In this document: piece by piece, positions 1-64,000 of the stretch | How the letters are laid out: every line of letters starts with the position of its first letter | Numbering within the stretch: position 1 is the stretch's first letter | The notes under the pieces: model-generated | Databases searched by the model: none | What the model saw: the letters and a program-made list of their open reading frames with translations, nothing else | What the model was told of the DNA's origin: nothing | Translations under genes and position numbers: made by a program | NCBI GenBank assembly: GCA_040388375.1 | Contig: JAZKBU010000004.1 | Coordinates: forward strand, 124,001-188,000 | Reading direction: 5' to 3' | DNA: 64,000 nucleotides | Source of the DNA: Bacteroidota bacterium | GTDB taxonomy: Bacteria > Bacteroidota > Bacteroidia > UKL13-3

Positions 1-366
1 TCAACTACTGTTAATAAATACCTTTTTATTGATAACCAATTGAATTTCTTAGACAATCAAATAATTTTTTACCGACTTAAGCAAATTGATTACAATGGCT
101 CTTTTGAGTATTCTAACATATTATCAATAAGTTTAAACACCGAAAAAACTTTTATTACTGTTTATCCCGTTCCATTGCAAAATAAACTCTCTGTTAATAT
201 TAATAGTGAGGAAACCGTTTTATCCCTATCGTTGATAGATATAAATGGAAAAGAGGTAGCATATTCAAACAGTAATAATATTGACTTATACTCCATAAAT
301 AACGGTATTTATTTTATTAAAGTAATAAGCGATAAAAAAACATATTTACAAAAAGTAGTCAAATAA
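1..366 (+). CDS. T9SS type A sorting domain protein, C-terminal end only (partial)
   Basis: The frame is open from the first base, so the start lies outside the window and only about 121 residues are visible. They form a typical type A C-terminal sorting domain: the strand 'VYPVPLQN', then 'LSLIDINGKEV', then the closing 'GIYFIKV' strand and a basic C-terminus. In Bacteroidota this domain directs export across the outer membrane by the type IX secretion system, with removal of the domain at the surface. The catalytic or binding part of the protein is not visible, so its job cannot be named. The stop is 11 bases before the next start, so it may be read together with the glycan genes that follow. 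Confidence 0.85.
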   Translation, partial: STTVNKYLFIDNQLNFLDNQIIFYRLKQIDYNGSFEYSNILSISLNTEKTFITVYPVPLQNKLSVNINSEETVLSLSLIDINGKEVAYSNSNNIDLYSINNGIYFIKVISDKKTYLQKVVK

Positions 367-377
367 TTACCACAATT

Positions 378-1307
378 GTGTTTAACACCCCGATACTCTT
401 TTTAATATTTAATAGACCCGATACTACAAAGCAAGTTTTTGAAAGTATAAAAAGCATAAAACCAAAAAGGCTATATATAGCCGCTGATGGCCCAAGACCT
501 AATAAAATAAATGAAACTGAACTATGTAAACAAACAAGAAATATTATTAGTAATATTGATTGGGACTGTGATGTAAAAACTCTTTACAGAGAAACCAATC
601 TTGGATGTAAAATAGCTGTTAGTTCTGCGATTGATTGGTTCTTTGAAAATGAAGAACAAGGAATAATTTTAGAAGACGATTGTTTGCCAAATATAACTTT
701 CTATAATTTTTGTGAGGTTCTGCTTGAAAAATACAAACACCATCCTGAAATAATGCATATTGGTGGAATTAATCTCCAAAAAGGTATACAAAGAGGTAGT
801 GGAAGTTTTTATTTTTCAAATTACAATCACATATGGGGCTGGGCAACTTGGAAAAGAGCTTGGATTAATTATGATGTTGATATTAAAACATGCAATGAAA
901 ATGAATGTAAAGAAATGTTACAGGGTCTATTTAGTTCTAAAAAGGAAAGAGTCTTTTGGGAAAATCTTTTTTCTGGCTTTATAAACAAAAAAATAGATAC
1001 CTGGGATTATCAATGGACCTATAGCATCTGGCAAAACAATGGAATTAGCATTATTCCAAATAAAAATCTTGTTTCAAACATTGGTTTTAATACAGATGGT
1101 ACACATACAACAGGACCAGACATTTTAGGATTTAGTGAAAATAAGGTAGAAAGCATTTCTACTATTCATTTCCCAGACCAAATATCCATTGATAAAAACG
1201 CAGATACGTTTACCTATAAAAATTTTATAAATCCAACTTTATTTATTTATTTATGCAAAAAAGTGATTTATAAATTTAGAAATTATAAGCAAAAATGGAC
1301 AAAATAA
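378..1307 (+). CDS. Glycosyltransferase (GT-A fold, HlpA/family 2-like)
   Basis: 309 residues from a GTG start. The N-terminus ('PILFLIFNRPDTT', then 'YIAADGPR') matches the nucleotide-diphospho-sugar transferase group often labelled hemolytic protein HlpA-like. An acidic 'LEDDC' around residue 98 is the likely metal/nucleotide-binding DxD equivalent, and 'WGWATWKRAW' near residue 154 is a conserved signature of these proteins. There is no signal peptide, so it should act in the cytoplasm, adding a sugar to a lipid- or protein-linked glycan. It overlaps the next gene by 13 bases and is followed by two methyltransferases and a GT9 enzyme, which points to a surface polysaccharide or glycoprotein-glycan operon. 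Donor and acceptor are unknown. Confidence 0.8.
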   Translation: MFNTPILFLIFNRPDTTKQVFESIKSIKPKRLYIAADGPRPNKINETELCKQTRNIISNIDWDCDVKTLYRETNLGCKIAVSSAIDWFFENEEQGIILEDDCLPNITFYNFCEVLLEKYKHHPEIMHIGGINLQKGIQRGSGSFYFSNYNHIWGWATWKRAWINYDVDIKTCNENECKEMLQGLFSSKKERVFWENLFSGFINKKIDTWDYQWTYSIWQNNGISIIPNKNLVSNIGFNTDGTHTTGPDILGFSENKVESISTIHFPDQISIDKNADTFTYKNFINPTLFIYLCKKVIYKFRNYKQKWTK

Positions 1308-2074
1308 CTATTTGCAAAATTTGCAATAACAATTCAGAAAATATATTTACGAGTAAAATATTAAAAAAATATGATGTTTCTTTTTTTCAATGCACCCAAT
1401 GTAAATTTATACAAACTGAAAATCCATATTGGATTGAAGAGTCTTATCAAAACGCTTTAAATTTATCAGATACGGGACTTATTTTAAGAAATCAAATATT
1501 TAGTAAAGGCTTAACTCCATTTCTTTTCTTCAATTTTAAACCGGAAGATACTTTTTTAGACTATGCTGGTGGCTATGGTATTTTTACACGTATGATGCGG
1601 GATATTGGATTTAACTTTTATTGGATAGATAAGTATGCGGGAAATTTAGCCAGCCGTGGATTCGAACATACTCCAAGTAATAATTACAAAGCATTAACAG
1701 CATTTGAGGTATTTGAACATCTTGTTGATCCACTTAAAGAGATTGAGGAAATGTTGCAATACGCTGATACGATAATCTTTTCGACACAATTAATACCCGA
1801 TGTTTTACCCAATTTAGATTGGTGGTATTATGGTTTTAATCACGGTCAACATATTGCTTTTTATCACAAGAATAGTCTTCAATTTATTGCTAAAAAATAT
1901 AACTTAAACTTAGTTAGTAATAATTCTAATCTGCATATATTAACCAAACGAAATATTTCATCTTTTAGCTTTCAGGTTATCCTAAAACTCTCGAAGTTTG
2001 GGATATTTAACTTTTTAAAACTATTTTTGAAAAGCAAAACATTTTCCGATTCACAAATACTAAATAACAGATAG
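1295..2074 (+). CDS. Class I SAM-dependent methyltransferase with N-terminal zinc-ribbon-like motif
   Basis: 259 residues. Two CxxC pairs in the first 40 residues ('CKIC' and 'CTQC') look like a small zinc-binding knuckle, as in methyltransferases of the Methyltransf_23 type with an N-terminal Zn domain. A Rossmann motif I follows ('FLDYAGGYGIFT', about residue 88), with 'FEVFEHLVDP' near residue 146 as the motif IV region. It probably methylates a sugar nucleotide or glycan end. It overlaps the upstream glycosyltransferase and is 7 bases from the next methyltransferase, so all are probably one operon. The substrate is inferred from context only. Confidence 0.78.
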   Translation: MDKITICKICNNNSENIFTSKILKKYDVSFFQCTQCKFIQTENPYWIEESYQNALNLSDTGLILRNQIFSKGLTPFLFFNFKPEDTFLDYAGGYGIFTRMMRDIGFNFYWIDKYAGNLASRGFEHTPSNNYKALTAFEVFEHLVDPLKEIEEMLQYADTIIFSTQLIPDVLPNLDWWYYGFNHGQHIAFYHKNSLQFIAKKYNLNLVSNNSNLHILTKRNISSFSFQVILKLSKFGIFNFLKLFLKSKTFSDSQILNNR

Positions 2075-2081
2075 CAGAATA

Positions 2082-2801
2082 ATGAGTACAAATGAAGATA
2101 TAAAAAAACATAGTTATTTTAATAACAGACAAGTAGGTGCAGATTATTATAGTGAATATAAAATACCTAAATACTTAAAAGCATCTTTACCAACTGATAA
2201 AAATATAAATGTTTTAGACATTGGATGTGGTTTTGGACAGTTTCTATTTGCTTTAAAACAACTAGGATATAAAAATTTAAAGGGAATAGATATAAATGAT
2301 GAATCTATAAATGAGTGTAATATAAAAGGGCTCGATGCTGAACAAATAAATGATATTCGTGAGTATGCCTTAAATTCAAAAGAAAAATATGATTTCATTA
2401 CTATGAGTCATGTTTTAGAACATATTGATAAGGAAAAAATTATTGACACACTTTTTCATATTAGAAAATATTTGTTAAAGGAGGGTGGCCAATTTGTATT
2501 AATGGTGCCGAATGCACAATCATACACAGGTGCATATTGGCGATATGAAGATTTTACTCATACCATTATGTTTACTGCCGGTAGCTGCATATATGTTCTT
2601 AAGTCTGCCGGATTTAAAGATATATCTTTTATAGATCCTGACGGAACTGAACATTTAAGCTTTATAAAAAAATATATTATTAAATTCCTTTATAAAATAC
2701 ATACCTTAAAAGAAGACTTTTGGAACACTGCTTTACAAACATCTTTTCATAAGCCTAGTCCAAGAATATATAGTTTTGAATTAAAAGTTGTTGCAAAGTA
2801 A
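2082..2801 (+). CDS. Class I SAM-dependent methyltransferase
   Basis: 239 residues with a clear SAM-binding motif I ('VLDIGCGFGQFL', about residue 45), an acidic end of strand 2 ('GIDINDE') and 'MSHVLEHI' as the post-motif seen in Methyltransf_11/23 enzymes. No signal peptide or membrane segment. It sits between another methyltransferase and a GT9 glycosyltransferase, so a role in decorating a surface glycan is likely but inferred. It is clearly different from its neighbour: it lacks the N-terminal CxxC pairs, so this is not a simple tandem duplication. Confidence 0.82.
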   Translation: MSTNEDIKKHSYFNNRQVGADYYSEYKIPKYLKASLPTDKNINVLDIGCGFGQFLFALKQLGYKNLKGIDINDESINECNIKGLDAEQINDIREYALNSKEKYDFITMSHVLEHIDKEKIIDTLFHIRKYLLKEGGQFVLMVPNAQSYTGAYWRYEDFTHTIMFTAGSCIYVLKSAGFKDISFIDPDGTEHLSFIKKYIIKFLYKIHTLKEDFWNTALQTSFHKPSPRIYSFELKVVAK

Positions 2802-2827
2802 ATTTAGTTTACTAACAAGTAGTCTTA

Positions 2828-3991
2828 ATGTTTTTCAAGCTCCGCATTAGATACATTTTAAGGTGCCTTTATTTTTGGCTGAGTGATACTGGTGTTTTTA
2901 CTAAAAAGTTAAAACAAGAAGTAAAACACAACTCTTTAATTATTGTTCATACTGATGCAATTGGTGATTATTTATTGTTTAGAAATTTTATAGAAACAAT
3001 TAAAAAGAGCCATAAGTATAAAGATTTTTCTATTACCCTATGTGGAAATGCATTGTATAAAAACTTGGCCGAAACGTTCGATAAAAATTTAATTGACGAT
3101 TTCATTTGGGTAGATAAATCACAATTTCAATTTAATAACGCCTATAGAAAATCGCTTTTAAAAACAATTGGCCAAAACAATTATACAGTAGCTATTAACC
3201 CTTCCTATTCACGCGATTTTGTTTTTGCTGATAGCATCATTAGGGCAATAAATGCAACACATAAAATTGGCCAAAAAGCAGACTCTATCAATAGCTACAA
3301 GTTTTTTACTTTCATATCAAACAACTGGTATTCTAATTTAATTGATACGGGAAATGGTGTAATATTTGAATTTTATAGAAATCAAAGATTCATTGAACAA
3401 GTAATCAATGAAAACATAAAAAATATTACTCCATCTATTCAAACTGAGAATAAAAACATACAACAAGCTCCCTTTGTTGTTTTATTTCCGGGTGCTGGCG
3501 AAAAACAAAAACAATGGTCTGTTCATAGTTTTGCATCATGTGCCAAACAGATAATATCATTTAACAAATTTGAAATTTTTATATGTGGCAGTAAAAACGA
3601 CTTTCCATTAGGAGAAGATATTAAGGATTATTGCTCAAGTGATCTGGTAATAAACTTATGCGGCAATACATCGCTAACACAACTTACTGAAAAAATAAAC
3701 CATGCGTCATTGCTTATTACCAATGACTCAAGTGCATTGCATATTGCTGCATGTACTTTAACACCTGCTATTTGTTTAGGCAATGGAAGACATTACGGGC
3801 GGTTTACTCCTTATCCTGATGGAATGGCCAATCATTTACATTTTATTTTTCCGAATAAAATTGAGCAAATGGCTTTAACAAACCCAAATGAATTAAAGCA
3901 ATTAACACTACACTATTCTTTTGCTTCTATTAGTGATATTGATACAGAAAGTGTAATGGAACTTGCTAATAAAGTTCTACATTTAAAATAA
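2828..3991 (+). CDS. Glycosyltransferase family 9 (heptosyltransferase-like)
   Basis: 387 residues. The N-terminal 'LIIVHTDAIGDYLLFRNF' is the GT9 acceptor-side signature. The C-terminal half has 'VVLFPGAGEKQKQW' (about residue 218) and 'LLITNDSSALHIAA', the nucleotide-sugar binding part of ADP-heptose:LPS heptosyltransferases (GT-B fold). It should act at the cytoplasmic face of the inner membrane on a lipid-linked glycan or LPS core. The context is the surface-glycan genes directly upstream. Whether the donor is really ADP-heptose cannot be read from the sequence. It is the last gene of the cluster; a gap of 71 bases follows. Confidence 0.85.
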   Translation: MFFKLRIRYILRCLYFWLSDTGVFTKKLKQEVKHNSLIIVHTDAIGDYLLFRNFIETIKKSHKYKDFSITLCGNALYKNLAETFDKNLIDDFIWVDKSQFQFNNAYRKSLLKTIGQNNYTVAINPSYSRDFVFADSIIRAINATHKIGQKADSINSYKFFTFISNNWYSNLIDTGNGVIFEFYRNQRFIEQVINENIKNITPSIQTENKNIQQAPFVVLFPGAGEKQKQWSVHSFASCAKQIISFNKFEIFICGSKNDFPLGEDIKDYCSSDLVINLCGNTSLTQLTEKINHASLLITNDSSALHIAACTLTPAICLGNGRHYGRFTPYPDGMANHLHFIFPNKIEQMALTNPNELKQLTLHYSFASISDIDTESVMELANKVLHLK

Positions 3992-4062
3992 AGCAACCTC
4001 ATTTTTTACTACTAATAAAATGGTTTATTTGCCATTGAAATGGCAAGCTAAAAATTACACTT

Positions 4063-4647
4063 TTGAAAATACTGCTTTTAGATAATTTTGATTCCTTCAC
4101 CTATATGCTCAAAGACTATTTGGAGCAATGTGGGTGCAATTGCCTTGTTTACAGAAACAATACCATTACTATAGCTGAGTTAAATTTGATTGAGTTTGAC
4201 GCCATTGTTATTTCTCCCGGCCCTAAAGTTCCTAAAGTATCCGGTATATTAATGGATTTAATTAGTGCTTACCACCAGCAAAAACCAATATTGGGTATAT
4301 GTTTAGGCCATCAGGCTATTGGTGAGTTTTTTGGCGCTGAGTTACATAAAGCAATTTTACCCAGACACGGAAAAGTAGATTCTATGAATCACACGCACGA
4401 TTTAATGTTTGACAACATTACCAGTCCGTTTAATGCTACGCGCTACCACTCTTTAATTATTGATAAATTGCCTGCAAGCTTAATAGCAACGTGTTTCTGT
4501 AAAAACGAGGTAATGGCATTTAAACATACATCATTACCTATATGGGGAATTCAATTTCATCCTGAAAGTTGTGAAACACAATATGGCTTACAATTAATTA
4601 AAAACTTTATTGATCGGGCAAAAACAAACACGCTTTCTTTCTGTTAA
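4063..4647 (+). CDS. pabA: Class I glutamine amidotransferase, anthranilate / 4-amino-4-deoxychorismate synthase component II
   Basis: 194 residues, the usual size for PabA/TrpG. It begins at a TTG codon that gives the canonical N-terminus 'MKILLLDNFDSFTY'; no ATG fits. The nucleophile elbow 'GICLGHQ' puts the catalytic Cys near residue 80, and 'FHPES' near residue 165 gives the His and Glu of the triad. It supplies ammonia from glutamine to component I for folate (PabB) or tryptophan (TrpE) synthesis. No component I gene or trp operon is in the window, so a stand-alone pabA-type role is more likely than trpG, but the two cannot be told apart here. Confidence 0.85.
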   Translation: MKILLLDNFDSFTYMLKDYLEQCGCNCLVYRNNTITIAELNLIEFDAIVISPGPKVPKVSGILMDLISAYHQQKPILGICLGHQAIGEFFGAELHKAILPRHGKVDSMNHTHDLMFDNITSPFNATRYHSLIIDKLPASLIATCFCKNEVMAFKHTSLPIWGIQFHPESCETQYGLQLIKNFIDRAKTNTLSFC

Positions 4648-4753
4648 GTTTTTGTGTTTATTTACACTGCTTTTATCAATTATATCGTTTTTACTTAGGT
4701 GTTGGAAAGATTTCAACTCTAAGTATATTTGCTTAAAAATCATTACTAATTAA

Positions 4754-5410
4754 ATGTTTGCTTTTCAACTTGTTTCAAACGAAGTATTTGCGCTCAAACC
4801 TAGCGATAGTGCATCTAATGCCTTGTTGTTTATGGACGATTGGGGAATAAAAGACTTGCCGGTAGTTCAAAATAATAAGCTTTTAGGTACTGTTAACGAG
4901 CAAATGCTTTTATCTTATAGTAGCGAAAAAGTAACCGACTTACTAAATCCACAACCTCCCTTTTGCTATGAAAACACGCATTTGTATGATATATTAAAAT
5001 TATTATTTACCTCCAATATCAGCGCTATATCTGTAATTGATGCGGAGCAAAATTTTAAAGGTATTGTTACCGCTAAAGATTTGGCTAAACAAATATTTAA
5101 CAACAGCAGCCTGGGCCAGGAAGGTGGTATTATTGTATTACAAATGCTTGCTACCAATTATTCGTTAGCTGAAATTGCTCGTATAACTGAGGTAAACAAT
5201 GCTAAAATTTTATACATGCACGTGCATCCGCTGGGAGATGAGAATAACACCATACAGGTATCTTTAAAATATAATGTTATAGACTTAAAATATATAATTG
5301 CCACTTTTGAACGATTCAGCTACGATATTATTTTTGCATCGGTTCAACGTGATGACGAAGATAATTTTAACGCCAGATATAGTTGGCTGATTAAATATTT
5401 GAATACATAG
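4754..5410 (+). CDS. CBS-domain protein
   Basis: 218 residues. Two CBS motifs make up the first ~120 residues ('ALKPSDSASNALLFMDDWGIKDLPVV' region, then 'DILKLLFTSNISAISVIDAEQNFKGIVTAKDL'), followed by a ~90-residue alpha/beta tail resembling an ACT-like ligand domain. CBS pairs usually bind adenine nucleotides and regulate partners; no catalytic domain is attached. It ends 4 bases before NAD kinase, an arrangement widespread in Bacteroidota, so nucleotide sensing linked to NAD(P) metabolism is a reasonable inference, though the true function is unknown. Confidence 0.8.
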   Translation: MFAFQLVSNEVFALKPSDSASNALLFMDDWGIKDLPVVQNNKLLGTVNEQMLLSYSSEKVTDLLNPQPPFCYENTHLYDILKLLFTSNISAISVIDAEQNFKGIVTAKDLAKQIFNNSSLGQEGGIIVLQMLATNYSLAEIARITEVNNAKILYMHVHPLGDENNTIQVSLKYNVIDLKYIIATFERFSYDIIFASVQRDDEDNFNARYSWLIKYLNT

Positions 5411-5414
5411 AAAC

Positions 5415-6314
5415 ATGCAAATAGCCATATTTGGAAGATATTTTAAAGAAGAACGCTACAATGAGTTGCAGCAGTTTTTTGATTACTTGGAAGAACGAAA
5501 AATAAGTTTTTCTGTCTATAGAAAGTTTTTAGAAGATGGCTTACGAAATGGTTTAAACATTTCACCTAAAACAAAAACTTTCTCTAATTACCAGGACTTT
5601 GAAAAAGCAAAATTTGATTTTGTAGTAAGTATAGGTGGTGATGGTACTATATTGATGTGCTTAGAATTTGTAAGGCATATTGAAACACCGATAATAGGTA
5701 TTAATACCGGCCGCTTAGGTTTTTTAGCTGGTGTTCCTGCTCATGAAGCATGTGCTATGATTGATGAATTAGAGAAAGGTCGTTTTAGCACTGACTCAAG
5801 AACGGTATTGCAACTGGAAAGCAGCAAAGCCAATATGTTTGGTGGCGTAAAGTATGCTTTAAACGATTTTGTACTGCACAAAAAGGATAGCTCCAGTATG
5901 ATTACAATTCATACTTTTATTAATGGCGAATTTCTTAATTCCTATTGGAGCGATGGTTTAATTATATCAACCCCGACTGGAAGTACTGGTTATAACTTAA
6001 GTTGTGGCGGACCTATATTATACCCTTCAAGTGCTAGTTTTGTTATTACGCCTATTGCGCCACATAACTTAAACGTAAGACCTATTATTATATCTGATAA
6101 CAATGTTATATCGTTTGAGGTTGAAGGTCGCAGCACTTCGTTTTTAGCAACGCTTGATTCCCGCTCGGAAAGTATTGAAGCCAGTACACAATTAGCAGTA
6201 CGTAAAGCTGATTTTAAAATGAATTTACTGCGTTTAAACAGTGAGAATTATTTACAAACCTTACGCGAAAAATTGATGTGGGGTTACGATAACAGAAACT
6301 TTAGAAACAGTTAA
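5415..6314 (+). CDS. nadK: NAD kinase
   Basis: 299 residues, normal length. Shows the family hallmarks: 'GGDGT' at residues 74-78 (catalytic Asp), 'GINTGRLGFLA' about residue 95, and the 'SDGLIISTPTGSTGYNLSCGGP' region with the conserved GSTGY segment, plus 'PIAPHNLNVRPI'. It phosphorylates NAD to NADP in the cytoplasm. It lies 4 bases after the CBS-domain gene, so the two are co-transcribed, and transcription ends at the perfect hairpin just downstream. In many Bacteroidota the next genes would be uppS and bamA; here they are replaced by the convergent DUF2723 gene. Confidence 0.96.
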   Translation: MQIAIFGRYFKEERYNELQQFFDYLEERKISFSVYRKFLEDGLRNGLNISPKTKTFSNYQDFEKAKFDFVVSIGGDGTILMCLEFVRHIETPIIGINTGRLGFLAGVPAHEACAMIDELEKGRFSTDSRTVLQLESSKANMFGGVKYALNDFVLHKKDSSSMITIHTFINGEFLNSYWSDGLIISTPTGSTGYNLSCGGPILYPSSASFVITPIAPHNLNVRPIIISDNNVISFEVEGRSTSFLATLDSRSESIEASTQLAVRKADFKMNLLRLNSENYLQTLREKLMWGYDNRNFRNS

Positions 6315-6342
6315 CTATTTTACTTTTCATTAGAGCAAAAGA

Positions 6343-6377
6343 AACCCCGTTATAAATTAAGTTTATAACGGGGTTTT
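6343..6377. terminator. Bidirectional rho-independent terminator between nadK and the DUF2723 gene
   Basis: Perfect 15-bp inverted repeat (arms 6343-6357 and 6363-6377) with a 5-nt loop. The arms contain a CCCCG/CGGGG core and end in A/T runs on both sides, so it can act on both converging transcripts. Confidence 0.9.
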
Positions 6378-6399
6378 ATATTAAGTTTAAATAGCAAGG

Positions 6400-9300
6400 T
6401 TATTGTATACCTGCAGTAATCACATTTAATTTATCGCTTAATTCTTTAGCTGTTTTATCTTGTTTATAAAACTGTGCTACCTGAATACAGTAGCTAATAA
6501 TTTGGATGTTTTCCTCTAACTCCGGTTGAACAGATTTAAATTTCTTAGTACTTTTAAACGTTTTATAGTAACTAGCTTTTATGTTGCTAGTTTCTGTAAT
6601 TTGTTTCAACAATTGATTGGCTTTATCAATTGCACCTGCCTGGAAGTAACCTTCGGCTAAACGAACTGAAAACACATCATGCGAAATATTATACTCAGGC
6701 AATACTCTTTGGCAATAATCTAAGGCTTTAATAGCGCTGTCTTTTTTACCTTCCAGTACTAACTTTTCAGCTAAACGATAAAATATATTTCTAAAGTTTT
6801 TGGTTTGACGTAAAATGGTTTCGTCTAAGTAAACATTCTTATCTTCAATATTACCCCATTTAAACTTATTCATTACGTTATTCCAAAGTACTTTTGAGTT
6901 TATTCTACCGGTACTTGGGTCGTTAGGGTTTTGTTGGTTTAAGATAGGTACTAAACGATATGTTAAACCTTCCATTTGGAAATAGTTTTGCATATTTAAA
7001 TACACATCGCTACCAGTAGTTATAGCCCAATAAATTGGTCTTTTATTAATATTTGAACTTACAATATCAAGCGTTAATAAATCAGGTTTTAACATATTGT
7101 TGCCGTTGCTGATTTCAAACTTAATACTGTCAACCATCATGGCTGCATCTTCTGCTTGTACCACACCATTTTTTAAGCACGCTTCTTTATCAATTTTTAT
7201 GCTGAAACGTTTGGTAGGGTAATAATTAATATACTCACCACTTTGCATTTGCACCTGGCTTGATTTATTGTCATCGCCCATGAAAGCCATTAATTTATTC
7301 AAATCATAAAAATCTGTTTGATTTAAACCTAAGCCCGGATTATCGTAAAATACTACATAATCTCTTGTTCCTTGTATATATTTATCAGGTGTCCAGCTAA
7401 ACTCAACCGGTTTACCATCATATGCCTGACGTCTTAAACCATCTGCATACCAATCGGTACCCAATAAACTTAAGTTAATAATACGTATATCGCTTCTTAT
7501 GTTCTCTACGTTCTGCGCATACCATAATGGGTAGGTATCGTTATCGCCATTGGTAAATAGAATAGCATCTTTTTCGCAACTGTTTAAATAGTCTTCGGCA
7601 AAATGTAATGCTGTAAAACGGTTTGAACGGTTATGGTCATCCCAGTTTTGTTGGCCCATTAAAATAGGTGCTCCCAGTAAACATGCGGCTGTGGTTAAGC
7701 CTGTTGCTACCATTGCATTCATTTTTTTCGATAACCAATCAATAATGGCTAAAACACCCAAGCCAATCCAAATAATAAATGTTTGGTAGGAACCTACATA
7801 GGCATAATCTCGCTCACGTGGCTGATGTGCCGGGAAATTCAGGTATAGAATAATGAAGAATCCGGTAAATAAAAACAAGGTTGTGATTACTGTTGCATCT
7901 TCTTTCTGTTTTCTGAAATGGAAAATTAAACCAATAACACCCAATAATAAAGGAATACCAAAATAGGCATTATGTGCTTTGTTATTTTTTAACAAGGCCG
8001 GTAAATCTTTTTGCGGACCTAATCTCCATTCATCAAAGAAGGTAATACCTGTTATCCAGTTTCCTTTGGTTACATCTCCATAACCTTGTTCATCATTTTG
8101 ACGACCCACAAAATTCCAGAAGAAATAACGCCAGTACATAAACCCTAATTGATATGACAATAAGAAATCTATGTTTTTCCCGAATGTGGCTTTCTTACCT
8201 TCGCCAATGTCTTCCCAATTTCTGTAAGATTGTACATAATCCGGTCTATCTGCCCACATACGTGGTAAAATAGTACAATCTTTAGGATCGTATTCTCTTT
8301 CTAATTTTTCTCCTGCTTCTACGTATTGCTCTTTGCCATTGGCATCAACGGAACGTCTGTAGTTCATTCCTTTTGATTTGGTGCCTGTAGGACGTGCATA
8401 AAAATACTGACCGTACAACAATGGATTATCTCCATACTGCTCACGGTTAATATATGATAACAAAGCAAATGGTTGGTCAGGATCGTTCATGTCTATAGGT
8501 GGATTTCCTAAAGAACGAACTATGATCATAGCATAGCTTGAGAAACCTATTACTATGAATGAGAATGATAATACTATAATGTTTTTAACGGCATTGGAAA
8601 CCTTTGCATAAAAGAATAAGGCGTAAAGAATACCTGTTAAAAGTGCCCAGCCTATAAAGGTACCTAGTCCGGCATTTATATTGAACGATACCAGGAAAAG
8701 TACACCATAGCAAGCCAAGGCTGCGTATAAACTTCTTTTATCGTTGGTTTGGGTATAATGTAATGACGATACCATTAACACCAACATGATAACGATTAAC
8801 ATTAATGTACCTGTGTTGGTAGAAAAACCCATTGAGTTTACGGCAAAATAATCAAGCTTGGTAGCCAAAGTTGGCATGCCCGGTATAATACCAAACTGTA
8901 CAAAACCAATAGCTAATACAGCTACTGCCGAAGCTTTTAAAAACCCCGGTAAAGTATAAGTGTTCTTTTTAAAGTAATAAACGTAAACAATGGCCGGAAT
9001 AACCAATAAATTCAATAAATGGACGCCAATAGCTAAACCAATTAAATAAGCAATTAAAACAATCCAGCGGTCTGCACCTTTTTCGTTTGCTGAATCTTCC
9101 CATTTTAAAATACACCAGAATGTTAAGGTAGTAAAGAAACTTGACGAAGCGTAAACCTCTGCCTCTACTGCTGAAAACCAAAATGTATCGCTAAAGTTAA
9201 GTGTTAATGCACCTACTAAACCTGCTCCCATTACCGCAAAAACTTGTTGTGCTGATAATTGCTGGCCTGCTTTACTCACTATTTTTTTACCTAAATGGGT

Positions 9301-9591
9301 AATGGTCCAGAAAGTAAACATTACACACAAAGCACTGGTAGTAGCTGAAACCATGTTTACCATAAATGCTACCTTGGTAACATCGGAAGCAAAAATAGAA
9401 AACACACGACCAATCATTAAAAACAATGGCGCTCCCGGAGGATGACAAATTTGCAAACGGTATGATGCTGAAATAAACTCACCACAATCCCAGAAACTAA
9501 CTGTTGGTTCAAGGGTTAAAGTGTAAGTAATTAGAGAAATAATAAATGTAATCCAACCGAGTACATTGTTGCTTAAATTGTATTTATTCAT
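6400..9591 (-). CDS. DUF2723 polytopic membrane protein (GT-C-like O-mannosyltransferase family) with C-terminal repeat region
   Basis: 1063 residues. The N-terminal ~600 residues carry about a dozen hydrophobic segments and the DUF2723 signature: 'TLEPTVSFWDCGEFI' with its conserved acidic residues near residue 35, followed by 'CHPPGAPLFLMIGR'. This family (GT117; human TMEM260 is a member that O-mannosylates proteins) has a GT-C fold and uses lipid-linked sugar at the periplasmic face. A second short motif, 'PAHQPRERDYAYVGSY', lies around residue 598. The rest is soluble, with a helical TPR-like end. A role in protein O-glycosylation, common in Bacteroidota, fits but is inferred. Monocistronic by position; it ends at the shared hairpin terminator. 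Confidence 0.85.
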   Translation of the reverse strand: MNKYNLSNNVLGWITFIISLITYTLTLEPTVSFWDCGEFISASYRLQICHPPGAPLFLMIGRVFSIFASDVTKVAFMVNMVSATTSALCVMFTFWTITHLGKKIVSKAGQQLSAQQVFAVMGAGLVGALTLNFSDTFWFSAVEAEVYASSSFFTTLTFWCILKWEDSANEKGADRWIVLIAYLIGLAIGVHLLNLLVIPAIVYVYYFKKNTYTLPGFLKASAVAVLAIGFVQFGIIPGMPTLATKLDYFAVNSMGFSTNTGTLMLIVIMLVLMVSSLHYTQTNDKRSLYAALACYGVLFLVSFNINAGLGTFIGWALLTGILYALFFYAKVSNAVKNIIVLSFSFIVIGFSSYAMIIVRSLGNPPIDMNDPDQPFALLSYINREQYGDNPLLYGQYFYARPTGTKSKGMNYRRSVDANGKEQYVEAGEKLEREYDPKDCTILPRMWADRPDYVQSYRNWEDIGEGKKATFGKNIDFLLSYQLGFMYWRYFFWNFVGRQNDEQGYGDVTKGNWITGITFFDEWRLGPQKDLPALLKNNKAHNAYFGIPLLLGVIGLIFHFRKQKEDATVITTLFLFTGFFIILYLNFPAHQPRERDYAYVGSYQTFIIWIGLGVLAIIDWLSKKMNAMVATGLTTAACLLGAPILMGQQNWDDHNRSNRFTALHFAEDYLNSCEKDAILFTNGDNDTYPLWYAQNVENIRSDIRIINLSLLGTDWYADGLRRQAYDGKPVEFSWTPDKYIQGTRDYVVFYDNPGLGLNQTDFYDLNKLMAFMGDDNKSSQVQMQSGEYINYYPTKRFSIKIDKEACLKNGVVQAEDAAMMVDSIKFEISNGNNMLKPDLLTLDIVSSNINKRPIYWAITTGSDVYLNMQNYFQMEGLTYRLVPILNQQNPNDPSTGRINSKVLWNNVMNKFKWGNIEDKNVYLDETILRQTKNFRNIFYRLAEKLVLEGKKDSAIKALDYCQRVLPEYNISHDVFSVRLAEGYFQAGAIDKANQLLKQITETSNIKASYYKTFKSTKKFKSVQPELEENIQIISYCIQVAQFYKQDKTAKELSDKLNVITAGIQ

Positions 9592-9901
9592 TAGTGCTAA
9601 ATATATTTTGCTTTTATTAATTTTTACGTTTTAGGTGTAAATGGCAAACATAAGGGAAAATGGTATATGGCGCAATAGTTATTCTAACATCATTTAATAT
9701 AGGTTTTACCATGATTTATTTACCCGCATTTGGTTGCAAAAAGCTATTGTTAACTTTTTCTGTTTCATGAATTTAATTGTGTATCAAAATTTTACGAAAT
9801 GGCTTTGTCAAGTGCTATAAAACCAATTTCGTGGTTTTGTCGCCTAAGCGACAAACGCATATGCTGTTATTTTATTCCTTTGTGCCATCAAATTATTTAT
9901 T
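9592..9901. other. Divergent intergenic region with a perfect 8-bp palindromic pair
   Basis: 310 bases between divergent genes, so it should hold promoters for both. No further gene is visible. The clearest element is an inverted repeat, TTTGTCGC-CTAA-GCGACAAA, at 9836-9855, about 46 bases before the YHS-gene start. A TTTG at 9879-9882 in a weak -7 context lies 20 bases upstream of that start. Confidence 0.6.
9836..9855. promoter_or_regulatory. Perfect inverted repeat upstream of the YHS operon (candidate operator)
   Basis: Eight-base arms TTTGTCGC and GCGACAAA around a CTAA loop. There is no T tract after it and it lies in front of a gene rather than after one, so a protein-binding site or a 5' hairpin is more likely than a terminator. 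Similar GCGACAA words occur in the palindrome cluster at 17.2 kb, so it may instead be one member of a dispersed repeat family. Confidence 0.45.
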
Positions 9902-10369
9902 ATGAAAAAGTTAATCCTGTTTTTTAGTACTTTTTTATTGCTTATCAGTACTCAAGCGCAAACCGATTTCAATACGCGTAAAAAGCATTTCAATATTGAT
10001 AAAAACAGCTTAGCCGTTCAGGGTTACGATGTAATTTCCTACTTTGAAGGGAAACCACAAAAGGGTATTGCCCAGTTCCTGGTTTTTCATAAAGGGGTAC
10101 AATATTACTTTACCAGTGCCGCTCACAAAGAGCAATTTTTAAAAACACCTGACAAATACGAACCTGCTTATGGCGGATGGTGTGCTTATGCCATGGGAGC
10201 CAATGGCGAAAAAGTAGAAATTGATCCTACATCGTACAAAATAGTGAATGGAAAGTTGTACTTATTTTACTATAGCTTTATCAATAAAACATTAAACAAA
10301 TGGAATGCTGATGAGGCAAACTTGAAAAATAAAGCAGACCAAAGTTGGAATAACCTAATTAAACAATAA
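9902..10369 (+). CDS. Exported YHS-domain protein
   Basis: 155 residues with a Sec signal peptide ('MKKLILFFSTFLLLISTQAQ', cleavage after residue ~20). The YHS-like domain covers about residues 36-85 ('VQGYDVISYF...YYFTSAAHKEQFLKTPDKYEPAYGGWCAYA'). YHS domains often bind or sense metals, but here the classical Cys residues of metal-binding YHS proteins are absent apart from one Cys in 'GGWCAYA'. Probably periplasmic. It leads a tightly spaced run of secreted and small membrane proteins (Omp28-like, DoxX, YceI). Its function is unknown. Confidence 0.82.
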   Translation: MKKLILFFSTFLLLISTQAQTDFNTRKKHFNIDKNSLAVQGYDVISYFEGKPQKGIAQFLVFHKGVQYYFTSAAHKEQFLKTPDKYEPAYGGWCAYAMGANGEKVEIDPTSYKIVNGKLYLFYYSFINKTLNKWNADEANLKNKADQSWNNLIKQ

Positions 10370-10377
10370 CCAAAACC

Positions 10378-11361
10378 ATGAAAAAGATTTTATTGATTAT
10401 AACCACTGCTTTAAGTATGGCTTTGCAGGGCCAAAACAAGGCAACCTTAGTGGAACATTTTACAAATACCTTATGTTCTGTTTGTTCATCGCGTAATCCG
10501 GGTTTATACCAAAACTTACGTGCACAACAAGATGTATTGCATATAGCTTATCATCCAAGTGCTCCTTACACAGGCTGCATTTTAAACCAACACAACAAAG
10601 TGGAGAACGATGCTAAAACTAATTACTATGGTGTTTATGGGTCTACTCCACGTATAGTTATTAATGGAATAGTACAATCTGCCTCTACCAATTATGCTAA
10701 TGCAAGTATTTTTAATCCATTTAAAAACATAGCTGCTGATGTAAGTATTTTGGTAAAACAAACTGTAGAAGGCGATTTGATTAAAAGTACGGTATCGGTA
10801 AAGCGTTTAACCAGTGCTGTGTTAAATAACTTAAAACTACATGTAATGTATGTGGAGGATACCTTGTTTTACAATGCACCCAATGGAGAAAACCAACATT
10901 ACGATGTGTTTAGAAAAGCCGCTAGTAATATACAGGGAGTAGATATAACATTACCAAACAATATAGATGATTCACTGGTGGTATTGACACAAACAACTGT
11001 AAATAGTGTCTGGAATAAAAACCGTATGTATACATTGGCCTTTGTTCAAAATGCAAATGATAAAACTATTTTAAATGCAGCCAAATCAAATGCGCTAAAG
11101 TCTAACAGCACAGGCATTAATGGCCTGCAAGATATTGGTGTGCAATTGTTTCCAAACCCCGCCAGTGAGGCGTTATTTATTAACTTAAACGATATTGGAT
11201 TAAACAAAATTAGGATTACCAATAGGCTGGGTAGTGAGGTGCTGAATACAACTATTAATAACTCAGAGAAAATGGATTTAACCACGTTCAGCAAAGGTGT
11301 TTATTTTATAAGCATAGAAAATGCATTAGGTAAAACTACCCAAAAATTACTTATTAAATAA
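10378..11361 (+). CDS. Omp28-related protein with thioredoxin-like CxxC and T9SS type A sorting domain
   Basis: 327 residues. Signal peptide to about residue 20, then an Omp28-like domain with 'EHFTNTLCSVCSSRNPG' (CxxC near residue 35), which resembles a thioredoxin active site, and 'YGVYGSTPRIVING' with the cis-Pro-like loop near residue 90. The C-terminal ~80 residues are a T9SS type A sorting domain ('VQLFPNPASEALFINL ... GVYFISI'). The protein should be exported and surface-attached. It lies 8 bases after the YHS gene. A thiol-redox or adhesin role is possible but not shown. Confidence 0.82.
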   Translation: MKKILLIITTALSMALQGQNKATLVEHFTNTLCSVCSSRNPGLYQNLRAQQDVLHIAYHPSAPYTGCILNQHNKVENDAKTNYYGVYGSTPRIVINGIVQSASTNYANASIFNPFKNIAADVSILVKQTVEGDLIKSTVSVKRLTSAVLNNLKLHVMYVEDTLFYNAPNGENQHYDVFRKAASNIQGVDITLPNNIDDSLVVLTQTTVNSVWNKNRMYTLAFVQNANDKTILNAAKSNALKSNSTGINGLQDIGVQLFPNPASEALFINLNDIGLNKIRITNRLGSEVLNTTINNSEKMDLTTFSKGVYFISIENALGKTTQKLLIK

Positions 11362-11373
11362 TCCCTTTTGAAA

Positions 11374-11820
11374 ATGGAGTTGATACCTTATAAAGAAAAT
11401 TTTAGAGAAGAGTTAATTGCTGTTTGGGAAAAATCTGTCAGCGCAACACATCATTTTGTTACTCCTGAAGAAGTTGCCCGACTAAAAGAGTTGGTAAAGC
11501 AGATTGATTTTAATTCATTCTCCGTTTATTGTCTGGTTGCTGAAAGTAAAGTGCTAGGCTTTTTAGGGGTGGAAGACCAAGTAATAGAAAGCTTGTTTTT
11601 AGATCCGGATTATATTGGACAAAAGTTAGGAACCAAGCTGATGAACTTTGCCATAAATGAGTTGAAAGCCGATAAGGTGAATGTGAATGAGCAGAACTTA
11701 GATGCTATTAAATTTTATTCCAAATTTGGATTTGTTACCTATGAAAGAACGGAGAAAGACGACTATGGTAATGATTATCCAATACTAAAAATGAAAATAC
11801 TTAAACCCCAACAAATATGA
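11374..11820 (+). CDS. GNAT-family N-acetyltransferase
   Basis: 148 residues from ATG 11374; a TTG two codons upstream is possible but less likely. The C-terminal half has the acetyl-CoA binding A motif ('LFLDPDYIGQKLGTKLMNFAI', about residues 71-91) and the B-motif 'NLDAIKFYSKFGFVTYERTEKDDYG', as in YjaB/ElaA-like enzymes. Cytoplasmic; the substrate is unknown. It overlaps the DoxX-like gene by 4 bases (ATGA), so the two are translationally coupled. Confidence 0.85.
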   Translation: MELIPYKENFREELIAVWEKSVSATHHFVTPEEVARLKELVKQIDFNSFSVYCLVAESKVLGFLGVEDQVIESLFLDPDYIGQKLGTKLMNFAINELKADKVNVNEQNLDAIKFYSKFGFVTYERTEKDDYGNDYPILKMKILKPQQI

Positions 11821-12230
11821 AAAAAACAATTGCCTTTATAGCCAGAATTGGTGCTGCTGTTATATTACTGCAAACACTCTTTTTTAAATTTACCGCAGCT
11901 CCTGAGTCTGTTTATATTTTTAGCACTTTAGGTATTGAGCCTTATGGGCGAATAGGTAGTGGAATAGCCGAATTAATAGCGGCCATACTACTCATTTGGC
12001 CAAGCAAATCATTAATCGGAGCACTTCTTTCGGCCGGAGTTATGGTTGGCGCTATTGCTTCACATGTATTGTTTTTAGGGTTGGAAATTATGAACGATGG
12101 CGGCTTACTGTTTACACTTGCCCTAGTTGTTTTTTTACTCAATTTAATTGTTATAGCCACCAACTTAAAACAACTTTTAAGTATAGATTTAACCAAGCCA
12201 AGCACCATTATTAAACAATTAAGTATATAG
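11817..12230 (+). CDS. DoxX-family-like membrane protein
   Basis: 137 residues with four predicted membrane helices; 'LQTLFFKFTAAPESVYIF' and 'IGSGIAELIAAILLIWP' are typical of the DoxX/DoxD-like group of small inner-membrane proteins. Family members are linked to redox or thiol stress, but the biochemical role is not settled. Start codon overlaps the stop of the acetyltransferase (ATGA). Confidence 0.75.
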   Translation: MKKTIAFIARIGAAVILLQTLFFKFTAAPESVYIFSTLGIEPYGRIGSGIAELIAAILLIWPSKSLIGALLSAGVMVGAIASHVLFLGLEIMNDGGLLFTLALVVFLLNLIVIATNLKQLLSIDLTKPSTIIKQLSI

Positions 12231-12235
12231 TTATC

Positions 12236-12985
12236 ATGAAAAAAATAATATTTATATGCTCCCTACTGATACTTGGGGCCACTTTAAGTAAAGGACAAGA
12301 TACTAAACCCGGTTATTTTAAAAATGGTTTGAACAATTATGAACTGGGCTTATCAAGCAATGGAGAGGCTAATATTATAGATTTAGGTTGGAATCATTTG
12401 CACCCAGTTACCAAAAACAAAAAGTTTAAAATTGGTTATGGTATTCGCTTTACCGGCAACTTTGGTAAAGGCGCTTTTATAACCGCACCTGCTAAACTCA
12501 CCAGCGGAACGGAAAGCCCCCTTGTTATTTTTGCCGATGATAAATTGGAGAATTTTGACACCATTAGTTTAAGTAGCTTTAATGTAAATAGTATTAATGC
12601 CAGCATTCATTTAAATTATGCTTTTAACAGCAAATGGGAAATAGAATTTAATATTGATGCCATAGGATTTAGTTTTGGAAACAGTGTTACGGCTGATTAC
12701 AATAGCAGTAAAAGAAATGCCACCAATCCTATGGCCGGTAATAAACAAAGCGCTAAACCCAGTTCGTTTAATTTGCTTTTGGTGAGTGATAACGACCTAG
12801 GTAGTTTAAACTCGGAAATAAAAATTAAGTACTACTTTCGTAATCAATGGGCACTGAATGCGGGCGGTACTTTTATTTTTGCCGAATACACTACCACCAA
12901 TAAATTGTTTAAGGACAATGACCGATTTAGACAAAAAGCTTTTATACCCATGATTGGCATTAGTTACAGTCCTTTTAGAAAATAA
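12236..12985 (+). CDS. Predicted outer-membrane beta-barrel protein, function unknown
   Basis: 249 residues. Signal peptide 'MKKIIFICSLLILGATLSKGQ', then alternating amphipathic strands ('KFKIGYGIRFTGNF', 'INASIHLNYAFNSKWEIEFNID', 'EIKIKYYFRNQWALNAGGTFIF') and a C-terminus 'PMIGISYSPFRK', the pattern of small outer-membrane barrels. No family that I can name. It lies 5 bases after the DoxX-like gene and 3 bases before the YceI gene, hence the same operon. Confidence 0.72.
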   Translation: MKKIIFICSLLILGATLSKGQDTKPGYFKNGLNNYELGLSSNGEANIIDLGWNHLHPVTKNKKFKIGYGIRFTGNFGKGAFITAPAKLTSGTESPLVIFADDKLENFDTISLSSFNVNSINASIHLNYAFNSKWEIEFNIDAIGFSFGNSVTADYNSSKRNATNPMAGNKQSAKPSSFNLLLVSDNDLGSLNSEIKIKYYFRNQWALNAGGTFIFAEYTTTNKLFKDNDRFRQKAFIPMIGISYSPFRK

Positions 12986-12988
12986 ACC

Positions 12989-13522
12989 ATGAAAAATAAA
13001 CTAGCCTTATTCTTAATAAGTGTGTTGCTATTGGTAAAAGTAAATATAGCCCAGGCACCTTTAAAAGTATTATCAAGCAGTATTATATTTAAAATAAAAA
13101 ATGCCGGGCTAACTGTTACGGGTAGCTTTAGCGGATTTACCGGTGAAATAAACTTTAACTCTGAGTTATATAAACAAGCAAAAATTACTGCCAGTGTTGA
13201 TGTAAATACTATTCATACGGGTATAACAGCCAGAGATAGGCACTTGCAAAAAGAGGAATATTTTAATGCGGAAAAGTTTCCTGTCATCACCATGGTTTCT
13301 CGTTTTTTTGGTAAGGAGGGAAACAAATTTACCGGGTATTTTAAACTAACCGTTAAAGGTGTTACAAAAGATATTGTTATTCCCTTTACATTTGATAATA
13401 ATATAATGAAGGGTGAATTTACCTTAAACCGTAAGGACTTTAATGTGGGGGGCAATAGTATTATTATGGGTGATGAGGTAAGCATTTCTATTCAAATAAA
13501 CACCGGCACAAAAACCAACTAA
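12989..13522 (+). CDS. YceI-family lipid-binding protein
   Basis: 177 residues. Signal peptide ending near residue 22 ('NIAQA'), then the YceI barrel: 'SSIIFKIKNAGLTVTGSFSGFTGEINF', 'ASVDVNTIHTGITARDRHLQKEEYFNAEKFP' and 'FKLTVKGVTKDIVIPF' are the conserved segments. YceI proteins are periplasmic lipocalin-like proteins that bind isoprenoid lipids such as quinones; the actual ligand here is unknown. Last gene of the YHS-Omp28-GNAT-DoxX-barrel-YceI run. Confidence 0.9.
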   Translation: MKNKLALFLISVLLLVKVNIAQAPLKVLSSSIIFKIKNAGLTVTGSFSGFTGEINFNSELYKQAKITASVDVNTIHTGITARDRHLQKEEYFNAEKFPVITMVSRFFGKEGNKFTGYFKLTVKGVTKDIVIPFTFDNNIMKGEFTLNRKDFNVGGNSIIMGDEVSISIQINTGTKTN

Positions 13523-13561
13523 GCCCCGATTACGTAATTAAAAAATAACTGACCAGTACCT

Positions 13562-14074
13562 ATGCCTATTATACAATTAAAACAAAGTTGCCAAACCATA
13601 TTAAGCCAGGTAGCTGACTTAGTCAATCAAATGCAGGAGGATGATTACGCTAAAAACCTTGATTTACTAAGCGGAAATACGGTAGCTAAACATGTACGCC
13701 ATGTATTGGAATTGTATGTTCAACTACTAAGTGGTATAGCACAACAGGAAGTAAATTACGATAAACGGGAACGCAACCTTTTGTTGGAGCATAATAAAAC
13801 ATATACCCTTGGTTTTATAAATGATTTACAAGCACAAATTGATGGCTTGAGCGATACCGATAATTTATTGCATTTAAACAGTTTGATAAACAACGAGGAA
13901 GTATTGGTAAAAAGTAGCTTAGCCAGAGAATTGGTTTACAATATTGAGCATGCTATACACCACATGGCTATTATGAACATAGCCTGCAAACATTACTTTG
14001 ATTATATACAGCTCGATAAAAATTTTGGGGTGGCTTATGCTACTATACAATTTCAACAAACATGTGTACAGTAA
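13562..14074 (+). CDS. DinB-like four-helix protein
   Basis: 170 residues, mostly helical. Two histidine patches, 'KHVRHVLELY' near residue 44 and 'NIEHAIHHMAIM' near residue 126, fit the metal-binding triad of the DinB/YfiT superfamily. These are often thiol-dependent (bacillithiol or mycothiol) transferases, but the activity of this one is unknown. It overlaps the NRDE gene by 13 bases. Confidence 0.75.
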   Translation: MPIIQLKQSCQTILSQVADLVNQMQEDDYAKNLDLLSGNTVAKHVRHVLELYVQLLSGIAQQEVNYDKRERNLLLEHNKTYTLGFINDLQAQIDGLSDTDNLLHLNSLINNEEVLVKSSLARELVYNIEHAIHHMAIMNIACKHYFDYIQLDKNFGVAYATIQFQQTCVQ

Positions 14075-14799
14075 CTTTTTTACCCTTTAAAAATGGTAGC
14101 GGCTATATGCTTACCTCCAGCAGAGATGAAAAGGTAAGCAGGCCCAACGCCATTGCTCCGCAGAAGTATAGCTTGTATGGGCAAACCGTTTTTTTTCCTA
14201 AAGATAAACAGGCCGGAGGTACATGGGTGGCTACATCGCCTAATAATTTTACGCTTTGCTTGTTAAACGGTGCTTTTGTTAAACATGAATCAAAACCACC
14301 ATACCGTTTAAGCAGAGGTATTATGTTGCTCGATTTTTTTAAGTTTAACAATGTGCGGGATTTTATAAACTTCTACGATTTTAACGGTATTGAAAACTTT
14401 ACTCTACTCATTATTGATTCGAACAAAACATTGCTTTTACATGAGTTAAGATGGGATGGCACTACCATGCATTATGCTTTAAAGGATAGCAGCCAAACAC
14501 ATATTTGGAGCTCTGCTACTTTGTATACGGACGATGCTATTAAAAACAGGCAGGTTTGGTTTGATGAGTTTATACATAGTCATGCTGATGACTGGAGCAA
14601 AGAAGCTATTATTCAATTTCATAAAAGTGCGGGCGATGGTAGTTTGGAAAACAGTATTTTAATGAACAGGGACAACCGCGTAAAAACGGTAAGCATAACC
14701 TGTATTGAGCATACCAACCAAAACTATACTATGCAATATGTAGATACGGAAAACATGGAAACAGCGTCATTGCGTATATTTAAACACGAGATGCATTGA
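14062..14799 (+). CDS. NRDE (TANGO2-like) family protein
   Basis: 245 residues starting 'MCTVTF', with 'GYMLTSSRDEKVSRP' near residue 13: the Asn/Ser-Arg-Asp-Glu signature. Cys2 at the start is the conserved N-terminal nucleophile-like residue of the family (Ntn-hydrolase relatives). The eukaryotic homologue TANGO2 has been linked to haem and lipid handling; the bacterial function is not established. No signal peptide. Overlaps the DinB-like gene, and its stop is 2 bases from the next ATG. Confidence 0.85.
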   Translation: MCTVTFLPFKNGSGYMLTSSRDEKVSRPNAIAPQKYSLYGQTVFFPKDKQAGGTWVATSPNNFTLCLLNGAFVKHESKPPYRLSRGIMLLDFFKFNNVRDFINFYDFNGIENFTLLIIDSNKTLLLHELRWDGTTMHYALKDSSQTHIWSSATLYTDDAIKNRQVWFDEFIHSHADDWSKEAIIQFHKSAGDGSLENSILMNRDNRVKTVSITCIEHTNQNYTMQYVDTENMETASLRIFKHEMH

Positions 14800-14801
14800 G
14801 C

Positions 14802-15824
14802 ATGAACAAACTTAAATTTTGGATTATAAAACACACCCGTTTTGAGTTTTGGCCCTATTGGTTTGCTTATATTCCTGTTTATTTTTATTATATTTATTTG
14901 GGTGTTCGCTTACGTCATTTAGGTTTTTTTACAGCAGCCAATCCGGGTATTTATTTAGGCGGATTTGTAGGCGAATCGAAAAAGAATATCCTGCAAAAAA
15001 TAAACAACCAATATTTACCTGCTACTATTTACTGCAAGCATGAATATGACTTAGCTAAAATTACACAACTCATACAGGAAAAAGGCATTGGTTTTCCTTT
15101 CATAGCCAAGCCCGATGTGGGCGAAAGAGGTAGTAATGTAGAAAAAATAAACAATACGGAAGAGCTGCAACATTACATCAATACCATTACGGAAGATTTT
15201 ATTATACAAGCGTTTATTGACTACGATTTGGAAATGGGTATTATGTATTACCATTATCCTGACGGAACTCAATCGGGTATTACCAGCATCGTGTTAAAGG
15301 AATACCTAAGTATAACGGGTAATGGTAAACTAACCATTGAAGCGCTTATTAAAAACCATTTGCGGGCACAAGGCCGGTTGGATTATTTACTGGCTAAATT
15401 TAAACCTGTTTTGCAAAATGTATTGCCTCTTAACGAAAAGCTTTTGCTGGAACCTATAGGCAATCATATACGGGGCACTAAATTCATTGATGGCAACCAT
15501 TTAATCAATGCGCAACTGGTAAAGGTATTTGATGAAATAGCCCAACCTATTGATGGTTTTTATATTGGCAGGTTCGATTTAAAAGTAGCATCCTTAGCCG
15601 ATTTATATGCCGGAAAAAACATAAAAATAATGGAGTTGAACGGGGTAAGCTCGGAACCTGCGCACATATACGACCCCGGTACATTTATACTACAGGCATA
15701 TAAAGCCCTGTTTAATCATTACCATTTAATTTATACCATTGCCAAACAAAACCACCAGCGCGGACATGCCTATGTTCCTTTCTGGTTAATATGGAAACAA
15801 ACAAGAATGCACCTGCGTAAATGA
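14802..15824 (+). CDS. ATP-grasp domain protein (D-Ala-D-Ala ligase-like)
   Basis: 340 residues from ATG 14802; a TTG at 14796 that overlaps the preceding stop is an alternative. The first ~45 residues include a hydrophobic 'PYWFAYIPVYFYYIYLGV' segment. The ATP-grasp core follows: 'FPFIAKPDVGERGSNVEKI' (about residue 100) for nucleotide binding, and 'IKIMELNGVSSEPAHIYDP' near residue 275 carrying the Mg-binding Glu/Asn pair. Such enzymes ligate carboxylates to amines or thiols; the substrate is unknown and there is no peptidoglycan context. It overlaps lysE by 4 bases. Confidence 0.78.
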   Translation: MNKLKFWIIKHTRFEFWPYWFAYIPVYFYYIYLGVRLRHLGFFTAANPGIYLGGFVGESKKNILQKINNQYLPATIYCKHEYDLAKITQLIQEKGIGFPFIAKPDVGERGSNVEKINNTEELQHYINTITEDFIIQAFIDYDLEMGIMYYHYPDGTQSGITSIVLKEYLSITGNGKLTIEALIKNHLRAQGRLDYLLAKFKPVLQNVLPLNEKLLLEPIGNHIRGTKFIDGNHLINAQLVKVFDEIAQPIDGFYIGRFDLKVASLADLYAGKNIKIMELNGVSSEPAHIYDPGTFILQAYKALFNHYHLIYTIAKQNHQRGHAYVPFWLIWKQTRMHLRK

Positions 15825-16441
15825 TTTTAGTTTATACCTTTCTCTTATCATTTGTAGTAAGCCTGGTGGGCAGTATACAACCGGGGCCGGTAAACCTGGC
15901 CATATTTGCTGCGTGCCTGCAAAAGCAATATAAAAATGCTGTTTATACCGCTATTGGCGGCTCTACACCCGAGTTTGTTTTTTGCTTAATAGCTTTAAAA
16001 GCGGCCAACTATATAGCGGGTTGGAAAAACCTGTTTACTATTTTTCAAATAACACTGGCTGTTTTATTATTGGTGGCTGCTGCTTTCCTGTGGTTTAATA
16101 AAACCCATACTACCGCCAAAGTAACCAAGCAACATGGCTTTATGCTGGGTGCTACACTGGCTGTTTTAAATCCGCAGCTTATTATATTCTGGACCTCTGT
16201 AATTACCTATATTCAGGTAAACAATATATTGCAAACCAATCTTTTTGAAAACCCCATGCATTTACTCCTGTTTAGCTTAGGGGCTGTTTTTGGTGCTTTT
16301 ACTTTACACCTCATACTTATTGTTATCAGCAAACTATATATAAAAATACCCGTCCAGTCATTCTTTAAGTATGCTGATAAAACCATTGCGGTTATATTCA
16401 TCATTTTGGCTACATTTCAAACCATAAAACTGTTTATATAA
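15821..16441 (+). CDS. LysE-family amino-acid exporter
   Basis: 206 residues, about six membrane helices. The N-terminal 'VVSLVGSIQPGPVNLAIFAACLQ' has the LysE/RhtB signature with the conserved PGP near residue 24. An inner-membrane efflux carrier for amino acids or derivatives; substrate not known. Overlaps the upstream ATP-grasp gene (ATGA) and is 1 base from the Crp/Fnr gene. An ATP-grasp ligase followed by an exporter suggests a make-and-export pair, which is inference. Confidence 0.85.
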   Translation: MILVYTFLLSFVVSLVGSIQPGPVNLAIFAACLQKQYKNAVYTAIGGSTPEFVFCLIALKAANYIAGWKNLFTIFQITLAVLLLVAAAFLWFNKTHTTAKVTKQHGFMLGATLAVLNPQLIIFWTSVITYIQVNNILQTNLFENPMHLLLFSLGAVFGAFTLHLILIVISKLYIKIPVQSFFKYADKTIAVIFIILATFQTIKLFI

Positions 16442-16442
16442 T

Positions 16443-17135
16443 ATGGCCGAAGTTGATTTAAAATACTGGTATTTGCGCGACCACAAACTGTTTTGGAAGT
16501 TAAGCAACAGCGACCTGAAAGACCTGTGCCTGATAGTGGGTTTTAAAAAAGCTTACAAAGCGGAAATGATTTATTTTGCCGATGAGCAGGTGCCTCGTAT
16601 TTTCCTGCTTAAACGCGGTATGATAAAAATATGTGAGACGGATGAGCAGGGTAATGAAATTATAAAGGACATTATAAAAAAAGGCGATCTGTTTGGCCAG
16701 ATGAGTTTAGATAACGACCAGGAAAGCGGCAACCATGAGTACGCACAAGCTTTAACCGATGTGAGCATTTGCTCATTTAAAATGGACGATTTTGAACGCG
16801 TATTGGAGCGCAACCCGAGCATAGCCATAGGCTATACCAAATTTATGGGCTTAAAGCTAAAGCGTATTGAAAACCGATTTAACAATGTAGTTTTTAAAGA
16901 TGTACGCTCGCGCCTGGTACAGTTTTTTAAAGACTGGGCCGAAAGCGATGGAGAAGCCAAAGACAATAGCATATTGCTTAAAAATTACCTGACCCAGCAC
17001 GATTTAGCCAAACTGGTTTGCAGCACCCGCCAAACGGTTACTACCCTGCTTAACGAAATGGAAAAAGAGCAGTTAATTACCTATGGCCGCAAGGAAATTG
17101 TAATTAATAACTGGGAAACTTTTAAGTTGAAGTAG
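16443..17135 (+). CDS. Crp/Fnr-family transcription regulator
   Basis: 230 residues. N-terminal cyclic-nucleotide-binding-type beta barrel (about residues 15-125; 'GDLFGQMSLDNDQES' is the phosphate-cassette region), a dimerisation helix, and a C-terminal winged helix with 'LTQHDLAKLVCSTRQTVTTLL' near residue 180. There is no N-terminal Cys cluster, so it is not an Fe-S FNR. The effector is unknown. It closes the tightly coupled DinB-NRDE-ATP-grasp-LysE run and may regulate it. It is visibly richer in G+C than the accessory genes that follow. Confidence 0.9.
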   Translation: MAEVDLKYWYLRDHKLFWKLSNSDLKDLCLIVGFKKAYKAEMIYFADEQVPRIFLLKRGMIKICETDEQGNEIIKDIIKKGDLFGQMSLDNDQESGNHEYAQALTDVSICSFKMDDFERVLERNPSIAIGYTKFMGLKLKRIENRFNNVVFKDVRSRLVQFFKDWAESDGEAKDNSILLKNYLTQHDLAKLVCSTRQTVTTLLNEMEKEQLITYGRKEIVINNWETFKLK

Positions 17136-17183
17136 GTTTTTTGCAGCTTACAACGGCAGCAGCCTATAAATTTTTGTTTATGT

Positions 17184-17335
17184 GTTGTCGCCAAGTGGCG
17201 GCAAGGAATTCCCGGAGTTTTTTTTCTTCCCGCCAACGGGAGCGACAAAAAAAATTAATTTTTTCTGTTGCCGCCAATGGGTGCAAGGAATAAAATAGTT
17301 TTTTTTACCTGCTTCCATTGGGGGCGGGTTTTCAT
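17184..17335. repeat. Cluster of diverged GC-rich palindromic repeats
   Basis: Element 1, TTGTCGCCAAGTGGCGGCAA (17186-17205), is a 9-bp-arm hairpin with one G-U pair. Element 3 (about 17267-17289) repeats it imperfectly, including the trailing GCAAGGAAT. Element 2 (17229-17248) has CCCG-CCAA-CGGG followed by GCGACAA. A fourth relic (about 17308-17330) reads like the reverse complement. No terminal repeats or transposase, so these look like REP/MITE-like relics. Confidence 0.55.
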
Positions 17336-17393
17336 AGGAATTTTATTTTTAGCAAAAGCCTACTGCCTCCTATTCTTAAAAATAAATTCATAC

Positions 17394-17421
17394 TATATTT
17401 GAACTAGTGCGAAATACTAGT
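17394..17421 (+). promoter_or_regulatory. Promoter -7 element and ACTAGT operator pair of the SIR2 gene
   Basis: TATATTTG at 17394-17401 fits the Bacteroidota TAnnTTTG -7 consensus, putting transcription start near 17408. ACTAGT occurs at 17403-17408 and again at 17416-17421 (13 bp centre to centre); each is a palindrome and they overlap the expected start point, as an operator would. No TTTG -33 is seen at the right spacing. Confidence 0.5.
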
Positions 17422-17461
17422 AATAATTAAAAGCTGCACTAATCAAAGAACAAAAACACCT

Positions 17462-18631
17462 ATGAAATCTATATCTCTTTTAATTGGCGCAGGATTTTCC
17501 GCCCCAGCAGGTTATCCAACGGGTGACAAGTTGAACGCATTACTATTAAATTGCAAAGCAGATAATTTTAAGTTTACTTCCTATGGCGCTCTTTACATTT
17601 CTCCTAAACCAGGAAATAAAACATCTTATGATGTAGAGTTTGACTTCTGCATGGAATTGATGCAATATTTCAAAATGAAGAATGGGCACTTTGATTATGA
17701 AGAATTCTATGATTTCTTTAGAGACGAAGCCATTAAAGACGCAGGTGTTGAAAAAATAGCGCAGCCATATCTTAATTCATCAAATGTAAAACAACTTCTT
17801 TTTTCTTTAACAAAAGTGTATGTTCAAGTTGTTTCCTACTATTTAAAAGATAAAAATAATAAAAAGTGGTACGATGACGAGTCTTATTCCACAAACTTAG
17901 ATCTCTATGAAGGATATACAGGGATACTAAAATACCTCCATCAATTAAGTAAAGAATATATTATAAATATTCATAGCCTTAATCATGATTTACTGTTCGA
18001 AAGTTTTGGTAATACTGCATTTATGGCTGGAGAAATAAGTGATGGGTTTGAAGAACAAGATTCGCCCTATTATGGAGACAAATGGCTCTCTCATGGTCAT
18101 ACTTATCGCACAAGATTATCAAGATACACTGGAAAGTATGACAAACAGTTTCGTTTATACAAACTGCATGGTAGTCGTGATTATGGTGTATATTACAAAA
18201 GTGAAGGGAGTATTGCTTCATCTGAGAATTATTTTAAAATTAAGAGTGGGATTGGATTTGATGATATATACAAAGAAGTTAAAAATACAGAAGGTGTAGT
18301 GAATTATGAACACTGTTGGTTGAATTATCATGCAGATTTTTTAATTGGAAAGACATCAAAAATTGAACGTTATAAAGAGCCTTTATTGTATAAAAACATA
18401 TTTGAAAATTTCACTGCTAATCTAGAAGCTGCTGAACAGCTAATAATTATTGGATATGGAGGAAGAGACTCAGAGGTAAATAAACTCATTATTGAAAATT
18501 TTGATTATAAAAATAAACCTGTTTATATAATTGACCCATTTGCTGGTTCAGATGTAAAAGATTTGGCCCTACAGATTAAAGCTAAACTTATAGATAAGCA
18601 ATTGGAGGAATTGAATGCAGGCGATTTTTAA
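17462..18631 (+). CDS. SIR2-like domain protein (candidate anti-phage NADase)
   Basis: 389 residues, no membrane segment. SIR2-type Rossmann signature 'LIGAGFSAPAGYPTG' (GAGxS, residues 9-13), 'INIHSLNHDLLFE' around residue 173 in place of the usual TTNYD, 'LYKLHGSRDYG' with the catalytic-type His near 235, and 'LIIIGYGGRDSEV' near 330. This is the SIR2_2-like group found in prokaryotic defence proteins that consume NAD on infection, not a deacetylase of the CobB type (no zinc Cys quartet). It stands alone in an accessory patch, is more AT-rich than the upstream operon, and is followed by a truncated endonuclease-like stub. A defence role is inferred. Confidence 0.8.
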   Translation: MKSISLLIGAGFSAPAGYPTGDKLNALLLNCKADNFKFTSYGALYISPKPGNKTSYDVEFDFCMELMQYFKMKNGHFDYEEFYDFFRDEAIKDAGVEKIAQPYLNSSNVKQLLFSLTKVYVQVVSYYLKDKNNKKWYDDESYSTNLDLYEGYTGILKYLHQLSKEYIINIHSLNHDLLFESFGNTAFMAGEISDGFEEQDSPYYGDKWLSHGHTYRTRLSRYTGKYDKQFRLYKLHGSRDYGVYYKSEGSIASSENYFKIKSGIGFDDIYKEVKNTEGVVNYEHCWLNYHADFLIGKTSKIERYKEPLLYKNIFENFTANLEAAEQLIIIGYGGRDSEVNKLIIENFDYKNKPVYIIDPFAGSDVKDLALQIKAKLIDKQLEELNAGDF

Positions 18632-18674
18632 TGAAACTACCATAATTAATTTATAGAACAATTAAAGAATAAAA

Positions 18675-18803
18675 ATGGAAGCCCCCAAATTATTAAGAAG
18701 ACCTGCAAATTGGCAAGATTTTGAAAGTTTATGTAAAATGTTATGGGGTGAGTTGTGGAAATGCCCTGATGAAATTAAAAAAAACGGAAGAACAGTTTAC
18801 TAA
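18675..18803 (+). pseudogene. 42-codon stub of an Mrr-like endonuclease / defence-protein N-terminus
   Basis: A short open frame 43 bases after the SIR2 gene encodes a 42-residue peptide ending in '...KKNGRTVY'. Its words 'LRRPANWQDFESLCKMLW' and 'WKCPDEIKKNGR' strongly resemble the first ~40 residues of Mrr/REase-like domains that head many defence proteins, which continue with a GQ..GVDVYG segment. Here the frame runs into unrelated sequence and stops, so it is a truncated remnant rather than a functional small protein. Recognition is from memory of the family pattern and would need a search to confirm. Confidence 0.6.
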
Positions 18804-19169
18804 GATTAGTTGTTTTTCCACACCAAAATATAAAGAATTGCTTCATACGTAGCAATAACAGGGGTAACCATATCAGTATTTGTTTGCCAACCGGATAAGG
18901 AGCAAAATACTACCTCCGTATTTCCTTCCCTACTCAGTAGGGAACAAAATACAGACCCCGTAAAAGCTTCCCTATCAGGTAGGGAGCAAAATACGTACCC
19001 TGTATTCCTATACCAACCCGGTTGGCAATACAATACGTACCCCGTAAGACCTTCCCTACCGGGTTAGCAGCATTTCCTGTATTTAATTAGCGTAATTGAT
19101 AATGCATTTTCCATTCTATAAAGATTATTTTTGATAACAAAACTTGTTTAACCTCTTATACTCTGCTAA
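18804..19169. other. Gene-free region dominated by a 42-bp tandem repeat
   Basis: 366 bases between the endonuclease stub and the lipoprotein gene. Most of it is the tandem repeat array described separately. The last ~90 bases are AT-rich and presumably hold the lipoprotein promoter. No complete gene is convincing on either strand. Confidence 0.65.
18879..19081. repeat. 42-bp tandem repeat, four full units plus a 35-bp partial unit
   Basis: Units at 18879-18920, 18921-18962, 18963-19004 and 19005-19046 are each exactly 42 bp; a partial unit covers 19047-19081. Each has a central palindrome of the type TCCCTAC-xxx-GTAGGGA, then GCAAAATAC, then a short TACG-TACCC-CGTA inverted repeat. The units have diverged while keeping length and inverted symmetry. 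There are no spacers, so this is not CRISPR. The minus strand stays open across all units with a 14-residue period (VFCSL core). Confidence 0.85.
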
Positions 19170-19634
19170 ATGACCCGAACCATTTTAACAAGCTTACTTT
19201 TTATGCTGACTATTTTGTTTGCCTGCCAAACCACCAAGGTATTATCGTTAAAAAATAAACAAGGTTATAGGGAGTACAATATACTCAGCAAGGAAAGGTT
19301 TACTGAATTAAAGCAAATGGTCAGTTACAGAACACATGTATTGGACGGTAACTTTAATTATGCCCTTAACTTCACTATTCTTGATTCTGCCCGTTTGGTT
19401 AGTAAAAAACAGCTTCATTTTCCGGCAGATACCACTATTGTTAAACCTAAATTTGATATTGGTTCTATATGGAATTGGGGGGATGAACCATATACTTTAA
19501 AAGGCGATTTTATACTGCTTAACTGGACGGATAGTTCAGTTACTATTGAAGAAGATATGAAGGTGTACGACCTGAGAACAAAGGAACATTTTATTTATAA
19601 AGGCAAAAGGACATTTACTAAAAAAGATAAATAG
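19170..19634 (+). CDS. Predicted lipoprotein, function unknown
   Basis: 154 residues. The N-terminus 'MTRTILTSLLFMLTILFACQTT' has a lipobox (LFAC) with the lipidated Cys at residue 19. The remainder is beta-rich with no recognised domain. It is probably anchored in the inner or outer membrane facing the periplasm. Not obviously linked to its neighbours. Confidence 0.7.
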   Translation: MTRTILTSLLFMLTILFACQTTKVLSLKNKQGYREYNILSKERFTELKQMVSYRTHVLDGNFNYALNFTILDSARLVSKKQLHFPADTTIVKPKFDIGSIWNWGDEPYTLKGDFILLNWTDSSVTIEEDMKVYDLRTKEHFIYKGKRTFTKKDK

Positions 19635-19706
19635 CTTTACGTAGTAAATGGTTATGGAGAAAGGTTGGTGAGGACACCAACCTTGGGCAAATTATAATGG
19701 GTTCAA

Positions 19707-20159
19707 TTAGGCCATTTCTTTCTCGAAACAAACGCTCGACTCCACATCGGCATACTGCCCGAAATTAGGGATAATAGCATACTGGTTCTTTTTGTATAAG
19801 CTGATGGCTTCGGGTTGTTTTTCGCCTGTTTCTAAAATACATTTTTTAAAGTTCAGTTCTTTGGTCCACTTTTCCAGCTCCTGTAAAACCAGTGAGGCTA
19901 TGCCTTTTCCACGTCTGTTTAATGGTACAAACATTCTTTTTACTTCCATGGTATTGTCATCGTATTGTTTAACGGCTCCGCAGCCAACCGGCTCGTTTCC
20001 GTCATACGCTACTACCACGTATTTAATCATATCTATTTTGTTGTACTGAGCAAAAAAAGCGTGCTCTTCGCCATCTCTTATTTTAAGGTCAATGTCAAGC
20101 TCTCTTACCAATGCCTGAAAGTCTGTGTTGTCCGAATTGGTGCGTGTTAGTGTTATCAT
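19707..20159 (-). CDS. GNAT-family N-acetyltransferase
   Basis: 150 residues. The acetyl-CoA motif is 'VKRMFVPLNRRGKGIASLVLQ' near residue 73 (R/Q-x-x-G-x-G/A), followed by 'CILETGEKQPEAISLYKKNQY'. Cytoplasmic; substrate unknown. Its start is about 120 bases from the divergent dehydrogenase gene, so the two share a promoter region. Confidence 0.88.
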   Translation of the reverse strand: MITLTRTNSDNTDFQALVRELDIDLKIRDGEEHAFFAQYNKIDMIKYVVVAYDGNEPVGCGAVKQYDDNTMEVKRMFVPLNRRGKGIASLVLQELEKWTKELNFKKCILETGEKQPEAISLYKKNQYAIIPNFGQYADVESSVCFEKEMA

Positions 20160-20267
20160 ATTTGGCGTTTTTTCGGGCTCAATGATAGTAGAATTCTATT
20201 AAAAACAATTGTCAAAATTGCTGAACAGATAGGTAAAAAGGCAACTAGTTTTTATCAAATCAAACCA

Positions 20268-20275
20268 TAATTTTG
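20268..20275 (+). promoter_or_regulatory. -7 element of the hydroxyacyl-CoA dehydrogenase gene
   Basis: TAATTTTG matches the Bacteroidota TAnnTTTG element exactly. It ends 6 bases before the ATG at 20282, so transcription would start almost at the initiation codon and the mRNA would be nearly leaderless. No TTTG -33 element is visible at the usual spacing. Confidence 0.45.
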
Positions 20276-20281
20276 TGCCCC

Positions 20282-21130
20282 ATGAAAGAAATTAAAACAA
20301 TTGCCATTGCCGGAGCAGGAACTATGGGTGCAGGTATAGCACAGGTTACTGCGCAAAGTGCCTATAAAACTATATTGTTTGATATTAACCAAACGGTATT
20401 GGATAAAGCAAAAACAGGTATTGAAAAAGGCTTGCAGTTTTTGCTTGATAAAGGCAAAATAACGGCTGCGCAAAAGGAAACTACCCTTTCACTGATACAT
20501 TTTACGACCAATATTAACGAGGTGGTAGCCGACTTAATTATTGAAGCGGTTATTGAACGTATTGACATTAAACACGATTTTTTTAATAAAGTAGCTGCTA
20601 TTAATGGCCCTGATTGCATTTTGGCCAGCAATACATCTTCCATACCCATTACGCAAATTGCAGCCAAAATACCAAACCCGGGACGTGTTATAGGTATTCA
20701 CTTTTTTAACCCTGCTCCTATTATGAAGCTAGTGGAGATTATTATTGGCGCACAAAGTGACAAGAACATAGCCCTGCATGCTAAAAAATTAATTGAAAGC
20801 ATGGGTAAAACCTGTGTAATAGCAGCCGATGCACCGGGTTTTATAGTTAACCGCGTGGCTCGCCACTATTATGTAGAGGGCTTAAAAATACTGGAAGAGC
20901 AGGTAGCTGCTTTTGAAGACATTGATGCTTTAATGGAAAGCAGTGGATTTAAAATGGGGCCTTTCCGCTTAATGGATTTAATTGGGGTTGATACGAATTT
21001 ATCGGTTACTACTTCTATGTATAATTTGTTTAACCAGGATGGTAAGTTCAGGCCTAACCGCATTCAGCAGCAAAAGGTAGATGCTGGCTTGCATGGCCGT
21101 AAAACGGGTAAAGGTTTTTACGAGTATTAG
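20282..21130 (+). CDS. 3-hydroxybutyryl-CoA / 3-hydroxyacyl-CoA dehydrogenase
   Basis: 282 residues from ATG 20282, the usual length for stand-alone enzymes. N-terminal NAD-binding motif 'IAGAGTMGAGIAQ' (residues 9-21), 'IIEAVIERIDIK', 'ASNTSSIPIT', then the signature 'GIHFFNPAPIMKLVEII' with the catalytic His near residue 140, and the C-terminal domain with 'DAPGFIVNRV' and 'GRKTGKGFYEY'. It oxidises 3-hydroxyacyl-CoA with NAD in fatty-acid or butanoate metabolism. No other beta-oxidation genes are adjacent. Confidence 0.95.
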   Translation: MKEIKTIAIAGAGTMGAGIAQVTAQSAYKTILFDINQTVLDKAKTGIEKGLQFLLDKGKITAAQKETTLSLIHFTTNINEVVADLIIEAVIERIDIKHDFFNKVAAINGPDCILASNTSSIPITQIAAKIPNPGRVIGIHFFNPAPIMKLVEIIIGAQSDKNIALHAKKLIESMGKTCVIAADAPGFIVNRVARHYYVEGLKILEEQVAAFEDIDALMESSGFKMGPFRLMDLIGVDTNLSVTTSMYNLFNQDGKFRPNRIQQQKVDAGLHGRKTGKGFYEY

Positions 21131-21135
21131 TCTTT

Positions 21136-21173
21136 TGCAGGCGTCCTCGCCTGCATCGCATTGCAGGCGATGT
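21136..21173. repeat. Overlapping inverted repeats after the dehydrogenase gene
   Basis: GCAGGCG (21137-21143), CGCCTGC (21148-21154) and GCAGGCG again (21163-21169) lie in a row, so the middle arm can pair with either neighbour; CATCGC/GCGATG gives a further arm. It lies 6 bases after the stop, unusually GC-rich for this DNA, without a T tract. Could be a transcript-end structure or a dispersed palindromic repeat. Confidence 0.55.
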
Positions 21174-21217
21174 TATTCAAATTAAAGCACTTCGTGATTT
21201 TCATATGCATAAAAAAA

Positions 21218-21237
21218 GCACCACTTTTCAGTGGTGC
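21218..21237. terminator. Terminator between the dehydrogenase and the PKD/beta-helix protein
   Basis: Stem GCACCAC/GTGGTGC with loop TTTTCA, preceded by seven A and followed by CTTTTAAT. Read on the minus strand the stem is followed by a strong T run, so it ends the large T9SS gene; it can also act weakly on the plus strand. Confidence 0.85.
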
Positions 21238-21263
21238 CTTTTAATCTTAAACAATATACTTAA

Positions 21264-24200
21264 TTATCTTACTATTACTAAACGTGTTGTTTTGCTCAAC
21301 TCTTGTGTGCTTACTTTTACAAAGTAGATACCTTGGTTGATATCAGCAGTGTTTAAAGTAACTTCATTCATACCTGAAGCAAATCTCATGTTATTGGTAG
21401 TTCTTATTACTTTACCTGTAATGTCTACTAAATCAATTTGTACATCGTTGGTTTTTGCTAAATCAAAAGCTACTGTTACGTTATCGCTGGTTGGGTTAGG
21501 GAAAACCATTAACTGGTTAATTGATTTGTTTACTTCTGTAATTGAAGAGCTTATTACGGTAACAGTTTTTGTTACTGTGTCAGCTAAGAAAGCATTGCTG
21601 GCAATTAACTGAACAGTATAAGTACCGTTAGCAGGGAAAGTAAACACAGGGTTTTTAGCCGATGATGTATCGGTAGTTGAACCTGTTACTCCAAAATCCC
21701 AAGCGTAAGTAGTAGCTGAACCTTTTTCGTCAGTTGTATTGGTAAATGTAAATTCACGTGAACCTGCAGTGCTGGTTTGTACGTAAGTAAAGTTTGCAGC
21801 CGGTTTATCAGAAACTGATACTACTACTGTTTTGTTTACAAACGATGAATCAAATGCATTTTTTGCTGTTAACTTAACAATATAGCTTCCGTTAGCAGTG
21901 AAAGCAAATGTAGGGTTTGCATCAGTTGAAGTACCTTGTCCACCAAAATCCCAAGCATAAGTGGTGTTAATACCTCTTGTATCTGTTAAGTTACTGAAGT
22001 TATAAGTTTTTGAATTTGGAACTGAAGGAGCAAAAGAGAAATCAACAATTGGAGTTGAATTGAAAGGCGTTTTACCAGTTGTAAAGTTTGAACCTGTGCT
22101 AGCAACCGAAGTACTTGTTGGTGCATAGTTAGGGTTAGTATACATAAATGGTCTAACCAAGTTAACTTCGTTTGAAGTAGTAAATGTATCAGTTCCGTTT
22201 GCAACTACCCAAGCAGCCACTTGTGCACTGGTTGTTAAGGCTAATGTATCTGACGAAGAAGCTAATCTACCAGCCCATCCTGAAGGAATACCTGCAATAA
22301 CATTGTTTTTAAATACAGCAGTACCGTTTTGGAAACCTGCATTGGTTCTTCTTGAATCAATAATTAAACCAGCTACTGGATAACCTTGTAAAATTGAATT
22401 CACTAACGTTAAAGCTGAGTTTCTTCTAATGTGTGCAGCACGTCCAAAGTTTGAATTAGGCGTAACCGTTTGGCCTGTAAAATAAGGACCAACCATTGTT
22501 ATATTTGAGAATACAGGAGCTGTTCTTGGTGAGTTAGTTGAACCATTTGCATCGTTATCACTTTCAAATCCGTTTGAACCACTTTGGTCAGCGTTTTGAG
22601 GAATGCGTAAACCTATACCGAATTGTACTAAACCTTTAAATCCGTTATCTGTATCAAAATCATCGTCAATACCAGCAAAAGCAATTAAATGTTTGCAATT
22701 TACTGCACCACCAAACCACTCATATGAATCGTCACCTGAGTAAGAAACTTGTACATTATCTACCAATGTTTTTCTTCCTACTGAGTAAAAAGTAATACCG
22801 TTAATTTCTGAGTTAGCAGCTGTTGATAATGGAATACCAGCAAACTCTACACGTACATAAGTTAAAGCACCTGAACTATCTTCATCATCTGTTCCTCCAT
22901 GGCGGCCATCAATTAAACCTGAACCTGTAACTGGTTTTGCAATTCCACCTTCTGCAGCTGCAGTATCACCTTGCGGTAAGTTATGTATAGCTTTACCAGT
23001 TAATACTAAACCACCCCAATCACCAGGAGCTCTTAAACCAGCACCTTTGCTTGAAGTAAATACAATAGGCTCAGCCAATGTACCACGGGCTATAATTTTA
23101 GCACCACGAGCTATAATTAAAGTACCTTTTCCTGTACCTCTAATTACAGTTCCCGGTTCAATGGTTAATGTGGCGTTGTTTGTTACATATACATAACCAT
23201 CGTTTAATAAATATACATTGTCTTTAGTCCAAGTTGTGTTAGTTGTAATATCGCCACCATTAATAGTAACAGTTGGTGTTGCATATGTACTATTGTTAGG
23301 CTCCCAATTAGCCCATCCTTTTGTCCAATCTTTTGTAGTATCAGCACTCATAGCACCACGGTAGTTAGTGTATTCAAAGAAATTGTTTTGTGGAACAGTT
23401 ACTGTTACACCAACAATTTTTGAAACGGTAATACTATCGTATTGATTTTTTGCTTTTAATGTTACTGTATAAAAACCATTTGAAGGGAAAGTAAATGATG
23501 GGCTAGCTAATGTTGAAGTATCAACGCTTGATGAAGTTACACCAAAATCCCATGCATAAGTAGTAGCATATCCTTTTGTATTGGTAGTATTGTTAAAAAT
23601 AAAATCTCTGGTTGTAGGATTTGTTTGAGCAAAAGTAAAGTCAGCAGTTGGTTTTAAATTTACGTTTACTACTACTACTTTAGTAAATACTGTTGAATCA
23701 AAATCGTTTACTGCTTTTAAAGTTACGGTAAAGCTTCCATTGCCCGGGAAAGTAAAAGCCGGAGCAACTGCTGTTGATGTATCGGTAGTTGATGAAGTAA
23801 CACCAAAATCCCATGCATAACGTGTAGCAAAACCTTTTGTATTGGTTAAGTTGGTAAAAGTATAAGCTAACGCTGTATTGGCTGAACTGAAATCAACAAC
23901 TGGTTTTGCATCGTAAGGAGTTTTACCTGTATTAAAGTTTGAACCTGCTTTAGCTACCGAAGTAGTTGTTGGTGCAAAATTAGGATTGGTATATACAAAT
24001 GGTCTAACCAGGTTAATATCGTTTGAAACATTGAAAGTATCTGTTCCGTTTGCAACTACCCAAGCAGCTACTTGTGCACTAGTTGTTAAAGCTAATGTAT
24101 CTGATGAAGAAGCTAATCTACCAGCCCATCCTGAAGGAATACCTGCTATAATATTGTTTTTAAATATTGCATCTCCATTTTGGAAACCAGCATTGGTTCT

Positions 24201-25298
24201 TCTTGAATCAATAATTAAACCAGCTACTGGATAACCTTGTAAAATTGAATTCACTAACGTTAAAGCTGAGTTTCTTCTAATGTGTGCAGCACGTCCAAAG
24301 TTTGAATTAGGCGTAACCGTTTGGCCTGTAAAATAAGGACCAACCATTGTTATATTTGAGAATACAGGAGCTGTTCTTGGTGAGTTAGTTGAACCATTTG
24401 CATCGTTATCACTTTCAAATCCGTTTGAACCACTTTGGTCAGCGTTTTGAGGAATGCGTAAACCTATACCGAATTGTACTAAACCTTTAAATCCGTTATC
24501 TGTATCAAAATCATCGTCAATACCAGCAAAAGCAATTAAATGTTTGCAATTTACTGCACCACCAAACCACTCATATGAATCGTCACCTGAGTAAGAAACT
24601 TGTACATTATCTACCAATGTTTTTCTTCCTACTGAGTAAAAAGTAATACCGTTAATTTCTGAGTTAGCAGCTGTTGATAATGGAATACCAGCAAACTCTA
24701 CACGTACATATGTTAAAACACCTGAACTATCGTTATCATCTGTTCCTCCATGACGGCCATCAATTAAACCTGAACCAGTAACCGGTTTTGCAATTCCACC
24801 TTCTGCGGCAGCAGTATCACCTTGAGGTAAGTTGTGAACTCCTTTACCAGTTAATACCAAGCCACCCCAATCGCCAGGAGCTCTTAAACCAGCACCTTTG
24901 CTTGAAGTAAATACAATAGGCTCAGCTAATGTACCTTGTGCAATAATTTTAGCACCGCGACAAATAATTAAAGAACCTTTTCCGGTTCCTCTTATTACTG
25001 TTCCCGGTTCAATGGTTAATGTTGCGTTGTTTGTTACATATACATAACCATCGTTTAATAAGTACACATTGTTTTTTGTCCATGTTGTGTTAGTAGTGAT
25101 GTCGCCACCGTTCACTGTAACCGTTGTTGCCGAATAAACAGTATTGTTGGGATCCCAATTTGCCCATCCTTTTGTCCAATCCTTTGTAGTATCGGAATCA
25201 ATGGCTCCTCTATAATTAGTAGGAGTGAAAAAATTGTTTTGTGCAAATGCTACTACCGTAAACATAAGCATAAAAACAGAAGTAATAATTTTTTTCAT
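21264..25298 (-). CDS. Large T9SS cargo protein: two near-identical beta-helix-like halves, PKD-like repeats, type A sorting domain
   Basis: 1344 residues when started at ATG 25298, which directly yields the signal peptide 'MKKIITSVFMLMFTVVAFAQ'; an upstream in-frame ATG would add 22 non-signal residues. Order: first half beginning 'NNFFTPTNYRGA' with a right-handed beta-helix-like region, two PKD-like repeats ('YAWDFGVTSS', 'GSFTVTLKAVND'), a second half beginning 'NNFFEYTNYRGA' that repeats the first, two more PKD-like repeats, then a sorting domain ('LMVFPNPTSDNVTVAF ... GIYFVKVS'). The halves are 617 residues apart, with 521 bp of perfectly identical DNA inside them. It is read toward the same end as the upstream TonB-dependent receptor. 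Probably a surface-bound ligand- or polymer-binding partner of that receptor (inference). Confidence 0.85.
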   Translation of the reverse strand: MKKIITSVFMLMFTVVAFAQNNFFTPTNYRGAIDSDTTKDWTKGWANWDPNNTVYSATTVTVNGGDITTNTTWTKNNVYLLNDGYVYVTNNATLTIEPGTVIRGTGKGSLIICRGAKIIAQGTLAEPIVFTSSKGAGLRAPGDWGGLVLTGKGVHNLPQGDTAAAEGGIAKPVTGSGLIDGRHGGTDDNDSSGVLTYVRVEFAGIPLSTAANSEINGITFYSVGRKTLVDNVQVSYSGDDSYEWFGGAVNCKHLIAFAGIDDDFDTDNGFKGLVQFGIGLRIPQNADQSGSNGFESDNDANGSTNSPRTAPVFSNITMVGPYFTGQTVTPNSNFGRAAHIRRNSALTLVNSILQGYPVAGLIIDSRRTNAGFQNGDAIFKNNIIAGIPSGWAGRLASSSDTLALTTSAQVAAWVVANGTDTFNVSNDINLVRPFVYTNPNFAPTTTSVAKAGSNFNTGKTPYDAKPVVDFSSANTALAYTFTNLTNTKGFATRYAWDFGVTSSTTDTSTAVAPAFTFPGNGSFTVTLKAVNDFDSTVFTKVVVVNVNLKPTADFTFAQTNPTTRDFIFNNTTNTKGYATTYAWDFGVTSSSVDTSTLASPSFTFPSNGFYTVTLKAKNQYDSITVSKIVGVTVTVPQNNFFEYTNYRGAMSADTTKDWTKGWANWEPNNSTYATPTVTINGGDITTNTTWTKDNVYLLNDGYVYVTNNATLTIEPGTVIRGTGKGTLIIARGAKIIARGTLAEPIVFTSSKGAGLRAPGDWGGLVLTGKAIHNLPQGDTAAAEGGIAKPVTGSGLIDGRHGGTDDEDSSGALTYVRVEFAGIPLSTAANSEINGITFYSVGRKTLVDNVQVSYSGDDSYEWFGGAVNCKHLIAFAGIDDDFDTDNGFKGLVQFGIGLRIPQNADQSGSNGFESDNDANGSTNSPRTAPVFSNITMVGPYFTGQTVTPNSNFGRAAHIRRNSALTLVNSILQGYPVAGLIIDSRRTNAGFQNGTAVFKNNVIAGIPSGWAGRLASSSDTLALTTSAQVAAWVVANGTDTFTTSNEVNLVRPFMYTNPNYAPTSTSVASTGSNFTTGKTPFNSTPIVDFSFAPSVPNSKTYNFSNLTDTRGINTTYAWDFGGQGTSTDANPTFAFTANGSYIVKLTAKNAFDSSFVNKTVVVSVSDKPAANFTYVQTSTAGSREFTFTNTTDEKGSATTYAWDFGVTGSTTDTSSAKNPVFTFPANGTYTVQLIASNAFLADTVTKTVTVISSSITEVNKSINQLMVFPNPTSDNVTVAFDLAKTNDVQIDLVDITGKVIRTTNNMRFASGMNEVTLNTADINQGIYFVKVSTQELSKTTRLVIVR

Positions 25299-25360
25299 TT
25301 TCTTATTTGTTTTATTAAGATGCAGCAAAGTAACTTCTACCCTGTTATCAAATATTGAAT

Positions 25361-25370
25361 TCAATGTTAA
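25361..25370 (-). promoter_or_regulatory. TCAATGTTAA box upstream of the PKD/beta-helix gene
   Basis: The 10-mer is identical to one at 28387-28396 before the TonB-dependent receptor. Its AATGTTA core sits 29 nt from the -7-like TTACTTTG (minus strand, 25326-25333). In the receptor promoter the nearest core is 18 nt from TTATTTTG; the difference is exactly one 11-bp unit. Confidence 0.5.
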
Positions 25371-25430
25371 GTTAAGGTAAAGTGGTGTAATATTTTTTAC
25401 ACATTACAAATAGCCCGAGAGGCCAATAAA

Positions 25431-25460
25431 AAAGGTGTTTGAACCAAATCAAACACCTTT
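25431..25460 (-). terminator. Terminator of the TonB-dependent receptor gene
   Basis: Perfect 12-bp stem (AAAGGTGTTTGA / TCAAACACCTTT) with loop ACCAAA; on the minus strand it is followed by a T-rich run. It lies 30 bases after the receptor stop and separates it from the PKD gene, which has its own promoter. Confidence 0.88.
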
Positions 25461-25489
25461 CATTTTATAATGTAATTTAACCTGTGTTA

Positions 25490-28297
25490 TTAAAACTTAT
25501 AACTCATGTTTATAGAGTATGATGAACCTACTTTATAATTCCAAATCTCGTTGTCTTTTGATGAGTCAAATGCGTTATCGCCATCACCATTTTGATAGAA
25601 AATAATATTTTGTGACAATAAATCTCTGATACCAAAACGTACATCTAATTTTTTATAGAATGTTTTGTTGATTTGTAAATCAATAACCGAGCGTGGTTTT
25701 TCCCAATAGCTGGCATACTCACTGTTACCAACGTTTACTATACGCTCACCTATTCTGTTAAACGAAATTGATACTCCGTATTCTTTTTTAGCATTGGCAT
25801 ATTGTAAGCTTGCATTTACAATATAAGGCGATTGTCCTTGTAATGGTCTCGATTTTTCAGCAGTGGCCAATACTTTTGAAACATCAACCTCTGATTTAAT
25901 ATAAGCTAAGTTACCAATAAAGTTTAAGCCTGATAAGAATTCATTTTTAACTTTAAATAATTGGCCAAAGTTTAATTTATAATCAACTTCTAAACCGTAG
26001 CTAAATGCTGAACCAACATTTGAGTAACCCATGGTTTTAGGGCTTCCACCTTGTGTTAACGATTTTTCAATCGGGTCTTCAAATTGTTTGTAGAAAACCG
26101 ATGCAGATACTAATTGTGCCGGTGTTGGGTACAACTCATAACGCAAATCGTAGTTATGAATCCTGGTTCTTTTTAAAACTGAACTTCCTTCAACCAATAA
26201 GTTGTCGTTAAAATCAAAGAAAGTAAATGAAGCTAACTCTCTGAACTCAGGACGAGAAACTGTTTGTGAGTATGAAGCTCTTAAATTGGTTTTGCTGTTT
26301 AAAGCATATACTAAATTTACCGATGGTAAAAAATCAACTACTACCGTATCAATATTGAAAGGCTCTGTGCTACCTGTTTTGTAGGTATTTAATTTTTGAT
26401 TGTACGATTCTGCTCTTACTCCCCACACAGCTCTTAATCTTTCGGTTACTTTACTATCAAAACGTACATAACCTGCATACAAATTACTTGCTGCGGTGTA
26501 AGCATCAGTCGGTGTAGTTACTTCTTTCAATACCAAGCCTGTTGTGCTGATGTTGTCTGATGCAAATATTTCATCAATTGATAATCTTCTTAAATCGCTT
26601 GGGTTTTGGCCTGGCGCATAAGCATAACCTAATTGTCTTGCATTAAAGTTACGGTCTCTTAATTGCGCATAAGCACCAAATTTTATTTCGTTTTTGAATT
26701 TTTTAATATTCAATGCTCTTGATATATCAAAACCAGCATTGAAAATTTTATCATTTTGTGTTGAGAAAAATCTTCCGGCAATATCAGCTTGTGCTGTAGA
26801 ACTTAAAGGCACTTCAAAAACTGCATTGTCATCGCCTGTTGCTTTTTGGTATCTTACTCTTCTTAAATCGGGTGTTTCTCTGTTTAAGCCACTGTAGCCT
26901 AATGTCCAGTTTATTTTCGATTCGAATTTTTTAACATAATGTTCTCCGTTTACCTGGTGGCTATTCAATATGTTCTGTGTATACCACATAGCGTATGATT
27001 TATACATAAACCCATTGATTAAATCTTCGCCCGTTCTTACCACTGTTTGGTCGTTTGAATTGATATTCAATAAATTTTTGAATGATATTTTATTGCTTTT
27101 GTTTTTAATACTGATGTTCCATAAAAAACCATTTAAAGTGTTAATGGTATTTTGCTCATCGTTGTACTCATACACTTTACCATTGTTATCGTAGTCCTTA
27201 CGCACTATTTGTTGGGTAGTTGGTGTGTTTTGCATCGACATAGAAAATATACTTCCTAACTCAGCCGTTTTAATTTTTTTAACATGACCCATGCTAAACT
27301 GGAAGCTATAAGCCGGTCTCATAGAAGCATTTTCTTCTAATTTAAAGTTGTTGTTAAATGGCTTAGCTACATTTACCAAACGTTGCACATCATCAATGGT
27401 TTGTATATCGTTTTGGTAACGTTGGAAAGTCGCATTATCGGGCGTGCTGCCCGGTAATTTTCTTTTGCCATCATCTATCCCTAAAAAATCTGTCGACCCG
27501 TTTACGTTGGTATTGAATTTATTAAAGGTAGTTAAGGTGTTTATACTTGTTCCAAACGATACGTTATAAAAGTTTTGATCAGGTATATCTTTGGTTTTAA
27601 TCAATATCAATCCGCCTGCAAACTCTCCCGATAAATCAGGCGTAGCTGATTTTACTATTACTATATTGTCTAATAAATTAGCTGGGAAAATATCGAACGC
27701 AAATGCTTTTCTGTCAGGCTCTGAACTTGGTAGTGGTGCTCCGTTAATATAAGCAGCATTGTATCTGTCCGGTAAACCTCTTATAATAGCATATTTGTTA
27801 TCCTGTATAGTAGCACCGCTTACTCTTTTTAAAACATCGCTGGTGTTTCTGTCCGGTGTTTTTCTTATGGTTTCAATGGATACTCCGTCTGAAATAGTGG
27901 TAGCATTTTTTTGTTGTATTAGTAAAGCATTGGCGCTTTCCTTTTTTACTTCACCTCTGATTACTACTTCGCCTAATTTTTTCGATGCTTCTTCCATTGA
28001 TATGGTAATAGGTGTTGCTTCGCCATTTTTTACTTCAATACCGGTAATTACTTTTTTGTTATAACCTAAATAGCTCGCTACTACATTGTAGGTACCCGGT
28101 GCTAATTTAGCAATGGTAAATTTTCCTTCAAAATCGCTTGATGTACCAGTAGTGGTACCTTCAATCATAATTTTCACTCCTATCAACGCACCACTTGTCT
28201 TATTGTCAAATACTTTACCAGCTATTTTACCTGTTTGTGCATTTGTAAATAATACAAAAGCAAAACTAAATAGGATGGTCGCAAATAAATTTTTCAT
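25490..28297 (-). CDS. TonB-dependent outer-membrane receptor with CarboxypepD_reg-like domain
   Basis: 935 residues. Signal peptide ending 'LFTNAQ', then an N-terminal extension domain of the carboxypeptidase-regulatory-like type ('IAGKVFDNKTSGALIGVKIMIEG', residues ~24-100), a plug ('DVLKRVSGATIQDNKYAIIRGLPDRYN', about 150-180) and a 22-strand-type barrel ending in '...SYSINMSYKF' with a terminal aromatic residue for BAM recognition. It imports a bulky ligand across the outer membrane with TonB energy. No SusD partner is present; the paired gene downstream encodes a PKD/beta-helix T9SS protein. The 11-bp direct repeats upstream suggest response-regulator control, perhaps nutrient starvation (inference). 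Confidence 0.93.
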   Translation of the reverse strand: MKNLFATILFSFAFVLFTNAQTGKIAGKVFDNKTSGALIGVKIMIEGTTTGTSSDFEGKFTIAKLAPGTYNVVASYLGYNKKVITGIEVKNGEATPITISMEEASKKLGEVVIRGEVKKESANALLIQQKNATTISDGVSIETIRKTPDRNTSDVLKRVSGATIQDNKYAIIRGLPDRYNAAYINGAPLPSSEPDRKAFAFDIFPANLLDNIVIVKSATPDLSGEFAGGLILIKTKDIPDQNFYNVSFGTSINTLTTFNKFNTNVNGSTDFLGIDDGKRKLPGSTPDNATFQRYQNDIQTIDDVQRLVNVAKPFNNNFKLEENASMRPAYSFQFSMGHVKKIKTAELGSIFSMSMQNTPTTQQIVRKDYDNNGKVYEYNDEQNTINTLNGFLWNISIKNKSNKISFKNLLNINSNDQTVVRTGEDLINGFMYKSYAMWYTQNILNSHQVNGEHYVKKFESKINWTLGYSGLNRETPDLRRVRYQKATGDDNAVFEVPLSSTAQADIAGRFFSTQNDKIFNAGFDISRALNIKKFKNEIKFGAYAQLRDRNFNARQLGYAYAPGQNPSDLRRLSIDEIFASDNISTTGLVLKEVTTPTDAYTAASNLYAGYVRFDSKVTERLRAVWGVRAESYNQKLNTYKTGSTEPFNIDTVVVDFLPSVNLVYALNSKTNLRASYSQTVSRPEFRELASFTFFDFNDNLLVEGSSVLKRTRIHNYDLRYELYPTPAQLVSASVFYKQFEDPIEKSLTQGGSPKTMGYSNVGSAFSYGLEVDYKLNFGQLFKVKNEFLSGLNFIGNLAYIKSEVDVSKVLATAEKSRPLQGQSPYIVNASLQYANAKKEYGVSISFNRIGERIVNVGNSEYASYWEKPRSVIDLQINKTFYKKLDVRFGIRDLLSQNIIFYQNGDGDNAFDSSKDNEIWNYKVGSSYSINMSYKF

Positions 28298-28593
28298 TTT
28301 CAGTTATTTAAAGTGCCGCAAAATAAATTCTTTGATTTTACGCGAATGTTATGGGTATGTTATGGGTAAATTACTTCAATGTTATGTCAATGTTAAATTG
28401 GCCTTTTTGTGCCCTTACCTAAATTGATTATTAACTATTTACAATATTACTGTTGTGTTAAGCCAAAATTTATTGGCGTCATATTTTTGAGCATTCAGTT
28501 AACATTGAAAACCATTACATACCATAACCCGTAAACTGCTTTTTCACCTTTCAATTTATAATAACTCCTTTGATGTAAGGGTATTATTGCTTT
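28298..28593. other. Divergent regulatory region between TonB-dependent receptor and LytS-type kinase
   Basis: 296 bases with no gene. It holds the phased 11-bp repeats of the receptor promoter (28346-28400), a -7-like TTATTTTG on the minus strand (28319-28326), and an inverted copy of the shared 10-mer (TTAACATTGA, 28499-28508) nearer the kinase gene. Confidence 0.7.
28346..28400 (-). promoter_or_regulatory. Five 11-bp phased direct repeats (OmpR/PhoB-type site) upstream of the TonB-dependent receptor
   Basis: ATGTTAT-type units start at 28346, 28357, 28379 and 28390 with a degenerate unit in phase at 28368, giving exact 11-bp spacing over 55 bp. On the receptor's strand the units read ATAACATTnnn. 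They end 18-19 bases before a -7-like element. Eleven-base direct repeats are the arrangement bound by OmpR/PhoB-family regulators. Confidence 0.65.
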
Positions 28594-29691
28594 ATGAAAA
28601 TGTACTCCTATATTGGCAAGCGTAATATGTTAAACAAGGCTAAAATATATTGGTATTGCCAAATCGGGGGGTGGTTTTTCTTTATTCTGATAGAACTCAT
28701 AACCTATATAAATGTATTTGGTTACAGCAATGGCCTTTTATTAAATGGCTTGGGAAATTGGGTAGCGGGTATTTTTTTAACGCATTTGTACCGTTTAATA
28801 TTTATACGCCTGCACTGGCTGGAGCTGCCTTTACATAAGCTAATACCCAGGGCCATTATACTGGTTATTATTATTTCTATACCGCTTACTATTTTAAATG
28901 TAATACTCGATTTTTATACGCTATCCCAAAATAACGTAACCGACACTTTTGATTTTAACTCTGAAGTAATTTCAAAGATTAACTTTTCTATTCTGCCCAT
29001 CTTTTTCTTTAACTTATCAAAATATGTGTTTTTGTGGGCCGTTATTTATCACTTTTTTCAGTACTGGGAACGTTTGCTTAAAACCGAGCGCGATAAATTT
29101 GAACTACAGGCCGTGTTAAAGGAAACACAATACAATAATTTAAAAACACAGCTTAACCCACATTTTCTGTTTAACTCATTAAACGGTATCCGAACTTTAA
29201 TTGACATTGACCCTGATAATGCCAAAGAAGCCATTACCAAACTAAGCAGCTTGTTAAGAGGCTCGCTTAAAATGGAAAAAAACAAAACGGTAACACTGGC
29301 CGAGGAGTTAAATACGGTAAAGGATTATTTAGCCATTGAGAAAATACGATTTGACGAAAGGCTGGAAACCATACTCGATATAAACGAGCAAAGCTTAAAA
29401 ACAAAACTGCCGCCCATGATGTTGCAAACATTGGTAGAAAATGGCATTAAACACGGCATTAGCAATTTAAAAAACGGTGGTGTAATAAGCATTAAAGCTT
29501 ATGTGCAAAATCAAACCACCATTATTGAAATAATTAACAGCGGACAGTATAACCCTAAGCCTGAAAGCAGCGGTTTGGGTGTGGAGAATACACGCGAACG
29601 CTTGCGTATATTATTTGATGAAACAGCCTCATTTACCATTCAGAATTTTGACAATACCAATGTAATAACCAAGATAATATTACCATTATGA
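28594..29691 (+). CDS. LytS/YehU-type sensor histidine kinase
   Basis: 365 residues from ATG 28594 (ATG 28627 is an alternative start that still keeps the first helix). Four membrane helices in the first ~155 residues, a short coiled linker, then a His_kinase domain with 'TQLNPHFLFNSLNGI' (phospho-acceptor His near residue 190) and a HATPase region ('LVENGIKHGI', 'GLGVENTRERL'). It signals to the LytTR regulator encoded next, overlapping by 4 bases. No dedicated sensor domain; the signal is unknown. The pair is divergent from the TonB-dependent receptor. Confidence 0.92.
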   Translation: MKMYSYIGKRNMLNKAKIYWYCQIGGWFFFILIELITYINVFGYSNGLLLNGLGNWVAGIFLTHLYRLIFIRLHWLELPLHKLIPRAIILVIIISIPLTILNVILDFYTLSQNNVTDTFDFNSEVISKINFSILPIFFFNLSKYVFLWAVIYHFFQYWERLLKTERDKFELQAVLKETQYNNLKTQLNPHFLFNSLNGIRTLIDIDPDNAKEAITKLSSLLRGSLKMEKNKTVTLAEELNTVKDYLAIEKIRFDERLETILDINEQSLKTKLPPMMLQTLVENGIKHGISNLKNGGVISIKAYVQNQTTIIEIINSGQYNPKPESSGLGVENTRERLRILFDETASFTIQNFDNTNVITKIILPL

Positions 29692-30407
29692 TTAAAACAA
29701 TAATTATTGACGATGAAAAATTAGCCCGCGAAGGACTAAAAAACTTGTTAAAGGAATTTACCGATATTGAAATTATTGGCGAAGCAAGTAACGCTGACGA
29801 GGGGCTTGATTTAATCGATAAACTGAAACCACAATTGATATTTTTAGACATACAAATGCCTGAAAAAACGGGCTTTGAAATGTTGGAAGAGTTAATTGAA
29901 ACACCGGCTATTATTTTTACCACTGCTTACAATGAGTTTGCCATTAAAGCTTTTGAGGTAAATGCGTTAGACTATATTTTAAAGCCTATTGAAACCGCAC
30001 GTTTACGTGAGGCCATAGCCAAAGCTAAAAAACAAATTGCTTTGGCTGAGGAGCAAAAAGGAAGTCAAAAATTAGCGGATGACAGCCAGGTTTTTATTCG
30101 CGATGGTGAACGTTGCTGGTATGTTAAGTTAGCCGATATACGCCTTATTGAAAGCAATGGAAACTATGCAAAAATATATTTTGATAAGTTCCAACCGCTT
30201 ATTCACCGTACATTGAATGCATTGGATGAGCGTTTAAACCCGACTATGTTTTTCAGGGCTAACCGCCAACAGATTATTAATTTAAATTATATCGAAAAAA
30301 TTGAACCTTTTTTCAATAGCGGGTTTTTGTTTTATATGAAAGACGGCTCCAAAGTAGAAGTAAGCCGCAGGCAAGCGGTTAAGTTTAAAGACATGATGAG
30401 CTTATAA
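29688..30407 (+). CDS. LytTR-family response regulator
   Basis: 239 residues: receiver domain (residues ~3-120; acidic 'IIDDEKLAREG', phospho-acceptor Asp in 'LIFLDIQMPEKTG', Lys in 'YILKPIE') and a C-terminal LytTR DNA-binding domain ('WYVKLADIRLIESNGNYAKIYF', 'FFRANRQQIINLNYI'). Partner of the kinase just upstream (ATGA overlap). LytTR proteins bind pairs of short direct repeats spaced by about two helical turns; its targets are not evident here. Confidence 0.93.
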   Translation: MIKTIIIDDEKLAREGLKNLLKEFTDIEIIGEASNADEGLDLIDKLKPQLIFLDIQMPEKTGFEMLEELIETPAIIFTTAYNEFAIKAFEVNALDYILKPIETARLREAIAKAKKQIALAEEQKGSQKLADDSQVFIRDGERCWYVKLADIRLIESNGNYAKIYFDKFQPLIHRTLNALDERLNPTMFFRANRQQIINLNYIEKIEPFFNSGFLFYMKDGSKVEVSRRQAVKFKDMMSL

Positions 30408-30408
30408 A

Positions 30409-30981
30409 ATGATGAGTGCTAACGAATCGTATTTAGGTAGTGTAAAAAAACAATTTGCCTACTATAAACAATTAGGCGAAAAAGCCATAGACCAGATAGC
30501 CGAAGACAAGCTGTTTGTAATGTTTAATGACGATACCAACAGTATAGCCACTATTGTAAAACATTTGAGTGGAAACATGCTATCGCGCTGGACAGATTTT
30601 TTAACCAGCGATGGCGAAAAACCATGGCGTAACAGGGATGATGAATTTGTAAATTCCATCAACAATAAAGCGGAGCTAATGGAATACTGGAATAAGGGCT
30701 GGCAATGTTTTTTGCAAACACTGGATAGTTTACAAAACAGCGATTTGGAAAAAATTATATACATACGCAACGAAGGCCATACGGTTATGGAAGCCATTAA
30801 CAGGCAACTAGCCCATTATCCGTACCATGTCGGGCAAATTGTATTTTATGCCAAACAGCTTAAAGGTGGCGAATGGAATACTTTATCTATAGCCAAAAAC
30901 AAATCGCTTGATTACAATGCTAATAAATTTGCCAAAGAAAAAGGCATCAGGCATTTTACTGATGATGAACTAAAAAGCTAA
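30409..30981 (+). CDS. DinB-superfamily protein (DUF1572-like)
   Basis: 190 residues. Helical, with histidines at 'IATIVKHLSGNMLSRW' (near residue 51) and 'INRQLAHYPYHVGQIVFYAK' (near 135), the metal-binding pattern of DUF1572/DinB proteins. One base after the LytTR stop, so probably in the same transcript. It overlaps the convergent pseudouridine synthase by 4 bases at its 3' end. Enzymatic role unknown. Confidence 0.82.
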   Translation: MMSANESYLGSVKKQFAYYKQLGEKAIDQIAEDKLFVMFNDDTNSIATIVKHLSGNMLSRWTDFLTSDGEKPWRNRDDEFVNSINNKAELMEYWNKGWQCFLQTLDSLQNSDLEKIIYIRNEGHTVMEAINRQLAHYPYHVGQIVFYAKQLKGGEWNTLSIAKNKSLDYNANKFAKEKGIRHFTDDELKS

Positions 30982-31649
30982 AGATGATTCAGCTTTTTAT
31001 ATTCTCCCGGCTTTAAATCGCCTAACACTACATTATCAATCCTGATTCGTTTCAGGGTTAATACTTCGTAATTTAATTTATAACACATGCGTCTTATTTG
31101 CCTGTTTAAGCCCTGCGTTAAAATAATACGGAATGTATAATCATCTATTGGTTTTACTTTACAAGGCAAGGTTAGCTGGCCCATAATTTCTATACCATTG
31201 CTCATTCGCACTACAAAGTTTTCGTCTATGGGTTTATCAACCGTAACTATATATTCTTTTTCTATCTGACTACCGGGCTTGGTAATTTTATTAAACAAAT
31301 CACCATCATTGGTCATTAGCAATAAGCCTTCTGATTCTTTATCCAACCTGCCTACCGGGAATAATTTTTCATCAAACGGAAGCAGTGCTTTGAGGTTATC
31401 GCTAATGGTTTCATTTAAGGTTGCTTCTATACCTCTTGGTTTGTACAAAGCTATATACAACATTTGTTTTGGCTCCTGCACTATAATGTTGTTATAGCTT
31501 ACGCTATCGGTTACCAATACTATTACATTATCAAAAACAATTGTATTGTTTACTGTAATAAGGCCATCGGCTATAAGCTGCTTAGCTTCTTTATTAGCTA
31601 TACGTAATTTTCTTACCAATAAATATTGTAGCTTATCTCTGTAGGTCAT
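30978..31649 (-). CDS. Pseudouridine synthase, RluF/RsuA family
   Basis: 223 residues. N-terminal S4 RNA-binding domain ('YRDKLQYLLVRKLRIANKEAKQLIADGLITVN'), then the catalytic domain with 'LFPVGRLDKESEGLLLMTNDGDL' carrying the catalytic Asp near residue 102, and 'GLNRQIRRMCYKLNYEVLTLKRIRI'. It isomerises a uridine in rRNA; the RNRQIRRM segment and compact size fit the RluF type (23S rRNA U2604), although RsuA/RluB/RluE relatives cannot be excluded. 3' end overlaps the DinB-like gene tail-to-tail. Confidence 0.9.
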   Translation of the reverse strand: MTYRDKLQYLLVRKLRIANKEAKQLIADGLITVNNTIVFDNVIVLVTDSVSYNNIIVQEPKQMLYIALYKPRGIEATLNETISDNLKALLPFDEKLFPVGRLDKESEGLLLMTNDGDLFNKITKPGSQIEKEYIVTVDKPIDENFVVRMSNGIEIMGQLTLPCKVKPIDDYTFRIILTQGLNRQIRRMCYKLNYEVLTLKRIRIDNVVLGDLKPGEYKKLNHL

Positions 31650-31693
31650 ATAACAACGCCAAAAATAAGCTAAATACTATAATACTAAAGGAA

Positions 31694-32404
31694 TTAAAAC
31701 TGGCGTACTTTTTTAAAATATACAATGGATAAAATATGAATAAATACTGCCAAAGGCATTAATAAGCTTGGAACTAATAAGAAGTAAAAATCGGCAAAAC
31801 CACTTGGCATTAAGGGTATTTCACTACCCCAAAACAAGGGAAAGTAAATACTGGTAGTAAACAGAAATAGGATACTTGTTATTACTATTAAACCTAGGTA
31901 GTTCCAATACAATACTATTTTTTCTGACACCACTTTGTATTGATAAGCCAGCAGGTAAATAAGTATGGAAGAAATGGAAAACAGCAAATCAAAATTATAG
32001 CCTTCAAAGGTTACTTCTTTGTTTAAAAGTCCTGCATTAACTGAGCCTATAAATAACAATTCTATAGCTAGTCTATATGACTGAATAACGGTTAGCTTTT
32101 GTGGACTCAGTAAAGGCAACAAATTACTATGATACGCTCTTTTTATAATGAAAAAGATGAGCAGAAAGGATGGTAGTATTACAAAAACAAATAAGCGTGG
32201 TGGTAAACTTAAATTAGCCACAAAATTGGTTTTACCTAAAACAGCATTGTACAATAAGAACAGTAAAAATACCCCCAAAACAATGATTGTTTTATTGGCA
32301 GCAAAACGTTGCTGTTTGCCGGATTTAATTAATAATTGATAGTAGGCATATATAACAATACCTGCCATGCCTAGGGTTAATAATAAATAGCCTGTTTGAA
32401 TCAT
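31694..32404 (-). CDS. Polytopic membrane protein, function unknown
   Basis: 236 residues with about seven hydrophobic helices and short charged loops; no motif I recognise. The N-terminus 'MIQTGYLLLTLGMAGIVIYAYYQLLI' starts directly with a helix. It lies 77 bases downstream of a Crp/Fnr gene on the same strand, so the regulator may control it. No evidence for a transport or enzyme activity. Confidence 0.7.
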   Translation of the reverse strand: MIQTGYLLLTLGMAGIVIYAYYQLLIKSGKQQRFAANKTIIVLGVFLLFLLYNAVLGKTNFVANLSLPPRLFVFVILPSFLLIFFIIKRAYHSNLLPLLSPQKLTVIQSYRLAIELLFIGSVNAGLLNKEVTFEGYNFDLLFSISSILIYLLAYQYKVVSEKIVLYWNYLGLIVITSILFLFTTSIYFPLFWGSEIPLMPSGFADFYFLLVPSLLMPLAVFIHILSIVYFKKVRQF

Positions 32405-32481
32405 AAGTGTAATTATTTAATGGGACAAAACTGAGGCTAATTGTTTAATTACTTCTTAGCAAATGACAAGAAACAAATTAG

Positions 32482-33072
32482 CTAACATTTATTAGCTAAA
32501 TCTTTCCGGATACGGCTTAACGAGGTATCGGTTATGCCTAAAAACGAGGCTATGTGTTTTAAGGATGCAAATTGAAAAATGTTGGGGTTGTTTGCTAACA
32601 AGCTTATATAACGTTGCTCTGCTGTTTCATTAATCATTGCCAGCGTACGTTGTTTTAAATCTACAAAACATTTTACTAAAACCGAGCGGCCAAACTCCCT
32701 GAACTCGGGAATACTATGAAACAACTGATTGAGTTGATTGAAGTCTATATAAAAAACCGTGCAGTCTGTTATGGCTTGTATACACTCTTTGGAAGGTGTA
32801 CGCGTGAAAAAGGAATTTACTTCAAATACCAGCTGGTTGTTTTGATAAAATGCTGTTGTTACTTCATTGCCTTCGGTATCGTAAGTAAAAGCCCGCATGT
32901 ACCCTTTTGTTAAAAAAGCATATGCATTGCTTACCTGGCCTTCGTTTAAATATATGGTGTTTTTAGGTACACTAAGCTGTTGAAACAGCTTTACTATTTC
33001 ACTTACTTTTTCGTTCCCTAATTGGCTATTGCTTAACAAAAAGGAATGTAATTCGGTAGTATCTCTTTCCAT
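32482..33072 (-). CDS. Crp/Fnr-family transcription regulator
   Basis: 196 residues: cNMP-binding-type barrel (about residues 20-115, 'GYMRAFTYDTEGNEV', 'EVNSFFTRTPSKE'), dimer helix, and a short C-terminal HTH ('HIASFLGITDTSLSRIRKDL'). This compact form without recognisable effector residues is very common in Bacteroidota. Upstream of the seven-helix protein and divergent from tadA. Confidence 0.88.
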   Translation of the reverse strand: MERDTTELHSFLLSNSQLGNEKVSEIVKLFQQLSVPKNTIYLNEGQVSNAYAFLTKGYMRAFTYDTEGNEVTTAFYQNNQLVFEVNSFFTRTPSKECIQAITDCTVFYIDFNQLNQLFHSIPEFREFGRSVLVKCFVDLKQRTLAMINETAEQRYISLLANNPNIFQFASLKHIASFLGITDTSLSRIRKDLANKC

Positions 33073-33167
33073 ACGCCATGCGAAATAACATTAAAATACC
33101 TTTTATTGAAAACAAATAGTTGCATTTTACTTTAGCCGATAAAACAAGTAAGTTGCAGGTCTTAATT

Positions 33168-33608
33168 ATGGAAGAGATATTTACGCACGAGTATTTTATG
33201 AAAATGGCTTTAAAGGAAGCACAAAAAGCTTTTGATGAAGACGAAGTACCCATTGGTGCAGTGGTGGTATGCAACAATAAAATAATTGGCAAAGGTTATA
33301 ACTTAACGGAGAAATTAAATGATGTAACAGCCCATGCAGAAATGCAGGCCATTACGGCTGCGGCCAATTATTTGGGCGCAAAATATTTAACGGAGTGCAC
33401 TTTATATGTAACCATAGAGCCTTGCATTATGTGCGGTGGAGCTTTGTTCTGGAGCCAGATAGATAAAGTGGTATTTGGTGCCAGCGATGAAAAAAGAGGT
33501 TACCAGCAGGCAGGCAATAAATTACATCCAAAAACAGAGGTTATAAAAGGGATATTGGCTGACGAATGCGGTACCTTGGTAAAAGCATTTTTTAAAAAGC
33601 TTCGTTAG
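33168..33608 (+). CDS. tadA: tRNA-specific adenosine deaminase / nucleoside deaminase
   Basis: 146 residues from ATG 33168, typical length. Zinc site: 'HAEMQAI' (His56, Glu58) and 'PCIMCGGAL' (PCxxC, Cys near 86 and 89). 'EDEVPIGAVVV' is the usual N-terminal segment. Acts in the cytoplasm, converting A34 to inosine in the tRNA-Arg(ACG) anticodon; a guanine-deaminase-like role is the alternative for this superfamily. Convergent with the WG-repeat gene. Confidence 0.9.
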   Translation: MEEIFTHEYFMKMALKEAQKAFDEDEVPIGAVVVCNNKIIGKGYNLTEKLNDVTAHAEMQAITAAANYLGAKYLTECTLYVTIEPCIMCGGALFWSQIDKVVFGASDEKRGYQQAGNKLHPKTEVIKGILADECGTLVKAFFKKLR

Positions 33609-33620
33609 TTTTATAAAACA

Positions 33621-33639
33621 GCACACGCCATAGGTGTGC
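33621..33639. terminator. Hairpin between tadA and the WG-repeat gene
   Basis: Stem GCACAC/GTGTGC with a 7-nt loop, between two converging genes, 12 bases after the tadA stop. On the minus strand it is followed by TGTTTTAT, which supports termination of the WG-repeat gene; the stem is short, so the call is moderate. Confidence 0.5.
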
Positions 33640-33653
33640 GCTAACGTTAAGGA

Positions 33654-35555
33654 TTAAAAGTTATACTCGACTTCTAAATTACTACCAAGGATGGCTCTTA
33701 TTTTTCCTACTTTTTTATTGTTATTTTTCGCATCGTAAATAACGTACTCCTGGTCTTTTTTGGCAACGTCAAAACCCAGCCTGGTAAACTCGTTTGTTAA
33801 ATGGGTTATCAATTCACTTTCTTTACCACTGGCCTTTCCCAACAAATTAATTTTTAGCTTATAGCCTGTTAACTTAGCTTTTGTATTAATGGCTGTCCCC
33901 TTTAATTTACAAACATTGCAGCTATTTTTAGTTTCTTCAAAATGATTGATTTTAATAAAATCGTCAAAAATTAATTGCAGCTCATAATGCGCTTCATTAC
34001 CTTCTCTGTATTTTATTTCCTGCATTTTACCGGCAGATAGAAACTCCAGTGAATCGGCATACTGCTCCGTTTCATCCACTACTATCATGGCCTCCATGGC
34101 TGCTAATGAATCGGCCATTCGCTGAGCCATTTCTATTTCAGAAACTATTGAACTCATTGCCACCTGCGTAAGGCTACCGAATAAATGTTCACGCGAAGGT
34201 GAAGTAATATATTCATCATAATCAACATCGTCTTCATCATCAGTTTGGTTATAAGGTGAAAAGAAATTATTGGGTTTATGTAACTTGCATACCTCTATCA
34301 TTTTCTTTACATCGGCCCCTTTTTTCAGCCCGGCAATACCATTATAAGCTAAAGCCAGTTGCTTATTGCTAACTATTTTTTGTATGTCATAATAATCTGT
34401 TCTTGCGGGTGTTTTTTGAGTAAAATCAAAGCGTCTGTCAGAGCTGATAATTGTTTTATTACCAATTTCTTTAAAGTGCTTATCTAATAAAATACAGCTT
34501 CCCATATTATCAAAAGCTCTGTAATTGCCGTTGGCTACTTGCAATACCATCAAATATTTAAAGTCGTGTAGTAATTTTCCTTTATAATCAAACAGCTCAA
34601 CCGTACTTGAATATTTCTCTACAGCTATACCAATATATGAATTGTCTAACAGCTGTATCATACTATACCTGGCCCTGGTTATAATCTCTCCTTTTAAATT
34701 AATAATGCCAAAGTTTTGTCCGTTGTGGTAAAGTGCTAATCCTTTTTTATTAAAAGGGCCAATCCAGTTAAAATCAGTATTGGGTGCAATTACTTCTTTG
34801 CCTTGCACATCCATTACACCAAATGATTTACTGCTTTTCTTAAACCCAATTACACCGTTGTTTACCCTGTCGTTAACAATAATATTTGGTGTAAGTGGAA
34901 ATACATAATTACCTTTTGTATCAATAATGCCCACTTTTAGTATTCTATCTTTACCCATTACTTCCACCACACAATAGGATTCATTAAACCTGTTTACTCT
35001 CCTGAACTGCGGTTCTATTACCATATTGCCACCGGCATCAACAAAACCCCATAAGTTTTTACTGTTCTTAACTGCTGCTAAACCTTCGCTGAACTCTTCA
35101 GCCATTTCAATTGCATTTCCCTTATAGTCATTCAGCACTCCTATAACTTTTCCATTTATATCAATAATATTTAAGTGCTCATTGGCTAATGAAACAATGG
35201 CTTTTCCTTCGCTAAACAATGTGGCTGAAACGTAATTGCTCCCTATTTTTGAAAAATTAGTGGCACTGTTATAAAATGAATATATGCCATTTTCTGATTT
35301 CATGAGTATACCGTCCTGCTCTGTATAATAACCACGCTCGTTCATTTCCTCGTCATCTCCTGCCAAACGCTGAAAACCTTTTAACTCTACTCCATTCATG
35401 TTAACAGCAACAAAAGGACCTGTTGTATTATACTTACCTATAATCAAGTGCTGACGTAAGCTCCATTCAAAAATAAACGGACCCTCAATAGAGGAAGCCT
35501 GAACTATATTGTGAAGAACAAGTAGGCTGAATAAAGCCAATAGTATTTTTTTCAT
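33654..35555 (-). CDS. Secreted WG-repeat protein
   Basis: 633 residues from ATG 35555, chosen because it starts the signal peptide 'MKKILLALFSLLVLHNIVQA'. Residues ~85-330 hold WG (KWG-type) repeats, seen as 'KNLWGFVDAGGNMVIEPQF', 'KVGIIDTKGNYVFPL', 'FGVMDVQGKEVIAP' and 'NFGIINLKGEI'. The C-terminal ~200 residues have an acidic stretch followed by a domain with 'CNVCKLKGTA' (CxxC). WG repeats form beta-propeller-like binding modules; the ligand is unknown. Probably periplasmic or surface-exposed. Confidence 0.82.
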   Translation of the reverse strand: MKKILLALFSLLVLHNIVQASSIEGPFIFEWSLRQHLIIGKYNTTGPFVAVNMNGVELKGFQRLAGDDEEMNERGYYTEQDGILMKSENGIYSFYNSATNFSKIGSNYVSATLFSEGKAIVSLANEHLNIIDINGKVIGVLNDYKGNAIEMAEEFSEGLAAVKNSKNLWGFVDAGGNMVIEPQFRRVNRFNESYCVVEVMGKDRILKVGIIDTKGNYVFPLTPNIIVNDRVNNGVIGFKKSSKSFGVMDVQGKEVIAPNTDFNWIGPFNKKGLALYHNGQNFGIINLKGEIITRARYSMIQLLDNSYIGIAVEKYSSTVELFDYKGKLLHDFKYLMVLQVANGNYRAFDNMGSCILLDKHFKEIGNKTIISSDRRFDFTQKTPARTDYYDIQKIVSNKQLALAYNGIAGLKKGADVKKMIEVCKLHKPNNFFSPYNQTDDEDDVDYDEYITSPSREHLFGSLTQVAMSSIVSEIEMAQRMADSLAAMEAMIVVDETEQYADSLEFLSAGKMQEIKYREGNEAHYELQLIFDDFIKINHFEETKNSCNVCKLKGTAINTKAKLTGYKLKINLLGKASGKESELITHLTNEFTRLGFDVAKKDQEYVIYDAKNNNKKVGKIRAILGSNLEVEYNF

Positions 35556-35757
35556 AAACGTATTTTTAGTTGTAAACGCTGGTTTGTTATTATTCATATA
35601 AATAATAACAGACAAAAATATATAAACATTTATATAAAAGTAATAAAGCTGTTTGATTTAAAATGATAATTATATCATTCGTTCATGATATTAATATGTT
35701 TAAATCAATAAAATTAATTCCTCTATATTGGAACTGGTTTATAATTTCTATTTAGCT

Positions 35758-37272
35758 ATGAAAGTTTTATCTTCTAAACAAATTAAAGAAGCTGATATGT
35801 TTACCATACAGGAAGAACCTATCAGCGCTATTGATTTAATGGAAAGAGCTTCCCTTGCTTGCTTTAAATGGATATCAGAACATATAAACCAAACAATAAC
35901 TTTTCATGTTTTTTGCGGTGCAGGTAATAACGGAGGGGATGGCCTTTGTATTGCAAGGTTACTTCATCAACATAATTATACGGTAGTAGTATACACCACT
36001 ACTGAATTAACGGAAAAGACAAGTGATTGTTATGCTACCAATTACACGCGCTTAAAAACACTTAAAAACATCACCATTAAACCTATTAATTCTTCTGCTG
36101 ATATTCCAATTATTGCTTCATCAGATTGTATAATAGATGCACTTTTTGGTATTGGTTTAAATAAAAATATTACTGACATTCAAGCGTTGTTAGTTGAGTC
36201 CATTAATCATACGCAGGCTACCATCATTGCTATTGATATACCGTCAGGTTTATTGGCTGATGAATCATCAGTTCAGGTATCAAGTATAATTGTTAAGGCA
36301 ACTTATACTTTAAGTTTTGAGCAATACAAACTGGCTTTTTTGATGGCAGAAAATGGCGATTATTTGGGTCAGGTAGTAATTCTTTCTATTGGTTTGCACC
36401 CGGACTATTTAAAAAACTGCAATAGCCCTTATGAGATAGTTGAAGCATATCAAATCAAAGGCTTAATAAAGCCCCGAAATTCTTTTTCACATAAAGGGAA
36501 CAATGGGCATGTTTTAATAATGGCAGGCAGCTATGGTAAGGTTGGGGCTGCGGTTATTGCTTCAAAAGCAAGTCTCCGTTCCGGTGCAGGTTTAGTAAGT
36601 ATTTATGCACCCAAATGTGCCTATAATATTTTACAAACAACCATTCCGGAAGCCATGGTTATAACAGATAAAAATGAAAAATATATTTCGACCATTCCTG
36701 ACTTAAACCCATATACAAGTATAGGAATTGGGCCAGGTATAGGCACCGGTGAAAAAACGGCCAATGCATTGCACGAAATTATTATGACTTGCAAAAAGCC
36801 AATGGTTATTGATGCTGACGCTATTAATATATTAGCTAAACATAAAGACTGGTTAGAAAACATTATACCCGGAACCATTTTTACACCACACCCAAAAGAA
36901 TTTGAACGCCTAGTTGGGCCAAGCAAAAACAACTTTGAACGCTTGGCTTTGCAGCTTTATTTTTGTAAACGCTATGGAGTATATATTATATTAAAAGGTA
37001 AATTTACTTGTATTACAACTCCAGAAGGTATGAGCTATTTTAACCCTACAGGAAATGCAGGTATGGCCAAAGGCGGAAGTGGCGATATGCTTACCGGCAT
37101 ATTGGCCGCATTGCTGGCACAAGGCTACTCCGCAAAAGATACCTGTATAATAGGAACATACCTACATGGCTTGGCTGCAGATATTGCTGTAAAAAAAACA
37201 GGGGAACACGCATTACTTGCCAGTGATTGTATCAATCATATCGGAAAAGCCTTTATAAAAATTGTAGGTTAA
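35758..37272 (+). CDS. nnr: Bifunctional NAD(P)H-hydrate epimerase / ADP-dependent (S)-NAD(P)H-hydrate dehydratase
   Basis: 504 residues from ATG 35758. N-terminal YjeF_N epimerase domain with 'FCGAGNNGGDGLCIARLL' (about residue 58) and 'DALFGIGLNK'; C-terminal ribokinase-like dehydratase domain with 'GSYGKVGAAVIASKASLRSGAGLV', 'GIGPGIGTG' and the nucleotide-binding 'NPTGNAGMAKGGSGDMLTGI'. It repairs damaged NAD(P)H hydrates in the cytoplasm. Standard length and all key motifs present. Monocistronic by position. Confidence 0.95.
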   Translation: MKVLSSKQIKEADMFTIQEEPISAIDLMERASLACFKWISEHINQTITFHVFCGAGNNGGDGLCIARLLHQHNYTVVVYTTTELTEKTSDCYATNYTRLKTLKNITIKPINSSADIPIIASSDCIIDALFGIGLNKNITDIQALLVESINHTQATIIAIDIPSGLLADESSVQVSSIIVKATYTLSFEQYKLAFLMAENGDYLGQVVILSIGLHPDYLKNCNSPYEIVEAYQIKGLIKPRNSFSHKGNNGHVLIMAGSYGKVGAAVIASKASLRSGAGLVSIYAPKCAYNILQTTIPEAMVITDKNEKYISTIPDLNPYTSIGIGPGIGTGEKTANALHEIIMTCKKPMVIDADAINILAKHKDWLENIIPGTIFTPHPKEFERLVGPSKNNFERLALQLYFCKRYGVYIILKGKFTCITTPEGMSYFNPTGNAGMAKGGSGDMLTGILAALLAQGYSAKDTCIIGTYLHGLAADIAVKKTGEHALLASDCINHIGKAFIKIVG

Positions 37273-37378
37273 CTTTTTAATCCTCGCTGAAGTAGAACAC
37301 TTACGTTATTACATAATTTCTATCTTTATCATTTTCTTTATTCCATATTGCACTTGTTACAAACGAATAACTATTTAT

Positions 37379-39874
37379 ATGCCTATATCCTATTTTAACA
37401 TAAAGGGTTTGACCCAAGAGCAGGTACTTGAATCGCGAAAAAAGAATGGGAGCAATGCCCTCCACTATAAAAAACAGAATACCTTTTTGAATGCCATCAA
37501 AAGTATTGTTAAAGAACCAATGGTTGTTTTGTTATTGGCTGCTGCAAGTATTTATTTTATTAGTGGTCAAATAGGTGATGGTATATTTTTAGCCTCAACT
37601 ATTATAATGGTAACGGCTATTTCATTATTCCAAGACTCACGAAGTAGAAATGCATTGGAAAAGCTAAAAGAATTTACCAAACCTTCTTGTAAAGTAATTA
37701 GAAATGGTGAAACCGTTGAAATTAAAAGCGAAGATATTGTAATAGGCGATAGTTTAATTGTAGAAGAGGGAACATCAATTGTAGCAGATGGTACTATTAT
37801 ACACGCCAACGATTTCGCAGTGGATGAGTCTATAATCACGGGCGAATCGTTACCGGTAGAAAAAGACACCCATCAAGAAAATAGTTTTATTTTTAATGGA
37901 ACCACAGCGGTTCGCGGATTAGCTATAGCCAATGTTACAGCTATAGGTAATGAAACTAAACTAGGTAAAATTGGGAAGAGTTTAGAAAGCATTACTGAAG
38001 AAAAAACACCTTTAGAAATACAAATAAACAACTTTGTTAAAAAACTAGCTTTTGTCGGAGTCCTTGTTTTTTTTATTGTTTGGGCTATTAATTATTTTCA
38101 GTCTTATCAATTATTAGATAGTTTATTGAAAGCACTTACTTTAGCTATAAGTATTTTACCTGAAGAAATACCTGTGGCTTTTACCAGCTTTATGGCGCTT
38201 GGCGCTTGGCGACTCATGAAAATGGGGATAGTTGTAAAACAAATGAAAACGATTGAAACACTGGGGAGTGCTACGGTTATTTGTACAGATAAAACAGGCA
38301 CCATTACGGAGAATAAAATGAGTTTGGCCAAAGTATATGCACTTACACAACAAAAAATAGTTTCTGCAGATGACATAAAATATGAAGCTGAAAAAAGCCT
38401 TATTAGCCTTGCTATGTGGGCCAGCGAACCTATTCCGTTTGACCCAATGGAAAAATCCTTACACGAAGCTTACTCACAAACAATGGATCAAGATGAGCGC
38501 CATCAATATAAAATAGTACATGAATATGCCCTGAGTGGAAAACCACCCATGATGACTCATGTTTTTGAAGATAAAGAGGGCAATAGAATAATAGCAGCTA
38601 AAGGAGCTCCCGAAGCCTTGATTGCGGTATCTGATTTAAGTACAAATGAAAAACAACAAATAGAACAAACTATTAAAACATTAGCGTATGAGGGTTACCG
38701 CATATTAGGTGTTGGAGAAGGAACATTTACGGGTAATAATTTTCCTGATAAACAAGAAGCAATATCCTTTTCTTTTAAAGGAGTTATTGCCTTTTATGAC
38801 CCTCCGAAAAAGGATATTGATAAAGTAATAGCCGGGTTTTATAAAGCGGGTATTAATGTTAAAATCATTACAGGAGATAATACTGAAACAACCACCTCCA
38901 TTGCTAAACAAATAGGTATTATTGGTTACGAAAAAAATATTACCGGTGACGATTTAATGCTTCTTACGGATGAAGACTTACAAAAAAAAGTATTGGAAAC
39001 TAACTTATTTACACGCATGTTTCCGGAGGCTAAACTTAAAATTATCAATGCATTAAAAAGTCAAAATCAAATTGTAGCCATGACTGGCGATGGCGTAAAT
39101 GACGGCCCGGCATTAAAAGCCGCACATATAGGAATAGCCATGGGTAAAAAAGGAACAGAAATAGCCAAACAAGCTGCCTCACTTATTTTATTAGAAGACG
39201 ATTTGTCGAAAATGTTGGATGCAGTGGCTATGGGTAGAAAAATATATACCAACTTAAAAAAAGGTATTCAATATATTATATCTATTCATATTCCTATTAT
39301 TCTTACTGTATTTATTCCCTTGGCATTGGGTTGGATTTATCCCAATATTTTCTCTCCACTGCATATTATATTTTTAGAATTAATCATGGGACCAACCTGT
39401 TCTATTATTTATGAAAATGAGCCTATAGAAACTAATACTATGTTACAAAAACCCCGTCCGTTTAGCAGCACTTTTTTTAGTTGGAAGGAGATAACTATTA
39501 GTATTATACAAGGTATAATGATTACTGCCGGTACTTTATTTATTTATCAATATGCAATTCAACAAAACATGAGTGAATCGCACACCAGAACAATGGTTTT
39601 TTTGGTTTTGATTACTGCTAATATTTTTCTTACATTAATAAATCGCTCTTTCTATTACTCTATATTTACCACTATTCGTTACCGAAACAATATGGTTTTA
39701 TTAATCATTTTTATTACCATAGCTATTACGGCAGCTATGATTTATATAAATCCATTAGCCGGCTTTTTTAAATTTAGTTTCCTTAATCTGTTCCAAATTT
39801 TTATATGCATTGCTACGGGCTTCCTATCGGTTATGTGGTTTGAACTGGTTAAACTGATTAAAAGATTACCATGA
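37379..39874 (+). CDS. P-type cation-transporting ATPase (P2A/Ca2+-type)
   Basis: 831 residues. Full set of P-type motifs: actuator loop 'ITGESLPVEKD' (TGES, about residue 158), membrane motif 'LPEEIPVAFTSFMALGAWRL' (PEEIP), phosphorylation motif 'ICTDKTGTITENKMS' (Asp304), nucleotide domain, and 'MTGDGVNDGPALKAAHIGIAMG' hinge. About ten helices. There are no N-terminal metal-binding CxxC domains, so not a Cu/Zn P1B pump; Ca2+/Mn2+ or another cation of the P2 group is likely. It lies just before the glycan-phosphorylase pair and the stress island but has its own upstream gap. Confidence 0.9.
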   Translation: MPISYFNIKGLTQEQVLESRKKNGSNALHYKKQNTFLNAIKSIVKEPMVVLLLAAASIYFISGQIGDGIFLASTIIMVTAISLFQDSRSRNALEKLKEFTKPSCKVIRNGETVEIKSEDIVIGDSLIVEEGTSIVADGTIIHANDFAVDESIITGESLPVEKDTHQENSFIFNGTTAVRGLAIANVTAIGNETKLGKIGKSLESITEEKTPLEIQINNFVKKLAFVGVLVFFIVWAINYFQSYQLLDSLLKALTLAISILPEEIPVAFTSFMALGAWRLMKMGIVVKQMKTIETLGSATVICTDKTGTITENKMSLAKVYALTQQKIVSADDIKYEAEKSLISLAMWASEPIPFDPMEKSLHEAYSQTMDQDERHQYKIVHEYALSGKPPMMTHVFEDKEGNRIIAAKGAPEALIAVSDLSTNEKQQIEQTIKTLAYEGYRILGVGEGTFTGNNFPDKQEAISFSFKGVIAFYDPPKKDIDKVIAGFYKAGINVKIITGDNTETTTSIAKQIGIIGYEKNITGDDLMLLTDEDLQKKVLETNLFTRMFPEAKLKIINALKSQNQIVAMTGDGVNDGPALKAAHIGIAMGKKGTEIAKQAASLILLEDDLSKMLDAVAMGRKIYTNLKKGIQYIISIHIPIILTVFIPLALGWIYPNIFSPLHIIFLELIMGPTCSIIYENEPIETNTMLQKPRPFSSTFFSWKEITISIIQGIMITAGTLFIYQYAIQQNMSESHTRTMVFLVLITANIFLTLINRSFYYSIFTTIRYRNNMVLLIIFITIAITAAMIYINPLAGFFKFSFLNLFQIFICIATGFLSVMWFELVKLIKRLP

Positions 39875-40042
39875 GAATGGGTATTTCTAAATCTTCTTAC
39901 TCATAAATCAGTAAAGAATACAATATTCATTGCTCATTATGTAACAACCCTGTAGGGTATTACAGTCATGTTTGTAAAACAATAAATCGGTTATAACTAA
40001 ACTATACAAAGCTATTCACCGCTAAAATTTGTTTTCATAACC

Positions 40043-41080
40043 ATGATATCAGTAAAAAAAGAAGGTATTGTATTAACCAAAACACTACTCGCTTTTGAAG
40101 ATGAGGGTGTATTAAACCCTGCCATTATGCAGGATGGGAATACAGTGCATATGCTATACAGGGCTGTAAGGAAAGGAAATTATTCAAGCATTGGTTACTG
40201 CAGATTTGAAGGGCCTTTACAATTAGTTGAACGCAGCGAAACACCTTTAATCAGCCCACACTTTGATTACGAAGCTCATGGTATAGAAGACCCGCGTATA
40301 GTAAAAATTGATGGCATTTATTACATTACTTACACCTCTTATGATGGTGTGAATGCATTAGGCTCCTTATGCACCTCAACCGACTTAAAAACCTTTGAAA
40401 TGCATGGTATAATTTTACCACAAATAACCTACGAAAAGTTTAAGCAATTAGCGGAATGCAGCGGCCCCTTAAACATTAAATACGAACGTTTTTATATTCA
40501 TACTAATATTTTTAGTAACCCAGATAAAAAATTATTGCTTTGGGATAAAAACCTGATTTTCTTTCCCCGAAAAATCGATAATAAATTTTTTTTCCTCCAC
40601 CGTATAAAGCCTGATATACAAATTGTTTCTGTTAACAGTTTACAGGAACTAACCAATGAATTTTGGGAAAACTATTTATTGCACTTAAAGGAACATATTG
40701 TGCTGTCGTCACAATATAAACATGAGTCGAGTTATGTTGGAGGAGGCTGCCCCCCTATTGAAACCAGTAAAGGTTGGTTGATAATATACCACGGTGTACA
40801 TGATACACCGAACGGTTATGTTTATTGTGCCTGTGCTTCTTTATTGGAATTAGAAGACCCACAAACAGAAATAGCCCGTTTACCCTATCCTCTTTTTGAG
40901 CCTAACTTGGACTGGGAGTTAAAAGGCTACGTAAATAATGTGGTTTTCCCCACGGGTACTGCATTATTTGACGATACTTTATACATATACTATGGTGCTG
41001 CCGATAAAAGGATTGCATGCGCTTCTGTAAGTATAAGCGAATTAGTAAATGAATTAATTAATAATATTAAAACACCATGA
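40043..41080 (+). CDS. GH130-family glycosidase/phosphorylase
   Basis: 345 residues. Five-bladed propeller family signatures: 'EGVLNPAIMQDGNTVHMLYRAV', 'HGIEDPRIVKIDGIYYITYT' (the EDPR with its acid residue near 93), 'GGGCPPIETSKGWLIIYHGV' and 'YYGAADKRIACAS'. GH130 enzymes cleave or phosphorolyse beta-mannosides such as beta-1,4-mannobiose or mannooligosaccharides. No signal peptide, so cytoplasmic. It overlaps the glycosyltransferase gene by 4 bases, so both are co-translated; the pair probably turns over and builds a mannose-containing glycan (inference). Confidence 0.88.
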   Translation: MISVKKEGIVLTKTLLAFEDEGVLNPAIMQDGNTVHMLYRAVRKGNYSSIGYCRFEGPLQLVERSETPLISPHFDYEAHGIEDPRIVKIDGIYYITYTSYDGVNALGSLCTSTDLKTFEMHGIILPQITYEKFKQLAECSGPLNIKYERFYIHTNIFSNPDKKLLLWDKNLIFFPRKIDNKFFFLHRIKPDIQIVSVNSLQELTNEFWENYLLHLKEHIVLSSQYKHESSYVGGGCPPIETSKGWLIIYHGVHDTPNGYVYCACASLLELEDPQTEIARLPYPLFEPNLDWELKGYVNNVVFPTGTALFDDTLYIYYGAADKRIACASVSISELVNELINNIKTP

Positions 41081-42513
41081 ACAACACTTCATACAACACC
41101 AAAAATACGGGCTTGATTCTTTTCGAAAGACAAAATATTTCTAATATATTTTCTAACCATTATACCCCGGTAAAAAAAGTAGTACCGATACAAGAAAAAA
41201 AAACCATACCTGAAGTTTTATTTATTACTTCATACCCACCCAGAGAGTGCGGAATAGCCACTTATACAAGCGATTTAATAAATACGATACAGGAAAAATT
41301 CTGCCAGTCGTTTTCGCTTAAAGTATGTGCGTTAGAGGCCGAAAATGAAATATATGATTACAACAATGATGTAAAATATGTAATTGAATCAACCAATAAA
41401 GAAGCATACAGTGAGCTGGCTGATAAAATAAACAATGATGCCTTAATTGAAGTAGTTTTGATTGAGCATGAATTTGGTTTATTTATTGAGCGTGAACAGG
41501 AATTTAACACTTTTCTGGCCGAACTCCGTAAACCTATTATTGTAGCATTTCATACGGTGTTACCTCACCCATCGGAAGATTTAAAAACAAAAGTAAAATA
41601 CATAGTAAACAACTGCCGTGAAGTAATTGTAATGACCAATCAATCGGCAAGGATATTGGCCAATGATTATGAAATTGCTGCCCATAAAATAGCGGTTATT
41701 CCACACGGAACACATTTGGTTCCGCATTTGGATAAAAATGAATTGAAGGAAAAATACGACTTATCAGGCCGAAAAATAATTTCGACCTTTGGCTTATTGA
41801 GCGAAGGAAAAAGCATTGAAACTACTTTAGATGCTTTACCTGAAATAATTAAAACAGATGACAGCGTATTGTTTTTGGTAATTGGTAAAACACACCCTAC
41901 AGTTAAAAAGGAACAGGGTGAAAAATACAGGGATTTGTTACTGGATAAAGTAAACAGCCTAGGCTTACAAAATAATGTGCTCTTTATTAATAAATATTTA
42001 CCACTGCCTGAGCTTTTAGAGTATTTGCAGTTAACTGATATTTATGTTTTCTCATCTAAGGACAGGAACCAGGCAGTAAGCGGTACTTTTTCATATGCGG
42101 TGAGCTGTGGGTGCCCTATTATATCAACTCCTATACCTCATGCACGTGAGGTACTGAACGATGATTCAGGTATTATAGTTGATTTTGAAAATTCAGCGCA
42201 ACTGTGTGAAGCTGTTACGCTTTTATTAAACAACAATGAATTAAGTGCGGATATGCGCTCAAACGGGTTGCATAAAATAGCTTCCAGTGCATGGGAAAAT
42301 ACCGCAGTGGCGCATGCTTTATTGTTCCACAAAACAATAGGGCAAACAACTCCTCTACAATATAATTTACCGGCTATTAACCTCAACCATATTAAACAAC
42401 TGACTACAGAAGTTGGTATGATACAGTTCTCCAAAATGAACCGCCCTGATATTGATTCGGGCTATACGCTTGATGACAATGCAAGGGCTTTAATAGCCAT
42501 CTGTATGCACTAA
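41077..42513 (+). CDS. GT4 glycosyltransferase part of a two-domain protein cut by an in-frame TAA
   Basis: 478 residues before the stop. GT-B fold: N-terminal 'FITSYPPRECGIATYTSDLI' (about residue 48) and the donor-site domain with 'FGLLSEGKSIETTLDAL', 'LPLPELLEYLQLTDIYVFSS' and 'SGTFSYAVSCGCPIISTPI' near residue 350. The last ~40 residues ('SGYTLDDNARALIAICMH') already belong to the next, alpha-helical domain, which continues in the same frame after the TAA at 42511-42513. So the original protein was about 788 residues. The GT4 domain is complete and may still work. Overlaps the GH130 gene (ATGA). Confidence 0.82.
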   Translation: MNNTSYNTKNTGLILFERQNISNIFSNHYTPVKKVVPIQEKKTIPEVLFITSYPPRECGIATYTSDLINTIQEKFCQSFSLKVCALEAENEIYDYNNDVKYVIESTNKEAYSELADKINNDALIEVVLIEHEFGLFIEREQEFNTFLAELRKPIIVAFHTVLPHPSEDLKTKVKYIVNNCREVIVMTNQSARILANDYEIAAHKIAVIPHGTHLVPHLDKNELKEKYDLSGRKIISTFGLLSEGKSIETTLDALPEIIKTDDSVLFLVIGKTHPTVKKEQGEKYRDLLLDKVNSLGLQNNVLFINKYLPLPELLEYLQLTDIYVFSSKDRNQAVSGTFSYAVSCGCPIISTPIPHAREVLNDDSGIIVDFENSAQLCEAVTLLLNNNELSADMRSNGLHKIASSAWENTAVAHALLFHKTIGQTTPLQYNLPAINLNHIKQLTTEVGMIQFSKMNRPDIDSGYTLDDNARALIAICMH

Positions 42514-42543
42514 GAATTAACAGGTGACGAAGCTGATTTAAAA

Positions 42544-43443
42544 TTGATTGCTACTTATTACCATTTTATAGCATACTGCCTGGACAATGATGGCTATTTT
42601 TTAAATTATGTAGATAAGCATAAAAACTTTACCTCGCAAAACTACTCTACTAACTTGGCTGATTCAAACGGCCGTGCCATTTGGGCTTTGGGCTATTTAA
42701 TTGCACAACCTAATTTACCTGTTGCCTTAACAGAAGAAGCTATTGAACTAATGTCGACCGCGGTACTTAAAGTAAATAAAATGTACTCAACGCGGGCCAT
42801 GGCTTTTACCATTAAAGGTTTATACTATTACAACAAAAAACGCCCCGATACTGAAAATGTTATATTAATTAAAATATTAGCCAACAGGTTGGTTCAAATG
42901 TATAAACACGAATCATCTAACGGTTGGGAATGGTTTGAAAGTTATTTAACCTATGCCAACAGTGCTTTGCCTGAAGCCATGCTAATGGCAGGCTTAGCTA
43001 CTGATAACACGCTATACAGGGACATTGCATTTGAGTCAATGGATTTTCTTTTATCAAACACTTTTAACGAAAATGGTATAAAAGTTATATCAAACAAAAG
43101 CTGGATGCATAAAGGTAAAGAGTCTGCTCATTTTGGCGAACAACCTATTGATGTAGCCTATACGATTCTTGCTCTTAACTTATTTTATGAGACCACTAAA
43201 AAGCCCGGTTACTTAACAAAAATAGAACTGGCCTTTAACTGGTTTTTAGGTCAAAACCATTTAAACCAAATTGTTTACAATCCTTGCACAGGTGGTTGTT
43301 ATGACGGGTTGGAAGAGTTGCATATTAATTTAAACCAAGGGGCTGAATCAACTGTCAGCTACCTTCTATCAAGGCTTACTGTTGAATCGCACCTTACCCG
43401 CCAACGCAATATGCAAAAAGCGAAGCGTGGGTTTAGCAATTAA
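42544..43443 (+). CDS. Downstream fragment of the same protein: alpha/alpha-toroid glycosidase-like domain
   Basis: Same reading frame as the preceding gene, open from 42514 to the stop at 43441-43443. The sequence ('LADSNGRAIWALGYLIA', 'WEWFESYLTYANSALPEAML', 'FGEQPIDVAYTILALNLFYE') has the helical-repeat pattern of (alpha/alpha)6 glycan enzymes. The first usable start after the TAA is TTG 42544, with no clear ribosome-binding site. It is most simply the severed C-terminal half of the GT4 fusion: a recent nonsense change, read-through, or a sequencing error. A working separate protein is less likely. Confidence 0.6.
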   Translation: MIATYYHFIAYCLDNDGYFLNYVDKHKNFTSQNYSTNLADSNGRAIWALGYLIAQPNLPVALTEEAIELMSTAVLKVNKMYSTRAMAFTIKGLYYYNKKRPDTENVILIKILANRLVQMYKHESSNGWEWFESYLTYANSALPEAMLMAGLATDNTLYRDIAFESMDFLLSNTFNENGIKVISNKSWMHKGKESAHFGEQPIDVAYTILALNLFYETTKKPGYLTKIELAFNWFLGQNHLNQIVYNPCTGGCYDGLEELHINLNQGAESTVSYLLSRLTVESHLTRQRNMQKAKRGFSN

Positions 43444-43467
43444 GTAACACATAAGGAATATTTCAAT

Positions 43468-43533
43468 ATGTAAATAATGTAATTTATAAAAAGAATTGTA
43501 TAACTGGTTTAGGATTTTCTGAACATACCTTGC
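43468..43533 (+). promoter_or_regulatory. Stress-island promoter box (copy 1)
   Basis: GTAAATAATGTAAT (ATGTAA core at 43477-43482) followed after exactly 47 nt by TACCTTGC (43526-43533), an imperfect -7 element. It lies upstream of the gene at 43558. Register matches the copies upstream of csbD, the nitroreductase and the OmpA-like gene. Confidence 0.55.
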
Positions 43534-43557
43534 CAATACAAATTAATACTAAATACC

Positions 43558-43860
43558 ATGAAAAAGAACATTATAACCATGATCGCTATTGGTTTGCTAT
43601 ACTTTATAAGTCCATTGCAAACATCAGCTGCAAACATTAAAGAAACTAAAGCAGCGGAAGCTAAAACTGCACAGGTATTATTGGATAGAATAGATGCTAT
43701 TCAAAAAATAAATGTAGAAAGTTTGTCAAAAACTGAAAAAGAAAACCTTAGAACTGAAGTAAAAACCATAAGAACAGAACTTACTCAATTAAGTGATGGC
43801 GTTTACCTTTCAGTAGGTGCCATTATTGTTATTGTTATTTTACTTATTGTTTTATTATAA
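43558..43860 (+). CDS. Small exported protein with C-terminal membrane helix
   Basis: 100 residues: signal-peptide-like N-terminus ('MKKNIITMIAIGLLYFISPLQTSAA'), a charged helical middle with coiled-coil character ('DRIDAIQKINVESLSKTEKENLRTEV' region) and a C-terminal hydrophobic helix ('SVGAIIVIVILLIVLL'). This architecture is common next to stress genes in Bacteroidota, but no function is known. 14 bases before the next lipoprotein gene, so an operon. Confidence 0.72.
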   Translation: MKKNIITMIAIGLLYFISPLQTSAANIKETKAAEAKTAQVLLDRIDAIQKINVESLSKTEKENLRTEVKTIRTELTQLSDGVYLSVGAIIVIVILLIVLL

Positions 43861-43874
43861 CATAAGTAGTTATT

Positions 43875-44348
43875 ATGATAAAATCAGGTGGAAAACAACT
43901 TATACTAACAATATGCATTATTGGTTTTATTGGTTGCCGTAACACCGAACAAAAAACGGAAACGGCTCAGGAGGCCAAGGAACGGGTAATTCAAGCTATG
44001 CGTAATTCGCAAGAACCGCATTCAGACTCGCTTGACGAGTACATATTATACACTACTGAAATGGGCGTGCAATTACATGAAAATGAGCTTAAGATTGCTT
44101 CATTCAAAACTATAATTAAACTGGAAACGCAAGCAACACAAGACAAGTTTGAAAAGCAAATTGAGCAAATAGAAACTCAAAATACTCAACTCAAAACCAT
44201 ACTTAATCAGCGCAAAGTTGAAGAAAGAGATACTTGGATTGCTTTCAAAACTAATTTTAACAAACAGATTGCCAGCATAAACCTGCTGATTGCCAAGATG
44301 AATGAGGATTTTATATTTAATACTTCTCCTTATGGTAAAAAACAATAA
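43875..44348 (+). CDS. Coiled-coil lipoprotein, function unknown
   Basis: 157 residues. The lipobox 'FIGC' gives a lipidated Cys at residue 20. The rest is helical and rich in Glu/Gln/Lys with a heptad-like pattern (residues ~75-115: 'QDKFEKQIEQIETQNTQLKT'). It resembles the lipoprotein at 46330-46767 in plan: lipid anchor, coiled coil, and a near-C-terminal 'W-A/E-F-K-T-x-F-N' segment ('WIAFKTNFNKQI' versus 'WEAFKTEFNHDM'), so the two are probably paralogues. Ends at a strong terminator. Confidence 0.75.
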   Translation: MIKSGGKQLILTICIIGFIGCRNTEQKTETAQEAKERVIQAMRNSQEPHSDSLDEYILYTTEMGVQLHENELKIASFKTIIKLETQATQDKFEKQIEQIETQNTQLKTILNQRKVEERDTWIAFKTNFNKQIASINLLIAKMNEDFIFNTSPYGKKQ

Positions 44349-44386
44349 CCAGTACGGATTTTAAGGGTTTTCTAATTCATACACAG

Positions 44387-44428
44387 ATTAAACAAAAAAG
44401 CAGCTATAAAGCTGCTTTTTTGTTTAAT
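44387..44428 (+). terminator. Rho-independent terminator after the coiled-coil lipoprotein
   Basis: Perfect 18-bp stem (arms 44387-44404 and 44411-44428) with loop TATAAA. The right arm contains GCTGC followed by six T. Sits 39 bases after the stop. Confidence 0.92.
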
Positions 44429-44671
44429 CCCTATGTGCTTTTGGATACAAAAATTGGGAAATATATAAAGCTGTCTGAGCATTATTTCACCGGCTATTCA
44501 AAAAACAACAATGTCTTTTCGTATAATATTATAAAATTCACTGTGGCATTAATTCCCCAGTATGGGGAAAATTCCCCAATCAAAGCCATCATTGGCTTTT
44601 ATACTCCAAACAAATAAGTCTATTAAAAAAACCATGTATTTAAAGGCATTCAACCTTAATAAGGCCTTAAT

Positions 44672-44699
44672 CATGTGCCCTTAAAATCTAGGGCACATG
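44672..44699. promoter_or_regulatory. 10-bp inverted repeat just upstream of the AraC-type gene
   Basis: CATGTGCCCT and AGGGCACATG around an 8-nt spacer, 45 bases before the AraC start, followed by TTTTATATATA. Either a terminator/attenuator in the leader or a dimeric operator for autoregulation; the sequence does not decide. Confidence 0.5.
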
Positions 44700-44743
44700 T
44701 TTTATATATAGTATAGTATCAAAACCTAAAAACTAATTATTTT

Positions 44744-45304
44744 ATGAAACTGTATATTAAACACATGGTGAGTCTTCGTTGCAAGATGATGGTAAAAGAA
44801 GCGTTAAACAATTTAGGTCTACATTGTAATGTTGTTGAATTAGGCCAGATTGATATTATGGAGAATATAGACTTCATGCAGCGCCAAGCCTTAAAGCAAA
44901 ATTTGCTTAAATCAGGTCTTGAGCTAATGGAGGATAAAAAAGCGATGCTTATTGAAAAAATTAAAAACGTAATTATTGAAATGGTTCACTACGCTGACGA
45001 ACCACCAAAAACTAATTACTCTGATTATATAAGTGAAAAGCTAAACCATGATTATACTTATTTGTCAAATATATTTTCGGAGGTAAAAGGTATAACCATT
45101 CAGCAGTTTATTATTATTAATAAAATAGAAAGAGCCAAAGAATTATTGCTGTATGATGAATTAAATTTAACTGAGATTTCGTACAAACTTAATTACAGCA
45201 GCGTAGCCCATTTATCAAACCAGTTTAAAAAAATTACCGGATTAACACCTTCAGAATTTAAACACCATACTGATCAAAAAAGAATGGCCCTTGAAGAAAT
45301 TTAG
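44744..45304 (+). CDS. AraC-family transcription regulator (short form)
   Basis: 186 residues. The C-terminal ~100 residues are an AraC/XylS double HTH ('TIQQFIIINKIERAKELLLYDELNLTEISYKLNYSSVAHLSNQFKKITGLTPSEFKHH' region, about 120-178). The N-terminal ~80 residues are a small alpha/beta piece ('MVSLRCKMMVKEALNNLGLHCNVVELG') rather than a cupin; the same N-terminus is frequent in Bacteroidota proteins that lack a known ligand. As the only DNA-binding protein in the stress island, it is a candidate regulator of the shared promoter box, which is inference. Confidence 0.88.
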   Translation: MKLYIKHMVSLRCKMMVKEALNNLGLHCNVVELGQIDIMENIDFMQRQALKQNLLKSGLELMEDKKAMLIEKIKNVIIEMVHYADEPPKTNYSDYISEKLNHDYTYLSNIFSEVKGITIQQFIIINKIERAKELLLYDELNLTEISYKLNYSSVAHLSNQFKKITGLTPSEFKHHTDQKRMALEEI

Positions 45305-45345
45305 TCTGATACTTTTAAACTAAAAATGCCTAACAAAATAAATAA

Positions 45346-45783
45346 ATGGAAAGCAAAAATAGTAAGCAAAAGCAGAAAATATGGGCTAAAGCAACGCACT
45401 TTGGAGGCAGCTGGAAATTCATTATTCTATATGCCATTATTTTCACCTTTTGGGTTGTTTTCAATATGATAAGTTTAACCTATTTACAGATTAATCCTTA
45501 TCTGTTTATTTTAATAAATTTAGGTTTATCAGGAATAGCAACACTGCAAGCTCCCTTTATACTAATGAACCAAAACAGGATAGAGGAAATTGACAGATTA
45601 AGAAAAGAGAACGATAACCTGATTAACCGGAAACCGGAAATACAAATAAAAAGTCTTGAACAAAAAATGGACTTACTATTAGAGGCTCAGAACAAAACAC
45701 TATTTGAAGCACAAGAAAAACAAGTTACACTGCTCAAAGAAATAAACCTGAAGCTTGATACACTAAAACATAAAGGTTTTTAA
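45346..45783 (+). CDS. DUF1003 membrane protein
   Basis: 145 residues. Diagnostic DUF1003 words: 'GSWKFIILYAIIFTFWVVFNM', 'NPYLFILINLGLSGIATLQAPFILMNQNR', then a cytoplasmic helical tail with coiled-coil heptads. Two membrane helices. The function is unknown; family members often lie with stress genes. 41 bases after the AraC gene. Confidence 0.87.
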   Translation: MESKNSKQKQKIWAKATHFGGSWKFIILYAIIFTFWVVFNMISLTYLQINPYLFILINLGLSGIATLQAPFILMNQNRIEEIDRLRKENDNLINRKPEIQIKSLEQKMDLLLEAQNKTLFEAQEKQVTLLKEINLKLDTLKHKGF

Positions 45784-45796
45784 TAATACAATAAAC

Positions 45797-46006
45797 ATGA
45801 AAACGGAACACGAGTTGAATGACGATATATTAAATCTGACCATGAAAATACGGTCAGAATATCCCGAGTTAGTAAAGTATCTGGATGAAATGCCTGTTAC
45901 TATTCCGGATGAAAAAAACCCGGAAATTACACTCAAGAATTTAAAGGCTTACCATCATTCATTGCTTGCCTTATTAGAAGGCTATAAAAGCGAAAAGCCT
46001 GATTAA
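45797..46006 (+). CDS. Small soluble protein, function unknown
   Basis: 69 residues, acidic and helical ('MKTEHELNDDILNLTMKIR' at the start, 'LKNLKAYHHSLLALLEGY' near the end). No signal peptide or motif that I can name. It follows the DUF1003 gene by 13 bases and shares its codon style, so it is likely real and in the same transcript. Confidence 0.65.
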   Translation: MKTEHELNDDILNLTMKIRSEYPELVKYLDEMPVTIPDEKNPEITLKNLKAYHHSLLALLEGYKSEKPD

Positions 46007-46010
46007 ACAG

Positions 46011-46073
46011 TGAATGATGTAATTAAATAATAGCGTTTTATAACGCTTGCATTTTTAAAACAATCATTCTTTG
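46011..46073 (+). promoter_or_regulatory. Stress-island promoter box (copy 2, csbD)
   Basis: TGAATGATGTAATT (ATGTAA core at 46017-46022), then exactly 47 nt, then ATTCTTTG (46066-46073), 40 bases before the csbD ATG. An AGCGTT-TTAT-AACGCT hairpin (46032-46047) lies between them and may end the preceding transcript. Confidence 0.6.
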
Positions 46074-46113
46074 AAGAGTAAAATAAATTTTCACAATTTA
46101 AATAAAAACGACC

Positions 46114-46302
46114 ATGACTAACTTAACAAAACTCCAAGGCAGCTGGAATGAAACCAAAGGAAAATTAAAACAAAAGTTTGCTGAACTAACTGATGATGAT
46201 TTGCTGTTGATAGAAGGCAAAGAAGATGAACTGCTTGGAAGACTTCAGAAACGTTTAGGAAAAACCAAAGACGACATTCATAAAATTATAACTGAATTAT
46301 AA
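46114..46302 (+). CDS. CsbD-family stress protein
   Basis: 62 residues: '[43 protein letters not shown]' region is the CsbD domain almost end to end. CsbD-like proteins are small hydrophilic general-stress proteins; their molecular role is not known. Upstream is the shared promoter box with a CTTTG -7. Downstream at 27 bases is the second coiled-coil lipoprotein. Confidence 0.93.
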
Positions 46303-46329
46303 TTCACACCAAACTTAAAAGCTAAAACC

Positions 46330-46767
46330 ATGAAAAAATCACTCATCGCAATACTTACAATAGGATACGTAGCCGGCAGTATCATGTTTGGTTGCAACTC
46401 GCCTGCTAAAAAGGTAGAAAATGCAAAAGAAGAATTAAAAGATGCTAAGCAGGAATTAAACCAAGCACGTGAAGACTCTATAACTGATTATGAAAACTTC
46501 AAAAGAGAATCAGAACAAAAAATCAATAACAACAAAGTATTGATTGAAGAATACAAAACCAGAATGATTACCGATAAAAAGTCAATAAAAGCTAAAGACC
46601 AAAAAATAATTGACGACTTGGAACAAAAAAACCTGGAAATGCGTAAAAAGATATGGGAATACAAAGGCGATAAAGATAACTGGGAAGCTTTTAAAACAGA
46701 GTTTAACCATGACATGGACCAATTAGGAAATGCTATTAAAAGCTTTACTGTAAAAAATACTAAATAG
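46330..46767 (+). CDS. Coiled-coil lipoprotein, function unknown
   Basis: 145 residues. Signal sequence with lipobox 'MFGC' (Cys22), then a long charged coiled coil (residues ~28-105, 'KVENAKEELKDAKQELNQAR'). Ends with 'WEAFKTEFNHDMDQLGNAIKSF', similar to the lipoprotein at 43875. Probably a periplasm-facing, envelope-associated protein co-expressed with CsbD. Confidence 0.78.
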   Translation: MKKSLIAILTIGYVAGSIMFGCNSPAKKVENAKEELKDAKQELNQAREDSITDYENFKRESEQKINNNKVLIEEYKTRMITDKKSIKAKDQKIIDDLEQKNLEMRKKIWEYKGDKDNWEAFKTEFNHDMDQLGNAIKSFTVKNTK

Positions 46768-46816
46768 TTTTTAAACATAAAGCACTTTTAAACTAACAAT
46801 TAATTAAAAAAACACC

Positions 46817-46969
46817 ATGGGAAACTTATTATATATTATAGCCGTCATCCTTGTTATTATATGGATAATAGGCTTTGTAGGGTACAGTGCAGGCGGAATT
46901 ATTCATATACTTTTAGTCATAGCACTTATCTCTATTATACTTAGAATTATTCAAGGTAGAAAAATATAA
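46817..46969 (+). CDS. lmo0937-family small membrane protein
   Basis: 50 residues: 'MGNLLYIIAVILVIIWIIGF', then 'GYSAGGIIHILLVIALISII' and a basic tail 'RIIQGRKI'. Two membrane helices joined by a GYSAGG turn: a near-textbook member of the lmo0937-type family found beside CsbD and YtxH genes in many bacteria. Function unknown. The ATG at 46817 is preceded by an A-rich spacer as in its neighbours. Confidence 0.9.
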   Translation: MGNLLYIIAVILVIIWIIGFVGYSAGGIIHILLVIALISIILRIIQGRKI

Positions 46970-46979
46970 ATCAATTAAT

Positions 46980-47000
46980 GCATTAGTAGTTTGCTAATGC
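46980..47000. repeat. Inverted repeat GCATTAG-CTAATGC before the first YtxH gene
   Basis: Seven-base arms with a 7-nt loop, 11 bases after the stop of the small membrane protein and 29 before the YtxH ATG. No T tract, so a weak terminator or an operator. Confidence 0.4.
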
Positions 47001-47029
47001 CAGTCATAAACATTTAAACAAACAAAAAC

Positions 47030-47302
47030 ATGAACTCAGGAAAAGTAGTTTTAGGCGTATTGGCAGGACTTGCCTCAGGCGCTATTTTAGGCATATTATT
47101 CGCACCAGATAAAGGGTCAGAAACCAGAAAAAAAATTGCCAAAAAAGGATCAGATTCAATTGATGAACTGAAAGAAAAATTAAGCGATTTAATGTCCGCT
47201 TTAAACGAAAATTATGAAGACATAAAAGACGATGCTACAAAACTTTTCGAAAAAGGAAAAAGCAGAGTGGATGAAGTCAAAAAAGAGGTTAAATCTTATT
47301 AA
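47030..47302 (+). CDS. YtxH-domain protein (module copy 1)
   Basis: 90 residues. N-terminal hydrophobic Gly/Ala-rich helix 'LGVLAGLASGAILGILFAPDKGSETRKKI' (the YtxH signature, with APDKGSETR) and a charged amphipathic tail. It is probably inner-membrane anchored with the tail in the cytoplasm. A paralogue at 55063-55290 has an almost identical first 35 residues; here the tail is longer ('DDATKLFEKGKSRVDEVKKEV'). First gene of a three-gene module that occurs twice in this island. Confidence 0.9.
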   Translation: MNSGKVVLGVLAGLASGAILGILFAPDKGSETRKKIAKKGSDSIDELKEKLSDLMSALNENYEDIKDDATKLFEKGKSRVDEVKKEVKSY

Positions 47303-47345
47303 TACATACCATAAACCACCAACCATTTAAAGGTAAAATAATATA

Positions 47346-47702
47346 ATGGAACACAAAACAGCTTATATGGAAACGCTACTTGAAAAAGTAGAAGCATATG
47401 GAAAAACCAGCTTTGAGTTATTTAAACTCAAAACCTTAGATAAATTTTCCTATTCAATAGCAAAACTTGCTTCTAACGGCATTATATTACTTTTTCTGGT
47501 GCTTTTTATAGTTACACTAAATGTAGGCGTAGCACTTTGGCTAGGCGATATATTAGGCAAATCATACTATGGTTTCTTTTGTGTAGCCGGATTTTATGCA
47601 CTTATTGGTGGTGGTTTATGGTTATTTTTAAACAAAGCCCTCCACACAAAAATCAATCAAATTATTATTTCTCACATGCTTCAATTAGGTTCCGATGAGT
47701 AA
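47346..47702 (+). CDS. Phage-holin-superfamily-like membrane protein (module copy 1)
   Basis: 118 residues with two central membrane helices and a conserved 'VALWLGDILGKSYYGFFCVAGFYAL' core. Assigned to the holin superfamily III/DUF1469-like group by pattern; despite the name it is a chromosomal stress-island gene, not a phage lysis gene. Paralogue at 55360-55704. Overlaps the next gene by 8 bases. Confidence 0.82.
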   Translation: MEHKTAYMETLLEKVEAYGKTSFELFKLKTLDKFSYSIAKLASNGIILLFLVLFIVTLNVGVALWLGDILGKSYYGFFCVAGFYALIGGGLWLFLNKALHTKINQIIISHMLQLGSDE

Positions 47703-48090
47703 ACTAGATTCAATTATACAGTTAAAAGAAAATATTGCTTTACTGGAAAGACAAAAAGCGAATGATGAGCGAATGCTTAAAGAACACTTTAAAGAAACCA
47801 TTGCTGCATTTAGCCCTGCTAACTTAGTTAAAAGTACTTTTCACGATCTGGTTCAGGCACCTGATTTTAAGCACGATTTAAAAGATGCAGCAATGGGTTT
47901 AGCCTCCGGCTATTTAACAAAAAAAATATTAGTAGGTGGCTCCCTTAATCCTGTTAAACAGGTTGCGGGCACACTTTTACAAATGGCTATAACAAGTTTA
48001 GTTTCAAAAAATGCTGACGGTATTAAAGCTACTGCTATGGCCTTAGTAAATAAATTTATCAGAGGTAAAAAACCGGCAGACCAAGCGTAA
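47695..48090 (+). CDS. Hypothetical protein, third member of the YtxH module (copy 1)
   Basis: 131 residues: N-terminal helix 'LDSIIQLKENIALLERQKANDERMLKEHF', then a hydrophobic Gly/Ala-rich part ('AAMGLASGYLTKKILVGG', 'LLQMAITSLVSKNADGIKA'). No named family. Paralogue at 55697-56098. The start lies 8 bases inside the preceding gene, and the same 8-base overlap recurs in copy 2, which supports both starts. Confidence 0.78.
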   Translation: MSKLDSIIQLKENIALLERQKANDERMLKEHFKETIAAFSPANLVKSTFHDLVQAPDFKHDLKDAAMGLASGYLTKKILVGGSLNPVKQVAGTLLQMAITSLVSKNADGIKATAMALVNKFIRGKKPADQA

Positions 48091-48183
48091 AACTATGTTC
48101 ATTAATATTTGCAATAAGCTCTTTTTTTACGCTTTCATTTACGCTCCATATTGTAGTAAGTGGTTATCAAACATATGCTATTA

Positions 48184-48205
48184 GTGTATGATGTAAAAAC
48201 ACATG
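48184..48205 (+). promoter_or_regulatory. Possible partial stress-island box upstream of the barrel protein
   Basis: GTGTATGATGTAAAA at 48184-48198 resembles the box found at four other promoters, about 70 bases before the next ATG, but no CTTTG-like -7 lies at the 47-nt position. Listed as a weak copy. Confidence 0.3.
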
Positions 48206-48263
48206 ATTTCTCTATAGCTAAACACTATTTAGTTTTTATAGCAAGTTCAAAAACCTCCTAGCC

Positions 48264-48800
48264 ATGAAAAATAATTTATTCAAATACAGCATTCTCTTTT
48301 TAATTATTTCCCTGTTTATACAAACCGCAAAGACACAGGAAGTCGTTAAAGAAAAGGCCTTTAAACATGGTATTGGTGCCGGAATAGGCTATACAACCGG
48401 TTACGGACTATCCTATAAATACAGTCCAAATTTATTGGCTGTTCAGGTTAATTTTGCACCCTACCATAACAATGAATTAGACCGGTATAGCGTAGGTGTT
48501 ACCCTTATGTATACCCTTGTTAAAAACAATCTTTCCAGTTTATTCATATACCAAGGCAATCATTTTTATTATAATTCTGAAATGGTTACTATATATGAAA
48601 CGGACCCAAACAAACCTTATAACCCTAACCCTCCCAAACAAAGAGTAACCGACCAATATTTTAACAACGGAGTTGGTTTTGGAGTTGATGTAACTATAGC
48701 TAAAAGAATAAGCTTTAACTTAATGGCGGGGTATGCCTTTTACAATAATTTCAAACAAATAAATTTAACGGGGGAAACCGCGTTACATTACAAATTTTAA
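48264..48800 (+). CDS. Predicted outer-membrane beta-barrel protein
   Basis: 178 residues. Signal peptide 'MKNNLFKYSILFLIISLFIQTAKTQ', then Gly/aromatic alternating strands ('HGIGAGIGYTTGYGLSYKYSP', 'VGFGVDVTIAKRISFNLMAGYAFYNNF') and a final 'ALHYKF' with C-terminal Phe, the BAM recognition feature. Small barrel of about eight strands; function unknown. Confidence 0.75.
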   Translation: MKNNLFKYSILFLIISLFIQTAKTQEVVKEKAFKHGIGAGIGYTTGYGLSYKYSPNLLAVQVNFAPYHNNELDRYSVGVTLMYTLVKNNLSSLFIYQGNHFYYNSEMVTIYETDPNKPYNPNPPKQRVTDQYFNNGVGFGVDVTIAKRISFNLMAGYAFYNNFKQINLTGETALHYKF

Positions 48801-48841
48801 GCTTTACAGCTTAATAAAAAACAAAATCAATAACCCGGTAA

Positions 48842-48907
48842 GTGTGAATAATGTAAAACATAATACTATTTATACAATGCTTGTTTAGCTAGATACTTTG
48901 AACTTTG
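48842..48907 (+). promoter_or_regulatory. Stress-island promoter box (copy 3, nitroreductase)
   Basis: GTGTGAATAATGTAAAA (ATGTAA core at 48851-48856), then exactly 47 nt, then GAACTTTG (48900-48907), 40 bases before the nitroreductase ATG. Confidence 0.6.
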
Positions 48908-48947
48908 TTATCAGGTTATTTATACTTCCTATTTAAAACAAAAAACC

Positions 48948-49628
48948 ATGACTATAATTGAGGCTCTTAATTGGCGATACGCTACTAAACGCATGAATGG
49001 CGAAACCGTTCCAAAAGAGGATTTAGCCTGTATTTTAGAGGCTATACGGTTAGCTCCTTCCTCATTCGGATTACAGCCTTATTCAATTATTGTTATTGAA
49101 AATATGGAGCTGCTTAAAAAAGTGCAACCCATTGCCAATAGTCAACCACAAATAACCGAAGCTTCAGCTTTACTTGTATTTGCTGCCTGGGACAATGTAA
49201 CCCAGGAAAGAATAAACGATTATATAACATTGGTAGCAACTACCAGAAATGTTACCGAAGATGATTTAAAGCCGGATAAAGAGGAGATGGAAGAGCTGCT
49301 TAAAAACACTGCTGAAGATAATTTTAAGTGGGCATCAAAACAAGCTTATATAGCGCTTGGAATGGGCTTAACTGCAGCAGCTCTAAACAAAATAGATACA
49401 ACACCTATGGAGGGCTTTAAAAACGCAATGCTTGACGAGCTATTGCAACTTAAAGAAAGAGGTTTACGCAGCGCTGCTCTCATGGCCATTGGCTACCGCG
49501 ATGAGGAGCATGACCTGCTTGTAAAATTACCTAAAGTACGTAGAGCTAAAGAAGATATTTTTATAACACTACAGGCCGAAATAGGCTTTACTGCTACCCA
49601 TATCAACAGCATAAATAACAATATTTGA
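48948..49628 (+). CDS. Nitroreductase-family NAD(P)H-dependent oxidoreductase
   Basis: 226 residues. 'EALNWRYATKRMNGETVPKEDLACILEAIRLAPSSFGLQPYSIIVI' is the FMN-binding N-terminal pattern of NfsB-like enzymes; 'ASKQAYIALGMGLTAAA' and 'ALMAIGYRDEEHD' are the later flavin/dimer segments. A cytoplasmic flavoprotein that reduces quinones, nitro compounds or pteridines; the natural substrate is unknown. First gene of a run with the DUF4199-like protein and a 54-residue membrane peptide. It has a clear copy of the island's promoter box. Confidence 0.9.
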   Translation: MTIIEALNWRYATKRMNGETVPKEDLACILEAIRLAPSSFGLQPYSIIVIENMELLKKVQPIANSQPQITEASALLVFAAWDNVTQERINDYITLVATTRNVTEDDLKPDKEEMEELLKNTAEDNFKWASKQAYIALGMGLTAAALNKIDTTPMEGFKNAMLDELLQLKERGLRSAALMAIGYRDEEHDLLVKLPKVRRAKEDIFITLQAEIGFTATHINSINNNI

Positions 49629-49652
49629 AACAACCATTAAAATTTTACGACC

Positions 49653-50195
49653 ATGATAGAAACAGTTAATAACAATGATCCATTGATAAAAAAAACAATA
49701 GAAGAAACAGAAGTATCAATACCAAAAGTTGCTTTAATAGCAGGTTTTATCATATACCTATTGTTAACTTTATCTTTTCTGATAATGAAATACTTTCAGG
49801 TTATTCATTTTCCCGCCCTTCGCTTTGCCAATATTTTTATTTTAGTTATTGGCCTTATTTTCACTTTTATATATTACCGTAGCAAAACAAACATTTTAAA
49901 CATTGCCTATTTAGAAGGCTTATGGCTGGGTATGTTAACTACCTTACTTAGTTGTGCTGCTTTCGGTATTTTTATATTTATCTATTTCCATTTTGTTGAT
50001 AGCCCAGCACTACAAGAACTTGAAGGTAATACTATTATGATGGGTCACTCATTAACTGCTTCTGCAGCAGCATTGAGCAGTATAGTTGAAGGCTTGTGTA
50101 TAGGAGGCATTACTTCCTTTATAATTATGCAGTATTATAAATCAGGATTTTACAAAACACGCCAGGAAAGGAACAACGATATCTCTAAATTTTAA
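49653..50195 (+). CDS. Four-helix membrane protein (DUF4199-like)
   Basis: 180 residues: an N-terminal hydrophilic ~25 residues, then four membrane helices with the 'YYRSKTNILNIAYLEGLWLGMLTTLLSC' stretch typical of DUF4199-like Bacteroidota proteins. No known function. 24 bases after the nitroreductase gene and 6 before the small membrane peptide. Confidence 0.7.
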   Translation: MIETVNNNDPLIKKTIEETEVSIPKVALIAGFIIYLLLTLSFLIMKYFQVIHFPALRFANIFILVIGLIFTFIYYRSKTNILNIAYLEGLWLGMLTTLLSCAAFGIFIFIYFHFVDSPALQELEGNTIMMGHSLTASAAALSSIVEGLCIGGITSFIIMQYYKSGFYKTRQERNNDISKF

Positions 50196-50201
50196 TATAA
50201 A

Positions 50202-50366
50202 ATGAAAGAAACTCTGCCTTATTCACGCTCGCATTTTTTTGAAAAAAAGGTAAGCGGTTCTAATAAAGCTACAAATAACAATGGTACCATTATAATTATG
50301 TTTTGCATTGTTATTGTATGGCTGGTTGCTGTGCCCTTGCTCATTTTTCTGATCGAGGGTAAATAA
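50202..50366 (+). CDS. Small single-pass membrane protein
   Basis: 54 residues: hydrophilic N-terminus ('MKETLPYSRSHFFEKK'), then one helix ('GTIIIMFCIVIVWLVAVPLLIFLI') and a short tail. It starts 6 bases after the DUF4199-like stop and ends 13 bases before a strong terminator, which supports it as the last gene of the transcript. Function unknown. Confidence 0.6.
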   Translation: MKETLPYSRSHFFEKKVSGSNKATNNNGTIIIMFCIVIVWLVAVPLLIFLIEGK

Positions 50367-50379
50367 TTTTTTAACCCAT

Positions 50380-50400
50380 AACCACCATTATTTGGTGGTT
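50380..50400 (+). terminator. Terminator after the nitroreductase operon
   Basis: Stem AACCACCA/TGGTGGTT with loop TTATT, followed by TTTTTTAT. Confidence 0.88.
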
Positions 50401-50418
50401 TTTTTATAAAACAATAAA

Positions 50419-50787
50419 ATGAAACTAAACGATAAAAAAAATCCTTCATCATTACCGTCAAAAAACACCAAAAATTTTGAGCGTACGATAGGAGAAGAAG
50501 AAAAAAATGGAGAAGATCCATTTGTATACGCCCCCAAGGACGACATATATAACCAGTTTAAAAAAGAAAGCAATATTGATCCGGAAGACCCTTCTCATTT
50601 AAAACAAAGAGATGAAAAACCGGGTAAAGGAAATGAAAAAAGCTTTCATGAAGACATGTCGGGCAATGACTTAGATGTACCGGCCAGTGAACTTGATGAC
50701 CAACAGGAAGAAATTGGTAGCGAAGACGAAGAGAATAATTATTATAGCCTTGGTGGTGATAATCACACCGATTTAGATGAGAACTAA
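50419..50787 (+). CDS. Acidic disordered protein, function unknown
   Basis: 122 residues, very hydrophilic, rich in Asp, Glu, Lys and Asn, with no hydrophobic core ('EEEKNGEDPFVYAPKDDIYNQFKKE' style). Likely intrinsically disordered, as with many desiccation- or stress-related proteins, but no family motif is recognised. Sits between two terminators, so it forms its own short transcript. Confidence 0.65.
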   Translation: MKLNDKKNPSSLPSKNTKNFERTIGEEEKNGEDPFVYAPKDDIYNQFKKESNIDPEDPSHLKQRDEKPGKGNEKSFHEDMSGNDLDVPASELDDQQEEIGSEDEENNYYSLGGDNHTDLDEN

Positions 50788-50841
50788 TTAATACCACAAT
50801 CTATTATTCAATTCTTTCAGAGCATAACACTCTATACATAA

Positions 50842-50867
50842 AAACCTTAGCAAATTTGCTAAGGTTT
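50842..50867 (+). terminator. Terminator after the acidic-protein gene
   Basis: Stem AAACCTTAGC/GCTAAGGTTT with loop AAATTT, followed by a long T run; symmetrical enough to work in both directions. Confidence 0.9.
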
Positions 50868-51099
50868 TTTTTATGCTCATTTATGTGTAACTCATTTTAA
50901 GGTAAGCTTACAGCTTTATATTTATTTCAACTACACTTTCCCATTGACAATTATTAAATGAGCTAACACGCCACACCAAAACAGCATTTAAACGCTATGT
51001 ATTACTTTAAAATATTGTTACTTTATAACTTACCTCTTATACAAACTAAAAACAGATGATGAGGTAAATAAAATCATCAGAAAATAATAACAACAAAAA

Positions 51100-51123
51100 G
51101 GCTCGTTCAATGAAGAACGAGCC
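51100..51123 (-). terminator. Terminator of the OmpA-like gene
   Basis: Perfect 9-bp stem GGCTCGTTC/GAACGAGCC with loop AATGAA; on the minus strand followed by TTTTTG. Confidence 0.88.
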
Positions 51124-51163
51124 CTGTTTGCCTAAAACTAATTAACTATAAAATTATATTTAA

Positions 51164-52813
51164 CTACTTTACTACTTCTAAGAATTCCACTTTAAACTCT
51201 ACGCGTCTGTTGCGTGTTCTTCCTTTTGCTGATTTGTTAGTGTCTACCGGCATTGTTTCACCATAGCCTGTTGCGGTTAAACGTAGTGGATCAACACCTT
51301 TAGTAATTAAATAGTTGGAAACTGAAGTGGCACGATCTTGTGAAAGAGTCATATTCATTGCATCGTCACCTACATCATCAGTATGGCCGCCTATCATTAA
51401 TTTATAAGAAGGATTTTCTTTCATTACTTTAACAATAGCATCTAATATAGGGTATGAAACCGGTTTAATAACTGCTTTGCCTGTTTCAAACTGTATTCCT
51501 TGTAATGCTTTTTGGAATAATTGCGTTACTGCTCTAGAAACTTCAGGACAACCTTTGTTAGCAAATGTTCCAGGTAAAGTTATACATCTGTCAATATCAT
51601 CAAATACACCATCGTTATCAGTATCAGGACAACCTGCGTGAGCCGGGCTACCTGCAACTGTAATACATTTATCAATACCATCATTTACACCATCATTATC
51701 AGTATCAGGGCATCCGTTAGTACTTGCAGGGCCTTTTGCATTCGGACACTGATCTTTTGAATCTTCAATACCATCATTATCAGCATCAGGGCAACCTTTT
51801 AACGAAACAGAACCTTTTACATCAGGACATGCATCTTCATCATCTTTTACACCATCACCATCAGTATCAGGACATCCTTCAAAGGCTAATGTACCTTTAA
51901 CATTAGGACATTTATCTTTGCTGTCAATTATACCATCATTGTCTGTATCAGGACATCCGCCTAAGGCTAATATACCGGCTACGTCAGGGCACTGATCTTC
52001 TTTATCAGCCACACCATCTTTATCTGTATCAGGGCAACCTTTTGCGGTTCCTACTTCAGTAGGGCATAAATCTAAATAATCAGCCACACCATCTTTGTCT
52101 GAATCAACAGGACATCCGTCTCTGTCAACTTTAGCAGTTTTTGGAGTAGCCGGGCATTTGTCTTTTTTATCATTTACACCATCACCATCTTCGTCATATG
52201 CTTTTCCTAAATTAAAGTTTAAACCAATGGTGTGTAATAAGAATGCATCATTCATACTACTAACAGGTTGTAAATCGCGTTCATCACTGGTAACTAAATA
52301 ACCATAAGTAGCTTGGTAATTGATACCTACTACACCACTTAGTCTTACGTTAAGTCCACCTCCCACCATTAGTGAAAAGTCTTTACCTTCTACAGTACCT
52401 GTACCTTGAAATCTTGACAAGCCTACACCCGTTAACAAATAAGGTTGAAAAATGCTGTTTTCTTCCAACATATACCCATTATTAAATTTATATTTTATAT
52501 GTAAGTTTAAGTGCAACATATCAGCTCTGAAACCCGCTTGATTGGGTTCATAATAGCTCCAAGAACCGTAAGTTCCCATTCCACCTAAATCAAAAGAAGG
52601 AGTTAAATAACGCGTTAAGCTTAAACCGAGTGTATATGTCTTATCAATATTATCAATAGTTTTATTGTTAAAATATAAAAAGCGGTTGCCTAAATCGCCA
52701 GCATACTCGCTTGTACCACCCATAAGGCCTATATTCCATTTGCGCTCTTCTGTTTGTGCCATGGCACCAAACGCACTGAATAAAATCAGTGAAGAAATTA
52801 GTAAACGTTTCAT
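51164..52813 (-). CDS. OmpA-family protein with thrombospondin type 3 repeats
   Basis: 549 residues. Signal peptide ending 'FGAMAQ', an eight-strand N-terminal barrel to about residue 205, then about eight Ca2+-binding TSP3-type repeats (period of DxDxDGV..xxDxCP, residues ~210-410; e.g. 'DTDGDGVKDDEDACPDV'), and a C-terminal OmpA domain ('GHTDDVGDDAMNMTLSQDRA', 'GYGETMPVDTNKS', 'RTRNRRVEF') that binds peptidoglycan. It ties the outer membrane to the wall. Its promoter has a TATCTTTG -7 and the shared stress-island box, and lacks a -33 TTTG. Confidence 0.95.
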   Translation of the reverse strand: MKRLLISSLILFSAFGAMAQTEERKWNIGLMGGTSEYAGDLGNRFLYFNNKTIDNIDKTYTLGLSLTRYLTPSFDLGGMGTYGSWSYYEPNQAGFRADMLHLNLHIKYKFNNGYMLEENSIFQPYLLTGVGLSRFQGTGTVEGKDFSLMVGGGLNVRLSGVVGINYQATYGYLVTSDERDLQPVSSMNDAFLLHTIGLNFNLGKAYDEDGDGVNDKKDKCPATPKTAKVDRDGCPVDSDKDGVADYLDLCPTEVGTAKGCPDTDKDGVADKEDQCPDVAGILALGGCPDTDNDGIIDSKDKCPNVKGTLAFEGCPDTDGDGVKDDEDACPDVKGSVSLKGCPDADNDGIEDSKDQCPNAKGPASTNGCPDTDNDGVNDGIDKCITVAGSPAHAGCPDTDNDGVFDDIDRCITLPGTFANKGCPEVSRAVTQLFQKALQGIQFETGKAVIKPVSYPILDAIVKVMKENPSYKLMIGGHTDDVGDDAMNMTLSQDRATSVSNYLITKGVDPLRLTATGYGETMPVDTNKSAKGRTRNRRVEFKVEFLEVVK

Positions 52814-53160
52814 ATTGTTATAATTTTTTAAATTGTTGTTTTTTAATCATAACAAAGATATTTTTAAGTGTAGCTAGGGTGCTTACACATGTTTGAGTTA
52901 AAATTACATCATTCACACATTCTTTATCATCTACCCTGATGGCTTATAAATATATAATCATAAGTTAACCTTGACTTTAAAGCCGGTTTACGCTTTTCTG
53001 GTAACCCATAAATGAATAAAATAAACATTAAAGACTGGCACAATGAAATACCTATAGTTAAAATCTTACCAAGAATTAAATATCTTTGAGCATACGGTTT
53101 AGCTCTTAATCTCAGTAATAGCACTCCTTACTAAAAAAACAATTATTACACTTATAAAAT
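52814..53160. other. Divergent region between the OmpA-like gene and the AI-2E-type transporter
   Basis: 347 bases. It contains the OmpA-like promoter with its box (52853-52920). The right part holds a 65-codon minus-strand frame (52927-53124, GTG start, one hydrophobic segment) with no recognised family, which I do not call as a gene. Confidence 0.6.
52853..52920 (-). promoter_or_regulatory. Stress-island promoter box (copy 4, OmpA-like gene)
   Basis: On the minus strand: ATGTGTGAATGATGTAATTT (best copy of the box; ATGTAA core at 52909-52904), then exactly 47 nt, then TATCTTTG (52860-52853), a perfect TAnnTTTG -7. The expected -33 position reads AGCA, not TTTG, consistent with activator dependence. 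Confidence 0.65.
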
Positions 53161-54261
53161 ATGAATAATATAAAAGTTCCTTTTTATGCCAAAGCAACCC
53201 TGATAATAATAGGTTTGTATGCTTTTATTAATGTACTTTATATAACACAGGATATTATTGTTCCTCTTCTTGGCTCCGCTATTATAGCCATTGTACTAAG
53301 CCCGCTGGTTGATTTTTTAGTAAAGAAAAAATTAAACACCATACTGAGCATTTCTATTGTTATTGCACTTACTTGTATAAGTGTTATTGGTTGTGTGTTA
53401 TTATTATCATCACAAATAAGTGTGTTTACTGAATCTTTTCCGTTGTTAATAGATAAGTTTTATAATGCTTTAGATAACACCACAGCATGGGTTGCCAGCA
53501 ACTTTAACATTAGCACTAAAAACATAAATAATTTTATAAAGGATACCAAAGTAGAAATACTGGGAAGTACCCGTTCGCTTATTGGGACAACAATAACCTC
53601 TATGGGAAGTATGTTGTTTACCTTATTATTAGTACCTGTTTATGTATTTATGATATTATACTATAAACCATTGCTACTTGAATTTATACGCAATATATTT
53701 GGCGAAAGTAACCAACATGAGGTAAACGAAATACTTACGGCAACCAAAAAAATTGTTCAACGGTATTTAATTGCACTTTTACTGGAAGCAGCAGTTATAG
53801 CCGTACTTAACAGCTTAGGCCTTTTAATTATAGGTATTGACTATGCTATTATTCTAGGTATAATCGGGGCTATTTTAAATGCTATTCCATATATAGGTGG
53901 TATAATAGCAACTGCCCTTCCTATTATGATAGCCATTGCTACTAAAGACTCTTTTAGTTATGCTCTTTATATACTTATTGCTTATCTTATTATTCAGTTT
54001 ATAGATAACAATTACCTGCTTCCTAAACTGGTTGCATCGCGTGTTAAAATCAATGCGCTCATTTCTATTGTGGCAGTAATAATAGGTGGGCAACTGTGGG
54101 GTATTACGGGCATGTTTCTTTCTATACCACTTACCGCTATTATTAAAGTTATTTGCGATAACATACAATCATTAAAGCCTTGGGGGGCGCTATTAGGCGA
54201 TGCTTTACCCATTACAACAACAGAACCAAAATTTGAGGAATCAAGCCATGAATTAGAATAA
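53161..54261 (+). CDS. AI-2E family transporter (PerM/YdiK-like)
   Basis: 366 residues, about eight helices. The family core is present: 'AIIAIVLSPLVDFLVKKKLNT' early, 'LLVPVYVFMILYYKPLL' in the middle, and the C-terminal 'LGIIGAILNAIPYIGGIIATALP ... FIDNNYLLPKLV' with the IP-x-IG motif, then 'VIIGGQLWGITGMFLSIPLTAIIKVI'. Members export small molecules or act as cation antiporters; the name reflects one AI-2 study and does not show quorum-sensing here. Divergent from the OmpA-like gene. Confidence 0.9.
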   Translation: MNNIKVPFYAKATLIIIGLYAFINVLYITQDIIVPLLGSAIIAIVLSPLVDFLVKKKLNTILSISIVIALTCISVIGCVLLLSSQISVFTESFPLLIDKFYNALDNTTAWVASNFNISTKNINNFIKDTKVEILGSTRSLIGTTITSMGSMLFTLLLVPVYVFMILYYKPLLLEFIRNIFGESNQHEVNEILTATKKIVQRYLIALLLEAAVIAVLNSLGLLIIGIDYAIILGIIGAILNAIPYIGGIIATALPIMIAIATKDSFSYALYILIAYLIIQFIDNNYLLPKLVASRVKINALISIVAVIIGGQLWGITGMFLSIPLTAIIKVICDNIQSLKPWGALLGDALPITTTEPKFEESSHELE

Positions 54262-54404
54262 AAACCATTAAATTGCATCAAAGAAATATGACTGCACAAA
54301 ACATATGGAGAATTTTAAAGTTAAAGTTAATTACACTTAAGTCAGTTTATAAATACTTTTAAAAACCATACTATTAAACATACACATTATTAATACATAC
54401 TATT

Positions 54405-54971
54405 ATGAAACAATTATTAAAAAAAAGCATTCTGTTTTTAAGTATTTTTCCTTTTGGTGCATTTGCCCAAGAAAAATTCGGAAATACACTTAATTTAGGT
54501 TTAGGCATTGGAGGAAGATACGGCTATTATGGCTATGCATCACGCTCATTGCCGGTATTGCATTTAAACTACGAGTTTGATGTAACCAAGAATTTTACAT
54601 TAGCTCCTTTTATCAGTTTCTCATCGTTCACCAACGATTACTACTGGGGCAACAACAATAACCCATACCGATACTATACTTACCGCGAAACTATTATTCC
54701 TATTGGTGTAAAAGGCTCATACTATTTTGACGATTTGTTAAAGGCAAATAAAAAATGGGACTTTTATCTGGCCGGCTCATTAGGTTTTGCTATCATCAAT
54801 CAATCATGGGATAATGGATACAATGGTGATAAAAATTATTATCATGGAGGAAGTTCACTATTCTTAGACTTACACATTGGTACAGAATATCATTTCAACA
54901 ATAAGTTGGGTGCTTTCCTCGACTTATCAAGCGGAGTATCTACTCTAGGTTTAGCTATTCACACCAAATAA
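54405..54971 (+). CDS. Predicted outer-membrane beta-barrel protein
   Basis: 188 residues. Signal peptide ending 'PFGAFAQ', then Gly/Tyr-rich strands ('LGLGIGGRYGYYGYAS', 'FLDLHIGTEYHFNNKLGAFLDL'). Ends 'LGLAIHTK', so without the usual terminal aromatic residue. No named family; small barrel of stress-island type. Followed by the second YtxH module. Confidence 0.72.
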   Translation: MKQLLKKSILFLSIFPFGAFAQEKFGNTLNLGLGIGGRYGYYGYASRSLPVLHLNYEFDVTKNFTLAPFISFSSFTNDYYWGNNNNPYRYYTYRETIIPIGVKGSYYFDDLLKANKKWDFYLAGSLGFAIINQSWDNGYNGDKNYYHGGSSLFLDLHIGTEYHFNNKLGAFLDLSSGVSTLGLAIHTK

Positions 54972-55062
54972 ATTATAAGTAAGGGCATAGCCTTTCTATT
55001 TTATACACAGTAAACACCGGCCAAGGCTGGTAATTTGAAAACAAATTAATAAACAAAACAAC

Positions 55063-55290
55063 ATGAATTCAGGTAAAGTAATTTTAGGTGTGCTGGCTGG
55101 TGTTGCTGCTGGTGTTATTTTAGGCATATTATTTGCTCCGGATAAAGGCTCGGAAACCAGGAAAAAAATAGTGAAGAAGGGCGAAGACTCACTCGATGAT
55201 TTAAAAGAAAAATTAAACGAGATAATGGACCAATTTGAAGCCCTTCAGGAAGACGAACCGATAGATATTTTTGAAAGCGAAAAGAGCTAG
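55063..55290 (+). CDS. YtxH-domain protein (module copy 2)
   Basis: 75 residues: 'MNSGKVILGVLAGVAAGVILGILFAPDKGSETRKKI' region nearly identical to the copy at 47030, then 'EDSLDDLKEKLNEIMDQFEAL'. Its C-terminal tail is about 15 residues shorter than copy 1 and ends in an acidic stretch. First of the three-gene module copy 2. Confidence 0.9.
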   Translation: MNSGKVILGVLAGVAAGVILGILFAPDKGSETRKKIVKKGEDSLDDLKEKLNEIMDQFEALQEDEPIDIFESEKS

Positions 55291-55359
55291 AAAAGATGTT
55301 AAGTAAGCAATGAGTAACACCTAAAACATAAAAATAACCTTTAACGTAACACGATAGCA

Positions 55360-55704
55360 ATGGAAGAAAAAACATCTTTTATAGACCCACTATTTGAAAA
55401 AGTAGAAGCCTATGGGAAAAGTAGTTTTGAATTATTTAAACTAAAAACATTAGATAAAACAGCCTCAGTAGCCGCAATACTTATTGCACGTGCTGTTGTT
55501 ATTCTTTTTTTTATATTGTTTTTACTTACTGCTAATATAGGCGTAGCTCTTTGGCTTGGCGATATACTCGGTAAATCGTATTACGGGTTTTTCTGTGTAG
55601 CCGGGTTTTATGCTTTGGTTATAATTATTTTATATGCTTTTATGGGTAAGTATATACAGCGCAAAGTTAACCAGGTTATTATTTCACAAATGCTTAATGA
55701 CTGA
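55360..55704 (+). CDS. Phage-holin-superfamily-like membrane protein (module copy 2)
   Basis: 114 residues, two hydrophobic helices, and the same 'VALWLGDILGKSYYGFFCVAGFYAL' core as its paralogue at 47346. The identical core against diverged flanks suggests strong selection on this central hairpin. Overlaps the next gene by 8 bases. Confidence 0.82.
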   Translation: MEEKTSFIDPLFEKVEAYGKSSFELFKLKTLDKTASVAAILIARAVVILFFILFLLTANIGVALWLGDILGKSYYGFFCVAGFYALVIIILYAFMGKYIQRKVNQVIISQMLND

Positions 55705-56098
55705 ACCAATGGCTAAAATAGATTCAATTGAACAATTAAAACAACGCATTGCGCTATTAACAATACAACAAGCCAATGATGAAAGATTATTAAAAGAGCA
55801 GTTTAAAACCTCCTTTGATGCATTAAAACCAGCCAATTTAATAAAAAACACTTTTCGTGAATTAAGCCAGGAGCCTGATTTTAAAGACGACTTATTAAGT
55901 GCAGCTATGGGTATAGCCTCAGGATATATTTCAAAAAAACTAGCGGTGGGTAATAGCCACAATCCTATTAAACAAGTATTAGGCATGCTTTTACAAGTAG
56001 CTATAACAAGTCTGGTTTCTAAAAATGCCGATGGCATTAAATCAACCATTATGCTTCTTATTAAAAAATTGACCAGTAAAAAAGAACCTTCTGAATAA
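55697..56098 (+). CDS. Hypothetical protein, third member of the YtxH module (copy 2)
   Basis: 133 residues from ATG 55697, chosen because it gives the same 8-base overlap with the holin-like gene as in copy 1; ATG 55709 is an alternative. 'MAKIDSIEQLKQRIALLTIQ' and 'LLQVAITSLVSKNADGIKS' align along the length with the protein at 47695. Unknown function. Its 3' end overlaps the outer-membrane protein gene if that starts at CTG 56091. Confidence 0.75.
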   Translation: MTEPMAKIDSIEQLKQRIALLTIQQANDERLLKEQFKTSFDALKPANLIKNTFRELSQEPDFKDDLLSAAMGIASGYISKKLAVGNSHNPIKQVLGMLLQVAITSLVSKNADGIKSTIMLLIKKLTSKKEPSE

Positions 56099-57971
56099 AA
56101 ATACAGTCATATCTTTTGTTATCAGTAATAAAAAATGGCTTGTTCCATTTTTACTATACTTCCTGTTTACCATTAACTCAATAGGTGTCAGTGCACAAAC
56201 ACCTAAAAAAGACACTGCTCACTTTTATAACAGACTAGAGAAAAGAGCAGATAAACACAAGCTAACAAGTTGGATATACGATGTGGTTTTTGAAGACATG
56301 AACACCAACGACTCCATTGTTCCTACTGAATTTAAAAAGAAAAAAACTGTCAACCCTTTTCTTAAGTACAAAGGGAAAATCATCAGGAAAATAGATATTA
56401 TAGTACTTGATCCTTTTGGTTATTCCGTAAACGATTTTTATGGGAAAAATCCCGATTACATAGAAAAACTGGGGAATAAATACCACATTACAACCAAGGA
56501 ACAGATAGTAAGAAATTTATTATTGTTTAGACCCAACAAACCGGTTGATGTATTGGAGTTAAGTGAATCAGAAAGGTTATTGCGTTTGTCGCCTTATACC
56601 TTCGATGCCAGGATTTATATTCAAAAAACATTAGCCAAAAGCAGTGATAGTATTGATATTTTAGTAATAACACAAGACAGGTGGACCGCCACTGCTACCA
56701 GCACTTTTGATTTAAGTGCTCCTGATATTATTTTAACTGATAAAAATATACTTGGTTTTGGCCATCAATATGAACAAGGTTTAGCCTGGAATTTTAACGA
56801 CCAGATGATTACCACATCAGGTCGTTACTCTATTTTCAATATCAAAAAAACATTTATCAGTACAGCCATTTTCTATGCAACTACCAAAGACCATAATCAG
56901 GTTGGTGTTAGCGTTGAACGGCTCTTTTTCTCGCCCTTAACCAAATGGGCCGGAGGTTTAAGCCTTATAAAAAACAATACTGTTTATAAGCAATTTTATT
57001 ATGAGCCCGATATTACCAATACATATACTTTAAACTATAATACACTCGATTTTTGGGCAGCCAAAAGTTTTCCTTTGGTACAAAATAAAGATGCAGCCAT
57101 TGACAAAAGAAGCAGCAACTATATAGTAGGTGCACGCTATTTTAAAACGGAGTATTTTGAAAGGCCTTTGTTTACCATTGATACCGACCAGGTAAACAGG
57201 GACCAATCCTTATACTTAGCCAATTTTGGATTCTCGCAAAGAAAGTATTACCGCGACAGGTACCTTTTCAGGTATGGTGCCAATGAAGATATTCCGCAAG
57301 GAAATGTTTTTGAAATAGTAGTGGGCGCCCTGCAGAAGGAAAGAGCAGACCTCCGGTATTACTCCGGTATAAAATACGGAACAGGTAAACATATTTACGA
57401 CTTTGGTTACATTTCATTTGGTGCCGGTTATGGCACTTTCTATAATGCGAATTATATTGGTACAGGAGTCGTCAATATAGAGTCGTTTTACTTTACTGAT
57501 TTAATTAAAAAAAATAGGTGGTACTTCCGGCAGTTTGCACGCTTTAAACTTATAGAAGGCATTGACCGCGAAAACTATGAAAGTTTAAATATAAATGGCT
57601 CGCAGATGTATGGCTTTTCAAGCGACCGATTAAATGCCAAGAGCAAAATGATAATTAATCTGGAGTTTGTAATGTATGCACCTTACAAATTCATAGGCTT
57701 TCAGTTTGCTCCTGTTCTGTTTTATGGTTTTGCAGGCCTAGGCGATAATTTCGGCAGTATGTTTAGCAATACATTTTACCAGGCTTTTGCCTTGGGTGTA
57801 TTAATTCGAAACGAATATTTAGTGAGTAATACTTTCGAAATTTCTATTGGTCTTTACCCATATATGCCGGGCAACGCTGACTATACTTTAAAAGGTAACC
57901 CCATTGGCAGTTACAATATAAAAGCCAATGATTACTTTATTACCAAACCCGATTTGGTTTCTTATAAATAA
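56091..57971 (+). CDS. Outer-membrane protein of the BamA/TamA-like type, probable CTG start
   Basis: 626 residues if begun at CTG 56091. Conventional starts (GTG 56283, ATG 56298) would cut off a well-formed signal peptide that lies in frame upstream: basic residues 'NKK', a hydrophobic run 'WLVPFLLYFLF' and a cleavage site 'GVSAQ'. No ATG, GTG or TTG precedes it in this frame after the TGA at 56070. CTG 56091 overlaps the previous gene by 8 bases, as in the module's other junctions. The body has a POTRA-like start ('GKIIRKIDIIVLDPFGYSV', 'RLLRLSPYTFDARIYI') and a ~400-residue barrel. Likely an outer-membrane assembly or surface protein of the Omp85 type; exact role unknown. Confidence 0.72.
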   Translation: MNKNTVISFVISNKKWLVPFLLYFLFTINSIGVSAQTPKKDTAHFYNRLEKRADKHKLTSWIYDVVFEDMNTNDSIVPTEFKKKKTVNPFLKYKGKIIRKIDIIVLDPFGYSVNDFYGKNPDYIEKLGNKYHITTKEQIVRNLLLFRPNKPVDVLELSESERLLRLSPYTFDARIYIQKTLAKSSDSIDILVITQDRWTATATSTFDLSAPDIILTDKNILGFGHQYEQGLAWNFNDQMITTSGRYSIFNIKKTFISTAIFYATTKDHNQVGVSVERLFFSPLTKWAGGLSLIKNNTVYKQFYYEPDITNTYTLNYNTLDFWAAKSFPLVQNKDAAIDKRSSNYIVGARYFKTEYFERPLFTIDTDQVNRDQSLYLANFGFSQRKYYRDRYLFRYGANEDIPQGNVFEIVVGALQKERADLRYYSGIKYGTGKHIYDFGYISFGAGYGTFYNANYIGTGVVNIESFYFTDLIKKNRWYFRQFARFKLIEGIDRENYESLNINGSQMYGFSSDRLNAKSKMIINLEFVMYAPYKFIGFQFAPVLFYGFAGLGDNFGSMFSNTFYQAFALGVLIRNEYLVSNTFEISIGLYPYMPGNADYTLKGNPIGSYNIKANDYFITKPDLVSYK

Positions 57972-57995
57972 GCAATCTTAATAAATAACTCTGTT

Positions 57996-58745
57996 ATGAA
58001 AAAACATATTGATTTAGATAAAATGTCAACGCTACCTGATAAAAAAATAAACAAAGCGGAGGCAGACATTGAAATGGTTAAGCTCACTGAACAGCTCACC
58101 GATATACAAGATAAGTTATATGCGCAAAACAAATATGCCGTATTGATTGTGTTACAAGGTATGGATACTGCCGGAAAAGACAGTGCTGTTAAACATGTTT
58201 TTTCAGGTGTAAATCCGGCAGGGTGCAATGTAAAATCATTTAAAGCACCTACTGAGGAAGAAAGTGCTCATCACTTTTTATGGCGCATCAGTAAAGAATG
58301 CCCACCCAAAGGAATGATAAAAATATTTAATCGTTCGCATTACGAAGATGTTTTGGTACCAATGGTTAACAAATTACTAAGCAAAAAAGAATTAGAAGAC
58401 CGTTGCCACGAAATAAATACATTTGAAAAAGGCTTGGTAAAAAACAATACCATTATCATCAAGTTCTTTCTTCACATTTCGCACGAGGAACAAGAGGAAC
58501 GACTGGCAGAAAGAAAAACCAATCCACGTAAGCAATGGAAGTACCAGAAAGGTGATGTGAAGGACATAGCTATGCATAAGCACTTTAAAAATGCTTATGA
58601 GTTTATTTTTGAAAACTGCGATAATGCAGTAAACTGGCATGTTATACCGGCCGATAAAAAATGGTATAAGAACTATGCTATTTTACAACAGATAGTAAAA
58701 ACACTATCGCTTTACGATATTGACTACCCCAAAATAAAAAAGTAA
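57996..58745 (+). CDS. Polyphosphate kinase 2 family protein
   Basis: 249 residues, single PPK2 domain. Walker A 'QGMDTAGKDSAVKH' (GxDxxGKD, about residues 54-61), lid/Walker B region 'IKIFNRSHYEDVLVPMV', and 'KWYKNYAILQQIV' at the C-terminus. PPK2 enzymes use inorganic polyphosphate to phosphorylate nucleoside mono- or diphosphates; size and sequence suit the AMP/NDP-phosphorylating stand-alone group. In an island with Dps and CsbD, energy or nucleotide recovery during starvation is a sensible inference. Confidence 0.92.
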   Translation: MKKHIDLDKMSTLPDKKINKAEADIEMVKLTEQLTDIQDKLYAQNKYAVLIVLQGMDTAGKDSAVKHVFSGVNPAGCNVKSFKAPTEEESAHHFLWRISKECPPKGMIKIFNRSHYEDVLVPMVNKLLSKKELEDRCHEINTFEKGLVKNNTIIIKFFLHISHEEQEERLAERKTNPRKQWKYQKGDVKDIAMHKHFKNAYEFIFENCDNAVNWHVIPADKKWYKNYAILQQIVKTLSLYDIDYPKIKK

Positions 58746-58752
58746 AAACAAA

Positions 58753-58823
58753 ACTTATGTAACAGTAAACAAAAAAGAAATTGATTACTTTACACCAGAA
58801 ATAATTTAACTATTATATCTTTA
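58753..58823 (+). promoter_or_regulatory. Possible variant of the stress-island box upstream of dps
   Basis: ACTTATGTAACAG (ATGTAA at 58757-58762) is followed by TATCTTTA (58816-58823) after 57 nt, that is 47 plus about one helical turn. Weaker match than the four main copies. Confidence 0.3.
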
Positions 58824-58883
58824 ACAGATTATATAAAGTTAAATTATAATAAATATCAATCCGCACTTAAACCCAATAAAATA

Positions 58884-59351
58884 ATGAAACCACAAATAGG
58901 CATTGCAGAAAAAGACTTAAAGATAAGCATTGATATGCTTTCAACCATTTTAGCTGATGAAATGATTCTATATGTAAAAACAAGAAAATTTCATTGGAAT
59001 GTATCAGGTGAAAGTTTTATGGAATTACACCAGTTATTCCAACGCCAGTATGAGTCGTTAGAACAGCTCATTGACTCCATTGCTGAACGCATAAGCAAAC
59101 TGGGAGGTAAAACCATTGGCACCATGAATGAGTTTAGTAAATTAACCAGACTAAAAGAGTCGCCCAATAAATACCCTTCACAAAAAGAAATGTTAAAAGA
59201 ACTATTGGCTGATTACGAAAAACTGATAGTTGAAATACGTAAGGATATAGACAAAAGCAAAGACAAAGATGTTGTTACCATTGATTTTTTAACCGGAGTT
59301 ATGGAGCAACACGAAACCACTGCCTGGGTGCTTAGACGTTACTTAAACTAA
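58884..59351 (+). CDS. dps: Dps-family ferritin-like DNA-protection protein
   Basis: 155 residues. Ferroxidase-site pattern 'KTRKFHWNVSGESFMELHQLFQRQY' (His ~37, His ~49) then 'DSIAERISKLGG' (Asp and Glu of the shared dimer site). Forms a 12-mer that oxidises and stores iron and protects DNA in stationary phase and oxidative stress. It sits 10 bases before the mla operon but probably has its own promoter in the 138-base gap after ppk2. Confidence 0.93.
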   Translation: MKPQIGIAEKDLKISIDMLSTILADEMILYVKTRKFHWNVSGESFMELHQLFQRQYESLEQLIDSIAERISKLGGKTIGTMNEFSKLTRLKESPNKYPSQKEMLKELLADYEKLIVEIRKDIDKSKDKDVVTIDFLTGVMEQHETTAWVLRRYLN

Positions 59352-59361
59352 ACGTATATCC

Positions 59362-60207
59362 ATGAATAATACAACAACAGAGCCGGCAACAAAAGCTGCC
59401 GGCACAAAAAAAAGACTGGGTGCAAAAACGGTGCAAGCCGTTATAAACAATAATTTTATCCAGACCTTTTTTATTGATATGGCTACGTTTTTTATGTTTA
59501 TGGGTCGTTTCTTTAAAGAAATGGTTCAACCACCATACGAGATAAATGAAATAGCTAAACAATCCTATTTAATTGGATACAAATCGCTTTCACTGGTGGG
59601 CACTACCGGCTTTATTATGGGCTTGGTTTTAACCATTCAATCGCGGCCAACCTTAGCCGAGTTTGGTGCTGAATCATGGCTTCCGGCTATGATATCAGTT
59701 TCTATAGTACGTGAAATAGGCCCTGTTATTACCGCTTTAATTTGTGCCGGTAAAGTGGGTTCAAGCATTGGTGCTGAATTAGCCTCTATGCGTGTAACCG
59801 AACAAATTGATGCCATGGAAGTTTCAGGTATCAACCCTTTTAAATACGTTATTGTAACACGTGTATTGGCTACTACTTTAATGCTTCCTATCTTAACCAT
59901 TTTTAACGATGTAATTTCTATGCTGGGTTCATTTGCCGGTGTAAACATAAAAGGCAGTGTAAGCTTTTACTTATACTTTGCACAAGCCTTTGCACAACTG
60001 AGCTTTACCGATGTTTTTCCTTCGTTAATTAAAACCATTTTCTTTGGTTTAAGCATTGGTTTAATAGCTTGCTATAAAGGTTACAATGCCAACAAAGGAA
60101 CCGAAGGTGTTGGACTGGCCGCTAACTCGTCAGTAGTGCTTACTTCGTTAATGGTTTTTGTTATAGATATAGTAGCTGTTCAAATTACCAGCCTTTTTAT
60201 AAACTAA
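59362..60207 (+). CDS. mlaE: MlaE-family ABC transporter permease
   Basis: 281 residues. Hydrophilic N-terminus of ~30, then five helices with the MlaE signature: 'IQSRPTLAEFGAESWLPAMISVSIVREIGPVITALICAGKVGSSIGAELASM' region and 'QIDAMEVSGINPFKYVIVTRVLA'. Permease of the phospholipid-trafficking ABC system that keeps outer-membrane lipid asymmetry. Followed at 2 bases by the ATPase and then the MCE-domain protein; no MlaB or MlaC gene is here, as is usual in Bacteroidota. Confidence 0.93.
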   Translation: MNNTTTEPATKAAGTKKRLGAKTVQAVINNNFIQTFFIDMATFFMFMGRFFKEMVQPPYEINEIAKQSYLIGYKSLSLVGTTGFIMGLVLTIQSRPTLAEFGAESWLPAMISVSIVREIGPVITALICAGKVGSSIGAELASMRVTEQIDAMEVSGINPFKYVIVTRVLATTLMLPILTIFNDVISMLGSFAGVNIKGSVSFYLYFAQAFAQLSFTDVFPSLIKTIFFGLSIGLIACYKGYNANKGTEGVGLAANSSVVLTSLMVFVIDIVAVQITSLFIN

Positions 60208-60209
60208 CT

Positions 60210-60965
60210 ATGAAAGCTGAAAAGAAAGAAACAAACGCTGGTGAAACTGTTGTACAAATAGAGCATTTAAAAAAATCGTTTGGTACCAACCATGTATTGG
60301 TTGATATTAATTTAAACATTAAGAAAGGTGAAAACGTAGTTGTATTAGGTAAATCAGGTAGCGGAAAATCAGTATTGATTAAATGTCTGGTAGGGCTTAT
60401 AGAGCCTGATGATGGTAAGCTGATCGTATTTGATAAAAATATGATGGAGCTTGATAACAAGGAATTAAATGCCATGCGGAAAAAAATTGGCTTCCTGTTT
60501 CAAAGTGGCGCATTATACGATTCTATGTCAGTGCGTGAGAATTTAGCTTTTCCTTTACGCGATGCAAAAGATTTAAGCAAAGAAGATATAACCAAATTAA
60601 TAGAAGAAGCCTTGGCCAATGTAGGCCTTTCTGAATCTATTGATAAATCGCCTGCTGAGCTATCAGGCGGTATGCGTAAACGTCTGGGTTTGGCGCGCAC
60701 ACTCATTCTTAAACCCGACATCATGTTATACGATGAGCCAACTACAGGACTTGACCCTATTACCTCCAAAGAAATAAGCGAGCTAATAATAAAAGTACAA
60801 AAGCAAAACAATACCTCTTCTATAATTATAACACACGATATGCCTTGTGCTAAAATAACAGCCAACCGTATAGTAGTTTTTAAAGAAGGGGAAATAGCCG
60901 CAGAAGGCACCTATGAAGAGCTCGAAAAATCAGAAGATGAATGGATACGTTCTTTCTTTGAATAA
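60210..60965 (+). CDS. mlaF: ABC transporter ATPase (MlaF-like)
   Basis: 251 residues: Walker A 'GKSGSGKSVLIKCLVG' (about residue 47), Q-loop 'FLFQSGALYDSMSVRENLAFPL', signature 'LSGGMRKRLGLARTL', Walker B 'DIMLYDEPTTGLDP' and switch His in 'IIITHDMPCAK'. 'SGGMRKR' and 'SGALYDSM' are typical of MlaF rather than other ABC ATPases. Works with the adjacent MlaE and MlaD. Confidence 0.94.
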   Translation: MKAEKKETNAGETVVQIEHLKKSFGTNHVLVDINLNIKKGENVVVLGKSGSGKSVLIKCLVGLIEPDDGKLIVFDKNMMELDNKELNAMRKKIGFLFQSGALYDSMSVRENLAFPLRDAKDLSKEDITKLIEEALANVGLSESIDKSPAELSGGMRKRLGLARTLILKPDIMLYDEPTTGLDPITSKEISELIIKVQKQNNTSSIIITHDMPCAKITANRIVVFKEGEIAAEGTYEELEKSEDEWIRSFFE

Positions 60966-61006
60966 AAAAAATACTATTAAAATATAACCTTTAAAATATA
61001 CAAACC

Positions 61007-61717
61007 GTGCAAAAACAATCCGTTAATAAGATAAAATTAGGAATATTCATTACCATCGGTATAGTATTATTCCTTGTGGGTATTTACTTTATAGGTGAAA
61101 CCAAAAAAATATTTAGTTCTACCTTTAGAATAAGTGCTAGGTTTAAAGATGTAAACGGACTACAGGTAGGCAATAACGTGCGTTTTGCAGGTATCAATGT
61201 AGGTACTATTGAAAACATTGAAATTATAACCGACTCTACCGTACAGGTAGATATGATTGTAGATACAAAAACACAAAAGTTTATAAAAAAAGATGCCAAA
61301 GCCATTATAGGTTCTGATGGATTAATGGGCAATAAAATAATGAACATATCAGCAGGAACAACCGGTAAGCCTTTAATTGAAAACAATGATATTATAGGTA
61401 CAACTATTCCTGTAAGTATGGATGATTTATTGGCGAAACTTAAAACCACCAGCGATAATGCAGCACTTATTACCAGTGATTTGGCTGCTGTTATAGGCAA
61501 TATACGTTCAGGTAAAGGAACCATTGGTAAGCTGTTTATGGATACTGTATTTGCTGAAAACCTAGATAAAACTATTGTAAACGTAAAACAAGGAACCAAA
61601 GGCTTTAAGCAAAATATGGATGCTGCTAAAAACAGTTTCTTACTACGCGGGTTCTTTAAGAAAAAAGAAAAACAGGAAAAGGAAACAGAGAAACCGGAAA
61701 CAGAAAAGAAAAAATAA
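61007..61717 (+). CDS. mlaD: MlaD-family MCE-domain protein
   Basis: 236 residues from GTG 61007. N-terminal membrane anchor 'LGIFITIGIVLFLVGIYFIGE', MCE domain with 'ARFKDVNGLQVGNNVRFAGINVGTIENIEI' (about residues 43-75), then a helical part and a Lys/Glu-rich tail ('KKKEKQEKETEKPETEKKK'). Periplasmic lipid-binding subunit that forms a ring over MlaE. Ends the mla operon; about 115 bases separate it from the next gene. Confidence 0.9.
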   Translation: MQKQSVNKIKLGIFITIGIVLFLVGIYFIGETKKIFSSTFRISARFKDVNGLQVGNNVRFAGINVGTIENIEIITDSTVQVDMIVDTKTQKFIKKDAKAIIGSDGLMGNKIMNISAGTTGKPLIENNDIIGTTIPVSMDDLLAKLKTTSDNAALITSDLAAVIGNIRSGKGTIGKLFMDTVFAENLDKTIVNVKQGTKGFKQNMDAAKNSFLLRGFFKKKEKQEKETEKPETEKKK

Positions 61718-61774
61718 AACCTGTTTTGGTTTTTTAAACTTGATGAAGGCATAACATACGTAGCCGATAGGTTT

Positions 61775-61805
61775 ATTGTTTAATAAATTATTTCTGCTAC
61801 GTTTG
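61775..61805 (+). promoter_or_regulatory. Promoter of the nuclease-MbnP-peroxidase operon
   Basis: ATTG (61775-61778, near-match to the TTTG -33), a 19-nt spacer, and TACGTTTG (61798-61805), a perfect TAnnTTTG -7. Transcription would start near 61812, about 20 bases before the ATG at 61832. Confidence 0.6.
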
Positions 61806-61831
61806 TGTTTACCCTAAAACAATCAAAATTT

Positions 61832-62698
61832 ATGAAACCTATGAAGCACATTTTATTGACCCTATCCTTATTTTTTACTACTACACTTTTGCTGGCCTGG
61901 GGACCTAACGGGCACCGCATTGTAGCACAAGTTTGTACCGATAACTTAAGCAAAAACGCCCGGGCAGAAATTAAGAAAATACTCGGTAACGACTACCTGA
62001 CTCAAATAGCTACCTGGCCCGATTTTATCCGTTCGGAAAAACAATGGGATTTTACCAAATCATGGCATTACATAAGTGTTGATTCAGGCAGAACAGTACA
62101 ACAGGTACTTGACTCTACTGAAAAAATAGCCGGTGTAGACAATGTAATTGAAGCCATTGATTTAATGAAACGCATTTTAAAAAACGATGCTGCAGCTACC
62201 AAATACTTACAAGACTTAGTTGATAAAAACCAAGCATCGCTGTTATCAAACTCCATTAAAGCTACAGCATTGGCTTTCTTGGTTCACTTTATTGGCGACA
62301 TTCACCAACCTATGCACGTAGGTAAAACCAGCGACTTAGGCGGCAATACCATCAGTGTTTTATTCTTTTCCGACAAAACCAATTTACATTCCGTTTGGGA
62401 TGGAGGCATTATTGAACAACAACAACTAAGCTTTAGCGAGTTTGCTGCCTTTGTAAACAAAGATCAGATGCCCAATAAAAAGATTTGCGAGAAAGACCCG
62501 GTTACCTTATGGGCAACAGAATCAATATTGGTGCGCAATAAAATTTATACAGCCCTGTATGCTGCCAGTATTGACAAGAAAACCGAACTACCTGTATTAT
62601 CCTACCAATACATACATGATTTTATAAGCCCTGTTGAACAACGCTTAGGAGCCGCAGGTTTCCGCGCAGCTTATGTAATGAATGAACTCTTTAAATAA
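61832..62698 (+). CDS. S1/P1-type zinc-dependent nuclease, secreted
   Basis: 288 residues from ATG 61832 (ATG 61841 also possible). Signal peptide ends 'LLLA' before 'WGPNGHRIVAQV': the new N-terminal Trp is a zinc ligand in S1/P1 nucleases, together with His residues in 'HYISVDSG' and 'FIGDIHQPMHVGKTSDLGGN'. Cleaves single-stranded DNA and RNA outside the cytoplasm, for nutrient or phosphate recovery. Overlaps the MbnP-like gene by 17 bases. Confidence 0.93.
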   Translation: MKPMKHILLTLSLFFTTTLLLAWGPNGHRIVAQVCTDNLSKNARAEIKKILGNDYLTQIATWPDFIRSEKQWDFTKSWHYISVDSGRTVQQVLDSTEKIAGVDNVIEAIDLMKRILKNDAAATKYLQDLVDKNQASLLSNSIKATALAFLVHFIGDIHQPMHVGKTSDLGGNTISVLFFSDKTNLHSVWDGGIIEQQQLSFSEFAAFVNKDQMPNKKICEKDPVTLWATESILVRNKIYTALYAASIDKKTELPVLSYQYIHDFISPVEQRLGAAGFRAAYVMNELFK

Positions 62699-63413
62699 TA
62701 CCGCTGCTATCAATCTGCTTAAATTAAAATACTGCTGCTTTATTGTATGGCTTATAAGCTCATTTAATAGTGCAGCGCAGCAACAAAGCATTAGCATACA
62801 AAGTAAATTATTGTATGCTAAACAAGTTTTAAAGCTAAACCAATGGCTTTATAATAGCCCGCATACTGATAGCATCATGCTTACCAATGTGCAGTTTTAT
62901 TTATCAAAAATAGAACTGTTGAACAATGGTAAAATAGTATGGCAAGAACCCAACAGCTACCATTTACTATCGGCTGACGATTCTAACTCATTACGTATAC
63001 AACTTTCAACTCCTGCTAACATACCCTTTACCAGTATCCGCTTTCATATTGGTATAGACAGTGTCACCAATTATGCCGGAGCACAAGGAGGCGATTTGGA
63101 TCCCACAAAAGGTATGTACTGGACCTGGCAAAACGGATACATCAATTGTAAGCTGGAAGGTAAAAGCACGCAATGCAATACCCGATACAATGAATTTACT
63201 TTTCATATAGGCGGTTACCTGTTTCCGGACAATGCATTGCAAACAGTTAATATTCCTTGTAACAACACAAACACTGTTGATTTAAATATTGATATAACAA
63301 AATGGTTTGATGGTATTGATTTAAGCAAACAAAACCATGTGATGTCACCCGGCCAGGAAGCTGTTCTGCTGGCAAACAAACTAGTTACCTTATTCAGCAT
63401 TCCACAAAAATGA
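62682..63413 (+). CDS. MbnP-like copper-binding protein
   Basis: 243 residues. Signal peptide to about 'SSFNSAAQ', then the MbnP domain: 'MLTNVQFYLSKIELL', 'SIRFHIGIDSVTNYAGAQGGDLDPTKGMYWTWQNGYI' region with the conserved GMYWTWxxGY (Trp near residues 147-149), and 'FTFHIGGYLFPDN'. In studied MbnP/MopE/CorA proteins a Trp is oxidised to kynurenine and binds copper(I). It overlaps the S1/P1 gene and the next, MauG/MbnH-type gene (4 bases), which is the enzyme that makes that modification in known systems. Confidence 0.87.
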   Translation: MNSLNNTAAINLLKLKYCCFIVWLISSFNSAAQQQSISIQSKLLYAKQVLKLNQWLYNSPHTDSIMLTNVQFYLSKIELLNNGKIVWQEPNSYHLLSADDSNSLRIQLSTPANIPFTSIRFHIGIDSVTNYAGAQGGDLDPTKGMYWTWQNGYINCKLEGKSTQCNTRYNEFTFHIGGYLFPDNALQTVNIPCNNTNTVDLNIDITKWFDGIDLSKQNHVMSPGQEAVLLANKLVTLFSIPQK

Positions 63414-64000
63414 AAAATAAAGTATTTATTTTTATTGGTTTATGCCTGTTTCTGTTTGCCTTTACTGCTAAGGAAAAAGCATTGTTTGAAATACCTAAAA
63501 GCTGGCCGAAGCCCTATTATAATTTTGCTAAAAATAAACTGACAGCCGAAAAAATTCTATTAGGCCGTGTACTTTTTTACGACCCGATTTTATCGCGTAA
63601 CAATACCGTTTCGTGCGCTAACTGCCACTCGCCATATAATGCCTTTACGCATGTAGACCATGCACTAAGCCATGGCATAGATGACAGGATTGGTACCCGC
63701 AACAGTCCCGCTTTAATGAACTTAGCCTGGCACCCATCATTTATGTGGGATGGTGCTATTAACCATTTAGATATGCAGGCACTGGCACCCATTAGCAGCC
63801 ATACCGAAATGGATGAAAACTTTGTCAAAGCTGTCAATAAATTACAACAACAAAGCAAATACAAAACGCTTTTTTATAACGCCTTTGCCGATAGTATGGT
63901 TACCGGTGAAAGGACTTTAAAAGCCCTTTCACAGTTTATGCTTACCCTTGTATGTGCCAATACTAAATACGATAAAGTAATGCGCAAAGAAGACAGCTTT
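63410..64000 (+). CDS. Di-haem cytochrome c peroxidase / MauG-MbnH-like protein (partial at window end)
   Basis: 197 codons visible; the 3' end lies outside the window. Signal-like N-terminus 'MKNKVFIFIGLCLFLFAFTA', first haem site 'CANCH' at residues 69-73, followed by 'DDRIGTRNSPALMNLAWHPSFMWDG', the typical start of bacterial di-haem CcP/MauG enzymes; the second CxxCH is expected beyond the window. Start overlaps the MbnP stop (ATGA). Directly paired with MbnP, so the role is probably MbnH-like Trp oxidation, with peroxide scavenging as the alternative. Confidence 0.9.
   Translation, partial: MKNKVFIFIGLCLFLFAFTAKEKALFEIPKSWPKPYYNFAKNKLTAEKILLGRVLFYDPILSRNNTVSCANCHSPYNAFTHVDHALSHGIDDRIGTRNSPALMNLAWHPSFMWDGAINHLDMQALAPISSHTEMDENFVKAVNKLQQQSKYKTLFYNAFADSMVTGERTLKALSQFMLTLVCANTKYDKVMRKEDSF

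Follow-up and report, generated by a model that had tools for sequence, protein, structure and literature searches.

A class of locus-specific 41-42-bp tandem arrays tied to a helical protein family in some Bacteroidota, and a probable orphan member

In type III toxin-antitoxin systems, the array lies upstream of the toxin gene. ToxIN and CptIN are described as pairing a repeat RNA with a protein gene. LytTR regulatory systems (LRS) have a single pair of 9-bp repeats, for the most part 12 bp apart, upstream of their promoters; the sequence of the repeats varies by locus, whereas their length, spacing and upstream position are kept (PMC6193735). REPs occur as numerous copies of a single family dispersed over a genome and carry a GTAG or CGTC tag (PMC3733652). 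TIGR units contain variable spacers and yield 36-nt guides that a Nop-domain protein binds (PMC12045711).

The locus considered here, a 42-bp tandem array (the target) in a 64,000-nt window, the whole stretch of DNA (bases 124001-188000 of contig 4), can be compared with each of these systems. It is best explained as a somewhat decayed orphan within a class of 41-42-bp tandem arrays, found in some Bacteroidota, whose sequences are specific to their loci. The class resembles LRS in that the sequence varies and length, spacing and upstream position are kept, and LytTR genes lie beside some of the 42-bp arrays. Unlike LRS, the arrays have about 3-12 units and no 21-bp sub-period, and the partner proteins differ; LRS-type 9-bp direct repeats spaced 21 bp apart are not present in the target (identity at lag 21, 0.14). 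The resemblance to type III toxin-antitoxin systems, a tandem array of locus-specific sequence together with a protein gene, is one of layout only. The arrays lack an RNA-type strand bias, the helical partner protein has no nuclease match above cut-off, and unit sequences are wholly different in some close paralogues. The position of a type III toxin gene, 3' of the target, is occupied by a gene (19170-19634) that has a lipobox by eye and no match in Pfam, which may not model all of ToxN, CptN and TenpN. Like REP and BIME elements, the arrays are intergenic, palindromic and sometimes found in tandem clusters, but the target unit occurs at one genomic place and so does not belong to a REP family. 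TIGR-Tas loci likewise place a short-unit tandem array beside a protein gene, again a likeness in layout only, but the units here are near-copies of each other. No Pfam match to a Nop domain was found in the family members or window genes scanned, and no Nop chain is among the fold matches listed. A CRISPR array was rejected since the target units are contiguous and diverged throughout, with no spacers.

The original prediction of a 42-bp tandem repeat was borne out by five 42-bp rows that align without a gap (zero indels and 75% mean column identity on a 42-bp grid) and by Tandem Repeats Finder (TRF), which reports period 42 at 18896-19059 with 3.9 copies and a score of 192. TRF gives a higher score, 244, to period 84 at 18884-19072. 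An 860-kb order-3 Markov control contained no array of period 41-43 and one of period 38. The G+C fraction is 0.46 in the array and 0.345 in the window. A genome-wide search of the 3.97-Mb assembly (34 contigs) found the target unit at one place only. The array was also absent from the 96 relatives searched; 17 of them gave a match at E <=0.1, and each of these matches spans 16-35 bases with E >=0.0037. The suggestion of a mobile minisatellite, that is, a mobile repeat family of one sequence, was rejected on these grounds. Between the array and the ATG at 19170 lie 91 bp if the last row is taken as the end of the array, or 110 bp by the TRF boundary. The target thus has a 42-bp unit, lies outside any long gene and is upstream of a start codon, at a distance within the 40-180 bp that is typical of the class. 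An HMM search found no helical-family gene in the window, which makes the target an orphan array rather than a full module. Rfam gave no match at gathering score in the window and only a tRNA in ten further array-bearing loci.

Table 1. Features at and around the target array (positions are those of the window), with the arrays of period 41-42 found in the sampled part of the same genome.
Feature	Position	Strand	Basis or description
Target array, 42-bp tandem	18869-19078	.	42-bp grid alignment and TRF
Target row 1, diverged	18869-18910		
Target row 2	18911-18952		
Target row 3	18953-18994		
Target row 4	18995-19036		
Target row 5, diverged	19037-19078		
Clearest palindromic unit	18918-18952	.	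Outer arms 6 bp, inner arms 8-9 bp, short centre, two mismatched positions between arms
Putative lipoprotein gene, 154 aa	19170-19634	+	Signal peptide and lipobox by eye; no Pfam match
Second array, period 41 with 82-83-bp order, palindromic, sequence unlike target	17189-17346	.	TRF and palindrome test
Crp-type regulator gene, directly upstream of second array	16443-17135	+	Pfam cNMP_binding, HTH_Crp_2
SIR2-like gene between both arrays	17462-18631	+	Pfam SIR2_2 below cut-off; PADLOC Aga_SIR2 6.9e-10
Short open frame between SIR2-like gene and target	18675-18803	+	No Pfam or PADLOC match
Arrays in the sampled part of the genome	window 17189, window 18896, L044, L050, L051, L056, L093, L099, L105, L107, L109		

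The second array in the window (Table 1) is flanked by the genes of the Crp-type regulator and the SIR2-like protein and has a layout like that of the target. On contig 6 there is an array that partly resembles it (L051 6989-7223). The short open frame that precedes the target resembles, by eye, the first part of a disrupted gene. Neither a regulator gene nor a family gene adjoins the target, and there is no LytTR gene beside it; the nearest of all 14 LytTR matches in the genome is at window position 30111-30398. Elsewhere in the window, at 51543-52106, are 81-bp repeats that are probably coding, and a similar array lies within a long open frame at L063 14294-14824.

To place the target in context, 1.264 Mb of its own genome (about a third, window included) and 1.2 Mb of five relatives were searched with relaxed TRF settings. 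Outside long open frames, the sample of this genome contained 11 arrays with a period of 41-42 (Table 1), nine of them without a family gene, and the 1.2 Mb sampled from the five relatives contained none of period 41-43. An array of period 42 at L058 4347-4475 was dropped as coding, since it is inside a long open frame. The sequences of the 11 arrays are mostly unrelated, the pairs L093/L109 and L050/L099 being alike by eye, and several arrays show a doubled order of 82-85 bp with alternating units. At L056 7948-8259 the alternation is strict over seven 42-bp units; a family gene adjoins this array, and the gene for a type II restriction enzyme with its methyltransferase is about 35 bp away. 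Units of half the usual length, 21 bp, were seen at L105 12221-12608 (by eye) and L196 2427-2543 (TRF).

The genes that follow the arrays at L056 and L109 are paralogues and encode proteins of about 235 residues. In the 117 genomes searched, this one included, the family was found in five copies here and in further copies in five other genomes, and a 42-bp array lies 5' of each of the five copies in this genome. In a scan of a species collection, the family was found at 12 named loci, all in Bacteroidota MAGs. Profile A1 detected it in 25 of 395 genomes of the class and profile A4 in five of 395 genomes of the phylum, the present genome being counted in both. Most family loci were located or scored with profile A1, in which two of the 14 rows (L050 and L105) later proved unrelated. 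The proteins of these two loci were rejected as family members, though both have arrays 5'; the L105 array precedes an unrelated protein with a CarboxypepD_reg tail, and a sixth match in this genome (C7:271189), which was the L105 row itself, was dropped. Seven GTDB families are represented among the family loci, and two more contribute weak protein matches (L199, 33 bits; L200, 29 bits).

A second kind of member, of about 330 residues, has an extra C-terminal beta domain and is related to the shorter kind with an hhalign probability of 97.5%. The helical part has no name above cut-off in Pfam and NCBIfam (12 members scanned) or in PADLOC (five members), and the same scans gave no nuclease or toxin family match above cut-off. 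The L214 protein ends in a CarboxypepD_reg domain, and L192, L215, L217 and L222 share a C-terminal region that by eye sets them apart from other members, so the helical part occurs with tails of several kinds. AF2 models (mean pLDDT 89 and 91) predict two helical hairpins, each with a helix of 56-57 residues. In a fold search with the helical domain, the best match was the chemoreceptor McpS, at Z 9.1 and an rmsd of 3.4 across 186 residues, and TorS sensor domains scored nearly as well; for a helical bundle, a Z of 9.1 is too low to mean kinship. Foldseek at E 0.001 found no match in the PDB for the L177 protein or in BFVD for the L152 protein. A viral or plasmid origin was rejected, as one query each found no relative in viral_contigs, phages or plasmids.

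The tie between arrays and family genes was examined for 61 distinct family genes, 55 of which have at least 300 bp of upstream sequence. An array was scored if it had a period of 41-43 bp and lay within 700 bp 5' of the gene, in a scan that preferred periods of 38-46 equally. By this measure, 47 of the 55 genes have an array 5' (43 of 42 bp and four of 41 bp), at a median of 82 bp from the start codon (range 37-376) and with a median of 6 copies (range 2.7-12.2). The eight remaining genes comprise six without an array at these settings, one with a 36-bp array and one with a 21-bp array. An array 3' of the gene was found in three of 60 cases. Arrays of 41 bp lie 3' of the family gene at L195, L218 and L224; L195 and L224 are two of the six genes without a 5' array. 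As a control, arrays were found at nine of 811 genes in the sampled part of the target's own genome, two of which are family genes, leaving seven of 809 others, and in the five relatives, which have no family member among the matches listed, at none of the 745 genes sampled. The gene sets behind these counts, and behind the counts of neighbour direction below, came from custom heuristics rather than a gene caller. Fisher tests give p 1.8e-61 (47/55 versus 7/809) and p 0.004 (9/811 versus 0/745); these values are uncorrected for relatedness and are too small, since some of the 55 family genes are close homologues and are not independent.

Comparison of 38 arrays showed units to be alike beyond the shuffled null in seven of ten pairs whose proteins are more than 80% identical, in 5% of pairs at 25-40% protein identity and in 2% of pairs below that. 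Even close homologues can differ entirely, as at L152 and L158, where the proteins are 84% identical and the arrays are unrelated. The array is thus inherited along with its gene, and its sequence turns over fast. The repeat sequence differs at nearly all loci, and the unit length is near-constant. These data establish a class of arrays that is defined by a near-constant unit length, a 5' position, a tie to the helical family and fast sequence change. The original prediction, in which no described family of this form was known to its author, agrees with this result: the class of 41-42-bp arrays is unmatched in the libraries searched, and no literature on such arrays was found in the open-access papers searched.

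The original prediction also described a palindrome in the target that is kept by compensating changes, and took this to suggest that structure matters. The palindrome is real. The target units are approximately symmetric about one centre, and the best palindrome score of the consensus unit is 12, against a shuffled mean of 4.7, with none of 300 shuffles reaching 12. The folding z of the target relative to shuffles is -6.6 on the plus strand and -5.7 on the minus strand. Evidence for compensation is weaker. Two arm types are, by eye, intermixed among the units, which accounts for the look of compensation. For a 15-pair stem that was set by eye from unit 2, 80% of cells are paired, against 73.9% when shuffled (reached by 21 of 500 shuffles), and double changes occur in five pairs, against 2.7 (35 of 500). 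With a stem picked by script the excess disappears, one cell being compensatory against 1.8 shuffled (479 of 500). The pattern in the target is thus real and the compensation weak.

A palindrome at p<0.05 was found in 18 of 48 array consensus units, compared with three of 48 random 42-mers, and the other 30 units have none at this threshold. The class therefore has a modest excess of palindromes. Covariation across these 48 family-linked arrays is at the level of the shuffles (23 compensatory cells against 24.9 shuffled, and 73.9% of cells paired against 74.0%), which indicates that the palindromes are not visibly maintained in each unit. There is a slight excess in the arrays of this genome that lack a family gene (seven of the nine), with 12 compensatory cells against 8.4 shuffled (31 of 500) and 67.2% paired against 64.8%. 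The median folding z of the 48 arrays in the gene sense is -3.9, for a shuffling that also breaks the tandem order. Folding is alike on both strands, the gene-sense strand having the better z in 22 of the 48 arrays, and G-T (171) and A-C (163) mismatches in the stems are about equally frequent. Taken together, the strand-equal folding and the similar mismatch counts mean that nothing points to RNA. Over more copies, the substitutions are largely not compensatory, an outcome that the original prediction had listed as one that would refute it and that here counts largely against the claim of structure; the features that are conserved are the length of the unit and its position.

The genes on the far side of the arrays provide a further line of evidence; 29 of 36 are co-directional. 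Among the matches listed (25 of 32 families), the 37 genes across the array include three with LytTR, three with cNMP_binding and two with GerE, a total of eight LytTR/LuxR/Crp-type regulators against about 0.3 expected. Four genomes, 16.7 Mb in all, have 127 LytTR, cNMP_binding and GerE matches, from which the expected number was reckoned with a density of about one gene per kb. There is, accordingly, an excess of regulator genes directly upstream of the arrays, though the true number of regulator events is below eight since some of the eight are orthologues. In the same four genomes, eight of 19 family genes have a regulator within 1.5 kb 5' (0.22 expected); this count is biased, as the genomes were picked after regulators had been seen there, and the main argument does not use it. 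In 38 arrays, identity at lag 21 was not raised. The Bacteroidota-type promoter box TAnnTTTG shows no clear excess in the spacer between array and gene (5/48, 2.1 shuffled), in the 150 bp upstream (3/47, 2.8 shuffled) or in the arrays (0/48, 3.7 shuffled).

A link between the arrays and defence genes is suggestive, from few and hand-picked cases. PADLOC matched five of eight hand-picked neighbours of arrays in this genome, within about 1.3 kb, compared with one of ten random genes; the matched neighbours include a restriction enzyme with its methyltransferase, AbiLi, PDC-S31 and a TPR model. Four arrays of this genome have defence-type genes (AbiLi, PDC-S31, restriction-modification and SIR2-like) adjacent or no more than about 1.3 kb away, at L158, L050 and L056 and, in the window, at the SIR2-like gene (17462-18631).

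The 5' position at 47 of 55 family genes, the regulator excess, the palindromes in 18 of 48 units, the lack of strand bias and the lack of coding signal support a model in which the arrays are multi-site DNA elements. The array would act as double-stranded DNA and form a row of evenly spaced candidate sites for a dimeric DNA-binding protein, which at part of the loci may be the protein that the adjacent LytTR, LuxR or Crp-type gene encodes. Binding at multiple sites could then produce a cooperative switch for the adjacent gene, and the sequence of the sites would drift along with the binder as their spacing is kept. In the target, such an element would control the putative lipoprotein gene. 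The protein-binding array that was among the original suggestions is, in this form, our best guess, held tentatively and at somewhat less than an even chance. Several observations argue against it. The period of 41 in five of 48 arrays would break strict helical phase across several units, the 21-bp sub-period expected from LytTR direct-repeat binding is missing, and the 48 arrays show no covariation, with 30 lacking a palindrome. Only eight of 37 upstream neighbours match the three kinds of regulator among the matches listed, there is no clear excess of promoter boxes, and neither a regulator nor a member of the helical family is encoded beside the target. A structured RNA array would instead be a transcribed leader in which each unit is a hairpin that is bound by the helical protein or processed, as in type III toxin-antitoxin systems. 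The mostly co-directional gene across the array, the placement 5' of a protein gene, the near-constant unit length and the tie to a protein family are consistent with such a leader, as are folding beyond that of shuffles, subject to the loss of tandem order on shuffling, and the slight compensation excess in arrays of this genome without a family gene. This reading is nevertheless not favoured, and we regard it as unlikely, because the opposite strand folds equally well, G-T mismatches are no commoner than A-C mismatches in any marked degree, the family-linked arrays lack covariation, no array in the window or in the ten further loci scanned has an Rfam match, the scanned family members have no nuclease or toxin match above cut-off, and proteins as similar as those of L152 and L158 can have unrelated arrays.

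Fast sequence turnover and the lack of covariation in family-linked arrays are also what would be expected of a neutral or selfish minisatellite, a functionless product of slippage or palindrome-driven template switching in which an enzyme or the replication fork sets the step of about 42 bases. The wide range of copy number and the nine of 11 arrays in this genome that lack a family gene fit this model as well. It has difficulty in explaining the strong 5' bias (47/55 versus 3/60), the tie to one family and a near-constant unit in seven families, and no arrays were found in the sampled parts of five relatives; on balance, it seems rather improbable. Finally, the original prediction noted a repeating peptide on the minus strand, which raises the prospect that the array is a remnant of protein-coding 14-residue repeats. 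The minus frame is indeed open (18806-19063, 85 aa), and 42 is a multiple of 3, but an equally open plus frame (18834-19067, 77 aa) overlaps it, so that both strands are open together over most of the target. An open frame is lacking in 12 of the 48 class arrays, and five of 48 have a period of 41, so nothing points to coding; with no Pfam match in addition, the open minus frame is incidental, and a coding origin was rejected as largely refuted and very improbable.

The results centre on the array class and its tie to a helical family that is unnamed by Pfam, NCBIfam and PADLOC. It is possible, if somewhat doubtful, that array and helical protein make up an undescribed two-part genetic system of Bacteroidota, similar in layout to CRISPR, TIGR or type III toxin-antitoxin loci, whose machinery would read or write the length of the unit and not its sequence, with nearly each locus having its own repeat; orphan arrays, the target among them, would then be those whose protein gene is gone or acts from afar. 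The conservation of a 42-bp unit (rarely 41) in at least seven bacterial families while its sequence changes amounts to a strong constraint that the libraries and literature searched do not explain, and an undescribed helical protein family gains a genomic partner. Should the arrays prove regulatory, they would rank as multi-site control elements of a size unusual in bacteria; should they belong to a two-part system, they would represent a new layout among array-based systems.
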